Below are positions 1 to 50,181 of a stretch of 50,181 nt of DNA, one piece after another; position 1 is the stretch's first letter; every line of letters begins with the position of its first letter. The position numbers were made by a program, and so were the translations under genes. Source of the DNA: Candidatus Sulfopaludibacter sp. SbA3 (lineage in GTDB: Bacteria; Acidobacteriota; Terriglobia; Bryobacterales; Bryobacteraceae). The notes under the pieces are model-generated. The model was not told where the DNA came from. It saw only the letters and a program-made list of their open reading frames with translations, and ran no database searches. The stretch lies in assembly GCA_945860645.1 (NCBI GenBank), contig CAMATG010000003.1:1-50181 (forward strand). The letters run 5' to 3'.

Positions 1-48
1 TGACCCACAAAAACGCATGCTAGAAGTGGTTATAGGAGGATATTTCCT

Positions 49-699
49 ATGCCATCCATGGACGCTAAATACAAACGTGCCATGCAAGCCAGAATCAACG
101 GAGCCAAGTCCAAGGGCGCCAAAACCGCCGAAGGCCAGCACCGCACCCGGACTGCGTCTCTCCAACACGGCCTCTACGCCACCCCGGACACGCTCCGCCA
201 CACCGTAGACCCCAATCTCTACGAGGATTTCCGCCGCGAAATCCAAGCCGTCTGGGGCGAAGCCAACCGCCACATCACCACCCGCGTCAACCATCTGGTG
301 TCTCTGATGTGGGAGATGGATCGCCTCATCGCCACCCGCCGCCAATACATGGAAGAGATGTTCCAGTTATACGGCGCCAGCGTCAGCGACATCGAAGTCC
401 TGGTCAGCCAAAAAGGCGACATCCTCGAGCGAATCGACGCAAGAATCCGGCGTCTAAATCTGGAAATCTCCAGAATCGAGCGCGACCTCGTCCACCTGAA
501 GAAAAACACGGCCCAGCAAGGACCCTCCCACAAGCCCTTGCAAACAAACACAAAACCATTTTCCACAGGGCCGTGCTACCAGGAAACTCCGGACCAGGAA
601 TCCCCGGAGCCTCGGGTTTCCCCGGTACCCACGCCGGAAATATCCACCGAAGGAAGCTCACAAGCACCCAAAATGCCCGACACGGCCACCAAAATCTAA
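49..699 (+). CDS. Hypothetical protein, acidobacterial KSKGAKTAEG family
   Basis: The product is 216 aa and its function is unknown. A strong Shine-Dalgarno (GGAGGA, 36-41) lies 7 nt before the ATG and fixes the start. The N-terminus is basic (MDAKYKRAMQARINGAKSKG), followed by KTAEGQHR and HGLYAT. I recall this block as a recurrent paralogous family in Solibacter-type genomes, but have not checked it by search. Residues about 60-155 are helix-prone, with Arg/Glu heptad-like spacing and probably a coiled coil (DILERIDARIRRLNLEISR). The last 60 residues are a Pro/Ser/Thr-rich, probably disordered tail. There is no signal peptide, so it is likely cytoplasmic. Because the basic head resembles a nucleic-acid-binding tail, DNA association is possible, but that is inference. 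Confidence 0.75.
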   Translation: MPSMDAKYKRAMQARINGAKSKGAKTAEGQHRTRTASLQHGLYATPDTLRHTVDPNLYEDFRREIQAVWGEANRHITTRVNHLVSLMWEMDRLIATRRQYMEEMFQLYGASVSDIEVLVSQKGDILERIDARIRRLNLEISRIERDLVHLKKNTAQQGPSHKPLQTNTKPFSTGPCYQETPDQESPEPRVSPVPTPEISTEGSSQAPKMPDTATKI

Positions 700-745
700 T
701 CCCAAAACGCCCTGACCACACCCGAAGTGTGCCCAAAATAACCAA

Positions 746-1174
746 ATGCCCGCCAAAGACAAGTTCGTCGACTACTGCATCGACCTCTTCGCCCCCCTCG
801 GCCGCATCGACTCCCGCTACATGTTCGGCGGCTGGTGCCTCTACTGCAACGGCACCGTCTTCGCCTTAATCGCCGACGGCGCCGTCTATCTCAAGGGCGA
901 CGCCAAAAATATCCCCCAGTTCGAAGCCCGCGGCTGCAAACCCTTCCAACCCTTCCCCGACAAACCCGGCACCATGAAGTACTTCCAGGCCCCGCCCGAG
1001 ATCTTCGAGGACCCCGACGCCTGCCAACAATGGGCCACCGGCGCCATCAACGCTGGCTCTCGTCCTTATACTGCTCGAAAATCGCGTCAAACTCCCAGTG
1101 CGCCCCGGCAAAAATCTCCAAAAGCCGCGGATCAAAATGCGCCGGCGAAGTCCTCCCGTCGCCCTCCAAAATAA
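746..1174 (+). CDS. TfoX N-terminal domain protein
   Basis: The product is 142 aa. Residues 1-105 match the TfoX N-terminal domain: a helix (KDKFVDYCIDLFAPLG), the family core SRYMFGGWCLYCNGTVFALI, YLKGD, and the closing GTMKYFQAPPEIFEDPDACQQW. The family is named after the competence regulator TfoX/Sxy, but stand-alone N-domain proteins have no settled function. The first ATG directly precedes the domain. No good ribosome-binding site is visible. The last ~40 residues (Arg/Lys/Pro/Ser-rich) overlap the 3' end of the convergent HD-GYP gene by 128 bp and do not look like family sequence. The true functional protein may be essentially residues 1-105. Confidence 0.75.
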   Translation: MPAKDKFVDYCIDLFAPLGRIDSRYMFGGWCLYCNGTVFALIADGAVYLKGDAKNIPQFEARGCKPFQPFPDKPGTMKYFQAPPEIFEDPDACQQWATGAINAGSRPYTARKSRQTPSAPRQKSPKAADQNAPAKSSRRPPK

Positions 1175-1859
1175 TCCGGCACGTCGACTCATGGTCGATC
1201 CCTCGCTTATAACTCCGCCGGCTCCGTAGCGCATCGTAATGATCGCTCAGCATCACAATCCGCCCCGAAATCGGAATCTGGTCCCCGCTCAACCCGTGCG
1301 GATACCCGCTCCCGTCCCAATGCTCGTGGTGCGTCAACGCAATCTCCCGCGCCATATCCAGCAACCGGGAACTCGACCCCTCCAACAGGCTCGCCCCAAT
1401 CAGAGTGTGCGACTCCATCACCTGCCGGTCCCCGCCGTCGAGCGATCCCCGCTTCCGAATCAAATCGTCCGGAATCGCAATCTTTCCCACATCGTGCATC
1501 GGCGCCGCCCGGAAAATCAGCACCTGATCGTCGTCCGCCCACCCCAAATGCCGGGCCAAGACCTTCGCGTAGTGGCTCACCCGTTGAATGTGCGCTCCCG
1601 TCTCCTGGTCTTTGTAAACCGACGCCCGCGTCAGCCGCAGCACCGTATCGTAATACGCCTCTTCCAGCTCCTGCGAACGCCGCCGCTCCAGCTCCAGCGC
1701 AAACTCCGTGTCAACGCGCGCCGCCCGGCCCAAGGCACGCGCCGCCCTCAGCTCTTTCTTCAAGGACTTCTGGAGTTCTTCCAACTCCCCGATTCGCGCC
1801 ATCGCTTCAGCAAGCGTCGCTGGCGGGTCCTTCAATGCCTTCCCGTTCTCTCTCGCCAT
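1047..1859 (-). CDS. HD-GYP domain protein (probable cyclic-di-GMP phosphodiesterase)
   Basis: The product is 270 aa. Residues 15-70 form a predicted coiled coil (ELEELQKSLKKELRAAR). An HD-GYP domain follows: HD dyad in MHDVGK (residues 122-123) and an intact HHExxDGxGYP motif at 177-187, then GLSGDQIPISGRI. HD-GYP proteins hydrolyse cyclic di-GMP in the cytoplasm with a metal centre, and all the diagnostic residues I can place are present, so activity is likely. No sensory or receiver domain is fused, which means the signal must come through the coiled coil or a partner. It is the last gene of the minus-strand run after lptB, 26 bp downstream, and is probably co-transcribed with it. Confidence 0.85.
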   Translation of the reverse strand: MARENGKALKDPPATLAEAMARIGELEELQKSLKKELRAARALGRAARVDTEFALELERRRSQELEEAYYDTVLRLTRASVYKDQETGAHIQRVSHYAKVLARHLGWADDDQVLIFRAAPMHDVGKIAIPDDLIRKRGSLDGGDRQVMESHTLIGASLLEGSSSRLLDMAREIALTHHEHWDGSGYPHGLSGDQIPISGRIVMLSDHYDALRSRRSYKRGIDHESTCRIILEGDGRTSPAHFDPRLLEIFAGAHWEFDAIFEQYKDESQR

Positions 1860-1885
1860 CTTCGCGTCAAGTCTACACGATTCGA

Positions 1886-2617
1886 CTAGTTCCCTAGCCG
1901 GAAGTTATCTCCCAAATAAATCTTCTTCACTTCTGGATCCTGGCCCAACTCACTCGGCGACCCCGTCCTGAATATTTTCCCATTATTGATGATGTACGCC
2001 CGGTCCGTCACCGCCAGCGTCTCCCGTACGTTATGGTCCGTAATCAGAATCCCGATCCCGCTCCGCTTCAGATCGAAGATGATCCGCTGCAGCTCTATTA
2101 CCTGTATCGGATCAATTCCGGAAAAAGGTTCGTCTAATAGCAAAAAAGATGGCTCGATCACCAGACTCCGCGCGATCTCCGTCCGCCGCCGTTCTCCGCC
2201 CGACAGCATGTACCCCTTCGACCCCCGCACCGTCTCCAACCCCAGCTGTTCCACCAGCCGGTTCATCCGCTCCCGCCGCTGCCGCGCGTCCAACGGTAAC
2301 GTCTCCAGAATCGCCATCAGGTTCTCTTCCACCGTCAGTTTCCGGAAAACGCTCGCCTCCTGCGGCAGATACGAAATCCCCCGCCGTGCCCGCCTGTACA
2401 TCGGCAGGTTCGTGATGTCGTCGCCGTCCACCGTCACCTGCCCCGAATCCGGGCTGATCAGGCCAACGATCATGTAGAAACTCGTGGTCTTCCCCGCGCC
2501 ATTCGGGCCCAACAGCCCAACCACTTCTCCCTGCGCCACGTTCACGGAAACGTTGTCCACCACCTTCCGGCCGCGGTACGACTTCGAGATTTCCTTCGTC
2601 TCCAGAACACGCATCAC
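1886..2617 (-). CDS. lptB: LPS export ABC transporter ATP-binding protein LptB
   Basis: The product is 243 aa, the normal LptB length. The Walker A motif is GPNGAGKT (37-44), the ABC signature LSGGERRR (138-145), Walker B FLLLDEPF (158-165), and the switch histidine lies in [10 protein letters not shown]. The LptB-typical [15 protein letters not shown] segment is present around the Q-loop. LptB powers extraction of lipopolysaccharide from the inner membrane with LptF/LptG and passes it to LptC. The start overlaps the upstream LptC-like stop by 4 nt (ATGA), so the two are translationally coupled. lptF and lptG are not in the window. Confidence 0.93.
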
Positions 2618-4869
2618 TTGGTCTTCTTCTTTCGCTTCAGCCGGCTCTCCGTCGGCTCGCTCTCCGCGCCGTCCACCAGCAACCTATCATTGTCCGCGAA
2701 AAACGTGATCATCTGCCCGCGCGTCGTTCCCTGCACCGAATCGGTGAACACCGGCGTCCCGCCCGTCAGCACAACCTTGCTCTCCGCCACCTCATACACC
2801 GCGTGGTCGCTCTTGCCCGTCCGTGTCTTGTCCGGCGCCGTCTGCAGAATATCAACCTTCCCATCCGCATTCGCCCGCTGCAACGAGTTCCCCTCGTCCT
2901 GCGGCGTCTTCGGATCGTCCTTGGTGAACCAAGCCCGCAGCTCTTCGCTCTTCACCTTCAACTCCCCGCGAATCAGCGACACCCCGCCCCGGTAATAGGC
3001 GACTTTCTCGGCGTCTTTATAATCCATCTCCGGCGCCCGCACCAGCGTGAACAACTGCGCCACCGGCCCCTTCGCCCCCGCCTTCGGCCGCTCCCGCGTC
3101 TGCGTGAACACCTTCCCGCTCGCCTGCAAAACTTGTGCCTTCCGGTCGATCGTAATCGTCTCGGCTTCCACCTTATCGGCGCCCTGCCACAACATCGCCC
3201 CGCCCTCGTACCGGATCCAGGTGTTCTGCTTCTGCGTGGTCATCTTCGCCGCCCGCGCCTGAATCGTCTCGCTCGAATCAATCAGCGACGACTTCGGCTT
3301 GTTCGTCTTCTTCTCCGGCAGCCGCGTCGAAACCACGCGATCGGTCGCCACCATATCGCCCGTCTTCTGGTCCAGCTCAATCACCGCCGCGTCCGTCGAC
3401 CCGGTCGGATCCCAGATCCGGGCCGTGCCCTGCAGCGTGATGTGCTCGGTGGCCTGCTGCAACTTCGCATGGTCCGCCTTCGCCCGCCGATCACCTTCCT
3501 CGTACTGGAAGTTCGTCCACTGTTCCAGCTGGCTCATATCCCCCGTCTTCGGGTCGAACGTTGCCAACAGATCCTCCGACGAAGTCTTCGAATCCGGATT
3601 CACCGGCTTGCCCTTCTCCGCCGGCTTGCCCTTGGTCAACGTCGTCACCTTCGACGCCCGGAACTTCTCCAGCTGATTCTTCGGCCCGTAGTTGATCCAG
3701 AACCGCTCGCCGTTCATCTTCCGGTAGCGCTCCGTGGCCAGCTTCGGTAGGAACTCGATCTCCCCCGGCGTCTGCGTGACAACGGTGTCAATCTCCTCGC
3801 CACCGGGCTTCATCGCCAGCTCCACAATGTCGGAGCGCATAATCCGCGTCGCGGTCTTCGGCGGCACGGATTCAACCGTCGTGGCGCCACGCGCGAGAGC
3901 CTTCTTCAAAACCGATTCGCCCTGCGGCGTCTCAAAGTCCATGTCCACGTGCTGCGCCGTCACCGTCGTCCGCCCGGCATCGGAAGTGTTCACCAGCCGC
4001 GCGTTCCGCTCGCCCTCAATCCGGTTAATCGTGTTCTTATCCGCAAACCGCATCACCAAATGATCCGCGGCGTATTCTAAAATCCGCTTCGGCTGCTTGT
4101 CCTCGCCCTTGGCGTTCTCAGCCTCAACAAGGTCAATCTCGCCCTCCGCCAGCGTCACCACCGACGCCCCGGCATTCAGCGTCAGCGTTTCCCGCGTCAA
4201 CCGCGACCACTGCTTCAAATAGATCTTCGATTCCTGTTCCCGGTACGACAGCGCCCCAGCGGCGATCTTCATCGTCTTCTTGCCCTTCGTCCAAGCGAGG
4301 TCGACGTCCTTGTGCATCTGCAACTCGCGCAGCGCCGGATCATACGTCGCGCCAACGGCCGAACCGCGCGAGTTCTCAAACTCAAACTCCGCCTTGCGGT
4401 CCGTGTTCACCTTGCCCGTTTGCGTGCTGTAGGTCACCCCGGAAGTCTTGATATGGACCAGCCTGTTCTTGGCCTCCGGATCGGACTTGAAGCCCATGGT
4501 CATGTTGACCTCGCCATCGGCGAACATCACGCCATCTTCGGTCCGCAGCTCGGCCTTATCGGATTGGATCAAGTCGTACGCCGAATCGTCTTTGTGAAAA
4601 ACCTTCACTTCAACAAACTTCAAGTCCACGCGGGGCGGATCGGAGTGCTGGGAGAACTCCTTCGCCTTCACCTCGGCGATGGTCTTGTCTCCGGAGGTCT
4701 GCGTCCACACCCAACCGCCATCGGCGCGTGCCTGCAACCCATCCGGGAGAGAGGGGGGACGTTTCGGAGCGGCTTTGGTTTGTGCGGCTTTCTGCTGTTG
4801 GAACACCCAGCCAACGGCAGCGGCCAAAGCCAGGCAGCACACCAGCAGGAGCCACCCTGTGCGGCGCAT
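2614..4869 (-). CDS. Large LptC/LptA-like LPS transport protein
   Basis: The product is 751 aa, far longer than LptC (~190 aa) or LptA (~185 aa) alone. The N-terminus is a single membrane anchor ([19 protein letters not shown]). Residues about 60-200 look like LptC ([38 protein letters not shown]). The remainder has repeated OstA/LptA-type beta-strand units ([70 protein letters not shown]). It would act as a periplasmic bridge for LPS, anchored in the inner membrane. Direct coupling to lptB supports the assignment. No separate lptA lies next to it. The start is 27 bp from the divergent DinB-like gene. Confidence 0.82.
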
Positions 4870-4896
4870 GAACCTTCAGGGTACCATCGGGCATAT

Positions 4897-5379
4897 ATGT
4901 ACCGGACGATCGCGGACTTTACACAAGACTTCGCCTACGAACGCGGCATGACCCGCAAGCTCTTCGATAACCTGACGCCCGCCAGTCTGGCGCAGCCCGT
5001 CAGCCCCGGTGGCCGCACGCTGGGCACGCTCGCCCGGCACATCATCCATACCTTGGTGGAGATGCCCGGCGTAGCCGCCATCACGGTGGAGGCGGTGCCG
5101 GAAGAAGGCACGCTGGGCGAGCAGTACAGCGCCACGGCCGAGAGGCTGAACGACGCCATCGCGGCCCAGTGGACCGACGCCGGTCTGGCGGAGGAAGTGC
5201 CCATGTACGGCGGCGAGATGTGGAAGCGCTCCCAAGTCCTGAACGCCCTGGTGAAGCACGAAGTGCACCACCGCGCGCAGATGACGGTGCTGATGCGCCA
5301 GGCCAGCCTCCTCGTCCCCGGCATCTACGGCCCTGCCGCGGAAGAGTGGGAAGCAATGGGCCTCCCGCCCCACCCGTAG
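4897..5379 (+). CDS. DinB family protein
   Basis: The product is 160 aa, the usual DinB-superfamily size. It is a four-helix-bundle protein with a putative metal triad: His in ARHIIHTLVEM (about residues 48 and 51) and His121/His125 in KHEVHHRAQM. I chose the ATG at 4897 because it opens directly into the first DinB helix (MYRTIADFTQDFAYERG). The reading frame stays open further upstream only across the divergent lptC-like start. DinB-like proteins include mycothiol- and bacillithiol-dependent enzymes and many members of unknown substrate. The C-terminus PGIYGPAAEEWEAMG is typical of the family. Confidence 0.75.
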   Translation: MYRTIADFTQDFAYERGMTRKLFDNLTPASLAQPVSPGGRTLGTLARHIIHTLVEMPGVAAITVEAVPEEGTLGEQYSATAERLNDAIAAQWTDAGLAEEVPMYGGEMWKRSQVLNALVKHEVHHRAQMTVLMRQASLLVPGIYGPAAEEWEAMGLPPHP

Positions 5380-5394
5380 AAACGGAGCTTTGAA

Positions 5395-5973
5395 ATGCCG
5401 GATTTGGAAATCTCCTACGAAGCGAATGGTAGCCAACTCGTCGCGCGGATGACATGTACTGGACCTCCGCCTATGACACGCAGCAACAATCGTGGCTGGT
5501 ATGGAAAGTCGCGCTGGATTGACTGGCGCTGTAACTGGAGATTGAGTGTTGACGCAAGCTTCCTTGCGGATGCTCTCTCCCCGAACCAGGGCAACAGCCG
5601 AATGGAAGAAGTAGCGCGGGTTGAGTGCCAGCCCCTTGACGATACGTGCGCTACCATCTTCCTCGAACACGAGACACTCGAGATTCGCTTCGACATTCCA
5701 GACTGCATTGTGGAGTTTAACGAAGGTGGCTGGGGCTGCAACACGGTTGTCCCTGTGGCCTTCCGCGGAGATCCATATACACTGCGACCCCGTCTCCTTA
5801 CGCACCCTCCGGATGCGCATTCAACACTTCGAAGATCCGAGACTGGAATAGATTTTCTGTATGGCTCCGCGACTACCACGTTCGAAGTCGGCCACCTGGC
5901 TTACACAGAGAAACATCTGGAGGTCCTGCGAAAACGACAGCAATTTCTTGACTGGTGTCGTGGCAACGGATAA
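5395..5973 (+). CDS. Hypothetical protein
   Basis: The product is 192 aa and I do not recognise the family. The start has a modest ribosome-binding site (GGAG at 5384-5387), 15 bp after the DinB-like stop. The protein is rich in Trp and Cys and has several probable beta strands (CATIFLEHETLEIRFDIP, GIDFLYGSATTTFEVG), but no signal peptide or membrane span. Base composition is visibly less GC-rich than its neighbours, which may indicate later acquisition. A 154-aa frame runs on the opposite strand across the same bases, but the plus-strand frame has the better start and a more protein-like composition. Confidence 0.5.
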   Translation: MPDLEISYEANGSQLVARMTCTGPPPMTRSNNRGWYGKSRWIDWRCNWRLSVDASFLADALSPNQGNSRMEEVARVECQPLDDTCATIFLEHETLEIRFDIPDCIVEFNEGGWGCNTVVPVAFRGDPYTLRPRLLTHPPDAHSTLRRSETGIDFLYGSATTTFEVGHLAYTEKHLEVLRKRQQFLDWCRGNG

Positions 5974-6053
5974 TCTCATTTTCGCGCCATTCCTGAAAGC
6001 CTCTTTCTAAACCCCGCCTACCTCCGCGCGTTGGCTGTGTTGTCATAAATCCT

Positions 6054-7691
6054 ATGACCTGGCGCGCACTTCTCTTCCTTCCCATGCTCTGTCTGGCGCA
6101 GCCTGCCAGACAGCCGTTCCCTGTCGTTGAAACCGGTATCCCCGAACTTCGCGCCGCCCTTGCCGCCGGCCGCACTACTTCCCGCGAACTCGTCACCCAA
6201 TACCTGACGCGCATCGCGCTCTACGAAAACAAGCTCCACGCCGTCATCACGGTGAACCCCAAGGTCCTCGAAGAGGCCGATGAACGCGATCGCGAACGCG
6301 CCCAGGGCCGCGCGCGGGGGCCGCTTCACGGCATCCCCATCGCGCTCAAGGACAACATCCTCACTCGCGGCATCGTTACCACCGGTGGCGCGCTGGCGTT
6401 CGATAATTACCTGCCGCCCTACGACGCCACGCTCGTCAAAAACCTGCGCGACGCCGGGGCCATTATCATCGCCAAAACCACGCTCACCGAACTCGCCAAC
6501 TGGACCGCCGGCGCGCCATCACCGATGATCGGCAACTTCAACGCCGTGCGCGGCTTCGCCTACAACCCCTATGACCCTCGGCGCGATCCGCGCCCCGGCA
6601 TCAATAACGACGGGCGTCCCGTGTTGGGCACCAGCGGCTCCAGCTCCGGCGCCGGCACCGCTGTTAGCTTCTGGGCCGCCAACGTGGGCACGGAAACCTC
6701 GGGCTCCATTCTGAGCCCGGCCAACCAGAATATGCTGGCCGCCATCAAGCCCACCGTGGGCCGCGTCAGCCGGTATGGCGTCATCCCCATCACCGCCGAT
6801 CAGGACACCGCCGGCCCCATGGCGCGCACCGTGACCGACGCCGCCATTCTTCTGGGCGCACTGGAAGGCGCCGCCGCCGACGCGAAGGACCCCGCCACCA
6901 CCAAGTGCACCCCGCCCGCCAATCGCGACTACACCAAATTCCTAAAGAAAGACGGGCTGAAGGGCGCGCGCATCGGCGTGCCTCGCGCCTATTATTACGT
7001 GGGCCTGAGCGCCGAGGAGCAGCGGCTGATGACGGAGGCCATCGACGTGCTGAAGGCGCAGGGTGCTGAAATCATCGACCCCGCCGACATCCCCAACATC
7101 ACCGCTGTGAACGAATGGGGCGTCTGCGGCGGCGCCAATAACGGCCGGGGCCGGAACGCCAACTGCTCCATCGCCTTCGCCTATGGCATGAAGCGGGATT
7201 TCAATATCTTCCTGGCCTCCCTTGGCGCCACCGCGCCGGTGAAGACGCTGACCGAGTTGCGCGAATGGAACGTGCGGAACACGGGCGCGGGCGCCATTCG
7301 CTTCGGCCAGTCGCGGCTGGACATCTCCGACGAGATGGACTTGGTGGGCGACCGCGCGCGCTACGCGGTCGACCGGGCGAAGGACATCGAACTGGCGGGC
7401 ACGAATGGCATCGACGCGGTAATGAAAGAGCACCGGCTGGACGCGTTGCTGTTCCCGTCGGCCAGCAGCGCTTCCATCGCTGCGAGGCCCGGCTACCCGA
7501 CGGTGATGGTGCCGTTTGGGTTCGTGCCGAACACGTTGATGCCTCCTCCTCCGGCGGGCTTTGAGCCGCAGCCGTCGCCGTTCACGGTTTCGTTCACCGC
7601 GGGCGCGTGCAGCGAGCCGAAGTTGATTGAGCTGGGCTTTAGCTTCGAGCAGGCCACGAAGCGGCGTGTGCCGCCGCCGCTGTTTCCGTAG
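6054..7691 (+). CDS. Secreted amidase (amidase signature family)
   Basis: The product is 545 aa. The N-terminus is a signal peptide (TWRALLFLPMLCLAQPA). The amidase-signature Ser-cisSer-Lys triad is visible: Lys in GIPIALKDNI, the first Ser in the signature loop TSGSSSGAGTAVS, and the second in GTETSGSI. These enzymes hydrolyse amide bonds, with widely varying substrates. The start ATG lacks an evident Shine-Dalgarno. The length matches secreted homologues annotated as amidases or glutamyl-tRNA amidotransferase-like proteins. Secretion argues against a role in tRNA amidation, since GatA is cytoplasmic. The stop is 9 bp before the next gene, so both are likely in one transcript. Confidence 0.88.
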   Translation: MTWRALLFLPMLCLAQPARQPFPVVETGIPELRAALAAGRTTSRELVTQYLTRIALYENKLHAVITVNPKVLEEADERDRERAQGRARGPLHGIPIALKDNILTRGIVTTGGALAFDNYLPPYDATLVKNLRDAGAIIIAKTTLTELANWTAGAPSPMIGNFNAVRGFAYNPYDPRRDPRPGINNDGRPVLGTSGSSSGAGTAVSFWAANVGTETSGSILSPANQNMLAAIKPTVGRVSRYGVIPITADQDTAGPMARTVTDAAILLGALEGAAADAKDPATTKCTPPANRDYTKFLKKDGLKGARIGVPRAYYYVGLSAEEQRLMTEAIDVLKAQGAEIIDPADIPNITAVNEWGVCGGANNGRGRNANCSIAFAYGMKRDFNIFLASLGATAPVKTLTELREWNVRNTGAGAIRFGQSRLDISDEMDLVGDRARYAVDRAKDIELAGTNGIDAVMKEHRLDALLFPSASSASIAARPGYPTVMVPFGFVPNTLMPPPPAGFEPQPSPFTVSFTAGACSEPKLIELGFSFEQATKRRVPPPLFP

Positions 7692-7700
7692 GAGGGGCGC

Positions 7701-8582
7701 ATGACGCTGTGGACCGGGGAGCGTTGGAGCTACGACTGGTTCGACGACGCCACACCCGAGCAGATCGGGTGTGGCGAGCTGCTGGCGTGCATCGATCCGG
7801 AGCGGGTGCTGCGCGAGTCTCGCGAGCTGTTGGCGGCTGGTGCGGACGCTATCTCCACGATCACGTTCGGCGCGGTGGCGGCGGTGATGGAGGAGTACGG
7901 GTTGGCCGCGCGCGCGGCGGAGGCGAACTACGAGAACGCGCGGTTGGCGCGGATGGCGTGCGATGAGTTCTCCACGCCGGCGCGGCCTCGAAAGGTGCTG
8001 GGCGGAATGGGGCCGACGCTGCATCTGTTGTCGCTGTTTGGCGGGGGCGCGGAGCGTGCCGCACAGATGGAGGCGGAGTATCGCGTGCAGGCCGAGGCTC
8101 TAGTGCGGGGCGGGGTGGACGTGTTGCACCTGGAGAGCTGCATGGACCGGGAGAACATGCGGGCCGCGATGCGGGCGATCGCGTCGTTGGGCGTGGCGGT
8201 GCCGGTGTGCATTACGGGGCAGTTTGAGGAGATGGGCTCGATGCTCGATGGCGCAACGCCGGTTGCGTTCTACGACTGCGCGCGGGACCTCGGGGCGACG
8301 TGGGTTGGGGTGACGGGCCACTTGGGTCCGGCACTGCGGGCGTTGCAGGAGTTGGAGGAGGCGGGGCGGACGCCAGACGCTGTTCTGCCGGCGGTGTTCT
8401 GGCCGGGGTCGGAGATTGGCTGGATGGAGACGGTGGAGACTCTGTTGGCCGGATTGGCGCCGGTGATCGCGGCCGGGCGGGTTCCTATTGTGGGCGTGGG
8501 CCGGGTGCCGCGCGTGGATTTTGTGGCTGCGCTAGCGGCGCAGGTGGATCATGCGGGTTCCTCGTTGCGTGTGACCAGGTAA
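7701..8582 (+). CDS. Homocysteine S-methyltransferase-like protein lacking zinc cysteines
   Basis: The product is 293 aa with the TIM-barrel layout of homocysteine S-methyltransferases: GADAISTITFGA corresponds to the family's GAD..TNTF strand, VLGGMGPT to its GP(T) strand, and GVDVLHLESCMD to the late strand before the active site. In active enzymes, Zn ligands sit in a GxNC segment and a C-terminal GGCCGT segment. Here these read VGVTGHLGP and PIVGVGRVPRVDF, with no cysteine. The N-terminal DGAMGT motif is also absent. It may bind another substrate or be non-catalytic. An AGGAGG site in the 9-bp gap after the amidase gene suggests an operon. The tail overlaps the convergent gene by 34 bp. 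Confidence 0.7.
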   Translation: MTLWTGERWSYDWFDDATPEQIGCGELLACIDPERVLRESRELLAAGADAISTITFGAVAAVMEEYGLAARAAEANYENARLARMACDEFSTPARPRKVLGGMGPTLHLLSLFGGGAERAAQMEAEYRVQAEALVRGGVDVLHLESCMDRENMRAAMRAIASLGVAVPVCITGQFEEMGSMLDGATPVAFYDCARDLGATWVGVTGHLGPALRALQELEEAGRTPDAVLPAVFWPGSEIGWMETVETLLAGLAPVIAAGRVPIVGVGRVPRVDFVAALAAQVDHAGSSLRVTR

Positions 8583-9061
8583 GCTCGGCCCTCGCCGGCG
8601 GCGATGTAGGCGCGGGGCCGCATCCAGGCGATCTGGGTCCACAGTAGATCGGTGATGTCTTTCATTGCGTCCGTGGCGGAGAGGCGGAAGCCGAGAAAAT
8701 TCACGAAGCGGAAGACGCGTTCCGGGCCGACGCTGGCTTCGAACACGTTTTCTTCGCAGAGGGGGCTTAGGGTGATTGGGTCGTCGAAGATGTAGGCCTC
8801 TGGGAACCGGTACTGGCCGTCGCAGCAGCCTCCGCTGAACAACGCCGGGCGCAGCTCTTCGGCGGTTTCGATGCGGGGCGTGTAGAGGATGCCGCCATCG
8901 GCGCGCCAGCCGTTGGGGAGTGGGAATTGAAATGGGCTGTCCGTTGCCGTGATGGCGAGATAGAGACCTTCGACGACGTGCGGATTGGCGGCGAGGAGCG
9001 CGGCCATGTCGCCTTCGTGCTCCTGCCAGGTGTAGCCATCGCGGGTGCCGGTGGCGGTCAT
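8549..9061 (-). CDS. Hypothetical protein
   Basis: The product is 170 aa and I do not recognise the family. No signal peptide or membrane span is seen. It is acidic and rich in aromatic residues, with a Cys-Cys pair (FSGGCCDGQYRFP) and FRFVNFLGFRL. Its start overlaps the stop of the M48-like gene by 4 nt (ATGA at 9058-9061), so the two are translationally coupled and may be functionally linked. The 3' end overlaps the convergent methyltransferase-like gene. Confidence 0.6.
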   Translation of the reverse strand: MTATGTRDGYTWQEHEGDMAALLAANPHVVEGLYLAITATDSPFQFPLPNGWRADGGILYTPRIETAEELRPALFSGGCCDGQYRFPEAYIFDDPITLSPLCEENVFEASVGPERVFRFVNFLGFRLSATDAMKDITDLLWTQIAWMRPRAYIAAGEGRAYLVTRNEEPA

Positions 9062-9714
9062 CGCTTCAGCGTGGGCCGCTTGGGGAGGCCGACGATTTGT
9101 TGGAGGCGGAGATACTCTGTTCCGCCCAGTTCGCCTCCGGGCGGGGTGCGTTGTTCCAGGGCGGCCAGGCGGTCGGGGTCAGCCTTGGTGCGGCGGAGGT
9201 AGGTCGATAATGCCGATGCGTCGTAGCCGGCGCGGGCGGCGATTTCGACGGCGTGGCGGTCGGCTTCCAGTTCGTTGCGGCGGGCCTGTTCACGGTAGGC
9301 CATGGGGACCAGTGTGTGATGGCCGAGGTAGATCAGCGGGATGGTGGCGCCCTGTTGCGGCTGCGGCAAGCCGTGGCGCAAATCGACGTGGGCCATGGCG
9401 TGGGCGACGAGCGCGGCGAACTCGGCTTCGTCATTGGCTTGTCGAAAGAACGACGTGGGGACCAGAATGATTTGGCCGGGGAGGCCGACGGGCTCGCTGG
9501 CGCCGTTGGGGCCGATGAGGGAGAACTCATACTGCGCCGTGCCGGCCAGACGCTGGCCGACGCGTTGGACGAAGGCTGCGAGTTCGGGGTTATCGATGGA
9601 GCCGGCTTCGCGGCGGAGTTCGTTGGCCAGACCGCGTCCGAGGGCACGCTCCTTTTCAGGCTGGATTGGCTGGGCGACGGCCAGCATCGCCGATAGGGCC
9701 ACGATCCACTTCAT
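9058..9714 (-). CDS. M48-type peptidase homologue with catalytic Glu replaced
   Basis: The product is 218 aa. The ATG at 9714 begins a short signal peptide (MKWIVALSAMLAVAQP), and I preferred it to the longer upstream frame, which is low-complexity. The body matches the M48 (BepA/HtpX-like) fold: GQIILVPTSFFRQANDEAEFA, then the zinc helix, then NELEADRHAVEIAARAGYD. The zinc helix reads HAMAH (105-109) where the family has HExxH. Both His ligands and the distal Glu (148) remain, but the catalytic Glu is Ala. It is therefore probably a non-proteolytic periplasmic pseudo-enzyme, for example a chaperone or scaffold (inference). Confidence 0.75.
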   Translation of the reverse strand: MKWIVALSAMLAVAQPIQPEKERALGRGLANELRREAGSIDNPELAAFVQRVGQRLAGTAQYEFSLIGPNGASEPVGLPGQIILVPTSFFRQANDEAEFAALVAHAMAHVDLRHGLPQPQQGATIPLIYLGHHTLVPMAYREQARRNELEADRHAVEIAARAGYDASALSTYLRRTKADPDRLAALEQRTPPGGELGGTEYLRLQQIVGLPKRPTLKR

Positions 9715-10022
9715 GTCGAAAGTATAAGCCGGGTGGCGGGTGGGTGGCGGGTGCGCGCGGTTTACTCGTGTTGCGATGTGGATTGGAGGCGTGGACTGGA
9801 GGGTGCGGGCAGCCCGTGCGTGATGGTGGCGGTTGGGCTGGGCGGCTGGGGGCGCGGCGGATGCGCGCGAGTGACGGGCGGGATGGGCGGAGGTCTCCGT
9901 TCGGCGAAGGGGCAGGCTGGGTTGGGCTTGGTCGTGGTTCCTCGCCTGGGACGCCTTGGCTTCGGCGCGGATACCCAAAGTAGACCGCCGCCATCGTAGA
10001 ATCGTATGGTCCAGGAGGATGT
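9715..10022. promoter_or_regulatory. Divergent intergenic region with G-quadruplex-type motif
   Basis: This 308-bp gap lies between the minus-strand M48-like gene and the plus-strand molybdenum hydroxylase operon, so it must hold both promoters. On the plus strand, four GGG runs at 9731-9733, 9738-9740, 9742-9744 and 9749-9751 are separated by loops of 4, 1 and 4 nt, which is a canonical G-quadruplex pattern 17-37 bp before the M48-like start. The rest is G-rich without a recognisable -35/-10. A clear AGGAGG ribosome-binding site (about 10013-10018) precedes the ATG at 10023. Confidence 0.45.
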
Positions 10023-10472
10023 ATGGTGCAACTCAAAGTGAACGGGGTAACCCGCAAGTTTGAGGGCGATCCGGAAATGCCGCTGCTGTGGTATCTCCGC
10101 GATATGCTCGAAATGACGGGTACGAAGTATGGCTGTGGCATGGGCCTTTGTGGCGCTTGCACGGTGCACGTCGACGGCAAGGCCGTCCGCAGCTGCCAGA
10201 CGACGATGGCCAACGCGGCCGGGAAAAGTGTCGTCACAATTGAAGGCTTGAAGGGCCAGCATCCGCTGCAGAAGGCCTGGATGGCCGCTAGCGTGCCGCA
10301 GTGCGGCTACTGCCAGTCCGGCCAGATTATGCAGGCTGCTTCCCTGCTGAAAGAACACGCTAAGCCCACCGATGCGCAGATCGATGAAGCCATGCAGGGC
10401 AACATCTGCCGGTGTGGCACCTACGGGCGCATCCGCTCCGCCATCAAAACCGCCGCGGGGGTGAAAGCATGA
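10023..10472 (+). CDS. (2Fe-2S) subunit of molybdenum hydroxylase (isoquinoline 1-oxidoreductase alpha type)
   Basis: The product is 149 aa. The plant-type [2Fe-2S] motif is [16 protein letters not shown], with a further Cys in RSCQ. The C-terminal helical [2Fe-2S] domain has CGYCQSGQ and NICRCGTY. Both clusters are complete. This small subunit carries electrons from the molybdenum subunit encoded next door to an acceptor. The two-gene arrangement without an FAD subunit is typical of isoquinoline 1-oxidoreductase-like enzymes, which probably feed a periplasmic or cytochrome acceptor. AGGAGG before the ATG confirms the start. The stop overlaps the next start by 4 nt. Confidence 0.92.
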
Positions 10473-12706
10473 GCACGATCAAAGTCATGGAACGCCGCGC
10501 GTTCCTTAAATACACCTTCGGCGCCGGCGCGCTGATTCTCGGCACTCACGTTGAGTCCTGGGCCTCCGATGCCGATAAGGCCGCGTTCCACCCCGATGTC
10601 TTCGTTGGCATTCAGCCGACGGGCGAGGTGATCATCGTCGCTCACCGTTCGGAGATGGGCACGGGCTCGAAGTCCACTTTGCCGATGGTCGTGGCCGATG
10701 AGCTCGACGCTGATTGGAAGCGCGTTCGCGTGGAGCAGGCCATTGGCGATGAGAAGTATGGCTCGCAGAACACGGACGGCTCCTGTTCGATTCGCGACTT
10801 CGTTGCCATCATGAAGATCGCTGGCGCGACGGCGCGTACGATGCTGGAGACCGCGGCGGCGCAGAAGTGGAACGTACCGGCGGGCGAGTGCAAGGCCCAA
10901 CTCGGCTTTATTGTGCACGCGAAGTCGGGGAAGAAACTTGGCTTTGGCGAGTTGGCGGCGGCTGCCGCGAAGCTGCCGGTGCCGGATAAGGCCACGCTGA
11001 AGTTCAAGCCGGAGTCCGAATATCGCTACATCAACAAGAACGTTCCGAACGTGGACCAGCTCGACATCATCGAGGGCAGGGGCACGTTTGGCATGGACGC
11101 GAAGATGCCGGGGATGCTGGTGGCCTCCATTGAGCACTCGCCGGTGTATGGCGGGAAGATGGCGTCGTTCGATGCGGCCGAGGCGAAGAAGGTCGCGGGT
11201 GTGCGGGACGTGATTGTGCTGGATCCGTTCAAGCCGCCGCATAACTTCCAGCCGCTGGGCGGCGTGGCGGTGTTGGCCGATCATACGTGGGCGGCGCTGC
11301 AGGGTCGGAAGAAGCTGAAGGTGGAATGGGACCTGGGTCCGAACGCCTCCTACGACAGCGACCGGTACCGGGAGCAGTTGTTGGCGACGGCCAAGCAGCC
11401 GGGCAAGGTGGTCCGGAATCAGGGTGACGTGGAGGCTGGGTTTGCCAGCGCCGCGAAGATCCACGAGGCCTCCTATTCCACACCGCTGTTGAGCCATGCG
11501 CCGATGGAGACGCCGGCCGCGGTGGCGGAGTTCAAAGACGGCAAGGTTGTCTGCCATGCGGCGACGCAGAATCCGCAGGCGGTGCAGGAGACGGTGGCGG
11601 GCGCGTTGGGCATCGATAAGAAAGACGTGACGTGCCACGTGACGCTGCTGGGCGGCGGGTTTGGACGGAAGTCGAAGCCGGATTATGTGGCCGAAGCGGC
11701 GCTGCTATCGAAGAAGACGGGCAAGCCGGTGAAGGTGGTTTGGAGCCGCGAAGACGACATTCGCAACGACTTCTACCATTCGACGGCGGGCATGTACATG
11801 AAGGCCGGGTTGGACGCGAGTGGGAAGCCCACGACTTGGCTGCACCGGAGCGCGTTCCCTTCGATTGGCACCACGTTCGACGATAAGGCCGAGTACGCGA
11901 TGGAGCTGGAGATGGGCATGGGGTGGAACGATCTGCCTTATGACATTCCGAATCATCGCGCGGAGAACGGCCCGGCGAAGAACCACATTCGCATTGGCTG
12001 GCTGCGCGCGGTGGCCAATGTTTATCATGCGTTCGCGATCCACTCGTTCACCGATGAGCTGGCGCATTTGGCCGGGAAAGACCCGATTGAGTACACGCTG
12101 GGGCTGTTGGGACCGGGGCGGAAGATTGAGATGAAACCGGTGGGGATGAACTACTGGAATCACAATCAGAAGCAGTCCGATTTCCCGGTGGACACGGCGC
12201 GGATGCGGAACGTGATCGACCTGGTGGCGCAGAAGTCGGGCTGGGCGAAGCGGAAGGCCAGCAAGGGCCACGGGTGGGGATTTGCGGCGCACCGCAGCTT
12301 CCTGACGTATGTGGCTGTTGTGACCGAGGTGCAGGTGGATGACCGCGGACGGCTGACGATTCCGAACATGCATATCGCCGTGGACGCGGGGCAGACGTAC
12401 AACCGCGACCGCGTGATTTCGCAGTTTGAAGGCGCGGCGACGTTCGGGACTTCGATTGCGATGATGAGCGAAATTTCCGTGAAAGACGGGAAGGTGCAGC
12501 AGTCGAACTTCCATAACTACCAGGTGGCGCGGATGCCGGAAGCGCCGCGGAACACGCATATTCACTTGATCAACAGCAAGGAGTTGGCTGCGGGTGTGGG
12601 TGAGCCGGGCGTGCCGCCGGTGCCGCCGTCGATTGCGAATGCGATTTTCGCGGCGACGGGGAAACGGGTGCGGGATCTGCCGATGCGGAAGACGAAGTTG
12701 GTTTGA
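10469..12706 (+). CDS. Molybdopterin-binding aldehyde oxidase/xanthine dehydrogenase family subunit (isoquinoline 1-oxidoreductase beta type)
   Basis: The product is 745 aa. A twin-arginine-like leader ([17 protein letters not shown]) implies folded export to the periplasm together with the small subunit. Molybdopterin-domain features include [36 protein letters not shown], a [13 protein letters not shown] segment, and the C-terminal [18 protein letters not shown], where the family places its active-site Glu. The substrate cannot be told: N-heterocycles or aldehydes are typical. The start overlaps the small-subunit stop (ATGA). A strong Rho-independent terminator follows 11 bp after the stop, so the operon is just these two genes. 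Confidence 0.92.
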
Positions 12707-12717
12707 TTCGTGAAGAG

Positions 12718-12740
12718 GGCGGCCTTCGGGCCGCCTTTTT
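12718..12740 (+). terminator. Rho-independent terminator after molybdenum hydroxylase operon
   Basis: A perfect 7-bp GC stem (GGCGGCC / GGCCGCC) closes a TTCG tetraloop and is followed at once by TTTTT (12736-12740). It sits 11 bp after the stop at 12706, in the correct orientation. The T-run is on the plus strand only. Confidence 0.9.
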
Positions 12741-12851
12741 CTTGCGGGGTGTGTCGCGTCTTGGGGGACACCCCTGCTTTTGGGGTTACGGGCCGAAACG
12801 GCGGTGGCGGTTTTGCCCGGAGTGTCCCCGGTGGGCTGTCGCGCTTCCTTT

Positions 12852-13883
12852 TCAATACTCGTCGAAGATGCGTTGGATTTGTTTGGGGTCGCTGGTTTTC
12901 GTCAGGGCCAGCATTAGGAGGACACGGGCCTTTTGGGGGTTTAAGTTGTCCGCCGCGATGAGGCCCATGGCGTCGTAGTCGTCGCGGGGCGGGACGCGGC
13001 CGGTGCCGGTTCGGTTGGAACGTACGATCACTGGTCCCTTTGCCTTGGCTATCGCTCCCTTTTCTGCGTCTGAGATAAGGCCGGCGCCGGTGCCCGCCAT
13101 GACGATCCCCTTCGTTCCGGCGGCGGTGAGGGCCGCGATCAGCTTGGGGTTGGGTTGGACGTAGGAGTAGAGGATTTCGACCGATGGCAGTTCTGTTAGG
13201 CTTGCTACGTCGAAGTCGGAACGGGTGGTGTGGCGGCGGGTGGGGGTGCGGTAGTAGCTGATCCTGTCGCCATCGACGTAGCCCAGGAAACCCATGTCGG
13301 GGGAACGGAACGTTTCGACGCGGAGGGTGTTGGTTTTTGTGACGTCGCGGGCGGCGTTGATTTCGTCGTTCAGTACGACCAGCGTGCCTTTACCGCGGGA
13401 GTCCGGGGAGGCGGCGACGCGGACGGCGTTGAGCAGGTTCAGGGGGCCGTCGGCGCTGATGGCGTTGGCGGGGCGCATGGAGCCGACGAGGACGACGGGG
13501 CGGTCGTGCTTCACGGTGAGGCTGAGGAAGTAGGCGGTTTCCTCCATGGTGTTGGTGCCGTGGGTGACCACGATGCCGGCGGTTTTGGGGTCTTCGGCGA
13601 AGATATGGTTGATGCGGCGGGCGAGGGTGAGCCAGTGGGCGATGGTGATGTTGTTGCTGCCGACGTTGGCGATTTGTTCCACTTTCACGTTGGCGATGGA
13701 GGTGATTTCGGGGACCGCTTTGACGAGATCGGCTCCGGCGATGGCGCCGCTTTTGTACTGGGTGAGCGTGGTGGAAGAGGCCGCCTGGCCGGCGATGGTG
13801 CCGCCGGTGGAGAGGACCCAGACGGTGGGGAGTTCGGCGGCGAAGGTGACAGGAAGCAGGAGCAGGAGCGCGAGGCGGGTCAT
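12852..13883 (-). CDS. Type II (secreted) L-asparaginase
   Basis: The product is 343 aa, near the normal length for type II asparaginase. It has a signal peptide (TRLALLLLLPVTFAAELP). Nucleophile Thr motif STGGTIAG is followed by a variable loop (QAASSTTLTQY) and the second Thr motif THGTNTMEETA. The DGPLNLLNAVRVA segment is also typical. It hydrolyses asparagine (and possibly glutamine) to ammonium in the periplasm, and so supplies nitrogen. It begins 21 bp after the rtcR stop on the same strand and could be co-transcribed with rtcR, although a functional link to RNA repair is not obvious. Confidence 0.92.
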   Translation of the reverse strand: MTRLALLLLLPVTFAAELPTVWVLSTGGTIAGQAASSTTLTQYKSGAIAGADLVKAVPEITSIANVKVEQIANVGSNNITIAHWLTLARRINHIFAEDPKTAGIVVTHGTNTMEETAYFLSLTVKHDRPVVLVGSMRPANAISADGPLNLLNAVRVAASPDSRGKGTLVVLNDEINAARDVTKTNTLRVETFRSPDMGFLGYVDGDRISYYRTPTRRHTTRSDFDVASLTELPSVEILYSYVQPNPKLIAALTAAGTKGIVMAGTGAGLISDAEKGAIAKAKGPVIVRSNRTGTGRVPPRDDYDAMGLIAADNLNPQKARVLLMLALTKTSDPKQIQRIFDEY

Positions 13884-13904
13884 GGATGAGAGTAGGGTAG
13901 CTGA

Positions 13905-15467
13905 TTACAGGCGCGCCCATTCGACGCCGAAGCGGGCGAGGTATTTGCGGAGACGGTCGGCGTCGTTGGTGGACGCCTTTCGCTTTTGGGAGGCGCTGAA
14001 GAGTTCGCGGCCGGCTTCGGAAAGGGAGCGGGAGCGAAGGCAGATTTCGAGGACCTTTTCGAGTTGGAGTTTATCGAAGAGGTCCATGTTGGCGAGGACT
14101 TCCGGGGCGACGTGGGTGGTTAGGAGTTCGTTGGCCGGTTCGTCCCAGGCGGCGCGGAGACGGTCGGTTTCCTCCCAGACGTCGGTGACCGCGATGCGGC
14201 CGCCGAGGGCGAGGGTGGCCATGCGGGTGACGGCGCCGTTGAGATCGCGGAAGTTACCTTTCCAGGCGGCGGCGGGGGAGAGGGCGAAATCGAGGAATTC
14301 CTTGCGGGCTTCCTTGCTGAATGTCACGCGGGTGTTGGTGCGTTGGGCGTAGTTTTCGAGTTCGAACTGCAGGTTGGGTTCGAGGTCTTCGGGGCGGGCG
14401 CGGAGGCCGGGGAGGGGGAAGGTCCAGAGGTTGATGCGGGCGAGGAGATCGTCGCGGAATTTGCCTTCGCGGACGCGGGAGGGCAGGTCACGGTTGGTGC
14501 CGGCGATGAGTTGGAAGTCGCTGTGGACGGGGGTATCGGCGCCCATGGGGAGGAAGGACTTTTCTTCGAGGGCGCGGAGGAGCATGGCCTGTTCGTCGAG
14601 GCCGAGTTCGCCGATTTCGTCGAGGAAGAGCAGGCCGTTGTCGGCGGCGCGGAGAAGGCCGGGGCGGGCGTTCTGGGCGCCGGTGAAGGCGCCTTTGGTG
14701 TGGCCGAAGAGGGCGGACATGGCGCCATCGCCGCGGAGGGTAGCGCAGTTGACGTCGACGAAATCGCCTTTGATGGCGTGGCGGGATTTTTTGAGTTCGT
14801 AGATGCGGCGGGCGAGGCGGGACTTGCCGGCGCCGGTGGGGCCGGTGAGAAGGAGGGGGTCGCGGGTGGCGAGGGCGACGTGTTCGATGCGATCGATGAG
14901 TTTGTTGAAGGCGGGATTGCGGGTGGCGATGCCGTTTTTGAGGAACGAGACGCCCTCGGCGCTGGCCTGGCGGAAGCGGGAGGCGATGCCGTCGTAGCGG
15001 GAGAGATCGAGATCGATGATCTTGATCTCGCCGGGGGTGGAGCGGTCGCGGGAGGGGCTGGCCTGGAGGAGGCGACCGGGGATCCAGCGGGCTTCGGTGA
15101 GCAGGAAGAGGCAGATTTGGGCGACGTGGGTGCCGGTGGTGATGTGGACGAGGTAGTCTTCGTTGTCGGTGAAGGGGTAGGCACGGGCGAAGGAGAAGAG
15201 TGTTTCGTAGACGTGTTCGAAGTCCCAGGCGTCGTCGAATTCGATGGGGTGGAGACGGACGTCAGTTTCGGGGGAGACGCTGCGGATGTCGTTGCGGACC
15301 TGCGCGGCGAGGGTGGCATCGCGGCGGGAGTGGAGGAGTTCGAAACGGTCGACGATGAGGTCGGGCTGGCGGCAGATGGCGACGGAGGGGCGCCAGGCGC
15401 GCCAGCGGTCGGCGGTTTTGCCGACGTCGAGGACAGAGCCGAGGAAACCGATCACTACGGTTTTCAT
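13905..15467 (-). CDS. rtcR: Sigma54-dependent activator RtcR of the RNA-repair operon
   Basis: The product is 520 aa, close to E. coli RtcR (532 aa). The N-terminal CARF-like regulatory domain starts KTVVIGFLGSVLDVG and includes YLVHITTGTHVAQICLFLL. The AAA+ domain has Walker A GPTGAGKSR, the sigma54-contact loop GAFTGA (family GAFTGA intact), Walker B LLFLDEIGEL and arginine fingers near FRDDLLARINLW. The C-terminal DNA-binding helices are around LSEAGRELFSASQKRK. The CARF domain is held to sense an RNA-derived ligand and release the ATPase. It is divergent from rtcB, whose sigma54 promoter lies in the shared 118-bp gap. Confidence 0.93.
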   Translation of the reverse strand: MKTVVIGFLGSVLDVGKTADRWRAWRPSVAICRQPDLIVDRFELLHSRRDATLAAQVRNDIRSVSPETDVRLHPIEFDDAWDFEHVYETLFSFARAYPFTDNEDYLVHITTGTHVAQICLFLLTEARWIPGRLLQASPSRDRSTPGEIKIIDLDLSRYDGIASRFRQASAEGVSFLKNGIATRNPAFNKLIDRIEHVALATRDPLLLTGPTGAGKSRLARRIYELKKSRHAIKGDFVDVNCATLRGDGAMSALFGHTKGAFTGAQNARPGLLRAADNGLLFLDEIGELGLDEQAMLLRALEEKSFLPMGADTPVHSDFQLIAGTNRDLPSRVREGKFRDDLLARINLWTFPLPGLRARPEDLEPNLQFELENYAQRTNTRVTFSKEARKEFLDFALSPAAAWKGNFRDLNGAVTRMATLALGGRIAVTDVWEETDRLRAAWDEPANELLTTHVAPEVLANMDLFDKLQLEKVLEICLRSRSLSEAGRELFSASQKRKASTNDADRLRKYLARFGVEWARL

Positions 15468-15470
15468 ATC

Positions 15471-15490
15471 CTTATGTATAAGAGTTTATA
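15471..15490. promoter_or_regulatory. Candidate RtcR operator (overlapping AT-rich inverted repeats)
   Basis: CTTAT-GT-ATAAG (15471-15482) is a perfect 5-bp inverted repeat. It overlaps TATAAG-AG-TTTATA (15477-15490), which pairs at five of six positions. This is the only strongly AT-rich stretch in the rtcR-rtcB gap, and it lies about 55-70 bp upstream of the -24 element, a usual distance for a sigma54 enhancer site. Assignment to RtcR is inference from position. Confidence 0.45.
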
Positions 15491-15542
15491 TCGGTTTGCT
15501 TTTTGGTGGAACGGGTGGTGTTGTGGAATCAAGCACTTCCGT

Positions 15543-15559
15543 TTGGCACAGCGTTTGCA
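15543..15559 (+). promoter_or_regulatory. Sigma54 (-24/-12) promoter of rtcBA
   Basis: The sequence TTGGCACAGCGTTTGCA has GG (15545-15546) and GC (15557-15558) exactly 10 nt apart. It matches the TGGCAC-N5-TTGCA consensus, and RtcR is encoded divergently. Transcription should start near 15570, which leaves a leader of only about 16 nt that begins right at the GGAGGA ribosome-binding site (15571-15576). Confidence 0.88.
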
Positions 15560-15585
15560 TATTACACAATGGAGGAACCAACCAA

Positions 15586-16809
15586 GTGCCCTACAACGTA
15601 ATCAATGCACCCAACAACGGACTGGTGAAGGCGTGGACCCAGGGGGTTCAGCTGGAAGATGCCGCGAAGGAACAGCTGACCAATGCGGCGCAATTGCCGT
15701 TTATCTACAAGTGGATCGCCGCGATGCCGGATGTACATTTCGGGATCGGCGCGACGATCGGATCGGTGATCCCGACTAAGGGAGCGATTATCCCAGCCGC
15801 GGTGGGCGTGGATATCGGCTGCGGGATGATGGCGGTGCAGACGTCGTTGAACGCTAGCGACCTGCCGGACAACCTGAAGAACATTCGCACGGCGATTGAG
15901 AATGCCGTGCCGCATGGCCGCACGAACCAGGGCCGGGCGGGTGACCGGGGGGCGTGGCACAACATTCCGGAGCGGAATGGCGCCGTTTGGGCGGAGGAGC
16001 TGAAGCCGCGCTACGATACCATTTTGACGAAGCACCCGAAGCTGGACCGTGGGAACCACGCGAACCATTTGGGGACGTTGGGGACGGGGAACCATTTCAT
16101 TGAGGTGTGCCTGGATGAGGCGGAGAACGTGTGGTTCATGCTGCACTCCGGGTCGCGCGGGGTGGGGAACCGGATGGGGAACTACTTCATTGAAAAGGCG
16201 CGGCTTGAGATGCGGAAGTTCTTTGTCAACCTGCCGGATGTTGACCTGGCGTATTTTCCCGAGCACACCGATGGCTTCGACGATTATGTGGAGGCGGTGG
16301 AGTGGGCGCAGGATTATGCACGGCGCAACCGGGACCTGATGATGGAGCAGATCGTGGGCGCGGTGCGGCGGAGCGGAGAGGTTCCGGCGTTCAGTGCGGA
16401 GGTGAAGGCGATCAACTGTCATCACAACTACGTGGCGCGGGAGTCCCATTACGGGGAGAATGTGCTGGTCACTCGCAAGGGCGCGGTGCGCGCTCGGGAG
16501 GGGGACATGGGCATCATTCCCGGGTCGATGGGCGCTCGTTCGTACATCGTGCGCGGCAAGGGGAACGCGGAGAGCTTCCACAGCTGCAGCCACGGGGCGG
16601 GGCGGGCGATGTCCCGGAACGAGGCCAAGCGGCGGTTCACGGTGGCTGATCATGCGCGGATGACCGAAGGCGTGGAGTGCCGGAAGGATGCCGATGTGAT
16701 TGACGAGACGCCGGCGGCGTACAAGTCGATTGACGCGGTGATGGCGGCGCAGGCGGATCTGGTGGAGATTGTCCACACGTTGCGGCAGGTGGTTTGTGTG
16801 AAGGGGTAA
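15586..16809 (+). CDS. rtcB: RNA-splicing ligase RtcB
   Basis: The product is 407 aa, the same size as E. coli RtcB. I chose the GTG at 15586 because it lies 9 nt after GGAGGA and opens into the family N-terminus (PYNVINAPNNGLVKAWTQGV). Visible motifs are MPDVHFGIGATIGSVIPT, GVDIGCGM (metal-binding Asp/Cys), GNHANHLGTLGTGNHFIE, MLHSGSRGVG, and HSCSHGAGRAMSR, which contains the guanylylated histidine. RtcB joins 2',3'-cyclic phosphate or 3'-phosphate RNA ends to 5'-OH ends using GTP and Mn2+. Translation probably couples to rtcA, which begins 4 nt after the stop. Confidence 0.95.
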   Translation: MPYNVINAPNNGLVKAWTQGVQLEDAAKEQLTNAAQLPFIYKWIAAMPDVHFGIGATIGSVIPTKGAIIPAAVGVDIGCGMMAVQTSLNASDLPDNLKNIRTAIENAVPHGRTNQGRAGDRGAWHNIPERNGAVWAEELKPRYDTILTKHPKLDRGNHANHLGTLGTGNHFIEVCLDEAENVWFMLHSGSRGVGNRMGNYFIEKARLEMRKFFVNLPDVDLAYFPEHTDGFDDYVEAVEWAQDYARRNRDLMMEQIVGAVRRSGEVPAFSAEVKAINCHHNYVARESHYGENVLVTRKGAVRAREGDMGIIPGSMGARSYIVRGKGNAESFHSCSHGAGRAMSRNEAKRRFTVADHARMTEGVECRKDADVIDETPAAYKSIDAVMAAQADLVEIVHTLRQVVCVKG

Positions 16810-16813
16810 GTGT

Positions 16814-17842
16814 ATGTCGATTCGGATTGCTGGCGGGCAGGGTGAGGGCGGAGGACAGGTCCTCCGCACCTCGCTGAGCTTGGCGATGGTGACGGGGCAG
16901 CCGTTCCAGATTGAGAATATCCGCGCGGGGCGGCAGCGGCCGGGTTTGCTGCGGCAGCACCTGACGGCAGTGCAGGCGGCGGCGGCCGTTTGCGGGGCTA
17001 CGGTGGAGGGCGTGGCGTTGGGCTCGACGGGCCTTTCGTTTACGCCGGGCGCGGTGCGGGCGGGCGAGTATCACTTCGCTGTGGGCACGGCTGGCAGCGC
17101 GACGCTGGTGTTGCAGACGGTGCTGCCGGCGTTGATGTTGGCTGATGGGCCGAGCCGTTTGACGCTTGAGGGCGGGACGCACAATCCCGCCGCTCCGCCG
17201 TTCGACTTTTTGGAGCGGACGTTTTTGCCGTTGCTGGGGCGGATGGGTCCGCGGGTGACGGTGGCGCTGGAGCGGTATGGGTTTTACCCGGCGGGTGGCG
17301 GGCGGTTCACGGCGGAGATTCAGCCGGTGGAGCGGCTGGTGCCGTTGGCATTGGGGGAACGCGGGGCGGTGACGGGGCGGCGGGCGATTGGGCTGGTGGC
17401 GAACCTGCCGGCGCATATTGCGGAGCGGGAGATGGCGACGGCGATTGCGCAGTTGGAGTGGCCGGCGGAGGCGCGGGAAATTCTGGGCACACGGAATTCG
17501 AACGGGCCGGGGAACGCGTTGCTGTTGGAGGTGGAGACGGCGGAGGTGACCGAGATTTTTACGGCGTTTGGGGAGGTGGGCGTGAGCGCGGAGGCGGTGG
17601 GCCGGCATGCGGCTGGAGCGGCGCGGCGGTATCTGCATTCGACGGCGGTGGCGGGGGAGCACTTGGCGGACCAGTTGCTATTGCCGTTGGCGCTGGCTGG
17701 TGGCGGGGAGTTCACGTCGGTGGCGCTGGATGGGCATGCGACTACGAATATGGAAGTGATTGCGAAGTTTTTGCCGGTGCGGTTTGTGGTGGAGAATCGG
17801 GCTTCGCACGTGCGGGTGGCGGTGGGCGGTATACACTCATAA
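16814..17842 (+). CDS. rtcA: RNA 3'-terminal phosphate cyclase
   Basis: The product is 342 aa, typical for RtcA. The N-terminal GGQGEGGGQVLRTSLSLA block and RPGLLRQHLTAVQAAA are diagnostic. The C-terminal LHSTAVAGEHLADQLLLPL contains the His that is adenylylated in this family, and DGHATTNMEVIAKFL is the closing element. It converts RNA 3'-phosphates to 2',3'-cyclic phosphates with ATP, which produces substrates for RtcB. It is cytoplasmic. The gene is co-transcribed with rtcB (4-nt gap) under the sigma54 promoter. Confidence 0.95.
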   Translation: MSIRIAGGQGEGGGQVLRTSLSLAMVTGQPFQIENIRAGRQRPGLLRQHLTAVQAAAAVCGATVEGVALGSTGLSFTPGAVRAGEYHFAVGTAGSATLVLQTVLPALMLADGPSRLTLEGGTHNPAAPPFDFLERTFLPLLGRMGPRVTVALERYGFYPAGGGRFTAEIQPVERLVPLALGERGAVTGRRAIGLVANLPAHIAEREMATAIAQLEWPAEAREILGTRNSNGPGNALLLEVETAEVTEIFTAFGEVGVSAEAVGRHAAGAARRYLHSTAVAGEHLADQLLLPLALAGGGEFTSVALDGHATTNMEVIAKFLPVRFVVENRASHVRVAVGGIHS

Positions 17843-17843
17843 T

Positions 17844-19037
17844 TTGCCACCGCCCCTGCACGGAATCCGCGTCCTCGATTTTTCGCACGCCCTGGCCGGG
17901 CCTTATTGCACGCTGCTGCTGGCCGACTCCGGCGCCGATGTCTACAAGCTGGAACCGAAGCATCTAGGCGATATGGGGCGCGGGTGGGGGCCGCCGTTCG
18001 CAGGTGATCAGTCGAGCTTCTTTCTGGGGTTGAACCGGGGGAAGAAGGGGATTTCGATTGACCTGAAAAAGCCCGAGGGGATTGGGTTGTGCAGGCAGTT
18101 GATGGCGCAGATGGATGTCGTCATCGAGAACTTCCGGCCCGGGACGATGGAGCGGTTGGGGCTGGGGTATGAGGCCGCGCGGGTGTTGAATCCGGGGCTG
18201 ATTTATTGCTCGATTTCGGGGTATGGGCAGGCCGGGCCGTCACGGGATGAGGCGGCGATGGATTTGGTTGTGCAGGCGTCGTCGGGGCTGCTGTCGATCA
18301 CGGGGACCGAGGCCGGGGAGCAGACGCGGTGCGGGTATGGCGTGAGCGATATTACGGCGGGGATGTTCGCGGTGATCGGGATTCTGACGGCGTTGCATGC
18401 GCGGCATCAGACGGGGCTGGGGCAGTATGTGGACATTGCGATGTTCGACGCGATGATCTCGGCGATGTGTTCGAATTACGCGAGTTTTCTGGGGGATGTT
18501 TCGAACGTTCCGGGCACGATGGGGACGCGGTATCCGACCGTGGTGCCGTATGGGGTGTACAACGCGCAGGACCGCGCGGTGGCGATTGCGGTGGGGAGTG
18601 AGAAGCTGTGGACGGCGTTCCGGCATGCGCTGGGGTTAGCTGAAGATGCGCGGTTTGCGACGAACGCGCTGCGGATTGAGAACCGGGTGGCGTTGGACGT
18701 TTTGTTGAACGCCGCGTTCCTGACGCGGCCGGCGGTGGAGTGGATTACGCGGCTGCGCGCGGATGGCATTCCGTGTTCGCTGGTGTTGAATTTCGACGAG
18801 GTGGTGGCGCATCCGCAGAGCCAGTTTCGGAATATGTTTCCGACATTGCAGCACCCGACCGCCGGGGAGCACCGGGTGACCGGGCCGCCGGTGAAGTTGG
18901 CGGAGATGCCAGCAGCGCCCGCGCCGCTGTTGGGGCAGCATACGCGGGCGGTGTTGGGAGAGCTGCTGGGATTGGACGAGGCGCGGCTGGGGGAGTTGGA
19001 AGCGGACGCGGTGATTTTTAATTCCCCACTGCGATAA
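17844..19037 (+). CDS. CaiB/BaiF family (type III) CoA-transferase
   Basis: The product is 397 aa, the usual length. I chose the TTG at 17844, one nt after the rtcA stop, because it opens straight into the family N-terminus (PPPLHGIRVLDFSHALAGPY). The next in-frame ATG upstream (17760) would lie 83 bp inside rtcA. Family marks are ADSGADVYKLEP, SSFFLGLNRGKKGISIDLK, and the catalytic Asp in AAMDLVVQASSGLLSITG. It would move CoA between a donor thioester and a carboxylic acid, substrates unknown. Contact with rtcA suggests co-expression, which is odd for an RNA-repair operon. The 3' end overlaps the convergent gene by 20 bp. Confidence 0.9.
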   Translation: MPPPLHGIRVLDFSHALAGPYCTLLLADSGADVYKLEPKHLGDMGRGWGPPFAGDQSSFFLGLNRGKKGISIDLKKPEGIGLCRQLMAQMDVVIENFRPGTMERLGLGYEAARVLNPGLIYCSISGYGQAGPSRDEAAMDLVVQASSGLLSITGTEAGEQTRCGYGVSDITAGMFAVIGILTALHARHQTGLGQYVDIAMFDAMISAMCSNYASFLGDVSNVPGTMGTRYPTVVPYGVYNAQDRAVAIAVGSEKLWTAFRHALGLAEDARFATNALRIENRVALDVLLNAAFLTRPAVEWITRLRADGIPCSLVLNFDEVVAHPQSQFRNMFPTLQHPTAGEHRVTGPPVKLAEMPAAPAPLLGQHTRAVLGELLGLDEARLGELEADAVIFNSPLR

Positions 19038-21408
19038 ACAGGGCCTGTGAGCCGGCAGCGCCGCCGAGGGTGAAGGTGAGCGGAGCGGCGTCATTGGCGG
19101 GAATGGTGGGGACGGTGAAGTTGACCTGGTAGAGGCCGACGGCGCCGGGGGCGAGGCCCGCGTAGCTGACGGTGGCGCGGGTGCCGGCGATGGAGAGTGC
19201 GAGCGGCGCGGCCAGGGCGTTGGTGCCGCCGGTGATCTGGCCGGCGGGGATGGCGGGCGTGACGGCGCCAAAACCGACTCCGTAGAAGGTGAGGGTCTCG
19301 CCCGGTTTTGCTGCGCGGGAGGGCACGCCGGGAATAGCGTTGGCGGGCAGGGCGAAGGTGGTGCTATCGGGGAACAACGCGGCGGCGTATTGGCGTGTGC
19401 CGACCTTGAAAACGGCCGGGGCGTTGAAGCCGGGCTGGGTGGCGTTGACCTGGATGTTCGCCGCAGCGCTGGTGCCGACGGGGGTGGTGACGGTGATGGC
19501 TTGCGCGCCGGTGGGGACGTTGGAGGGCACCTGCGCGTTGAGCTGGCCGGGGCTGACGTAGGCCACATACGCGGGCTGGCCGCCGATCCGGACGCTGGTG
19601 CTGTCGAGCGCGGTGGGCGCGTTGACGCCGTTGAAATCCGCGCCGCCCCAGCTGCGGGAGGTGGCGGCGAGGCCGGTGCCGTAGATCTCGATCCAGGAGC
19701 CGGGGGCGATGGCGGTGAAGGCGCCGAAGCCGGCGGCGCTGATGATGCCGCCGGTGCTGATCACGGGGGCGGCGGCGTCGACGATGATCTGGCCGAATTC
19801 CTGTTTGCCGGCGCCGCACTTGGTGCCGTGGATGTAGGTGAGTGTGCGGGCGGGGCCGGTGACGGTGACGGAGTGGGTGGAGGGGAAGGCGGTTTTGGCG
19901 GCGGTGTGTTGGGGGAAGATGGGATCGTTGCGACGTTTGTAGAGTTCGTCGGCCCACTGCGTGATCGTCTTGCCGCTGCGTGGGAGGAGACCGCGGCCGG
20001 TGTTTTCGGCGAGCCAGAACATGTCCTCGTAGAGTTCGAAAAACATGCCGTCGCTGTTGTCCCACACGTTCTGGAAGGTGAGGTCGAGTTCTTCGCGGGT
20101 GCTGACCTGCTCCTTGTTCACCGTTTGATAGCCGGTCATCTGGCCTTCGGCGCCTTCCTTGACGGCCCAACGGTTGGGGCAGCCGCTGCCGACTTCCCAG
20201 TATTGGAGATAGCCGCGGTTGGGCTTGGGATGCTGGCCGTCGAAGTTGCAGCCGGTGGGTTTGGCCTTGACGCCGTTGTGCTGGACGACGAAGGGGAGAC
20301 CGATATTGGCCTGGCCGCGGTTCATGATTTCGATGGTCTGTTCGGTGCCGTCGGGGAGGGCGGCTGAGTTGGAAGAGGCGCCGTTGGAAAGCTGGTAGCC
20401 GCCGGTTTCGTTGACCTTGGGGAAGCCGTCCTGGATGAGCGCGTAGGCCATTGCCTTGCCCGGGAAGAGCGTCTTCATGAGGGCCATTTGCTCGTCGTAG
20501 AAAGTGTAGAGGCCCGACGGCTTGTAGCCGTCGCCGGCCCACACCTGCGGGGCGCAGATGCAGCCGGGATTGCACTGGTTGGGGAGGCGGTTTTCGTGGG
20601 AGACGAGATTGGCGCCGGAGATCTTGATGTAGGCCAGCGCGCGGTACCAGTCGGCGCGGGTTTTGATGACGCGGGCGACTTCGGTGAGCATGGCGAAATA
20701 GAGCTGTTTGTAGGCCGCGCGGGTGGGGTTGCCGAGATCCATTTTGTTGCCGCAGGCGCCGGGGGCGGGGTTGTCGCCGGCGTCATCGAACTTCAAGCGA
20801 GGGAGGGTGGCGGAGAAGATCCAGTCGGGCGTGCCGTCGTCGCCGGCCTTGATGCCGAGGCTGTAGACCTTGCCGTTCTGGATGGCTTTGTCGATCTCGC
20901 GTCGCATGACGGTGAAGTCGTAGACGCCGGCGCTGGGGTTGACGTCTTTCCAGAGGAGGCGGATGAAAACGCCGGTGGCGGCGGGGCTCTTCCAGGTGCT
21001 GTCCATGGTGGCTTCATAAGGCGCGCCACCGGCGCAGATGCGTTTGCCGTTATCGCCGGCGAAGGTCTGGCGGGTGCCGGCGGGGCAGGTGGCGGCGGTG
21101 GTTTCCAGGAAGCCGGCGTCGACGGGGCTGAGCGTGAAGACGCCGGAGGGGGCGAAGACGGCGGGGCCGGTGAGGTCGGCCGGGTCGTAGGCGCCGCGGG
21201 CGGTGCATAGGGCGGGGTAGCCGGTGGCGGCGTTGGCGGAGACGATGGAATCGGTGCGGGTGAGGCCTTCCCAGCGGACGGTGTCGCCGGCTTTGACGTA
21301 GGCGGTTTGGGGGGAGAAGGTGCCGTCGGCATTGACGCGAACTGTCACGGTTTTGGGCTGCGCGGCGGCGGCGAGCGCCAGGAGAAACAGGACGGAACAG
21401 GGCTTCAC
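19018..21408 (-). CDS. Secreted protein with glycoside-hydrolase-like region and TIGR03437 C-terminus
   Basis: The product is 796 aa with a signal peptide (KPCSVLFLLALAAAAQ). The start is GTG at 21408, because an ATG two bases upstream runs into an immediate stop. Residues 20-110 look cupredoxin-like (YVKAGDTVRWEG) but lack a visible full copper set. Residues 120-540 resemble a (beta/alpha)8 glycosidase-type barrel (VFIRLLWKDVNPSAGVYDF, ALAYIKISGANLVSHENR), which I can place only by pattern. The C-terminal ~230 residues are the Solibacter-type TIGR03437 module (SAAGFGAFTAIAPGSWIEIY, AYVSPGQLNAQVPSNVPTG). The domain order suggests an extracellular carbohydrate-acting or -binding protein, and the substrate is unknown. 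Confidence 0.75.
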   Translation of the reverse strand: MKPCSVLFLLALAAAAQPKTVTVRVNADGTFSPQTAYVKAGDTVRWEGLTRTDSIVSANAATGYPALCTARGAYDPADLTGPAVFAPSGVFTLSPVDAGFLETTAATCPAGTRQTFAGDNGKRICAGGAPYEATMDSTWKSPAATGVFIRLLWKDVNPSAGVYDFTVMRREIDKAIQNGKVYSLGIKAGDDGTPDWIFSATLPRLKFDDAGDNPAPGACGNKMDLGNPTRAAYKQLYFAMLTEVARVIKTRADWYRALAYIKISGANLVSHENRLPNQCNPGCICAPQVWAGDGYKPSGLYTFYDEQMALMKTLFPGKAMAYALIQDGFPKVNETGGYQLSNGASSNSAALPDGTEQTIEIMNRGQANIGLPFVVQHNGVKAKPTGCNFDGQHPKPNRGYLQYWEVGSGCPNRWAVKEGAEGQMTGYQTVNKEQVSTREELDLTFQNVWDNSDGMFFELYEDMFWLAENTGRGLLPRSGKTITQWADELYKRRNDPIFPQHTAAKTAFPSTHSVTVTGPARTLTYIHGTKCGAGKQEFGQIIVDAAAPVISTGGIISAAGFGAFTAIAPGSWIEIYGTGLAATSRSWGGADFNGVNAPTALDSTSVRIGGQPAYVAYVSPGQLNAQVPSNVPTGAQAITVTTPVGTSAAANIQVNATQPGFNAPAVFKVGTRQYAAALFPDSTTFALPANAIPGVPSRAAKPGETLTFYGVGFGAVTPAIPAGQITGGTNALAAPLALSIAGTRATVSYAGLAPGAVGLYQVNFTVPTIPANDAAPLTFTLGGAAGSQALFIAVGN

Positions 21409-21416
21409 ATGTGGTT

Positions 21417-21432
21417 CCTCGCAAATGCGAGG
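21417..21432 (-). promoter_or_regulatory. Palindrome covering the ribosome-binding site of the TIGR03437 gene
   Basis: A perfect 7-bp inverted repeat (CCTCGCA / TGCGAGG, 2-nt centre) contains the GAGG Shine-Dalgarno used by the GTG start at 21408. It could be a DNA operator, but its 2-nt centre is too short for a tight RNA hairpin loop. An operator or sheltered ribosome-binding site is inference. Confidence 0.4.
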
Positions 21433-21519
21433 CGTAACGTATCACTCCATGTAGCAGATAAAAAAATCGATTTGCGCCGAAACGCATTCTCCGGCATACT
21501 CACTTCGTAGCCTCAGTTG

Positions 21520-21647
21520 CGCGAACAAACGGGTTCCCGACTGACGACTGTCCCCCTCCTGGCTTTCCCTGCACAGGCCCCTGGAATGAGGACATGAGTA
21601 GCGAGGCGTTGAAAGATTTTCCGGGAACCCGTCTCCCTCTGTTCGCG
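21520..21647 (+). promoter_or_regulatory. Large inverted repeat in the leader of the nitrate operon
   Basis: Two nested arms pair: CGCGAAC (21520-21526) with GTTCGCG (21641-21647), and the 11-bp ACGGGTTCCCG (21529-21539) with CGGGAACCCGT (21622-21632). They enclose about 80 nt. The structure lies 120-250 bp before the cobA start, in the otherwise gene-free 359-bp region 21411-21769. It could fold as an RNA leader element on either strand, or be the remnant of a small repeat element. I could not match it to a known riboswitch or to NasR-type leader hairpins. I see nothing else recognisable in the rest of the gap. Confidence 0.5.
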
Positions 21648-21769
21648 TTTGCCCTCGTACCCCGCAAACACTTCGCGCGGCCATCGTCACGCCGCCCATC
21701 CGCTTCGCGCTCCCTGTCCACCAGCGCGTAGCTACCTGTTTGTCTAACCCAACGAGGAGCTCACTCGAC

Positions 21770-22537
21770 GTGCCCAAACTGTATCTGGTCGGCGCCGGTC
21801 CCGGCGATCCTGGTCTGTTGACGTGCAAAGCCTTTCAATTGCTGCAACGTGCTGACGTCGTGGTGTACGACCGTCTGGTAAGCGCGGAGGTTTTGGCGGT
21901 TGCCAACCCCGCGGCGACATTTATCTTTGCGGGCAAACTTCAGGGAGAGCAGGAACGGATCCAGAGTGAGATTCACGCGCACCTGCTGGAGAACGCGGCG
22001 GACGGGAAGGTGGTTGTCCGCTTGAAGGGCGGGGATCCGATGGTGTTTGGCCGGGGCGCGGAGGAGTGGGCGTTTCTGAATTCGCACGGGATTGATGTGG
22101 AACTGGTGCCGGGGATTTCGTCGGCACTGGCGGTGCCGGCGCTGGCGGGGATTCCGGTGACGCTGCGCGGTGTGGCCACGAGCTTCGCCGTCATCGCGGG
22201 GCACCGGCAGAACCTGGAGCCGCAGGAGTGGGACCGGTACCGGATGGTGGACACGCTGGTGCTGTTGATGGCGGTTGAGAACCGTGCGGCGATTGCGGCG
22301 AACCTGCTGCGGGCGGGGCGATTGCCGGAGGAGCCGGTGGCCTTTATTGAACGCGGGGCGACGGAGCGGGAGCGGGTTGTGGTGGCCACGTTGGGAATCG
22401 TGGCGCGGGGGCAGGTAGAGGTATCGGCGCCGGCGGTGTTTGTCGTTGGACAAGTTGTACGGATGCGGCGGCACTTGCAGCGGGTGGTGCGGGAAGCGGG
22501 CGTCGACGCATTGGAGGCCGTGTATGCAGGCCGTTGA
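21770..22537 (+). CDS. cobA: Uroporphyrinogen-III C-methyltransferase
   Basis: The product is 255 aa, the usual single-domain SUMT length. GTG at 21770 follows a GAGGAG site (21754-21759) and opens into the family start (PKLYLVGAGPGDPGLLTCKA). An alternative TTG at 21740 precedes the ribosome-binding site and is less likely. SAM-binding and family motifs are VVYDRLVS, VVRLKGGDPMVFGRGAEE, ELVPGISSALAVPALAGIP and the late ERERVVVATLG. It doubly methylates uroporphyrinogen III to precorrin-2, on the way to siroheme for NirB. No dehydrogenase or ferrochelatase domain (CysG N-terminus) is fused. It is first in the nitrate operon and overlaps the next gene by 14 bp. Confidence 0.93.
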   Translation: MPKLYLVGAGPGDPGLLTCKAFQLLQRADVVVYDRLVSAEVLAVANPAATFIFAGKLQGEQERIQSEIHAHLLENAADGKVVVRLKGGDPMVFGRGAEEWAFLNSHGIDVELVPGISSALAVPALAGIPVTLRGVATSFAVIAGHRQNLEPQEWDRYRMVDTLVLLMAVENRAAIAANLLRAGRLPEEPVAFIERGATERERVVVATLGIVARGQVEVSAPAVFVVGQVVRMRRHLQRVVREAGVDALEAVYAGR

Positions 22538-23978
22538 ACTGCCGTTGCTGGGGCGTCCGGATCTGTTGACGATCGCGCCGGCTTCGGCGCGGGTGGCGCT
22601 GACGCCGAGCCGGTTGCCGGAGGCCGGGGAGCAGTATCGTTTTCACTTCGACGTGGAGAAGTGCATCGGCTGCAAGTGCTGCGTGGTGGCGTGCAATGAG
22701 CAGAACGGGAACCCGGCGGAGATCAACTGGCGGCGGGTGGGGGAGATTGAAGGCGGGGTGTTTCCGCTGGCGCAGCGGTGGCACCTTTCGATGGGCTGCA
22801 ACCACTGCGTGGAGCCGTCGTGCATGCTGGGTTGCCCGGTGGAGGCGTACAGCAAAGACGCGCTGACGGGGATCGTGGATCACAATCCGGATCAGTGCAT
22901 CGGCTGCCAATACTGTACGTGGAATTGCAGTTACGGCGTGCCTCAATTCAATGAAGCGCGGGGCGTGGTGGGCAAGTGCGATATGTGTCATTCGCGGCTG
23001 ACGGCCGGGGCGCAGCCGGCGTGTGTGAACGCCTGCCCGTCGGGGGCGATCGCGATTGAGATCGTGAACGTGGCGGCGTGGCGGCTGGCGCCGGAGAACG
23101 GGAATGCGCCGGGGCTGCCTTCGGTCATGGATAGTCTCTCCACGACACGGATCACGATGCCGGAGAAGGCGACGGAATTGTTCAACGCCATCAGCCGTGT
23201 GGACAACGAACGGGTTCAGCCGGAACATGCGCATGCGTCGCTGGTGTTTTTGTTGGTGTTGATTCAGATGGCGGCGGGGGCGATGGGGGCGATTGCGATT
23301 GCCGGGAGTTCGGCGGCGTGGCTTGCGGCGGGAATTGCCATTGTGGCGCTGGCGGCGGCGCCGATGCATCTAGGCCGGCCGATTCATGCGCATCGGGCGT
23401 GGCGGGGTTGGAAGACGTCGTGGCTGTCGCGGGAGGTGATTGCGTTTGGGCTCTTCGCGAAGGCGGCTATCGCCGCGGCTTGGTTCGGAACGCCGATTAC
23501 GGCAGCCGCGGCGTGCGTGGCGGGGCTGTTTGGCATCTACTGCTCCGCACGCATCTACACGGTGCCGGCGCGGCCGGCGTGGAACTCCTGGCTGACGCTG
23601 GCCGATTTTTATCTAACTGCGTTTACGCTGGGCCCGGCGCTGTTGCTGGCTGTTGGTTTGATTCAGACGCCGCTGCCGGTGCTGGTCGCGCTGATTGCAC
23701 AGTTCGTGTTGACCGTCTATCGTCGGCACGCTTTCGAGGACTCCGATATCGCTGAGCGGCGATCGACGGCGCGGTTGCTGGATCACCAGTTGCGACACGG
23801 CTTTATTCTTCGGCTGACGCTGCTGGTGGCGGCGTTGATCGCGCTGCCGAATGCGCCGGTACTGGCTTTTGTGTTTGCGTTGGCGTCGGAGCTGGAGGGC
23901 CGGGCGCTGTTCTTTCAAAGTGTGGTGGGCAAGTCGGCAGCGTCGGCATTCCTTACGCCTGGAGGGAAAGCCGCATGA
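22524..23978 (+). CDS. Fused DmsB-DmsC-type iron-sulfur and membrane-anchor subunit
   Basis: The product is 484 aa. ATG at 22524 has GGAGG 6 nt upstream, inside the cobA end. Residues ~1-220 are a DmsB-type four-[4Fe-4S] protein with all 16 cysteines visible: CIGCKCCVVAC, CNHCVEPSCMLGC, CIGCQYCTWNC, CDMCHSRL..CVNACP. Residues ~235-470 contain about eight membrane spans of the DmsC/YnfH type (LVFLLVLIQMAAGAMGAIAI and others). In DMSO reductases these two parts are separate subunits that oxidise menaquinol and feed a molybdoenzyme. The direct coupling to nasA (4-nt overlap) suggests it supplies quinol electrons to the assimilatory nitrate reductase. Confidence 0.9.
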   Translation: MQAVELPLLGRPDLLTIAPASARVALTPSRLPEAGEQYRFHFDVEKCIGCKCCVVACNEQNGNPAEINWRRVGEIEGGVFPLAQRWHLSMGCNHCVEPSCMLGCPVEAYSKDALTGIVDHNPDQCIGCQYCTWNCSYGVPQFNEARGVVGKCDMCHSRLTAGAQPACVNACPSGAIAIEIVNVAAWRLAPENGNAPGLPSVMDSLSTTRITMPEKATELFNAISRVDNERVQPEHAHASLVFLLVLIQMAAGAMGAIAIAGSSAAWLAAGIAIVALAAAPMHLGRPIHAHRAWRGWKTSWLSREVIAFGLFAKAAIAAAWFGTPITAAAACVAGLFGIYCSARIYTVPARPAWNSWLTLADFYLTAFTLGPALLLAVGLIQTPLPVLVALIAQFVLTVYRRHAFEDSDIAERRSTARLLDHQLRHGFILRLTLLVAALIALPNAPVLAFVFALASELEGRALFFQSVVGKSAASAFLTPGGKAA

Positions 23979-26161
23979 ACCCGTTTCGCTTGCTTGGCAT
24001 CGATAATCTGTCGAAGGAATATGCCTATACGGACGATCCCGTTCTGGGGCATACCTCGGCGAAACGCGCCTCTGAAAAATGGGTGAAGACCACTTGCGGG
24101 TATTGCAGTGTGGGCTGTGGGATGGAAGTGGGTGTTCGCGACAACAAGGCCGTTGCGGTGCGCGGATGGGAGGGGCATCCGGTGAGTTTCGGCAAGCTCT
24201 GTCCGAAGGGGCTGTCGGAGCATCACACGCTTTCGGCGAGCAATCGGGCGCAGTATCCGTTGCTTCGGAAGAACGGCAAGTTGGAGCGGGTTAGCTGGGC
24301 CGAGGCCATTGCGGCGCTGGTGGAGAATTTTGGGCGATCGCAGGCGCAGTATGGCCGTCAGGCGCTCGGCGTGATCAGCACGGGGCAGCTGCTTACGGAG
24401 GAGTTCTACGCGCTTGGGAAGTTGGTCCAGCTCGGCTTCGGCACGTCCAACTACGACGGAAACACCACGCTCTGCATGGCGTCGGCTGTCTCCGGTTACA
24501 AGCTGACGTTCGGCAGCGATGGGCCTCCTGGGAACTACGAGGATCTTCGCCATGCCGATCTCGTCCTTCTCATCGGCGCCAACATTGCCGATAACCATCC
24601 GATTCTGGTCCAGCACCTGGGCGCGAATGCCCACAAATATCTGGTCGTCGTCGATCCGCGGGTCACCAAGACCGCGATGCTCGCCGATCTTCACTTGCCA
24701 ATTCGCCCGCGTGGCGACATCGCGCTGTTGAACGCGATGGCTCACGTCATTCTCCGCGATGGACTCGCCGACGAAAGCTACATTGCCGCGCACACCAATG
24801 GCATTGAGGCACTCCGCGCGCACCTGGCAGCCTACAGGCCCGAAACAGTTGCGCCCATTGCCGGGCTGAGGGTGGAGCAGATCGTCGATCTCGCCCACCG
24901 CTATGCGAAATCGAAGGCCGCCTTCATCGCCTGGACGATGGGCGTCAACCACTCCACACAGGGCGCCGAGACGGTGAACGTCATCAACAATCTCGCGCTG
25001 CTGACCGGCCAGATCGGCCGCCGCGGCGCGGCTCCGTTCTCCATCACCGGCCAGTGCAATGCGATGGGCAGCCGGGAAACCAGCTTCACTTCCGGCTTGC
25101 CTGGGTATCGAAAATTCGAAAACGCGGAGGATCGCGAGGAGCTGGCGAAGATCTGGAAGGTCGATGCTTCCCGAGTGCCCGCCAAGCGCGGCTATGCGTA
25201 TCCGGACATCATCAACGCCGCTGTGAACGGCGAAATCAAATCGCTCTGGATCATCGCCACCAATCCGGTTGTCAGCTATCCCAATCAGGCGCAGCTTCGC
25301 GCTGCGTTCGCCAATCTGGACTTTCTGGTGGTGCAGGATGGCTATCATCCCAATCCCACTTCGGAACTCGCCGACCTGGTTCTGCCCGCCGCTATTTGGG
25401 GAGAAAAAGAGGGCGTTTATACGAACTCAGAACGTCGCGTGGGCAAGGCGAACCCCATCGTCACGCCGCCGGGCGAAGCCAAGCCGGACTTCGACATCTT
25501 TCTCGCTATCGCCGAAACACTGGGGTGCCGCGAAGAACTCTTCCCTAACTGGACCGGCCCCGCTGACGCCTTCGCCGAAATCAAAACCGTCACCAAGGGC
25601 CGCCTTTGCGACTACTCCGGCATGACGTATGAAGCCATTGAAACGCACGGTGGATTGCAGTGGCCGTTTCCGGAAGGGGCCAATCCTACTGAGCCCAGCC
25701 GCTTGTATGCCGACGGTGTCTTTCCCACAAAGAGCGGCAAGGCGAACCTGATCCCGGTGACCTGGGAGCCGTTCCCCGACCAGCCCGGCAAAGGCTTTCC
25801 GTTCATCCTCAACACCGGCCGCACGGTGGAGCATTGGCACACGCGCACGAAGACCGCGCAGGTGGCGCTGCTGGAACGAATGTCCCCCAACGCCTGGCTG
25901 GAAATGAATCCCGAAGATGCCCGCCGTCTGGGCCTCAAGAGTCACGAAAACGTCAGCCTCGTCAGCCGGCGTGGACAGGTGCACAACGTCGAATTGCGCC
26001 TGACCGAAATCATCGCCCCGGGGCAGTTGTTCATGCCCTTCCACTTCGTTGAAACCAACGTGAATGAGGTCACACAAGATGCCTTTGACCCCATCTCGCG
26101 CGAACCGAATTACAAACAGTGCGCCGTCCGTGTTGAACGGTCCTCGAATCCCCATTCCTAG
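23975..26161 (+). CDS. nasA: Assimilatory nitrate reductase catalytic subunit (NasA/NarB type)
   Basis: The product is 728 aa. The N-terminal [4Fe-4S] cysteines are in TTCGYCSVGCGMEVGV and FGKLCPKGLSEHH. The molybdenum-ligand Cys lies in NYDGNTTLCMASAVSGYK, a NasA/NarB-type context. Bis-MGD-binding segments include LVLLIGANIADNHPILVQHL, AWTMGVNHSTQGAETVNVIN and the C-terminal LFMPFHFVETNVNEVTQDAFD. The latter closely follows the nitrate-reductase family and supports nitrate as substrate. There is no Tat signal, so it acts in the cytoplasm. It lacks the C-terminal [2Fe-2S] BFD-like domain of some NasA proteins. Together with the fused DmsBC-type partner, this suggests non-ferredoxin electron input. 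Confidence 0.92.
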   Translation: MNPFRLLGIDNLSKEYAYTDDPVLGHTSAKRASEKWVKTTCGYCSVGCGMEVGVRDNKAVAVRGWEGHPVSFGKLCPKGLSEHHTLSASNRAQYPLLRKNGKLERVSWAEAIAALVENFGRSQAQYGRQALGVISTGQLLTEEFYALGKLVQLGFGTSNYDGNTTLCMASAVSGYKLTFGSDGPPGNYEDLRHADLVLLIGANIADNHPILVQHLGANAHKYLVVVDPRVTKTAMLADLHLPIRPRGDIALLNAMAHVILRDGLADESYIAAHTNGIEALRAHLAAYRPETVAPIAGLRVEQIVDLAHRYAKSKAAFIAWTMGVNHSTQGAETVNVINNLALLTGQIGRRGAAPFSITGQCNAMGSRETSFTSGLPGYRKFENAEDREELAKIWKVDASRVPAKRGYAYPDIINAAVNGEIKSLWIIATNPVVSYPNQAQLRAAFANLDFLVVQDGYHPNPTSELADLVLPAAIWGEKEGVYTNSERRVGKANPIVTPPGEAKPDFDIFLAIAETLGCREELFPNWTGPADAFAEIKTVTKGRLCDYSGMTYEAIETHGGLQWPFPEGANPTEPSRLYADGVFPTKSGKANLIPVTWEPFPDQPGKGFPFILNTGRTVEHWHTRTKTAQVALLERMSPNAWLEMNPEDARRLGLKSHENVSLVSRRGQVHNVELRLTEIIAPGQLFMPFHFVETNVNEVTQDAFDPISREPNYKQCAVRVERSSNPHS

Positions 26162-26176
26162 GAGACTCAGATACCC

Positions 26177-27394
26177 ATGACTATCAATCGCAGAACCGTT
26201 CTCTCCCGCCTGCTCGCCGGCCTGCCCGCGGGCTACATCGGCAACGTCTACGCCAGTGACGCGCCGGAATCGCCCAACGTGAAGTTCGGCATCATCGCTC
26301 TTACCGACTGCGCTTCTATCGTAATGGCCCACGAATTGGGCCTTTTCAAGAAGTTTGGCGTCAATTCCGTGATCTCGAAAGAAGCCAGCTGGGCCGTCAT
26401 TCGCGACAAGCTGACGCTGGGCGAGAACCACGCCACGCACATGCTGTTGGGCATGCCGTTCGCTTCCACGCTGGGGCTGCTGGGTTCGCCGAAACGTCCG
26501 ATGGTGATTCCGTGGTTGCTGAATCGAAATGGCCAGGCGATCACGCTGGCGAGCAAGTTCAAAGGCGTGAAAACGGCCAAGGATCTGAAGCCGCACGTGG
26601 ACAAGGCCAAGGCCGCGGGGGCGCCGTTGACGTTCGCCATGACCTTCCCTCCCGGCACGCACGCCATGTGGATTCGCTACTGGTTGGCCTCCGGCGGCAT
26701 TCACCCGGATAAGGACGTCACGCTGATCACCATTCCGCCGCCGCAGATGGTGGCCAATATGAAGATCGGCAAGATGGACGGCTTCTGCGTGGGCGAGCCG
26801 TGGAACGGCCGCGCCATTGCCGATGGTACCGGGTTCACCGTCACCACGACGCAGAAAATGTGGGCCGATCATCCGGAGAAAGTTTGCGCGTTTACCGAGG
26901 AGTTTGCCGGCAAGAATCCAAAGACGGTGAAGGCCGTTTTGAAGGCTCTGCACCTGGCCAGCGTTCACATCGACAACATGGCCAACCGGCCCGCCGTGGC
27001 CGCTGCCATCAGCCAGGCCTCCTACATCAACTGCCCTAAGGAGATCATCGCTGATCGTTTGATGGGCAAGTACATCTACGGCGATGGACGGCAAGAGCAG
27101 GATCCCAACTATATGATCTTCTCCAATCGCAACGCCAATTTCCCAGCCAAAACCTACGGCTACTGGTGGCTGAGCCAGTTCCGCCGCTGGGGCATGGTGA
27201 AGGGCGACGTGAACTACAAGCAGACCGTGGATCAGGTGATGCAGCCGTCGCTGTATCTGGACGCGATGAAGGAACTGGGCGTCAAAACCAGCGCCGCGGA
27301 TATGCAGGCGGCGAAGCTGGCCGATGGGATATTTGATCCGAACAAGAGTCCGGAAGCCTATGCCCGCAGCTTCCCCATTCACAGCGTTGCCTAG
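26177..27394 (+). CDS. Nitrate ABC transporter substrate-binding protein (NrtA-like)
   Basis: The product is 405 aa, with a leader starting TINRRTVLSRLLAGLPAGYI (twin-arginine-like). The body matches the NrtA/CmpA binding-protein family: FGIIALTDCASIVMAHELGL, EASWAVIRDKLTLGENHATH, FPPGTHAMWIRYWLASGGI, MKIGKMDGFCVGEPWNGRAI. These segments form the nitrate/bicarbonate pocket in characterised members. Operon context selects nitrate (or nitrite). It is periplasmic and delivers to the permease encoded 9 bp downstream. GGAGAC precedes the ATG. It is shorter than cyanobacterial NrtA (~440 aa), mostly in the linker after the signal peptide. Confidence 0.9.
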   Translation: MTINRRTVLSRLLAGLPAGYIGNVYASDAPESPNVKFGIIALTDCASIVMAHELGLFKKFGVNSVISKEASWAVIRDKLTLGENHATHMLLGMPFASTLGLLGSPKRPMVIPWLLNRNGQAITLASKFKGVKTAKDLKPHVDKAKAAGAPLTFAMTFPPGTHAMWIRYWLASGGIHPDKDVTLITIPPPQMVANMKIGKMDGFCVGEPWNGRAIADGTGFTVTTTQKMWADHPEKVCAFTEEFAGKNPKTVKAVLKALHLASVHIDNMANRPAVAAAISQASYINCPKEIIADRLMGKYIYGDGRQEQDPNYMIFSNRNANFPAKTYGYWWLSQFRRWGMVKGDVNYKQTVDQVMQPSLYLDAMKELGVKTSAADMQAAKLADGIFDPNKSPEAYARSFPIHSVA

Positions 27395-27403
27395 GAGACA
27401 GTC

Positions 27404-28171
27404 ATGAAAAAGAGCATCGTCAGTATTCTTCTTTCGTTCGTCGGTATCTTCCTCGTGCTGGGGCTGTGGGCGGCGATCAGCGCCAACGTGGCGCCGGATC
27501 TGCCCTCGCCTCTGCGGACCTGGGAAGAGAGCCGGTTGTACATCATGGAGCCGTGGCAGAAGCGTGGCGAGATGGATCAAGGCATCGGCCTGATGACCGC
27601 CTACAGTCTCCTGCGCGTGGCCAAGGGCTTCGCGCTGGCGCTGCTTATCGGCACGCCGCTGGGCTTCCTGCTCGGCAGTTCGCCGCTGTTCTTCCGCATG
27701 TTCGATCCGACGATTCAGATCCTACGGCCCATCTCGCCGCTGGCCTGGCTGCCGCTCGGGTTAATCCTCTTCCGCCAATCCGAACCGGCGGCGCTGTTCA
27801 CCATCGCCCTATGCAGTATGTGGCCCACCGTGGTCAACACCATGCAGGGCGTACGCGCCATTCCGCAGGATTATCACAACGTCGCCAAAGTGCTGCGCCT
27901 CTCACCGTGGCGCAAGTTCACCAAGATCATGCTGCCGGCCACGCTGCCCTACATGTTCTCCGGCTACCGGCTCAGCCTCGGAATCGCCTGGCTGGTGATC
28001 GTCGCCGCCGAAATGTTGACTGGCACGCCCGGTGTTGGCGGGTTCCTGTGGCAGGAGTACAACAGCCTGATCTACTCGCACATCCTGCTGTGCATCCTCA
28101 CCATCGGCATCGTCGGCTTCATTCTCAATCGCCTGATGGGCTTTGCGGAAACGCGCCTGCGCGCTGCCTAG
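27404..28171 (+). CDS. Nitrate ABC transporter permease (NrtB-like)
   Basis: The product is 255 aa with about six membrane helices, starting SIVSILLSFVGIFLVLGLWA. The binding-protein-dependent permease loop (EAA-type) is around VPQDYHNVAKVLRLSPWRK-like sequence IPQDYHNVAKVLRLSPW followed by KFTKIMLPATLPYMFSGYRL, which is the coupling helix to the ATPases. ISPLAWLPLGLILF is typical of the NrtB/SsuC/TauC group. Only one permease gene is present, so it would act as a homodimer with the two different ATPases encoded next. Confidence 0.92.
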   Translation: MKKSIVSILLSFVGIFLVLGLWAAISANVAPDLPSPLRTWEESRLYIMEPWQKRGEMDQGIGLMTAYSLLRVAKGFALALLIGTPLGFLLGSSPLFFRMFDPTIQILRPISPLAWLPLGLILFRQSEPAALFTIALCSMWPTVVNTMQGVRAIPQDYHNVAKVLRLSPWRKFTKIMLPATLPYMFSGYRLSLGIAWLVIVAAEMLTGTPGVGGFLWQEYNSLIYSHILLCILTIGIVGFILNRLMGFAETRLRAA

Positions 28172-28183
28172 AAAGGAGACGCC

Positions 28184-28981
28184 ATGTCCTATCTCAACCT
28201 GACCAACATCGCGAAATCCTTCGGCCCGCGCAGCATTCTGCACAACATCAGCCTGTCGCTCGCCGAAGGCGAATTCGTCTCCATCGTGGGCGCTTCCGCC
28301 AGCGGGAAGACGACGCTGGTGAAGATCGCCAGCGGCCTTGCAACTGCTGATTCCGGGAGCGTGACCATCGCCGGCCGCGCCGTCAACGGCTTCATCGAAG
28401 AAGCCGGGATGGTGTTCCAGAACTACTCGCTGTTGCCGTGGCTATCGGCACTGGAGAACGTTCGCCTGGCGGTGGAGCCCGCGTTTCCGCAGTGGACGCC
28501 GAAGCAGCACACCGACCAGGCCATGAAGTATCTGGACATGGTCGGGCTGGGGAAGGCCGCGCTGAAGACGCCCGCACAGCTTTCCGGCGGCATGCGCCAG
28601 CGCGTCTCCATTGCCCGCGCCTTCGCCGCTGAGCCGCGGATTCTGTTCCTCGATGAGCCGTTCGGCGCGCTGGATGCGTTGACCCGCGCCACGCTCCAGC
28701 AGGAGCTCGCCCAACTCTGCCGAGCCGCGGGCCGGCCGGTGACGGCGCTGATGATTACGAACTCCGTCGAAGAGGCCATTCTTCTTTCCGATCGAATCCA
28801 CGCTCTCGGCCGCGGGCCCGGCGCGACGCTCAGCCCCGGGTTCACCGTGGACCTTGCCCGTCCCCGCTCCGCCGGCCTGTTGATGCATGACGCGAAGGCT
28901 GTCTCCCTTCGTCACCGTCTGGCGGAGTTTCTTACCACCGGAGCCGTCGCCGCGCCCGCGCTCGTCAAGGAGGTTGCATGA
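28184..28981 (+). CDS. Nitrate ABC transporter ATP-binding protein, first copy (NrtC/NrtD-like)
   Basis: The product is 265 aa. Walker A GASASGKT, Q-loop EEAGMVFQNYSLLPWLSALE, signature LSGGMRQRVSIARA, Walker B ILFLDEPFGALD. The PWL motif after the Q-loop is typical of the nitrate/sulfonate/taurine class. It lacks the C-terminal NrtA-like sensor domain of cyanobacterial NrtC, so the ammonium-responsive inhibition known there would not apply. AAAGGAGAC precedes the ATG. The stop overlaps the next start by 4 nt. Confidence 0.92.
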   Translation: MSYLNLTNIAKSFGPRSILHNISLSLAEGEFVSIVGASASGKTTLVKIASGLATADSGSVTIAGRAVNGFIEEAGMVFQNYSLLPWLSALENVRLAVEPAFPQWTPKQHTDQAMKYLDMVGLGKAALKTPAQLSGGMRQRVSIARAFAAEPRILFLDEPFGALDALTRATLQQELAQLCRAAGRPVTALMITNSVEEAILLSDRIHALGRGPGATLSPGFTVDLARPRSAGLLMHDAKAVSLRHRLAEFLTTGAVAAPALVKEVA

Positions 28982-29775
28982 ACGCCGATCGTCCGCTGGA
29001 AATCTCATCGCTCTCGAAATCATTCGGCCCCGTCACGGTGGTCAAGGACTTCAACATCCGCGTCGCGCCGGGCGAGTTTGTTGCCCTGCTGGGCCACTCC
29101 GGTTGCGGCAAGTCGACGGTGCTTTCCATCGTCGCGGGCCTGCAGACAGCCACTCTCGGCGGCATTGTGATCGATGGCGCGGAAGTCACTGAGCCTGGCC
29201 TGGAACGCGCGTTCTGCTTTCAATCGCCGTGCCTGTTGCCGTGGCTGACGGCGTTCGATAACGTTTTGCTTTCCGCCAGTCAGGCGCACCCGAAACTCTC
29301 GTCCGCCGCGCAGAAGGAACTCGCCACCAAGTATCTCTCGCTCGTGGGCGTCGCCGAATACGCCGCCGAGTTGCCCGCCGCCTTGTCGCAGGGCACGCAG
29401 CAGCGCGTTGCCATCGCTCGCGCCCTGGCGCAGGAGCCGCGGTTCCTGCTTCTCGATGAGCCCTTCGGGATGCTCGACTCCCTCACGCGTTTCGAACTCC
29501 AGGACCTCGTCCTCGACCTGTGGGAAAAGGACCGCAAGACGGTCATCATGGTCACCCACGACATCGATGAAGCGCTGTATCTCTGCGACCGCATCATCCT
29601 GATGACCGACGGCCCGGAAGCGACAGTCGGCCTGGATCTCCGCGTCTCGCTACCCCGCCCGCGCCACCGCCAGCAGGCCACGTCCCATCCCGAATACCAG
29701 CGCCTGCGCGATCGCATCATCGCGTTTCTCGAGTCGCACTCCAAACAGTTCGCCACCGAACAGGAGGCCGCATGA
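28978..29775 (+). CDS. Nitrate ABC transporter ATP-binding protein, second copy (NrtD-like)
   Basis: The product is 265 aa. Walker A GHSGCGKST, Q-loop ERAFCFQSPCLLPWLTAFDN, Walker [13 protein letters not shown], and switch His in VTHDIDEALYL. The ABC signature reads LSQGTQQRVAIARA instead of LSGGMQQR, so the second signature position is altered, while the first ATPase keeps it. A heterodimer with one weaker ATP site is possible (inference). It overlaps both neighbours by 4 nt and is therefore tightly coupled to nirB. Confidence 0.92.
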   Translation: MNADRPLEISSLSKSFGPVTVVKDFNIRVAPGEFVALLGHSGCGKSTVLSIVAGLQTATLGGIVIDGAEVTEPGLERAFCFQSPCLLPWLTAFDNVLLSASQAHPKLSSAAQKELATKYLSLVGVAEYAAELPAALSQGTQQRVAIARALAQEPRFLLLDEPFGMLDSLTRFELQDLVLDLWEKDRKTVIMVTHDIDEALYLCDRIILMTDGPEATVGLDLRVSLPRPRHRQQATSHPEYQRLRDRIIAFLESHSKQFATEQEAA

Positions 29776-32210
29776 AACAGCGTCTCGCCGTCATCGGCAA
29801 CGGCATGGCCGGCGTGTTCACCGTGGAGCAGATCCTAAAGCACAATCACGATTTCGAGATCACCATCTTCGGCGACGAGACCCACGTCAACTACAACCGC
29901 ATCCTGCTTTCTTCCGTCCTCGCCGGGGAAAAAGAAGTGGACGATATCGTTCTCAACGACATCGATTGGTACCGCGCCAACGACATCCAGGCGCGCCTCG
30001 GATTGCGCATCGACAAGATCGATCTGGCCAACAAAACCATCCATTCCGCGCAGGGCTGCACCACTACTTTCGACAAGCTGCTCATTGCCACCGGCTCCTC
30101 TGCCTTCCGTCCGCCGATCGATGGGATCGACAAGCAGGGCGTGTTCGTTTTCCGCACGCTCGATGACGCGAAGCATCTGCTCGCTTTGTCCGGCACCGGC
30201 GTAAAGGCCGTCGTCATTGGCGGCGGGCTGCTGGGCCTGGAAGCCGCGCGCGGCCTGCAATTACAGGGTTGCGAGGTCACCGTGCTGCACCTCGGCACGC
30301 ATCTGATGGACCGCCAGCTCGACTTCACCGGCGGCCAGTTCCTGAAGCGCAAACTGGAATCGCTGGGCATCACCGTGATCTGCAAGGCCTCCACTATGGC
30401 CTTCACGGGCGCTGGTCATGTCGAGGGTGTTCGCCTCACCGATGGCCGCACGCTCGACGCCAATCTTGTCGTCGTCGCCGCTGGAATCAAACCCAACTCC
30501 GGGCTCGCCAGGTCCGCCGGTCTCGATGTCAACAAGGGCATCGTCGTCAACGAGTACCTGGAAACCTCGCACCCCGATGTCTTCGCCGTCGGGGAATGCA
30601 CCGAGTTCAATGGCCAACTCTTCGGCCTCGTGGCGCCGATTTGGGAGCAGGGCAAGGTGCTGGCCGCTACCATCACCGGCAATCGCGGCCCTGTTTTTAC
30701 GGGCTATACGCCCGCCACCAAGCTCAAGATCATGGGCGCCGATGTGTTCAGCGCCGGCGACTTCGACGACCAGCGCGACGGCGTGGAATGTGTCCGTCTC
30801 GAAGACCCGGCGTTGGGCATCTACAAGAAGCTCATTCTGCGCGATAACAAGCTGGAAGGTGTCATCCTTGTTGGCGACGCCTCCGACGATCACCGCTTCA
30901 TGGACTGGCTCCGCAACGGCACGGACTTGACCGATCAACGCCGCCATCTGTTGAGCCCCGCCGCTGCCGCCGGACCCGGCGAAGACACCGCCGCCCTGCC
31001 TGATACCCACACCATATGCGGCTGCAACGGTGTATCCAAGGGCGCCATTATTGAGGCCGTCCATACCCATGGAGTTTGCACGCTTGCGCAGTTGAAGGAC
31101 AAGACCCGCGCCGCCACCGGCTGCGGCAGTTGCGCCGGGCTCTGCCAGTCGCTGCTTAAAGCGGTCGCGCCGGATTATGCCGAAGAGAAGGCCAAGGTTC
31201 TATGCGAATGTGTCGCCTTCACGCAGGACCAGCTTCGCGAGATCATTCGCTCGCAGAAGTTAAAAGGCGTGCAGGAAGTCCTCGATATCTACGGCAACGG
31301 CATCGGCTGCGAAGTCTGCAAACCGGCGCTCAGCTACCTGGTCGATGTCGTTTGGCAGGGCGATCATAACGAGGATCGCTCGGCCCGTTTCATCAACGAT
31401 CGCGTCCACGCGAACATCCAGAAAGACGGCACTTTTTCCGTCATTCCGCGGATGCGAGGGGGCGTCACCACGCCCGCTGAGCTTCGCAAAATCGCCGACG
31501 TCGCCGAGAAGTACAACGTCCCGCTTGTGAAGGTCACCGGCAGCCAGCGTATCGATCTACTTGGCGTCAAGAAACAGGACCTGCCCCACATCTGGGAGGA
31601 CCTCGGCATGCGCTCCGGCCAGGGCTATACCAAAGGCGTGCGCATGGTGAAAACCTGCGTCGGCTCCACGTTCTGCCGCTTCGGCACGCAGGACGCCATC
31701 ACCACGGGCGTCGAACTCGAGCGGCGGCTGGAAGACCTCTTCACGCCGCATAAGACCAAGCTCGCCGTCGTTGGCTGCCCGCGCAATTGCGCCGAGGCCA
31801 CGGTGAAAGATATCGGCCTCATCGGCCAGGAGGGAAGCTGGCAGATCGTCGTTGGCGGCGCCGCCGGCAAAGGCGTTCGCAAGGCCGATCTGCTCATCAC
31901 CGTCGAATCCACGGAGGAGGCGCTGGAAGCCGCGTCGTTGTTCTTCCAGTACTATCGCGAAAACGGCGTGTACCTCGAACGCACCTACGATTTCGTGGAA
32001 CGCCTGGGCATGGAAAAGGTCCGTCGCGACACGGTCTACGCTACCGATGCGGTGAAGCAGGGGCTGCTTGATCGTTTGCAGCGCTCGAAGGATCGCGCCA
32101 GCGACGCCTGGCTGGAACGGCACAACCCGCGTCCCTTCCAGTTCGCTCCCATTGAGGTCGCCCCGAACGGTCTCGTGCAAATCGAAACAGAGGAAAACGC
32201 ACATGTCTAA
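29772..32210 (+). CDS. nirB: Nitrite reductase large subunit NirB (siroheme)
   Basis: The product is 812 aa, a normal NirB length. The N-terminal FAD/NAD(P)H module starts QRLAVIGNGMAGVFTVEQIL and has a second Rossmann GGGLLGLEAARGL. A BFD-like [2Fe-2S] domain follows (ICGCNGVSKGAIIEAV, ATGCGSCAGLC), with a further Cys pair in CEVCKPALSYL. The C-terminal siroheme/[4Fe-4S] domain has TCVGSTFCRFGTQDA and VGCPRNCAEATVKDIG, giving the four cluster cysteines. It reduces nitrite to ammonium in the cytoplasm using NAD(P)H. Siroheme supply is encoded by the flanking cobA and hemD. It overlaps nirD by 8 bp. Confidence 0.95.
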   Translation: MKQRLAVIGNGMAGVFTVEQILKHNHDFEITIFGDETHVNYNRILLSSVLAGEKEVDDIVLNDIDWYRANDIQARLGLRIDKIDLANKTIHSAQGCTTTFDKLLIATGSSAFRPPIDGIDKQGVFVFRTLDDAKHLLALSGTGVKAVVIGGGLLGLEAARGLQLQGCEVTVLHLGTHLMDRQLDFTGGQFLKRKLESLGITVICKASTMAFTGAGHVEGVRLTDGRTLDANLVVVAAGIKPNSGLARSAGLDVNKGIVVNEYLETSHPDVFAVGECTEFNGQLFGLVAPIWEQGKVLAATITGNRGPVFTGYTPATKLKIMGADVFSAGDFDDQRDGVECVRLEDPALGIYKKLILRDNKLEGVILVGDASDDHRFMDWLRNGTDLTDQRRHLLSPAAAAGPGEDTAALPDTHTICGCNGVSKGAIIEAVHTHGVCTLAQLKDKTRAATGCGSCAGLCQSLLKAVAPDYAEEKAKVLCECVAFTQDQLREIIRSQKLKGVQEVLDIYGNGIGCEVCKPALSYLVDVVWQGDHNEDRSARFINDRVHANIQKDGTFSVIPRMRGGVTTPAELRKIADVAEKYNVPLVKVTGSQRIDLLGVKKQDLPHIWEDLGMRSGQGYTKGVRMVKTCVGSTFCRFGTQDAITTGVELERRLEDLFTPHKTKLAVVGCPRNCAEATVKDIGLIGQEGSWQIVVGGAAGKGVRKADLLITVESTEEALEAASLFFQYYRENGVYLERTYDFVERLGMEKVRRDTVYATDAVKQGLLDRLQRSKDRASDAWLERHNPRPFQFAPIEVAPNGLVQIETEENAHV

Positions 32211-32556
32211 TCCGCAGTGGGTGCCCATCACCGCCATCGAAAATCTGCCCCTCAACGAGGGCCGTTCGCTGCACTGGCAGGGCCTCGATATTGCGCTGTT
32301 CAACCTTGGCGCGCGCGTCGTCGCCGTGGAAAACAAATGCCCGCATCAACACGGGCCGCTGGTGGATGGCATGGTCTCCAATGTCGAGGGCCGCGTCACC
32401 GTCACCTGTCCGCTCCACACACGCCGCATCTGTCTCGACACCGGCCAAATCATTAAGCCTGCTACAGCCGGACCCTGCGTCCGCTCGTTTCCGGCGAAAA
32501 TAGAAGCTGGTGTCGTCCTGTTGCAGAAAGGACGATCGGAAGCTGAGGCTGCTTAG
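32203..32556 (+). CDS. nirD: Nitrite reductase small subunit NirD
   Basis: The product is 117 aa with a Rieske-type fold. The start at 32203 lies inside the nirB end. The motifs ENKCPHQHGPLVDG and VTCPLHTRRICLDTG keep the CxH / CxxH positions of a true Rieske [2Fe-2S] site, whereas many NirD proteins (as in E. coli) have lost these ligands. It partners with NirB. Retention of the cluster ligands suggests the small subunit may itself carry electrons here. Confidence 0.92.
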   Translation: MSNPQWVPITAIENLPLNEGRSLHWQGLDIALFNLGARVVAVENKCPHQHGPLVDGMVSNVEGRVTVTCPLHTRRICLDTGQIIKPATAGPCVRSFPAKIEAGVVLLQKGRSEAEAA

Positions 32557-32564
32557 ATCACTGG

Positions 32565-33386
32565 ATGTCTTTTGAAGGATTACGCGTGCTGTCACTGGAG
32601 TCCCGCCGTGCCAAGGAGATGGAGGCCCTCATTCGCCGTTGGAATGGAGAGCCCTTCGTCGCTCCTTCGGTGCAGGAACGTGCCATCGATTCCCAGGCCG
32701 AAGCACTCGCCTGGGCCGCCAGCCTCATCGCCGGCGAATTCGATCTCGTTCTCTTTACCACCGGCGTGGGTCTGGCCTACCTGCGCGACGCCATCCTCAC
32801 GAAATACTCCGCTGACGAATTTGCCGATGCACTGCGCAATGTCACCATCGCCGTCCGCGGTCCCAAGCCGCTCGCCATTCTGCATGAACTGGGCGTCCAG
32901 CCGCAGGTTCGCATCCCCGAACCCAACACCTGGCGCGAGATGGTCCCCATCATGGCGGAGCGTTCCGAACGCCGCATTTCTATTCAGGAATATGGCCGGC
33001 CCAATCCCGAATTCAACGCCGCCCTGGAAGCCCTCGGCGCCACCGTCAACACTATCGCCATCTATCGCTGGGAGCTTCCCGACGATATCGGCCCGCTCAA
33101 GGAAGCGGCCCGTCGCCTGCTCCGCGGCGATGTCGATGTACTCATCTTCACCACCTCCGTCCAGTATGTCCACCTCATGGAAATCGCGGCCAATCTCGGT
33201 TTCGCGGACAAGCTGTACCAGGTGATGAAATCGCAAGTTGTAGTCGCGTCCGTAGGTCCCATCATGACCGCCGCGCTGCGTGAGCACGGCATCGAACCCG
33301 ATATCGAACCCGACTACCCCAAAATGGCGGCCCTCGTCCGTGCCGCCGCCGAGCAGTCCCGCGCCGCCCTGCTCCGCAAGCGCTAA
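32565..33386 (+). CDS. hemD: Uroporphyrinogen-III synthase family protein (HemD)
   Basis: The product is 273 aa, cytoplasmic, and starts 8 bp after nirD. Two-lobed HemD pattern: GLRVLSLESRRAKEMEALIR, DLVLFTTGVGLAYL, TIAVRGPKPLAILHELG, then in the second half VDVLIFTTSVQYVHLMEIA and VVASVGPIMTAALREHGI. It cyclises hydroxymethylbilane to uroporphyrinogen III. Its place in the operon next to nirBD and with cobA points to siroheme production on nitrate demand. Some nitrate operons encode HemD fused to regulators, but this one is a stand-alone enzyme. A 95-bp gap follows before the porin. Confidence 0.88.
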   Translation: MSFEGLRVLSLESRRAKEMEALIRRWNGEPFVAPSVQERAIDSQAEALAWAASLIAGEFDLVLFTTGVGLAYLRDAILTKYSADEFADALRNVTIAVRGPKPLAILHELGVQPQVRIPEPNTWREMVPIMAERSERRISIQEYGRPNPEFNAALEALGATVNTIAIYRWELPDDIGPLKEAARRLLRGDVDVLIFTTSVQYVHLMEIAANLGFADKLYQVMKSQVVVASVGPIMTAALREHGIEPDIEPDYPKMAALVRAAAEQSRAALLRKR

Positions 33387-33481
33387 ACACGCTCGTAACC
33401 CACGTCCCGATGCCCCTCGTGCCCAGCGCCCCGGGAGACGTGTGCCAACTCATACCTGCTTGCACAAATAAAGGAGACCGC

Positions 33482-34942
33482 ATGTACATTGTCCGCATTC
33501 TTTGCTTCCTCGTCATGGCCCAAGTCGCCTTCGCGCAGACCAACGCCGTGACCCCGAAAGTCCGTAAGTTCAAGGGCATCACCTTCACCGGAAGCCTTCG
33601 CACTCGTGTGGAAACCTGGGATTGGTTCGAGCCCAGCTCCGGCGACCCGAACTACACCTTCTCCGGCAGCACGCTTCGCTTCAGCCTCTCGCAGGCCAAG
33701 GAGAATTTCAGCTGGAACACGGAATTCGCCGTGCCCATTCTGCTCGGTCTGCCCGGCAATGCGGTCGCCCCCGGAGCGCAGGGCGCCATGGGCGTCGGCG
33801 CCAACTACTTCACAGCGAATAAGCGCAACAACAACGCCGTGATGCTCTTCCCGAAACAAGCCTGGCTGCAGTGGAAAACGGCCGCCGGCCAGTTCCGCGT
33901 CGGCCGCGTCGAATTTGCCGATGGCTCGGAAACCGCGCCCAAGAACGCCACGCTGGCCGCGTTGAAAATGACGCGCATCAACATGCGGCTCATCGGCCAC
34001 TTCGGTTGGACCCATGTGGGCCGTTCTTTCGATGGCCTGCTGTATACCAAGACTCGCGCCAAGGATCAGTTCACCTTCCTCGGCGCCATTCCCACCCGCG
34101 GCGTGTTCCAGGCCGATGGCTGGGGCTGGAACCAGACCGCCCTCGGCTACGCATCCTACACCAAACCCTGGACCAAGGGCATTCACACCGCCGACACGCG
34201 CCTCTTCGCCCTCTACTACCAGGACTGGCGTTCCAACGTCGTCAAGACCGATAACCGCCCCGCTGCCATTCGCGCCCGCGATGCCGCCAACGTCGCCATC
34301 ACCACCATTGGCGGCCACAGCATCCACGCCTTTGAAACTAAACCCGCCACCTTCGATGTTCTTTTCTGGGGCGCCGTACAGGGCGGCCGCTGGGGCGTTC
34401 AGAACCACCGTGCCTACTCCTTTACCGCGGAGTCCGGCCTGCAACCGAAAGCCAAGTCCATGGCCAAACTGAAGCCCTGGATCCGCGGCGGCTTCGGTCA
34501 GTCCAATGGCGATAGCAACCCCAATGATACCACGCACGGCACGTTCTTTCAGGTGCTCCCCACACCCCGGCCCTTCGCGCGCTTCCCGTTCTTCAACATG
34601 ATGAACAACCGCGATATCTACGCCGGTCTCACCGTCCGCCCACACGCCCGGTTCTCCATCTCCAGCGAGTACCACGGACTCTCTCTCACACAGCGCAACG
34701 ATCTTTGGTACCTCGGCGGCGGCGTCTTCCAGCCCTGGAGTTTTGGCTACATCGGTCGCGCCACCGGCGGCGCGAAGTCGCTCGCCAATCTCTACGATGC
34801 CAGTGTCGACGTCAAGCTCAATAGCGCCGTCAGCCTCAACCTCTACTACGGCCGCGCACAGGGCCTCGCCGCCATTCAAACCATCTACCCGAAAGGACGC
34901 TCTGGCAATCTCGCCTACGTCGAACTCATGTACAAATTCTGA
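33482..34942 (+). CDS. Outer-membrane porin, alginate-export-domain type, probable nitrate porin
   Basis: The product is 486 aa. ATG at 33482 follows AAGGAGA by 4 nt and opens a signal peptide (YIVRILCFLVMAQVAFAQ). The remainder alternates hydrophobic/polar strands and ends with LAYVELMYKF, whose terminal Phe is typical of outer-membrane barrels. RVETWDWFEPS, STLRFSLSQAKENFSWNTEF and WLQWKTAAGQFRVGRVEFAD match the alginate-export porin family. As last gene of the nitrate operon it probably lets nitrate or nitrite cross the outer membrane. The alginate name reflects the family and says nothing about substrate here. Confidence 0.85.
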   Translation: MYIVRILCFLVMAQVAFAQTNAVTPKVRKFKGITFTGSLRTRVETWDWFEPSSGDPNYTFSGSTLRFSLSQAKENFSWNTEFAVPILLGLPGNAVAPGAQGAMGVGANYFTANKRNNNAVMLFPKQAWLQWKTAAGQFRVGRVEFADGSETAPKNATLAALKMTRINMRLIGHFGWTHVGRSFDGLLYTKTRAKDQFTFLGAIPTRGVFQADGWGWNQTALGYASYTKPWTKGIHTADTRLFALYYQDWRSNVVKTDNRPAAIRARDAANVAITTIGGHSIHAFETKPATFDVLFWGAVQGGRWGVQNHRAYSFTAESGLQPKAKSMAKLKPWIRGGFGQSNGDSNPNDTTHGTFFQVLPTPRPFARFPFFNMMNNRDIYAGLTVRPHARFSISSEYHGLSLTQRNDLWYLGGGVFQPWSFGYIGRATGGAKSLANLYDASVDVKLNSAVSLNLYYGRAQGLAAIQTIYPKGRSGNLAYVELMYKF

Positions 34943-34951
34943 CGCTCCCGC

Positions 34952-34984
34952 GGAGCACGGCGGCTTCCATTACCGCTGTGCTCC
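34952..34984. terminator. Bidirectional hairpin between porin and PQQ-type gene
   Basis: A 12-bp stem (34952-34963 with 34973-34984, one G-U pair) closes a 9-nt loop, starting 10 bp after the porin stop and straddling the stop of the convergent gene at 34970. No T-run follows on either side, so termination would be by stem strength or Rho. Confidence 0.5.
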
Positions 34985-36262
34985 ACCCACCCCGAACAAC
35001 ACCCCATCCCCGCGCAAATAAATCCGCCCTCCGCTCACCGCCGGCGACGCCAAAAATCGCTCCCCCAACTCATTCTTCGCCAACACCTCCGCCTTCCGTC
35101 CCGCCCGCAACACATACATCTCCCCCGTCTCGCTCAATAAATACACCTTTCCATCCCCCGCCACCGGAGACGCAAAGAAGATCCCCCCCAGCCGTTCCTT
35201 CCACACCACCGCCCCCGTCGCCACATCCGCGCACGTCACCACGCCCACCTCGTTCGTCATATACAGCAACCCCTGATACTGCAAAATCGACGGCACATAC
35301 GACCCCCCATTTGCCATCCGCCACAATGGCGTCACCTCCCCCCGCCCGCCCGGCCGCATCGCCCAGATGTCGCTGTTCCGATACCCCCGGCTCATGTAGA
35401 TCACCCCATCGGCAAACACCGCCGACGGTATCGGCGTCTGCCGCTCACTCCCCGCCCACCACAACAGCTCCCCCGTTCCCGGCGCATACGCATCCACCCG
35501 CTGGTCCGAATTCACAATCAACTCATCCCCGCGCGGTCCCGCCACCACTACCGGCGTCGAATGCGATACGCGCCCCTTCCCCCGGTCCACCCGCCACTTC
35601 ACCTCCCCCGTTTTCCCCTCCAACGCCAATAAATACGCCGCCGGCCGGTGGTCCACCAGCAACACCAGCAACCCCTTATACAAAGCCGGCGAACTCCCAT
35701 GCCCCCACTGATTCGCAAACGGCCCCAGGTCCTTCCGCCAGATCATCTTCCCCTTCAAATCCAAAGCCACCAACTGCCCATTTCCAAACCACGCATACAC
35801 CCGCTCCCCATCGGACACCGGCGTCGGCGTGGCCAGATTGTGCTTCTCATGCACCTCCGGCCGCGTCCCCGTGGCCGCCATCCGGTACTCCCAAACGCGC
35901 TTCCCATCGCGCCGTCCAAACGCCTCCACCACCAGCTCCAACGCCGGCCCGCCCTTCGCCGAAATCGCCCGCTCCCGCACCGCCAGCGTCCGCTCATCGC
36001 GTGCCAACCGCGGGTCGCTCCCGTCGCCGGTTTCGTAACTCCCCGCCTGCGACGTGACAATCACCAGGTCCCCAACCACAATCGGCGACGACGTCCCCGT
36101 TCCCGCCAACTCCGTCCGGAACGCCACGCCCTTCCCCGCGCTCCACTCCACCGGCAGCCCCGTCTCCGTGGTCAATCCCAGACTCCCCACGCCCCGCCAC
36201 CCCGGCCAATCCGCCGCCCCCGCTACCGCCAACGCCGCCCACAGAACCCAAGTGATTTTCAC
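34970..36262 (-). CDS. Secreted PQQ-type beta-propeller protein
   Basis: The product is 430 aa from the GTG at 36262, chosen because it opens directly into a signal peptide (KITWVLWAALAVAGAADWPG). ATG at 36286 would add eight residues and cannot be excluded. No good ribosome-binding site supports either. WPGWRG at the mature start and repeated strands ending in W-x(3-5)-G units (GTGELLWWAG, KTGEVKWRVD, ATGAVVWKERLGG) give about seven propeller blades, like PQQ_2/BamB-type repeats. Family members include non-enzymatic propellers and quinoproteins. The Cys-Cys and Asp residues of PQQ dehydrogenases are not evident, so a binding or scaffold role is more likely. Confidence 0.8.
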   Translation of the reverse strand: MKITWVLWAALAVAGAADWPGWRGVGSLGLTTETGLPVEWSAGKGVAFRTELAGTGTSSPIVVGDLVIVTSQAGSYETGDGSDPRLARDERTLAVRERAISAKGGPALELVVEAFGRRDGKRVWEYRMAATGTRPEVHEKHNLATPTPVSDGERVYAWFGNGQLVALDLKGKMIWRKDLGPFANQWGHGSSPALYKGLLVLLVDHRPAAYLLALEGKTGEVKWRVDRGKGRVSHSTPVVVAGPRGDELIVNSDQRVDAYAPGTGELLWWAGSERQTPIPSAVFADGVIYMSRGYRNSDIWAMRPGGRGEVTPLWRMANGGSYVPSILQYQGLLYMTNEVGVVTCADVATGAVVWKERLGGIFFASPVAGDGKVYLLSETGEMYVLRAGRKAEVLAKNELGERFLASPAVSGGRIYLRGDGVLFGVGGAQR

Positions 36263-36302
36263 ACCGCCAGCATAGTGGCCTTCCATCTGCACGTCAATCT
36301 GC

Positions 36303-38105
36303 ATGCGCCCCGTTCTCTTCCTCCTCGCTGCCACCATCCTCTCCGCCCAGTCCGATCCTCCCAACCGCGTCGGCCGCCTCAACTTCGCCAACGGCCCCGT
36401 CTCCTTCCAGCCCGCCGGCGAATCCGACTGGCTCGACGCCCCCATCAACCGCCCCCTCGTCCCCGGCGATAGTCTCTGGTCCGGCAACGGCGCCCGCGCC
36501 GAACTCCACATCGGCTCCACCGCCCTCCGCCTGGCCCCCAACACCGCCTTCCAGCTCCTCAATCTCGACGATCAGACCGTCCAAATCCGCCTCTCCGAAG
36601 GCACCCTCACCCTCCACATCCGCCAGCTCCAGCCCCGCGAGCTCTTCGAAATCGACACGCCCAACCTCGCCTTCACCCTCACCGCCCCCGGCGAATACCG
36701 CATCGACGCCAACCCCGACGCCCAAACCACCACCGTCACCATCCGCAATGGCAACGGGGAAATCAGTGGCGGCGGGCAGTCATTCACCCTCAATACGCGA
36801 CAGCAGGCGGTCATCACCGGCGATCAGCAAATCGATTACCGCGTCCACTCCGCCCCCATCACCGACGCCTGGGACCAGTGGTGTACCGCCCGCGACCGCC
36901 GCGAAGACCAGTCCCAATCGGCCCGCTACGTCTCCCGCGAAATCCCCGGCTACGAGGATCTCGATCAGTACGGCGCCTGGTCCAACCAATCCGGCTATGG
37001 CGATGTCTGGATGCCAACTTCCGTCTCCGCCGGCTGGGCCCCCTATAGCGACGGCCACTGGGCCTGGATCACTCCTTGGGGCTGGACGTGGATTGACGAT
37101 GCGCCTTGGGGCTTCGCGCCTTATCACTACGGCCGGTGGGCGACCTTCGGCAACCGCTGGGGCTGGATCCCCGGCCCGCGCGGCATGTCTCCCACCTACG
37201 CTCCCGCCCTCGTCGCCTGGATCGGCGGCGCCGGCTTCTCCGCCTCCGTTGGCTGGTTCGCCCTCGGCCCACGCGAACCCTACTTCCCGTCCTATCAGGT
37301 CAGCCAAAACTACTTCCGCCGCGTCAACAGCTCTAACACCGTCTTCAACACCGTCACCATCAACAACTACTACCAGAACCGCGCCATCAACAGCGTCCAG
37401 TATCGGAACCGCAATACCCCCAACGGCATCACCGCCGTCCCGCAGGACAACTTCGCCACCGGCCGCCGCACCGGCCAAAATGGCAGAACCGTGCTGCCAG
37501 CCCAGCCCAGCAATACCCAAGTTTTCAACAACCCCAACATAACGCCCCGCCGGGAAAGCGTGCTCGGCATCCGCGGCCCTGGCGGCGCCGCCCCGCCCGC
37601 CCGCGCCTTCAACCGGCCCGTCGTCGCCCGCACCCCGCCCCCGCAAACCCCCGTGCCCTTCAGCCGCCAGCAGGAGCAGTTAAACCGCACCCCCGGCCGC
37701 CCTCTCCCGCCCGCCGCCATCCAGCAAATGCACCAGGCCGATCCCACCCCTGCCCCGCGAGTTCGCGTCATCGAGCGCAACCAGAATCGCGGCGGTCAAT
37801 CCGGCGCCGCCCCAGCCCAGCAACCCAATCGATTGCCCCCGCAAGCCCAACAACCCGCCCCGCAACAGCGCCAGCAACAGCCCCGCGAGAATCCGCGCCC
37901 GCAACAACAGCAGCAAGATCGCGCCCCACAACCGCAAGCCCAACAACCCGCCCCGCAACAGCGCCAGCGACAACCCCGCGAAAATCCGCGCCAACAACAG
38001 CAAGATCGCGCCCCACAACCGCAGGCGCAACAGCAAGACCGCCCTGCCCAGGAAAACGCACGCCCCCCAAAGGAAGATAGAACTGAGCGCAAAAAGAACC
38101 AATAA
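36303..38105 (+). CDS. FecR-domain, DUF6600-like secreted protein with Q/P-rich tail
   Basis: The product is 600 aa with a signal peptide (RPVLFLLAATILSAQ). Residues 20-180 are FecR-like: GPVSFQPAGESDWLDAPINR, GDSLWSGNGARAELHIGSTA, LTLHIRQLQPRELFEIDTPN. Residues 215-350 are Trp/Tyr-rich (DLDQYGAWSNQSGYGDVW, WITPWGWTWIDDAPWG, YHYGRWATFGNRWGWIPG), a pattern of the DUF6600 family. The last ~190 residues are disordered, Pro/Gln/Arg-rich, with a 31-residue repeat. Such proteins are common in acidobacteria and of unknown function. The FecR part here is not linked to a sigma factor or TonB receptor, so siderophore signalling is unlikely. Confidence 0.82.
   Translation: MRPVLFLLAATILSAQSDPPNRVGRLNFANGPVSFQPAGESDWLDAPINRPLVPGDSLWSGNGARAELHIGSTALRLAPNTAFQLLNLDDQTVQIRLSEGTLTLHIRQLQPRELFEIDTPNLAFTLTAPGEYRIDANPDAQTTTVTIRNGNGEISGGGQSFTLNTRQQAVITGDQQIDYRVHSAPITDAWDQWCTARDRREDQSQSARYVSREIPGYEDLDQYGAWSNQSGYGDVWMPTSVSAGWAPYSDGHWAWITPWGWTWIDDAPWGFAPYHYGRWATFGNRWGWIPGPRGMSPTYAPALVAWIGGAGFSASVGWFALGPREPYFPSYQVSQNYFRRVNSSNTVFNTVTINNYYQNRAINSVQYRNRNTPNGITAVPQDNFATGRRTGQNGRTVLPAQPSNTQVFNNPNITPRRESVLGIRGPGGAAPPARAFNRPVVARTPPPQTPVPFSRQQEQLNRTPGRPLPPAAIQQMHQADPTPAPRVRVIERNQNRGGQSGAAPAQQPNRLPPQAQQPAPQQRQQQPRENPRPQQQQQDRAPQPQAQQPAPQQRQRQPRENPRQQQQDRAPQPQAQQQDRPAQENARPPKEDRTERKKNQ
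37842..38060 (+). repeat. Coding tandem repeat (about 93 bp) in the FecR-like gene
   Basis: A unit beginning CAAGCCCAACAACCCGCCCC starts at 37842 and again at 37935, with a shortened third copy from about 38020. It encodes QAQQPAPQQRQQQPRENPR-type units of 31, 29 and then fewer residues. Length change between strains is expected. Confidence 0.8.
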
Positions 38106-38161
38106 TCGAGGGGGGGATCGAATCCCTTAACTCCCCCCAACAAAACTACAATAGATCCACC

Positions 38162-39058
38162 ATGCGCCTCGCCGCGTTCCTCCTCCTCGCCACCGCCGCC
38201 TTCCCCCAGCGCCACGTCACCCAGGGCCGCGCCCAAACCATCACCGAAAACCTCTACAAATGCCCGCAAACCGTCAATAACCACCGCATCGCCGCCGTTG
38301 GCCGCATCACCGCCACCGATGGCACCGTCCTCACCGTCCCCGCCCAAACCGCCTACCCCGCCCGCCCCACAGCCGACCTCTACAACGAGTGCGCCCCCTC
38401 TGCCCCCATAAAACCCGTCATCATCGACCCCGACGGCGAACTCATCACCGCCCACATCGTCGCCGACAATTACTTCGAACTCTACGTCAACGGCACCCTC
38501 GTCGCCACCGATAACACCCCCTACACCCCCTTCAACTCCGCCATCGTCCAGTTCCGCGCCAAACGCCCCCTCACCTACGCCTTCAAACTCGTCGACTGGG
38601 AAGAAAACCTCGGCCTCGGCACCGAACTCATGCGCGGCGACCCCTGGTACCCCGGCGACGGCGGCCTCATCGCCCGCTTCTCCGACGGCACCGTCACCGA
38701 CCACACATGGCGCGCCCAGTCCTTCTACATTGCCCCCCTCAACCGGCCCGCCGACGTCACCGAAAAACCCGGCAACATCCACGACACCTCCGCCCTCGGC
38801 CGCGTCCACCCCCACGCCAAAAAGCCCCCCTGCCAGGACAAGTGCTTCGCCGTCCATTACCCCATCCCCGCCAACTGGGCCTCGCCCAACTTCAACCCCC
38901 AATGGCCCGCCGCCGTTGAATATACCGACGAAGAAGTCGGCGTCACCAACCTCCCCGCCTACACAAAATTCCCCAACCACTTCCAGGGCGCCCGCTGGAT
39001 CTGGTCCGCCAACCTCGTCTTCGATAACCTCGTCCTCATCCGAAAAACCGTCCCCTGA
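38162..39058 (+). CDS. Secreted protein of unknown function
   Basis: The product is 298 aa with a short signal peptide (RLAAFLLLATAAFPQ). I do not recognise the family. The segment ITAHIVADNYFELYVNGTLV resembles beta-sandwich or lectin-like domains seen in carbohydrate-associated proteins, and several Cys (KCPQ, NECAP, CQDKCF) could form disulfides. GARWIWSANLVFDNLVLIRK ends the protein and is like the closing strand of such sandwiches. Follows the FecR-like gene by 56 bp and precedes the HAD lipoprotein gene by 36 bp on the same strand. Confidence 0.65.
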   Translation: MRLAAFLLLATAAFPQRHVTQGRAQTITENLYKCPQTVNNHRIAAVGRITATDGTVLTVPAQTAYPARPTADLYNECAPSAPIKPVIIDPDGELITAHIVADNYFELYVNGTLVATDNTPYTPFNSAIVQFRAKRPLTYAFKLVDWEENLGLGTELMRGDPWYPGDGGLIARFSDGTVTDHTWRAQSFYIAPLNRPADVTEKPGNIHDTSALGRVHPHAKKPPCQDKCFAVHYPIPANWASPNFNPQWPAAVEYTDEEVGVTNLPAYTKFPNHFQGARWIWSANLVFDNLVLIRKTVP

Positions 39059-39094
39059 TGGCCCCGTTCCCCCAGCGGCAACGCTAATCACGGC

Positions 39095-40045
39095 ATGAAA
39101 ACCCTCGCCGTCCTTGCCGCCCTCCTCCTCACCAGTTGCACCTCCCCGAAAGACCCCCTCCCCTCCTGGAACAACACCCCTACCAAACAAGGCATCCTTG
39201 CCTTCGTCAAAAACGCGGTCGCCCAGGTCCCCCAAGCCGACCGCATCGCCGTCTTCGATAACGATGGCACCCTCTGGGTCGAACAACCCCTCTATACGCA
39301 ACTCCTCTTTGCCGCCTCCGAAATGAAAACCCGCGCCTCCCAGCACCCCGAATGGCGCGCCAATCCCAACTTCGTCATAATCATCGACGGCCCTCCCGAC
39401 GCCATTCTCTCCCTCGCCCCCGCCGATCAGTTCGCCGCCGGCTTCGCCGTCCACGCCGGCCGCACTGTTGAAGAGTACTCCACCGCCGCCTCCCGCTGGC
39501 TCGCCACCAACCAACACCCCCGCTTCCACAAGCCCTATACCCAGCTTGCCTATCAGCCCATGCTCGAACTCATCGCCCATCTCCGCGAAAACGGGTTCCA
39601 GGTCTACAGCGTTACCGGCGCCGAGATCGGCTTCGTCCGCGTCGCCAACGAACAAGCCTTCGGCATCCCCCGCCATCACGTCATCGCCACTCTGCTCAAG
39701 TCCAAGTTCGAAGCCGCCCGGCTCCAGGCCCTGCCCGATGTCCTCCTCATCGACGACGGCGACGGCAAACCCATCAGCATCCAAAACGTGATCGGCCGCC
39801 GCCCCATCCTCGCCATCGGCAACTCCGACGGCGATCTCCCCATGCTCCAATACGCCGCCAACGGCCCCGGCCCTCGCTACACCGCCCTCGTCCATCACGA
39901 CGACGCCGAACGCGAGTTCGCCTACGACCGCGCCTCCCCCGTCGGTCATCTCGATAAGGCGCTCGATGCCGCCACCGACAGCGGCTGGCCCGTCCTCAGC
40001 ATGAAGAACGACTGGCGCCAAATCTTCCCAAAAACCGGGAAATGA
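39095..40045 (+). CDS. HAD-superfamily hydrolase, lipoprotein
   Basis: The product is 316 aa. The lipobox (LAALLLTSC) implies a lipid-anchored periplasmic protein. HAD motif I is AVFDNDGTLW, motif II lies in VYSVTGAEIG, motif III Lys is in LLKSKFEAAR, and motif IV is AIGNSDGDLPML. All four are intact, so it is likely a phosphatase. The nearest named relatives by pattern are phosphoserine-phosphatase-like HADs, substrate unknown. Its stop overlaps the next start (ATGA at 40042), which gives translational coupling. Confidence 0.85.
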   Translation: MKTLAVLAALLLTSCTSPKDPLPSWNNTPTKQGILAFVKNAVAQVPQADRIAVFDNDGTLWVEQPLYTQLLFAASEMKTRASQHPEWRANPNFVIIIDGPPDAILSLAPADQFAAGFAVHAGRTVEEYSTAASRWLATNQHPRFHKPYTQLAYQPMLELIAHLRENGFQVYSVTGAEIGFVRVANEQAFGIPRHHVIATLLKSKFEAARLQALPDVLLIDDGDGKPISIQNVIGRRPILAIGNSDGDLPMLQYAANGPGPRYTALVHHDDAEREFAYDRASPVGHLDKALDAATDSGWPVLSMKNDWRQIFPKTGK

Positions 40046-41079
40046 CAACTCCCGCCCCGCCACCGCGCCTGTACAGGCATATGGCGCAAACGGCACTCAT
40101 CACTCTCCTCGCCGCCCTCGCGGCCCTCACCGCCTGCGGCCTCTTCGCCCGCGATCGCCTCTGGGAAAAGGGGAAGACCACCGCCGTCGAACTGGCCGAT
40201 CTCGCCACCCTCCGCTCCCCCGAAGGCCTCCGCTACGTCCCCCACCGCAAACTCCCCGACGGCGACTCCGAGCCCTACGAGTTCGAACGCACCTACAAAC
40301 ACCACCTCAACGGCCAGGCCTCTAACGCCGAAGAACTCACCATCACCATCCACGCCGAAGATGTTCCGATCGCGCCCGGCGAAGGCCGCTGGCTCTGGAC
40401 CGTCAAGCCGGAAACGTACGATCGCGATCCGGTCCACGAACCCTCCTGGCGCATCCGCCTCCTCGACCGCCAAGCCAACATCGAACTCGATTGGCTCGGC
40501 TTCCAGAAACACTACACCGTCGGAACCGCCAAACGAAATCTGCAGTGGATGGCCGAAACCATCGTCACCCCCAATCGCAAAGCCTGGTTCCAGGCCCGCC
40601 GCGATTGGCCCACCGATGGCTGGCGCGCCAATCTCGCCCATAACCTCCCCCGCGTCCAAGGCCAGCTCGCCGCCCTCGGCATGCCCCCCGCCGTCGAAGG
40701 CCAGTGGACCGCCCACGGCGATCTCCGCTACACCCTCGATCACGACCGTCCCCAGCACTTCCTCCTCGCCCTCCAACTCGGCAACGAACCCAAGCTCACC
40801 TACCCCGTCGACATGCACGGCCCAGTCACCCAGTACACCTTCGTCGATGGCCGCGTCTGGCAGCACAACCGGAACGACGGCGGGATGCTCCCCGCCCCGG
40901 AGCTCGCCCATCTCCGAGCCGAATGGACCGAGCCCGGCAACGTCTACTACTACAGCATCCAGAAGCTGAACCTCTGGGGCACGCCGCACGCCAGCGTGAA
41001 GGAGTTGATTGCCCAGGCTCGCCAATTCCAATCCCAACACCGCGCCGGTACGCTTATCACACGAGCGCCGCTGCGCTAA
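40042..41079 (+). CDS. Putative lipoprotein of unknown function
   Basis: The product is 345 aa; an internal ATG (40081) would remove 13 residues and would start at a cleaner signal. Lipobox-like LAALTAC follows a hydrophobic stretch (LITLLAALAALTA), so it may be lipid-anchored. The body is Trp-rich with strand-like segments (GRWLWTVKPETYDRDP, WRIRLLDRQANIELDWLGF). I do not recognise a family. Coupling to the HAD lipoprotein gene by a 4-nt overlap suggests a joint periplasmic role. Confidence 0.65.
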   Translation: MTTPAPPPRLYRHMAQTALITLLAALAALTACGLFARDRLWEKGKTTAVELADLATLRSPEGLRYVPHRKLPDGDSEPYEFERTYKHHLNGQASNAEELTITIHAEDVPIAPGEGRWLWTVKPETYDRDPVHEPSWRIRLLDRQANIELDWLGFQKHYTVGTAKRNLQWMAETIVTPNRKAWFQARRDWPTDGWRANLAHNLPRVQGQLAALGMPPAVEGQWTAHGDLRYTLDHDRPQHFLLALQLGNEPKLTYPVDMHGPVTQYTFVDGRVWQHNRNDGGMLPAPELAHLRAEWTEPGNVYYYSIQKLNLWGTPHASVKELIAQARQFQSQHRAGTLITRAPLR

Positions 41080-41090
41080 AGCAGGCGGCC

Positions 41091-41128
41091 TGCACGCGGC
41101 GGTTCTCCGCGCAAAGGGGCGGAGAACC
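41091..41128. terminator. Paired hairpins between convergent genes
   Basis: GCAGGCGGCCTGC (41091-41103) is a small palindrome. It overlaps a 10-bp perfect stem GGTTCTCCGC / GCGGAGAACC (41101-41110 with 41119-41128, 8-nt loop). It lies in the 135-bp gap between convergent genes, where a bidirectional terminator is expected. No T-run follows, so the call is tentative. Confidence 0.45.
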
Positions 41129-41214
41129 ATCCATGTCACCGGCCGGACCCATCACCATCTTCACCCTTGCTGTCCGGATCGGTTGCGCCCCCGTCGCCGC
41201 GGCCTTCTACGCCA

Positions 41215-42213
41215 CTACTCCCACTGCGCCGTGAACCGCGGATACTGTGCCAGCGTTGCCTGCGTCCAAACCGAGGGCAGGCCCGTGAACACCACCGGGT
41301 CAATCCCAATCGCCGGCGCGCGCCGGAATAGCAAATGAGCGTTCATCAACACCGCGCCCAGATGCCCTTCCGTTTTCGGCAGCGCGTTAAACGTGCCGAA
41401 CCACCGGCCCTGCTTCACGGCCTCAATGGCGCCCTTGCCAGCCCCTGCGCCCACAATTCGGACTGTCAGGTTCAGTTGTGCGGCGGCCTGTTCCACGCCC
41501 AACGCCATCTGGTCCCCGCTGGCCACCACCAGGTTGATCTCCGGGTGCGCCGCGAACTGTGCCAGCATCACCTGCTTGGCCGTCGAGGCCGTATAGAACG
41601 CCTGCTCGGCACCCAATAACCGGTAGCTGGAGTTCAGCGCCACGGCCTGTTGCGCCGCCGCGTAGCCCAGCGTGTCGATGGCGAACGAGGACACCCCGGC
41701 GACGTAGAAAACATTGCACTGCGAAAGGCCCGCGCAGGCCTGCGGGATGATGGATTTCACGGCCGCGGCCCAGCTGGTGGCGGGAATGAAACTGGCGCCC
41801 ACCTGGCCGGGAACCTGCGGCTGCACGGTGCCTGTGTCGGGGCCGATGGGAAGATCGGTGGCGACCACGGGCACGCCCTTGGCTTTGGCTTCGGTGACGC
41901 ACGGAATGATGCCCACGGCGTCCGCCGCCGAAATGAAGAGCCCGGTGTATTTATTCAGCGCCAGCGCCGCCCGGCACTGCGCCAGTTGCGTGGTGCCATT
42001 GAAGCCGGCGAAGTACGGTTCGACGGTGGCGCCGGTGGGAGTCATCACCTCGCGAAGGCCGGCGAGGGTGGCATTGTCGTAGGTGTTATTGGGGTCATTG
42101 GCCAGCCAGGCGAAGACGCGCCGGGGCGGATCGGCCAGAACGAGGCCAGCGGAAAAAAGGCACAGCGAGGCGCCGGCCGCAAGAGTGCGGCAGAGGGAAC
42201 GGAAGAGTGTCAT
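41215..42213 (-). CDS. Periplasmic type-1 substrate-binding protein
   Basis: The product is 332 aa from ATG 42213, which opens a signal peptide (TLFRSLCRTLAAGASLCLFS). A longer frame upstream lacks a better start. RbsB/LacI-like pattern: RRVFAWLANDPNNTYDNATL, YTGLFISAADAVGIIPCV, KAKGVPVVATDLPIG, and NLVVASGDQMALGVEQA. The ligand is unknown, but sugars are usual for this fold. No ABC transporter genes lie beside it, so it is an orphan, which may serve a distant transporter or a sensor. Confidence 0.78.
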   Translation of the reverse strand: MTLFRSLCRTLAAGASLCLFSAGLVLADPPRRVFAWLANDPNNTYDNATLAGLREVMTPTGATVEPYFAGFNGTTQLAQCRAALALNKYTGLFISAADAVGIIPCVTEAKAKGVPVVATDLPIGPDTGTVQPQVPGQVGASFIPATSWAAAVKSIIPQACAGLSQCNVFYVAGVSSFAIDTLGYAAAQQAVALNSSYRLLGAEQAFYTASTAKQVMLAQFAAHPEINLVVASGDQMALGVEQAAAQLNLTVRIVGAGAGKGAIEAVKQGRWFGTFNALPKTEGHLGAVLMNAHLLFRRAPAIGIDPVVFTGLPSVWTQATLAQYPRFTAQWE

Positions 42214-42336
42214 GGGTCTAGTGATCTTTCGTGAAGTATGGTGTTGCGTCGCCGGAGTAGCGCGCATTAGGTACAGCGGGAAGCTGCTCCAAAACGGCTA
42301 ACAAAAAGTGCACCGGCAATCCTGGGTAACATCGGA

Positions 42337-43227
42337 GTGGTGCACATCATCGCGGAACAGGACGAAGTCCTGCGGCAAATTGCCTCGCTGAACGTGTGGA
42401 AGCGCGGCGAAGAGCGGGCGCCTCATAAGCCGCTGCTCATCCTGCTCGCCCTCGGCCGGCTCAACAAGCGGATGGCGCTTTTCGAAGATCTGGAACGGCC
42501 GTTGCGGGAACTGCTGGAAGAGTTCGGCCCGCCCCGAAAGTCCGTACACCCCGAGTATCCCTTCTTCTGGCTCAAGACCGACGGCCTCTGGGAAACCGAT
42601 GAAACCGCGGGTCTGACGAAACGCAAAAGCGGTGCCAACCCATTAAAGAGCGAACTGATCCGCCACGCCATCAAGGGCGGCTTCCCGGCGCCCATCTACG
42701 AAGCCTTCCGCCGCAATCCGCTCCTGGTCCGCCAGGTCGCGCACGCCCTGCTGGCCGCCCACTTCCCGCCGTCCATCCACGAGGACATTCTCTCCGCGGT
42801 GGGCCTCGATCTGGAATCGGAAACCAGGCGGAGCCGCATCGCCGATTTCCGTCACGAAGTCTTGGAGACCTACGGCCACGCCTGCGCCTTCTGCGGCTAC
42901 AGCGTGCGCATCGGCAATGCCGATCTTGGCCTGGACGCCGCCCACATCATGTGGCACCAGGCCAAGGGCCCGGACATCCCCGCCAATGGCCTCGCCTGCT
43001 GCAGCCTTCACCACCGCGCGCTCGACCGGGGCGCCATCAGCCTCTCGGATGACCTAACGATTCTCGTCTCCACCAGCATCCACGGCGGCGCTAAGCTGGA
43101 CGAGCATTTCCTCTCCCTCACCGGCCGCCCGCTCCGCACCCCCAGCCAATCGCTCCACCTGCCCAAACCGCAGTTCCGCTCCTGGCACCGCCAGCAAGTG
43201 TTTCGTCCCCCGCCGCGGGACCGCTAA
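42337..43227 (+). CDS. HNH restriction endonuclease, phosphorothioate-DNA-binding (ScoMcrA-like) type
   Basis: The product is 296 aa, starting at GTG 42337 (a second GTG follows at once). The N-terminal half opens with LNVWKRGEERAPHKPLLIL, a pattern like the sulfur-binding domain of ScoMcrA-type enzymes that recognise phosphorothioate-modified DNA. The C-terminal half is an HNH nuclease: CAFCGYSVRIG, LDAAHIMWHQAKGPDIPANG, ACCSLHHRALD. The Cys/His metal set and DAAHI catalytic region are intact. It would cut sulfur-modified foreign DNA. No dnd or ssp genes are in the window, as expected for a type IV enzyme that avoids self-modification. Confidence 0.8.
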   Translation: MVHIIAEQDEVLRQIASLNVWKRGEERAPHKPLLILLALGRLNKRMALFEDLERPLRELLEEFGPPRKSVHPEYPFFWLKTDGLWETDETAGLTKRKSGANPLKSELIRHAIKGGFPAPIYEAFRRNPLLVRQVAHALLAAHFPPSIHEDILSAVGLDLESETRRSRIADFRHEVLETYGHACAFCGYSVRIGNADLGLDAAHIMWHQAKGPDIPANGLACCSLHHRALDRGAISLSDDLTILVSTSIHGGAKLDEHFLSLTGRPLRTPSQSLHLPKPQFRSWHRQQVFRPPPRDR

Positions 43228-43307
43228 CCGCTCCCAACCAGCATGTAAAATGAGTCAGCCAACACCGAGTGCAGGGTCTTAGGCGCTCCGGGCTCAGGGA
43301 GCATCGT

Positions 43308-45217
43308 ATGAAATTCGTTCTTTGTATCGCCGCAGGCGTGTCATTGCTATGTGGGCAGAGTGTCCCGGTCCAACCGGTGATCGGCGCCCGCATGGCCAGG
43401 GTCCTGCGCGTCGATGGGTTGCTGTTCAAGGATCTGAACAAAAACGGGCAACTCGACCCCTACGAAGATTGGCGTCTCCCTGCCGAATCGCGTGCCCGCG
43501 ATCTGGTTTCCCGCATGACCATCGAGGAGAAGGCGGGCCTCATGGTCGGCCCGTCGCTCAACCCCGCTCCTGGTGGCGGCGTCAGCGATCAGCCTACGTA
43601 CGGGACCAATCCCTTCAACCCCGGGCCGGTCCAATTGGTCTCCCCCGCCACGGAGCAGGCGCTGCATCAACTGCATCTGGTGCAGTTCATCATTCGCGCC
43701 AATCTGCCTCCCCGCCAAATGGCGCTGTGGCTCAATGCCGTGCAGGAGGTAGCCGAGCGCACCCGGCTCGGCATTCCGCCGGTCTTCGTCACCAATGCCC
43801 GCAACCACATGGGCGGCGGCTCGAACTTCGGGATCATGGAAGCGGCCGGTGCGTTCTCCCAGTGGCCGGGCACGCTCGGCCTGGCCGCCACGCGGGACCC
43901 CAAACTGGTGGAGGAGTTTGCCGCAATCGCCGCCCGCGAATACGTGTCGGTGGGCTTGCGCGGCGCTTATCATCCCACCGCCGATGTCGCCACCGAGCCG
44001 CGCTGGAACCGCTTCTCGGAGACGCTGGGCGAGGACGCCAATCTCGCCGCCGAAATGATCGGCGCATTGGTTCGCGGGTTCCAGGGCAAGGAGCTGGGCC
44101 AGGGGAGCGTTGCCGTGGTGGCAAAACACTTTCCCGGCGCCGGTCCCGCCAGCAAGGGTTTCGACGCCACTTTCCCCACGGGAAGAATCAGGTCTATCCG
44201 GGCAACAATCTCGAGTACCATCTGCTTCCCTGGAAGGCCGCCATCGCCGCCGGCGCGGCCATGATCATGCCCTACTACGCCGTGCCCACCGGCATCGCCA
44301 AGGAGCAAACCGGGATGTCCTATAACCAGGAGATCGTGACTGGGCTTCTGCGCGGCAAACTCGGCTTCCAAGGTGTCGTCAATTCCGATACCGGCATCTC
44401 CACCGGCATGCCGTGGGGCGTGGAGACCTTGACGGTGAAGGAGCGCTATTTGAAGGCCTTCGAAGCCGGTGTGGACCGGATGGGCGGCGATGCGACGCCG
44501 GAGCTGGTTGTGCAGTTGGTGAAGGAGCAGAAGCTCACCGAAGCGCGTGTCGATGAATCGGCGCGCCGCATTCTGCGCATTCACTTCGCGCTGGGTCTGT
44601 TTGAAAATCCGTATGTGAATCCGGAGGAGGCGGCGCGCACGGTGCGCAATAAGGAGTTTGAACAGAAGGCCGGCGTGGCACAACGGAAGTCGATTGTGCT
44701 GCTGAAGAATCGCGATAACGTTCTGCCGCTCAAGCCCGGCGTCAAAATGTACGTCGAGGGCATCAACCCCGCGGTGGCGGCGCGGCACGGCTATGTATCG
44801 ACGGCGAATCCGGAAAAAGCCGACGTCTGCATCGCCCGCGTCGCGGCGCGGGCCGATGGCTTTATGGCGGGCCGCAGCACGCGGCCGATCGAGCTTACCC
44901 TGGGCGCCGAACAGCTGACGCCGCTGCTGGCGCTGGCCCGGAAATGCCCGCTGGTCACAGTGCTGTATCTGGAGCGGCCGCGCGTGGTGCCGGAGTTGGC
45001 GCAGGAGTCGGCGGCGCTTTTGGCCACGTTCGGGGTCAGCGACGAAGCGCTGTTCGATGTGTTGACCGGAGCGTCCGCGCCCAGTGGCAAGCTCCCGTTC
45101 GAAATGCCATCGTCTATGGAGGCTGTGCGGACGCAACTCGAAGACCTGCCGCATGACTCCCGGAATCCGCTGTTCCCCATCGGGTTTGGTCTGACGTATC
45201 GCACGTCATCGAACTGA
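43308..45217 (+). pseudogene. GH3 family glycoside hydrolase, one-base frameshift
   Basis: ATG 43308 follows AGGGAG and opens a signal peptide (KFVLCIAAGVSLLCG). The first frame (43308-44264) carries DLNKNGQLDPYEDWRLP (calcium-loop-like) and KHFPGAGPASKGFDATFP. It then loses family sequence at a CCCC run (44174-44177). Restoring one C continues as FPHGKNQVYPGNNLEYHLLP in the second frame, to 45217, with the GH3 nucleophile region VVNSDTGI. Together the parts give about 636 aa of a beta-glucosidase-type enzyme. It is either a real inactivating deletion or a sequencing error in a homopolymer. Confidence 0.8.
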
Positions 45218-45377
45218 CGGGCGCCGGCCGGGGCAACACACCCTCGCGAAATCCCGCGCCAGGCGGCGCGGTTGGGGCATTTCACCCACTCTCCCGCGAA
45301 TAGAGGGCATAAATCCGCCCATTTGCCTGGAACTTCGATTGCATGAAGAGTCAGTAGGAGGTTTACAGACAACAACC

Positions 45378-45644
45378 ATGACAACCGCAATTGCAATCTG
45401 GATCGCACTGGGAATCGCAACGATCAGCTTGGCGATTTATCGCAAGGTTCTTGCGCAGCATGAAGACACCAGCATTCATCTGGCTCACGGCGGAGTCTCG
45501 ATGGTGGAAGGTCAAGCCGCAATGGCTACCAAGTTGGCCGCCATCGATAAGTACGGCAAACTGTTGACGATCGCCACCTTCGCCCTCGGCCTGGCCATCG
45601 GCGGCGTGTATGTGTACGAAGCCCTGCTCGCCGTCCCGGTGTAA
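45378..45644 (+). CDS. Small two-span membrane protein
   Basis: The product is 88 aa with two membrane helices (AIAIWIALGIATISLAIY near the start, LLTIATFALGLAIGGVYVYE near the end) and a middle segment around QHEDTSIHLAHGG. I do not recognise a family. AGGAGG lies 16 nt before the ATG, rather far. A TTG start at 45339 would place the site inside the gene, so ATG is preferred. It stands alone, with 160 bp before and about 166 bp after it that hold no recognised gene. Confidence 0.65.
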   Translation: MTTAIAIWIALGIATISLAIYRKVLAQHEDTSIHLAHGGVSMVEGQAAMATKLAAIDKYGKLLTIATFALGLAIGGVYVYEALLAVPV

Positions 45645-45810
45645 TCGGGCTGACGAGAAGGCAAACTGAACACCGAACAGACCGGGCCGCGGCCCGTGAC
45701 CGCGTCGCCATGCCGCCTCCCCCCCGGCGCCGTCCCCGCCGTTGGCCCGGTTTTTGCTTTCAGCGCCCGATCCCTACGCACGCTAAGATCGAGAAGTCGA
45801 CAGAGCGTGA

Positions 45811-46644
45811 ATGGCAGACCAAGCGAAAGTCGGAACCCCTTGGAGCGACGAGGATCTCGATACTATCGTCGCTGACTACTTCGACATGCTCGGCGCCGAG
45901 CTTGAAGGTAGACGTTACGTCAAATCCCATCACAGCGCCGCGCTGATGGAAAAGGTTGGAAGGACGCACCGATCCGTTGAGTTCAAACACCAAAACATCT
46001 CGGCTGTTCTAGACGAACTGGGCTTGCCGTGGATCGCTGGCTACATCCCCAAGCGGAACTACCAAGCCGCCATCTTTGACGCCATCGACCGCTACCTGAC
46101 GCGTCAACCCGGCATCCTCGAATTCGTACCCCCGCCTGGCACGATTGTGACAGACCCCTTTGTCGCGCCCCCACCGCGACAACCCGATCCGATGATCCCC
46201 GAACCGTTGCAGCGTCTCGTCCGTAAGTTCGATCCCATTGAGCGCGATCATCGCAACCGTTCCCTCGGCAAAGCCGGCGAGGAATTTGTCGTAGAAGTCG
46301 AGCGCCGCCGCCTCACTAGCCTCCAACGCTCCGACCTCGCGAAGAGAATAAGATGGGTCGCCAACGACGACGGCGATGGTGCCGGCTACGACATCCTCTC
46401 GTTCAACGCGAGCAATGGACACGAACGCCTGATCGAAGTGAAGACCACCAATGGCTCGGCAAGAACCCCCTTCTACCTCACCCGTAACGAACGCGCGATG
46501 TCCGTCGAACGCCCCGCCGACTGGCTCATCTACCGCGTCCATCTCTTCGCCAAGCAACCCCGCATCTTCCACCTCGCGCCCCCTCTCGAAAATGCCGTTA
46601 GTCTGACTCCCGAAACCTGGCGCGCATCATTCGGCCCTCTATAA
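45811..46644 (+). CDS. DUF3883 domain protein (nuclease-like fold)
   Basis: The product is 277 aa. Residues 10-95 match a recurrent N-terminal module (WSDEDLDTIVADYFDMLGAE, VEFKHQNISAVLDELGLPWI, GYIPKRNYQAAIFDAI). The C-terminal region is DUF3883: GKAGEEFVVEVERRR, GYDILSF, then RLIEVKTTNG, an E-x-K strand like that of PD-(D/E)xK nucleases. DUF3883 proteins often sit in defence or restriction contexts and may bind or cut DNA, but no activity is established for this one. Its nearest defence-type gene is the HNH enzyme 2.6 kb upstream, so it is probably a lone accessory gene. Confidence 0.75.
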   Translation: MADQAKVGTPWSDEDLDTIVADYFDMLGAELEGRRYVKSHHSAALMEKVGRTHRSVEFKHQNISAVLDELGLPWIAGYIPKRNYQAAIFDAIDRYLTRQPGILEFVPPPGTIVTDPFVAPPPRQPDPMIPEPLQRLVRKFDPIERDHRNRSLGKAGEEFVVEVERRRLTSLQRSDLAKRIRWVANDDGDGAGYDILSFNASNGHERLIEVKTTNGSARTPFYLTRNERAMSVERPADWLIYRVHLFAKQPRIFHLAPPLENAVSLTPETWRASFGPL

Positions 46645-47055
46645 TCCCCCCGCCCCCTTCACCCACTCCTCCAAATCCCGCCGCTCCCCCTTCTCCACCA
46701 TCCGCCCCTCCACTTCCCGTGCCAAATCCGTAAACGGCAAACTCCACGGCACGTCTGCAAACCGGTACAACGCGTCCATCTCCAACGGCCGCATCCCCAA
46801 CTCCCACACCGTCTCCAGCAGCTTGCCCAACCCCTGCACCGTCCCCCGGTTCCGGAACCGGCCGCACAGCCCCACCCCGTGCACCTCCACCCACGCCCCA
46901 ATCCGCATCGTCGACAATCGCCCCGCCTCCCCGTTCACATACCGCAGGATCTAATACGCCCCCTCGCCCTCCGCCCGGAACAACGTCTCCACCCACTTCC
47001 CGCTCTGCGGGAAATCCACATAAACACCAATCGTCCACACCGGCCCCTCCAGTCA
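46639..47055 (-). pseudogene. Decayed gene of unknown function
   Basis: Reading on the minus strand from about 47052, a continuous protein-like frame runs PVWTIGVYVDFPQSGKWVE, then RAEGEGAY, an in-frame TAG at 46951-46953, then ILRYVNGEAGRLSTMRIGAW and on to EEWVKGAGGL at the stop. Another in-frame stop (TGA, 47053-47055) lies just upstream of the readable part. Composition on both sides of the TAG is alike, so it looks like one gene cut by nonsense mutations and missing its 5' end. Only the last 99 codons could be translated, from 46938. I do not recognise the family. Confidence 0.5.
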
Positions 47056-47247
47056 GATATCCCCAAGAGGCGCACAAAATCAGTGGCTCAGAGTTTCGGG
47101 TCCTGCCCGCACATCTTGGCTCTCGCCAATTGGCACCGGTGTCTCTCCGGTTGCCGGACCAGTCTCGCTGGCCTCTCGGGATGCACTCCAAAAGACGCAC
47201 CTCCCTCACCGCCGGTTTCACCCCGCCCAAGCCAAAATAGAAGGGAA

Positions 47248-47751
47248 GTGCCAACCACGCCCCGCCTCCTCCTTCGCCCGTGGCAACCCGCCGACCGCGA
47301 CTCCCTCGTCGCCCTCAATGCCGACCCCGCCGTCATGCGCCACTTCCCCGCCCTCATGTCCGCCGCCGACACCGACGCGATGCTCGAACGCATCCACGCC
47401 CACTTCGCCCAACACGGCTACGGTCTCTGGGCCGCCGAACTCCGCGCCACCGGCGAGTGCATCGGCTACATCGGCCTCAATATCCCCCGTTTCCAACTCC
47501 CCTTCTCACCCTGCGTCGAAATCGGCTGGCGCCTCGCCGCCGCCCACTGGAATCAGGGGCTCGCCACCGAAGGAGCCCTGGCCGCCCTCGACTACGGGTT
47601 CCAAACCCTCGGCCTCCGCGAAATCGTGTCATTCACGACTCCCGCCAACCTTCCCTCCCGCCGCGTCATGGAGAAGATCGGCATGACCCACAACCCGGCC
47701 GAGGACTTCGACCACCCCGCCCTCCCCGAAGCCCCATATGCGCTAACTTAA
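47248..47751 (+). pseudogene. GNAT family acetyltransferase, 3' end displaced by an insertion sequence
   Basis: The readable part is 167 codons from GTG 47248. RimJ/RimL-type GNAT motifs are present: TPRLLLRPWQPADRDSLVAL, GYIGLN, EIGWRLAAAHWNQGLATEGA (acetyl-CoA loop) and NLPSRRVMEKIGM. The frame runs into an IS end at 47735 and stops at a TAA inside the repeat. If the IS and one 11-bp duplication are removed, the frame continues as EAHPLRRHVLYRRSRNG and stops at 49165. That is the normal family ending. The interrupted protein lacks only this last strand but gains PYALT, so activity is doubtful. Confidence 0.85.
47735..47751 (+). repeat. Left terminal inverted repeat of the IS4 element
   Basis: Perfect 17-bp match to the inverted right end at 49091-49107. 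It contains the TAA that ends the interrupted acetyltransferase frame. Confidence 0.95.
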
Positions 47752-47782
47752 GGATTGCCGTCATCGACTAGCGGAGGTATTC

Positions 47783-49094
47783 TTGGGTGTGGATGCCATC
47801 ACAGCGCTGGAGTATGAATGGCCATACTTGCTAACCTTTCTTCCTCCTACTGAGCAACTGGAAGCGTCGGCTGCTCAGTTTGGAGCCATCGTGCGAAAAA
47901 GATCCGTGAACGATGCAGAATCTCTGCTGCGCCCTGCACTCGCTTACGGTTACTGTGGTCTCTCGCTTCGCCAGACGGCAGCATGGGCGGAGGCTTGCAA
48001 CATCGCCTCTTTGTCGGATGTTGCGCTGCTCAACCGATTGCGCAAGTCTTCAGATTGGCTGGGTCACTTGCTGGGCCTTAAGTTAGCTGACATTTCTGGG
48101 TTTGCCGCCATGTCATCTCCTTTTCGGCTTCGCCTCGTCGATGCGACTGCCATTTCCGGGCAAGGAAGCCGCGGCACAGACTGGCGCATTCATCTCTCCT
48201 ACAATTTGTCCTCTTTGTCGATTGATCACATCGAACTGACAGACCACGCTGGCGGCGAATCACTTACCCGATTTCCGATGTCGCCGGGAGATTTGGTGCT
48301 GGGTGACCGCGGCTATGCCCATCGTGCCGGTTTTTACGCCGTCAAGAATGCTGGTGCCGACTTTCTTGTTCGAATCCCTTGGCAAAGTGTCCCTCTGCTT
48401 ACTTCCGCAGGTGAAAGCTTCGACCTCATAGCCGCCTTGCGCTCGGTACGTGAGGCTGCGATCGCCAGTATCGACGTCCAGATTGCCGGCGATAAGAAAC
48501 GCAAACTACCTGCCATGGCTGCTCGCTTGCTCGTGTTGCGTAAAAGTGAAACTGCGGCGGCGAAGTCCCGCACCAAAGTACTGGCGGAGCGCAGCAGGAA
48601 AAGCGAAACCGTTGATCCTCGCAGTTTGGAAGCGGCCTCCTATATCATCCTTCTGACTTCGACAACCGAGGCGCAACTCGCCGCCGTCCAAGCCTTGGAG
48701 TTATACCGCTTTCGTTGGCAAATTGAGCTAGTCTTCAAAAGGCTTAAAGGTTTGATCGGTCTCGGCAACATGCCCGCTAAGGATGTCGGCCTGGCACGGA
48801 GTTTGTTGTATGCCAAACTATTGGCCGCTCTCATCCTCGATGACCTCACAGATCGATTTCTGGCGATTTCCCCCTGGGGATACCCACTACGCACATAGAA
48901 GTGCCTCTTTGTGGAGGATTCAGATCGCCTTGACCGATTCGCTGCGGACCGGAATCCTGGGAACTTGCGGCATTCGAGACTGGCTGCGGTCCCACGCCCG
49001 CGCGCGCAGACACTTTTACGATACCCCCAGAAAACGAGAAAAACAGATCGCCGCGGTTCTGAGGGGCTCGATGCCCGGCATCGAAGGTCGTTAA
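47783..49094 (+). pseudogene. IS4-family DDE transposase with late frameshift
   Basis: TTG 47783 follows GGAGG by 6 nt. The first frame gives 371 aa to a TAG at 48896-48898. DDE residues are visible: Asp in LRLVDATAISGQG, Asp in LVLGDRGYAHRAG, Glu in YRFRWQIELVFKRLKG. The C-terminal family segment (RSASLWRIQIALTDSLRTG, then RDWLRSHARARRHFYDTP) follows in the +1 frame and ends at 49094. Skipping one base at the TAG joins them as PLRTRSASLWRIQ. The catalytic core is complete without this tail, so some activity is possible. Either a point insertion or a programmed +1 shift explains it. Confidence 0.85.
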
Positions 49095-49107
49095 GTTAGC
49101 GCATATG
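49091..49107 (-). repeat. Right terminal inverted repeat of the IS4 element
   Basis: Perfect 17-bp partner of the left end. Its TTAAG contains the stop (49092-49094) of the frame that carries the transposase C-terminus. Confidence 0.95.
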
Positions 49108-49195
49108 CCCCGAAGCCCACCCCCTCCGCCGCCACGTTCTCTACCGCAGGAGCAGAAACGGGTAACCGGAGGAGGGCCCCCAGCGAATCGCCGAG

Positions 49196-49402
49196 CTAGC
49201 GTACGATTTTGAAACCGATCTTCACGGTCACTTGAAACTCCTCGACCGATTTCTCTACGATTCGGCCTCGCTGATTCACCACCTCAAACCATTCCATGTG
49301 GTGAACGGTTTCGGCTGCTTCCGCCACGGCTGTTTTTACCGCTTCGGCAAAGCTCTCGCGGGAGGTCCCGACGACTTCAATGATCTTATAAATACCTGGC
49401 AT
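49196..49402 (-). CDS. Dodecin family flavin-binding protein
   Basis: The product is 68 aa, the usual dodecin length. ATG 49402 opens into PGIYKIIEVVGTSRESFAEA. The conserved Trp lies in HHMEWFEVVNQRGRI, where dodecins stack flavins, and EEFQVTVKIGFKIVR closes the sheet. Dodecins assemble as 12-mers that store or buffer riboflavin/FMN in the cytoplasm. A longer upstream frame has no dodecin features and was not used. It begins 31 bp after the coiled-coil lipoprotein gene on the same strand and ends 31 bp past the reconstructed GNAT stop. Confidence 0.92.
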   Translation of the reverse strand: MPGIYKIIEVVGTSRESFAEAVKTAVAEAAETVHHMEWFEVVNQRGRIVEKSVEEFQVTVKIGFKIVR

Positions 49403-49433
49403 AGTTCCCTTTGTGTCAAATGACGGCGGGCGG

Positions 49434-49856
49434 TCAGTCTTTGAGATCCTTGACCAGCTTCTTAATCGCGGCTTCGGTCTTTTCCAAACCCTCTTCGACT
49501 TCGTTCTTGGCGGTCCGCGCGCCGGCGGCGACCTTGTCATCCCAGGTCGACATGCGGCCGCGCAGTCGAGCGGCATCCGCGCGGAGTTCCTTCGCCTCGG
49601 CGTTCAGCTTGGTGCGAGTTTTCGCGGTGGCTTTCTTCGCCCTTGCCTCAAGATTGTCGATTTCGGCGTCAAGTTGATCCAACCGTTTGGCGAGAGCCAC
49701 CTTCGCCTCGGCGGCTTCCGCTCTTGCGGCCCGAGCGGCTCGCTCGGTCGCTTCTTCGACGCTTTCCGTGCGGGTTTCCGTGGTTGTTTTTCTTTCCGAC
49801 TGGCAGCTGAAGAGCAAGCCCGTCATCGCTACGAGGAGAATGGTTTTGGTCGGCAT
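49434..49856 (-). CDS. Coiled-coil lipoprotein of unknown function
   Basis: The product is 140 aa. Signal peptide with lipobox LLFSC (TKTILLVAMTGLLFSCQ), then a nearly continuous Ala/Glu/Lys/Arg-rich helix (AARAEAAEAKVALAKRLDQL, LEARAKKATAKTRTKLNAEA) expected to form a long coiled coil. Charge and heptad pattern are like envelope spacer or apolipoprotein-like proteins. It probably projects from a membrane into the periplasm. Upstream of dodecin and likely co-transcribed with it, although a shared role is not evident. Confidence 0.75.
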   Translation of the reverse strand: MPTKTILLVAMTGLLFSCQSERKTTTETRTESVEEATERAARAARAEAAEAKVALAKRLDQLDAEIDNLEARAKKATAKTRTKLNAEAKELRADAARLRGRMSTWDDKVAAGARTAKNEVEEGLEKTEAAIKKLVKDLKD

Positions 49857-49907
49857 GCCCTCTTCTATGCACGCCTCTACCCAAACTCCGCTTGCTCGAC
49901 GCCTCCC

Positions 49908-49948
49908 AAAAAGCGAAACGGCCGGCCCGCCGCAGCGAACCAGCCGTT
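49908..49948 (-). terminator. Rho-independent terminator for the minus-strand micropeptide transcript
   Basis: On the minus strand AACGGCTGG (49948-49940) pairs with CCGGCCGTT (49925-49917), one G-U pair, around a 14-nt loop. TTCGC and then TTTTT (49912-49908) follow. It lies 28 nt after the stop of the candidate 22-residue gene and in the correct orientation. No other gene would need it. Confidence 0.55.
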
Positions 49949-49975
49949 AAAACCCAAAACCGAACCGCGAGCAGC

Positions 49976-50044
49976 CTACTGCAAGCTGCCACGCAGCTTA
50001 TAAGCGCCCGCCTTCACAGCCGTGCGGACAACCAGAGCAGTCAT
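49976..50044 (-). CDS. Candidate micropeptide gene (22 aa)
   Basis: ATG 50044 to TAG 49976 encodes a 22-residue peptide that opens MTALVVRTAVKAGAYKL and ends RGSLQ. The (V/L)V(R/K)TxVKAG pattern resembles short peptides I recall from acidobacteria and other environmental bacteria, from memory only and without a search. The upstream ribosome-binding region is weak (GGAATC), and the left end of a possible insertion sequence begins only about 10 bp upstream, so the native leader may have been displaced. A good terminator follows. The 301-bp stretch 49857-50157 otherwise holds no larger gene. Confidence 0.4.
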   Translation of the reverse strand: MTALVVRTAVKAGAYKLRGSLQ

Positions 50045-50053
50045 ATTGGTCTT

Positions 50054-50181
50054 TGATTCCGCTACTCTGAATTGGCCCACAGTGATGGTCAGAAATGGCC
50101 CACCCTGTTAGCGAACCGTGTACTCTGAATTCGGCGAAAAGCCGGAAGGAGGAGCGGTTGAACAGGAGAAGGAAAGTGGAA
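50054..50181 (+). mobile_element. Probable left end of an IS21-like element (partial)
   Basis: Two 11-bp copies of TACTCTGAATT (50063-50073, 50121-50131) and two near-identical boxes GAATTGGCCCAC / GAAATGGCCCAC (50069-50080, 50092-50103) precede GGAAGGAGGAG and a TTG at 50158 opening a basic frame (LNRRRKVE). Multiple short terminal repeats followed by a well-initiated frame fit the left end of an IS21-type element with istA leaving the window. The exact boundary, set here at TGATTCC, is a guess. Confidence 0.35.
50158..50181 (+). CDS. Start of a gene leaving the window, possible IS21 transposase
   Basis: TTG follows GGAAGGAGGAG closely and opens LNRRRKVE before the window ends. Eight codons are too few for identification. 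The terminal-repeat context suggests an istA-type transposase. Confidence 0.3.

What the first reader, a model, noticed from the sequence alone, without database searches (positions are those of the whole stretch)
49908..50044. Possible expressed micropeptide with VKAG-type motif and its own terminator
A 22-codon frame (opening MTALVVRTAVKAGAYKL) is followed 28 nt later by a hairpin plus T5 that serves no other gene. The peptide looks designed rather than random, and similar VKTxVKAG peptides recur in environmental bacteria from my recollection. A neighbouring insertion may have cut its leader.
Basis: partly seen in the sequence, partly recalled or inferred. Interest (0 to 1): 0.5.

Follow-up and report, generated by a model that had tools for sequence, protein, structure and literature searches.

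The report
Beheaded copy of a micropeptide gene
The window ends in the last copy of a small array of tiny peptide genes, cut off from its start signal by a jumping gene; the peptide belongs to an apparently undescribed family of soil bacteria that tends to occur together with one kind of peptide-cutting export pump.

Summary
The frame, hairpin and T5 are real, but this copy is a remnant. A same-genus genome keeps the intact array: three tandem ~266-bp units, each leader, SD, 26-codon ORF (MKTNTTALVVRTAVKAGAYKLRGSLQ) and hairpin. Synteny makes the window copy the last unit and own contig C275 the first.

The recalled VKTxVKAG family exists: peptides of 15 to 400 residues with [VLI][KR][TS]x[VLI]K[AG]G, often repeated and followed by NHN(Q/E)T, in Acidobacteriota, Planctomycetota and a Myxococcales MAG. 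They co-occur with one subfamily of C39-peptidase ABC exporter (12 of 18 exporter genomes, 5 of 381 others) and lie near it in 9 of 19 loci, including this genome's C841. Most likely they are export substrates cut after a minimal double-glycine-like leader. Libraries and papers searched here do not name the family. Expression, cleavage and function are untested; ten exporter loci show no such peptide.

The parts
49976..50053 (-). Remnant of the micropeptide gene: codons 2-26 and stop of the ancestral ORF (KTN[M]TALVVRTAVKAGAYKLRGSLQ); ancestral start codon lost
   Evidence: Alignment with intact units of G192 C106 and own C275
49976..50044 (-).
49917..49948 (-). Terminator-like hairpin, 14 pairs, present in each complete unit; T5 at 49912-49908
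50054..50181 (+). Left end of an IS21-family element, running off the contig end
   Evidence: Found in 20 of 237 family genomes, 27 of 29 listed alignments beginning at base 1 of the query; IS21 transposase behind the same end in G177; only one copy found in the own assembly, this one
50158..50181 (+). Probable first 8 codons of the IS21 transposase gene (TTG start)
   Evidence: Read against the G177 frame; inferred
49434..49856 (-). Coiled-coil lipoprotein-like gene following the array; synteny marker shared with G192 C106, where only its beginning matches

Best explanation
SHOWN: the frame is the 5'-truncated last unit of a tandem array of near-identical micropeptide genes, each with leader, SD, 26-codon ORF and hairpin; an IS21-family element replaced its start codon and leader. 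SHOWN: the peptide is related to a larger family of micropeptides and repeat peptides with the motif [VLI][KR][TS]x[VLI]K[AG]G, and the window's genome has further members, one directly before a HlyD gene and a C39-peptidase ABC exporter gene. INFERRED: the motif is a minimal double-glycine-like leader read by that exporter; the C39 domain cuts after [AG]G and the short C-terminal part is secreted. For the intact window-type gene that part would be AYKLRGSLQ; in repeat proteins the NHN(Q/E)T units would be released in many copies. INFERRED: ECF sigma factors and Ser/Thr kinases beside some loci control them, which suggests a secreted signal or a small bacteriocin. The window copy itself is most likely silent; the first unit on C275 keeps a TTG start and SD.
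For: Array and break. Constraint on the ORF: 4 of 81 coding columns vary (ATG/TTG, one missense, one synonymous, TAA/TAG) against 37 of 161 flanking columns, p 2e-4. Family link: profile of NHN units ranks the window frame first of 1203; gapless start-to-start alignment with a G192 NHN peptide, 0 of 5000 shuffles as good. Exporter: peptide profile hits 12 of 18 exporter genomes and 5 of 381 others; motif peptides in the fetched DNA of 9 of 19 exporter loci, including peptides without NHN. H and D of the peptidase conserved in 21 of 21; nearest solved domains are double-glycine proteases. The pair at the putative site is AG 91, GG 11, AA 5, other 12 of 119.
Against: No expression, cleavage or secretion data. 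The window-type array is not beside an exporter. Ten of 19 exporter loci show no motif peptide and no alternative one upstream. Six of 18 exporter genomes lack a profile hit, though one of them, G028, has the FNPQP type in another place. Co-occurrence is not corrected for kinship, and the profile rows came partly from the same genomes. In long members the motif itself is repeated, so it may be the functional unit rather than a leader. What follows the second, broken unit on C275 was not identified.
Confidence: 0.6

Rival explanations
1. The micropeptide family is real but works inside the cell: the V-K-T-x-V-K-A-G unit is the functional part (for example a small cationic nucleic-acid- or membrane-binding segment), and the exporter link concerns only the NHN type or is incidental.
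For: The motif is repeated in long members; ten of 19 exporter loci have no motif peptide; the window-type array lies apart from the exporter.
Against: Peptides without NHN also sit beside the exporter (MTIKTNVKAGKKANR in G113, MKVKSNVKAGRAVWGA in G128, MKVKSNVKAGKGLWGA in G101). The two genomes with the window-type array both carry the exporter.
Confidence: 0.22
2. The window copy is still expressed: a promoter in or near the IS21 end drives the truncated frame from the new ATG or from a GTG at 50080.
For: The frame stays open into the IS end (34 codons from GTG 50080); the hairpin is intact.
Against: No AGGAG-like site seen before either start (by eye); no sigma-70-like site in 49400-50181.
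Confidence: 0.12
3. The array is a set of tandem small RNAs with terminators and the ORF is incidental.
For: Each unit has a conserved leader and a strong hairpin.
Against: The ORF varies less than leader and 3' part and its changes keep the frame; relatives share the peptide motif, not the leader; Rfam gives only weak hits far below gathering scores.
Confidence: 0.06
4. Chance ORF without meaning.
For: It is short and in no curated family.
Against: Intact tandem homologs, profile match and shuffle test.
Confidence: 0.02

Closest known systems
PCAT-type exporters (C39 peptidase plus ABC transporter) with double-glycine leader peptides: PCAT1, LahT, ComA
   Same: Exporter has C39 and ABC domains and its C39 domain matches LahT 6mpz, PCAT1 and ComA chains; small-residue pair AG or GG at the putative cut
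   Different: Leader would be only about 8-17 residues; the motif is also used as a repeat in long proteins; no cleavage shown. Leader rules are recalled, not tested
NHLP bacteriocin export systems (TIGR03796, TIGR03797, TIGR03794)
   Same: Best or near-best transporter models for the exporter; C39-ABC plus HlyD plus, in L068 and L092, a second ABC
   Different: Scores far below cut-off (166-198 against 853 bits); no nitrile-hydratase-like or Nif11-like leader seen in the peptides
FxSxx-COOH system TPR protein (NF040586)
   Same: TPR proteins beside NHN loci in L039, L040 and L063 match its TPR part (128-156 bits)
   Different: Below the 300-bit cut-off; the peptides printed do not end in FxSxx
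IS21 family insertion sequences
   Same: The element end that truncates the gene; transposase behind the same end in G177 scores 211.5 bits, cut-off 160
   Different: Only the left 128 bases are in the window

Membership tests
VKAG micropeptide family (defined here) | Core motif [VLI][KR][TS]x[VLI]K[AG]G near the N-terminus | tested here: met
   VRTAVKAG at residues 10-17 of the intact 26-mer; profile E 4e-4 for the window frame, shuffle test 0 of 5000 with the best of ten hand-picked members, 3-195 of 5000 with the others
VKAG micropeptide family (defined here) | NHN(Q/E)T after the core | tested here: not met
   Window type has AYKLRGSLQ instead; several other members also lack NHN, so I do not treat it as defining
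PCAT / double-glycine exported peptide | Genome encodes a C39-ABC exporter of the associated subfamily | tested here: met
   G000 C841 (95% identity to the G192 C39 domain over 117 residues, cut by contig end) and G192 C127
PCAT / double-glycine exported peptide | Peptidase catalytic residues Q, C, H, D | tested here: met
   H in 21 of 21 and D in 21 of 21 aligned domains; Q and C were part of the retrieving pattern, so their conservation is not independent
PCAT / double-glycine exported peptide | Gene beside the exporter | tested here: not met
   Not for the window-type array; met for other family members in 9 of 19 exporter loci
PCAT / double-glycine exported peptide | Cleavage after the small-residue pair and export | not testable with these tools
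   Needs biochemistry
NHLP bacteriocin export (TIGR03796) | Exporter above the curated cut-off | tested here: not met
   198, 166 and 189 bits against 853 for three exporters
RiPP | Peptide-modifying enzyme in the cluster | not tested
   Gene lists were read by eye and only chosen proteins scanned; no systematic scan for modifying enzymes
IS21 insertion sequence | IS21 transposase behind the same left end | tested here: met
   L197, 211.5 bits, cut-off 160; in the relative G177, the window contig ends after about 8 codons

The most novel reading that the evidence does not exclude
Acidobacteriota and some Planctomycetota and Myxococcota run a dedicated micropeptide secretion system: scattered or tandem genes and poly-unit proteins share an 8-residue VKTxVKAG address that a private C39 exporter subfamily reads and cuts, releasing many short and differing peptides (AYKLRGSLQ, FNPQPDPPGRR, SAAWGT, NHNQT units) as signals or weapons, in some loci under ECF sigma and kinase control.
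Probability: 0.45. Interest if true: 0.75.

Novelty: new variant of a known kind. Interest (0 to 1): 0.55.

Why it matters
Acidobacteriota are abundant in soil and, to my knowledge, have few known peptide signals. A family of genes of about 15-100 codons, many of them too short for ordinary gene finders, that co-occurs with one peptide-cutting exporter subfamily would make secreted peptides of these bacteria directly testable: the peptidase domain and the candidate substrates are small enough to make in a laboratory strain. The case also shows how an IS insertion at a contig edge can make a beheaded gene look like a new one.

Tried and rejected
Rfam on the window at gathering score: nothing. 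Permissive Rfam on the intact array: four weak hits, all far below gathering scores. Pfam and NCBIfam on the window frame, and Pfam, NCBIfam and PHROGs on the intact 26-mer (0 families each) and on NHN proteins: no convincing family. One Pfam hit of the repetitive L039 protein is above its cut-off (NIR_SIR_ferr, 26.6 against 24 bits, no stretch passing alone); I take it as a repeat artefact. NHN protein against plasmid and phage records: no match. IS end against plasmids: no match; in the own assembly only the window copy. PADLOC was not searched.

The bare motif pattern in 200 family genomes gave 54 matches in 25 genomes, its reversed control 20 matches in 18 genomes (my sums), so the raw pattern is only mildly enriched per genome, and several matches lie in large unrelated proteins. 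What convinces is clustering in tiny, often tandem ORFs, and the profile and exporter results. Exporter search of the genus with a whole C39-ABC protein: 19 of 19 genomes match at E <= 1e-20 because generic ABC domains match; only G185, G192, G113 and a G000 fragment match the C39 part at high identity.

Adjacency control: 16 loci of other C39 exporters (37% identity or less) gave 4 loci with a motif hit, one ORF type (LKSLIKGGRLLLKP...) in L181, L183, L186 and L189, which by position and strand I read as antisense inside the transporter gene. In L162 one of ten motif hits is likewise on the strand opposite to the exporter. Upstream DNA (up to 900 bp) of ten exporter loci was searched for another common micropeptide: none seen; one of the ten, L093, had no upstream DNA.

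Considered and rejected: type I toxin (sequence not hydrophobic; antisense RNA not tested); regulatory leader peptide (each intact unit has its own hairpin and the next unit follows).

Papers: eight searches; only listings and starts of abstracts were seen, no paper was opened. Five of the searches returned nothing, one an 1891 masthead, two listed papers on other matters as far as titles and abstract starts tell. Statements on PCAT leaders and double-glycine sites are recalled.

Full report
WHAT IS THERE. The window is the whole contig C3 of a 6.53 Mb, 857-contig, 76% complete genome. Its family looks like Bryobacteraceae (Acidobacteriota); this is inferred, because contigs of the same family or genus in my session equal in length named contigs (36551 and 87016: Bryobacterales; 31617 and 181613, same genus as the window: Acidobacteria). 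On the minus strand near the contig end lie 22 codons from ATG 50044, a stop at 49978-49976, and 28 nt later a 14-pair hairpin followed by TCGC and T5.

THE INTACT LOCUS. The own genome holds a second copy on C275, 91% identical. There the frame starts with TTG behind AGGAG and reads MKTNTTALVVRTAVKAGAYKLRGSLQ; the same hairpin follows, then a second copy of the leader DNA. The same-genus genome G192 has three tandem units on C106, spaced 265 and 268 bp, each with leader, AGGAGAAACAC, ATG, the 26-codon ORF and the hairpin (in the third unit codon 3 differs). Of 19 genus genomes only G000 and G192 match the unit. C275 and G192 C106 are collinear (94.7% over 3140 columns) up to and into the array; window and G192 C106 are collinear from the last unit into the beginning of the lipoprotein gene (90.4% over 293 columns). 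I conclude that C275 holds the first unit and the window the last unit of one array, broken in this genome. The second unit on C275 loses homology shortly after its start codon; what follows it there was not identified.

THE BREAK. Homology of the window copy to the complete units begins at codon 2 (50053). The next base, 50054, is the first base of a sequence that matches in 20 of 237 family genomes, this one included; 27 of the 29 listed alignments begin at query base 1. In G177 it is followed by an IS21 family transposase (211.5 bits, cut-off 160), and the last bases of the window read like the start of such a frame. In the own assembly only this copy was found, as can happen when repeats collapse in a MAG. 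An IS21-family element therefore replaced start codon, SD and leader. ATG 50044 stands where intact copies have the Thr codon ACG. The window copy is best called a remnant.

IS THE ORF REAL? Over four complete units 4 of 81 coding columns vary (ATG/TTG start, one missense at codon 3, one synonymous, TAA/TAG stop); in the flanks 37 of 161 columns vary, gaps counted (Fisher p 2e-4). The units are paralogs from two close species, so this is modest evidence by itself.

THE FAMILY. In 200 family genomes the DNA pattern for V[KR]TxVKAG-like stretches gave 54 matches in 25 genomes, the reversed control 20 in 18 (sums). Several matches lie in large proteins, but many lie in tiny ORFs, often tandem: MKVQT[SQP]VKAGFNPQP[DE]PPGR[RH] (three, G028), MKVKTKVKAGSAAWGT (two, G164), MKVNTKVKAG... 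(two, G088), and repeat proteins with VKTxVKAG-xxxx-NHN units in frames of up to 412 codons (G073). A strict pattern for the NHN type hits 18 stretches of the genome collection: 13 titled Acidobacteria or Acidobacteriota groups (three from one genome), three Planctomycetes, one Myxococcales, and one delta-proteobacterial contig (L075) where no such peptide was confirmed. A profile of 62 NHN units, none from the window-type array, ranks the window frame first of 1203 segments (E 4e-4; next 0.37). The intact window-type peptide aligns without gap, start to start over 21 residues, with a G192 NHN peptide (MNTNKTTLKIKTSLKSGGVSL...), 0 of 5000 shuffles as good; nine other hand-picked members gave 3 to 195 of 5000. 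The window genome has further members on C841, C72, C500 and C346.

THE EXPORTER. Several NHN loci adjoin a HlyD protein and an ABC exporter with N-terminal C39 peptidase, some also an ECF sigma factor, a Ser/Thr kinase or a TPR protein (verified with family models for L039, L040, L045, L063, L068 and L163; others by eye). In this genome C841 reads MKLKTKIKAGALTQNHNQASR, HlyD, C39-ABC, the last cut by the contig end. With the 140-residue C39 domain of G192 as query, 52 of 399 class genomes match at E <= 1e-6 with a clear gap: 18 at E <= 1e-48 (57-100% identity), the others at E >= 3.7e-15 (at most 37% identity, except a 38-residue fragment in G050 at 71%). The NHN profile hits 17 of 399 at E <= 0.01; I take the two samples, drawn by the same request, to be the same genomes. 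Both: 12 of 18 against 5 of 381, Fisher 3.7e-15, not corrected for kinship; some profile rows came from these genomes. Of the five others G344 has a clear NHN peptide, the rest are weak. Within the genus G000, G113, G185 and G192 have both; seven listed genomes have neither (the lists of genomes without a match are cut). Nine of 19 exporter loci (18 plus the G050 fragment; 3-14 kb each) contain a motif peptide, including NHN-less MTIKTNVKAGKKANR, MKVKSNVKAGRAVWGA and MKVKSNVKAGKGLWGA; ten do not. Of 22 loci given to the script 21 gave a C39 domain start; all 21 keep the H and the D (one ends at the D), while Q and C were part of the retrieving pattern. Nearest solved domains: 6mpz (double-glycine protease domain of an AMS/PCAT transporter), PCAT1 and ComA entries.

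HOW IT PROBABLY WORKS. Recalled: C39 domains cut after GG-, GA- or GS-type pairs with hydrophobic residues upstream. In 119 distinct units found with a loose anchor (a few spurious) the pair is AG in 91, GG in 11, AA in 5, other in 12, and a hydrophobic residue stands four places before the putative cut (part of the search pattern). I infer that VKTxVKAG is a short leader and the variable rest the product. Against this: the motif is itself repeated in long members, and not every exporter locus has a visible substrate.

STATUS. Shown: truncated gene, IS21 end at the break, array, family relation, co-occurrence with the exporter. Inferred: cleavage, secretion, role, control. Not tested: expression. 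No library searched and no paper listing seen names the family; the paper library lacks most subscription journals, so it may be described elsewhere.

Noticed in passing
window 49-699; L003 6298-6885; L035 2900-3511; L157 6332-6946: Proteins with an N[GA]AKS[KQ]GPKT-like N-terminal motif, without a convincing Pfam or NCBIfam match where tested, lie at the window's other end, upstream of the intact array and beside an NHN peptide locus.
   Followed up: partly
L043 3270-5153; L172 6898-8829; L039 8444-10354: Genes that begin with an FHA-like stretch (by eye) and, for the first two, match sigma-54 activators lie beside micropeptide or exporter loci; possibly another kind of regulator of the system.
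   Followed up: partly
window 49196-49402 (-): Dodecin gene (NF043052, 90.5 bits, cut-off 75) behind the lipoprotein-like gene.
   Followed up: no
window 47783-48898 (+): IS4 family transposase frame (NF033592, 120.8 bits, cut-off 115), a second mobile element within 2.3 kb of the IS21 end.
   Followed up: no
L003 7440-7918 (own contig C275): The second unit of the array loses homology just after its start codon; the sequence that follows was not identified and may be another insertion or an assembly edge.
   Followed up: no
L162 7237-8638: In G207 about nine different short VK[TS]x[VL][KR][AG]G peptides with variable inserts before NHNE(Q/R) lie in a row upstream of HlyD and the C39 exporter.
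   Followed up: partly
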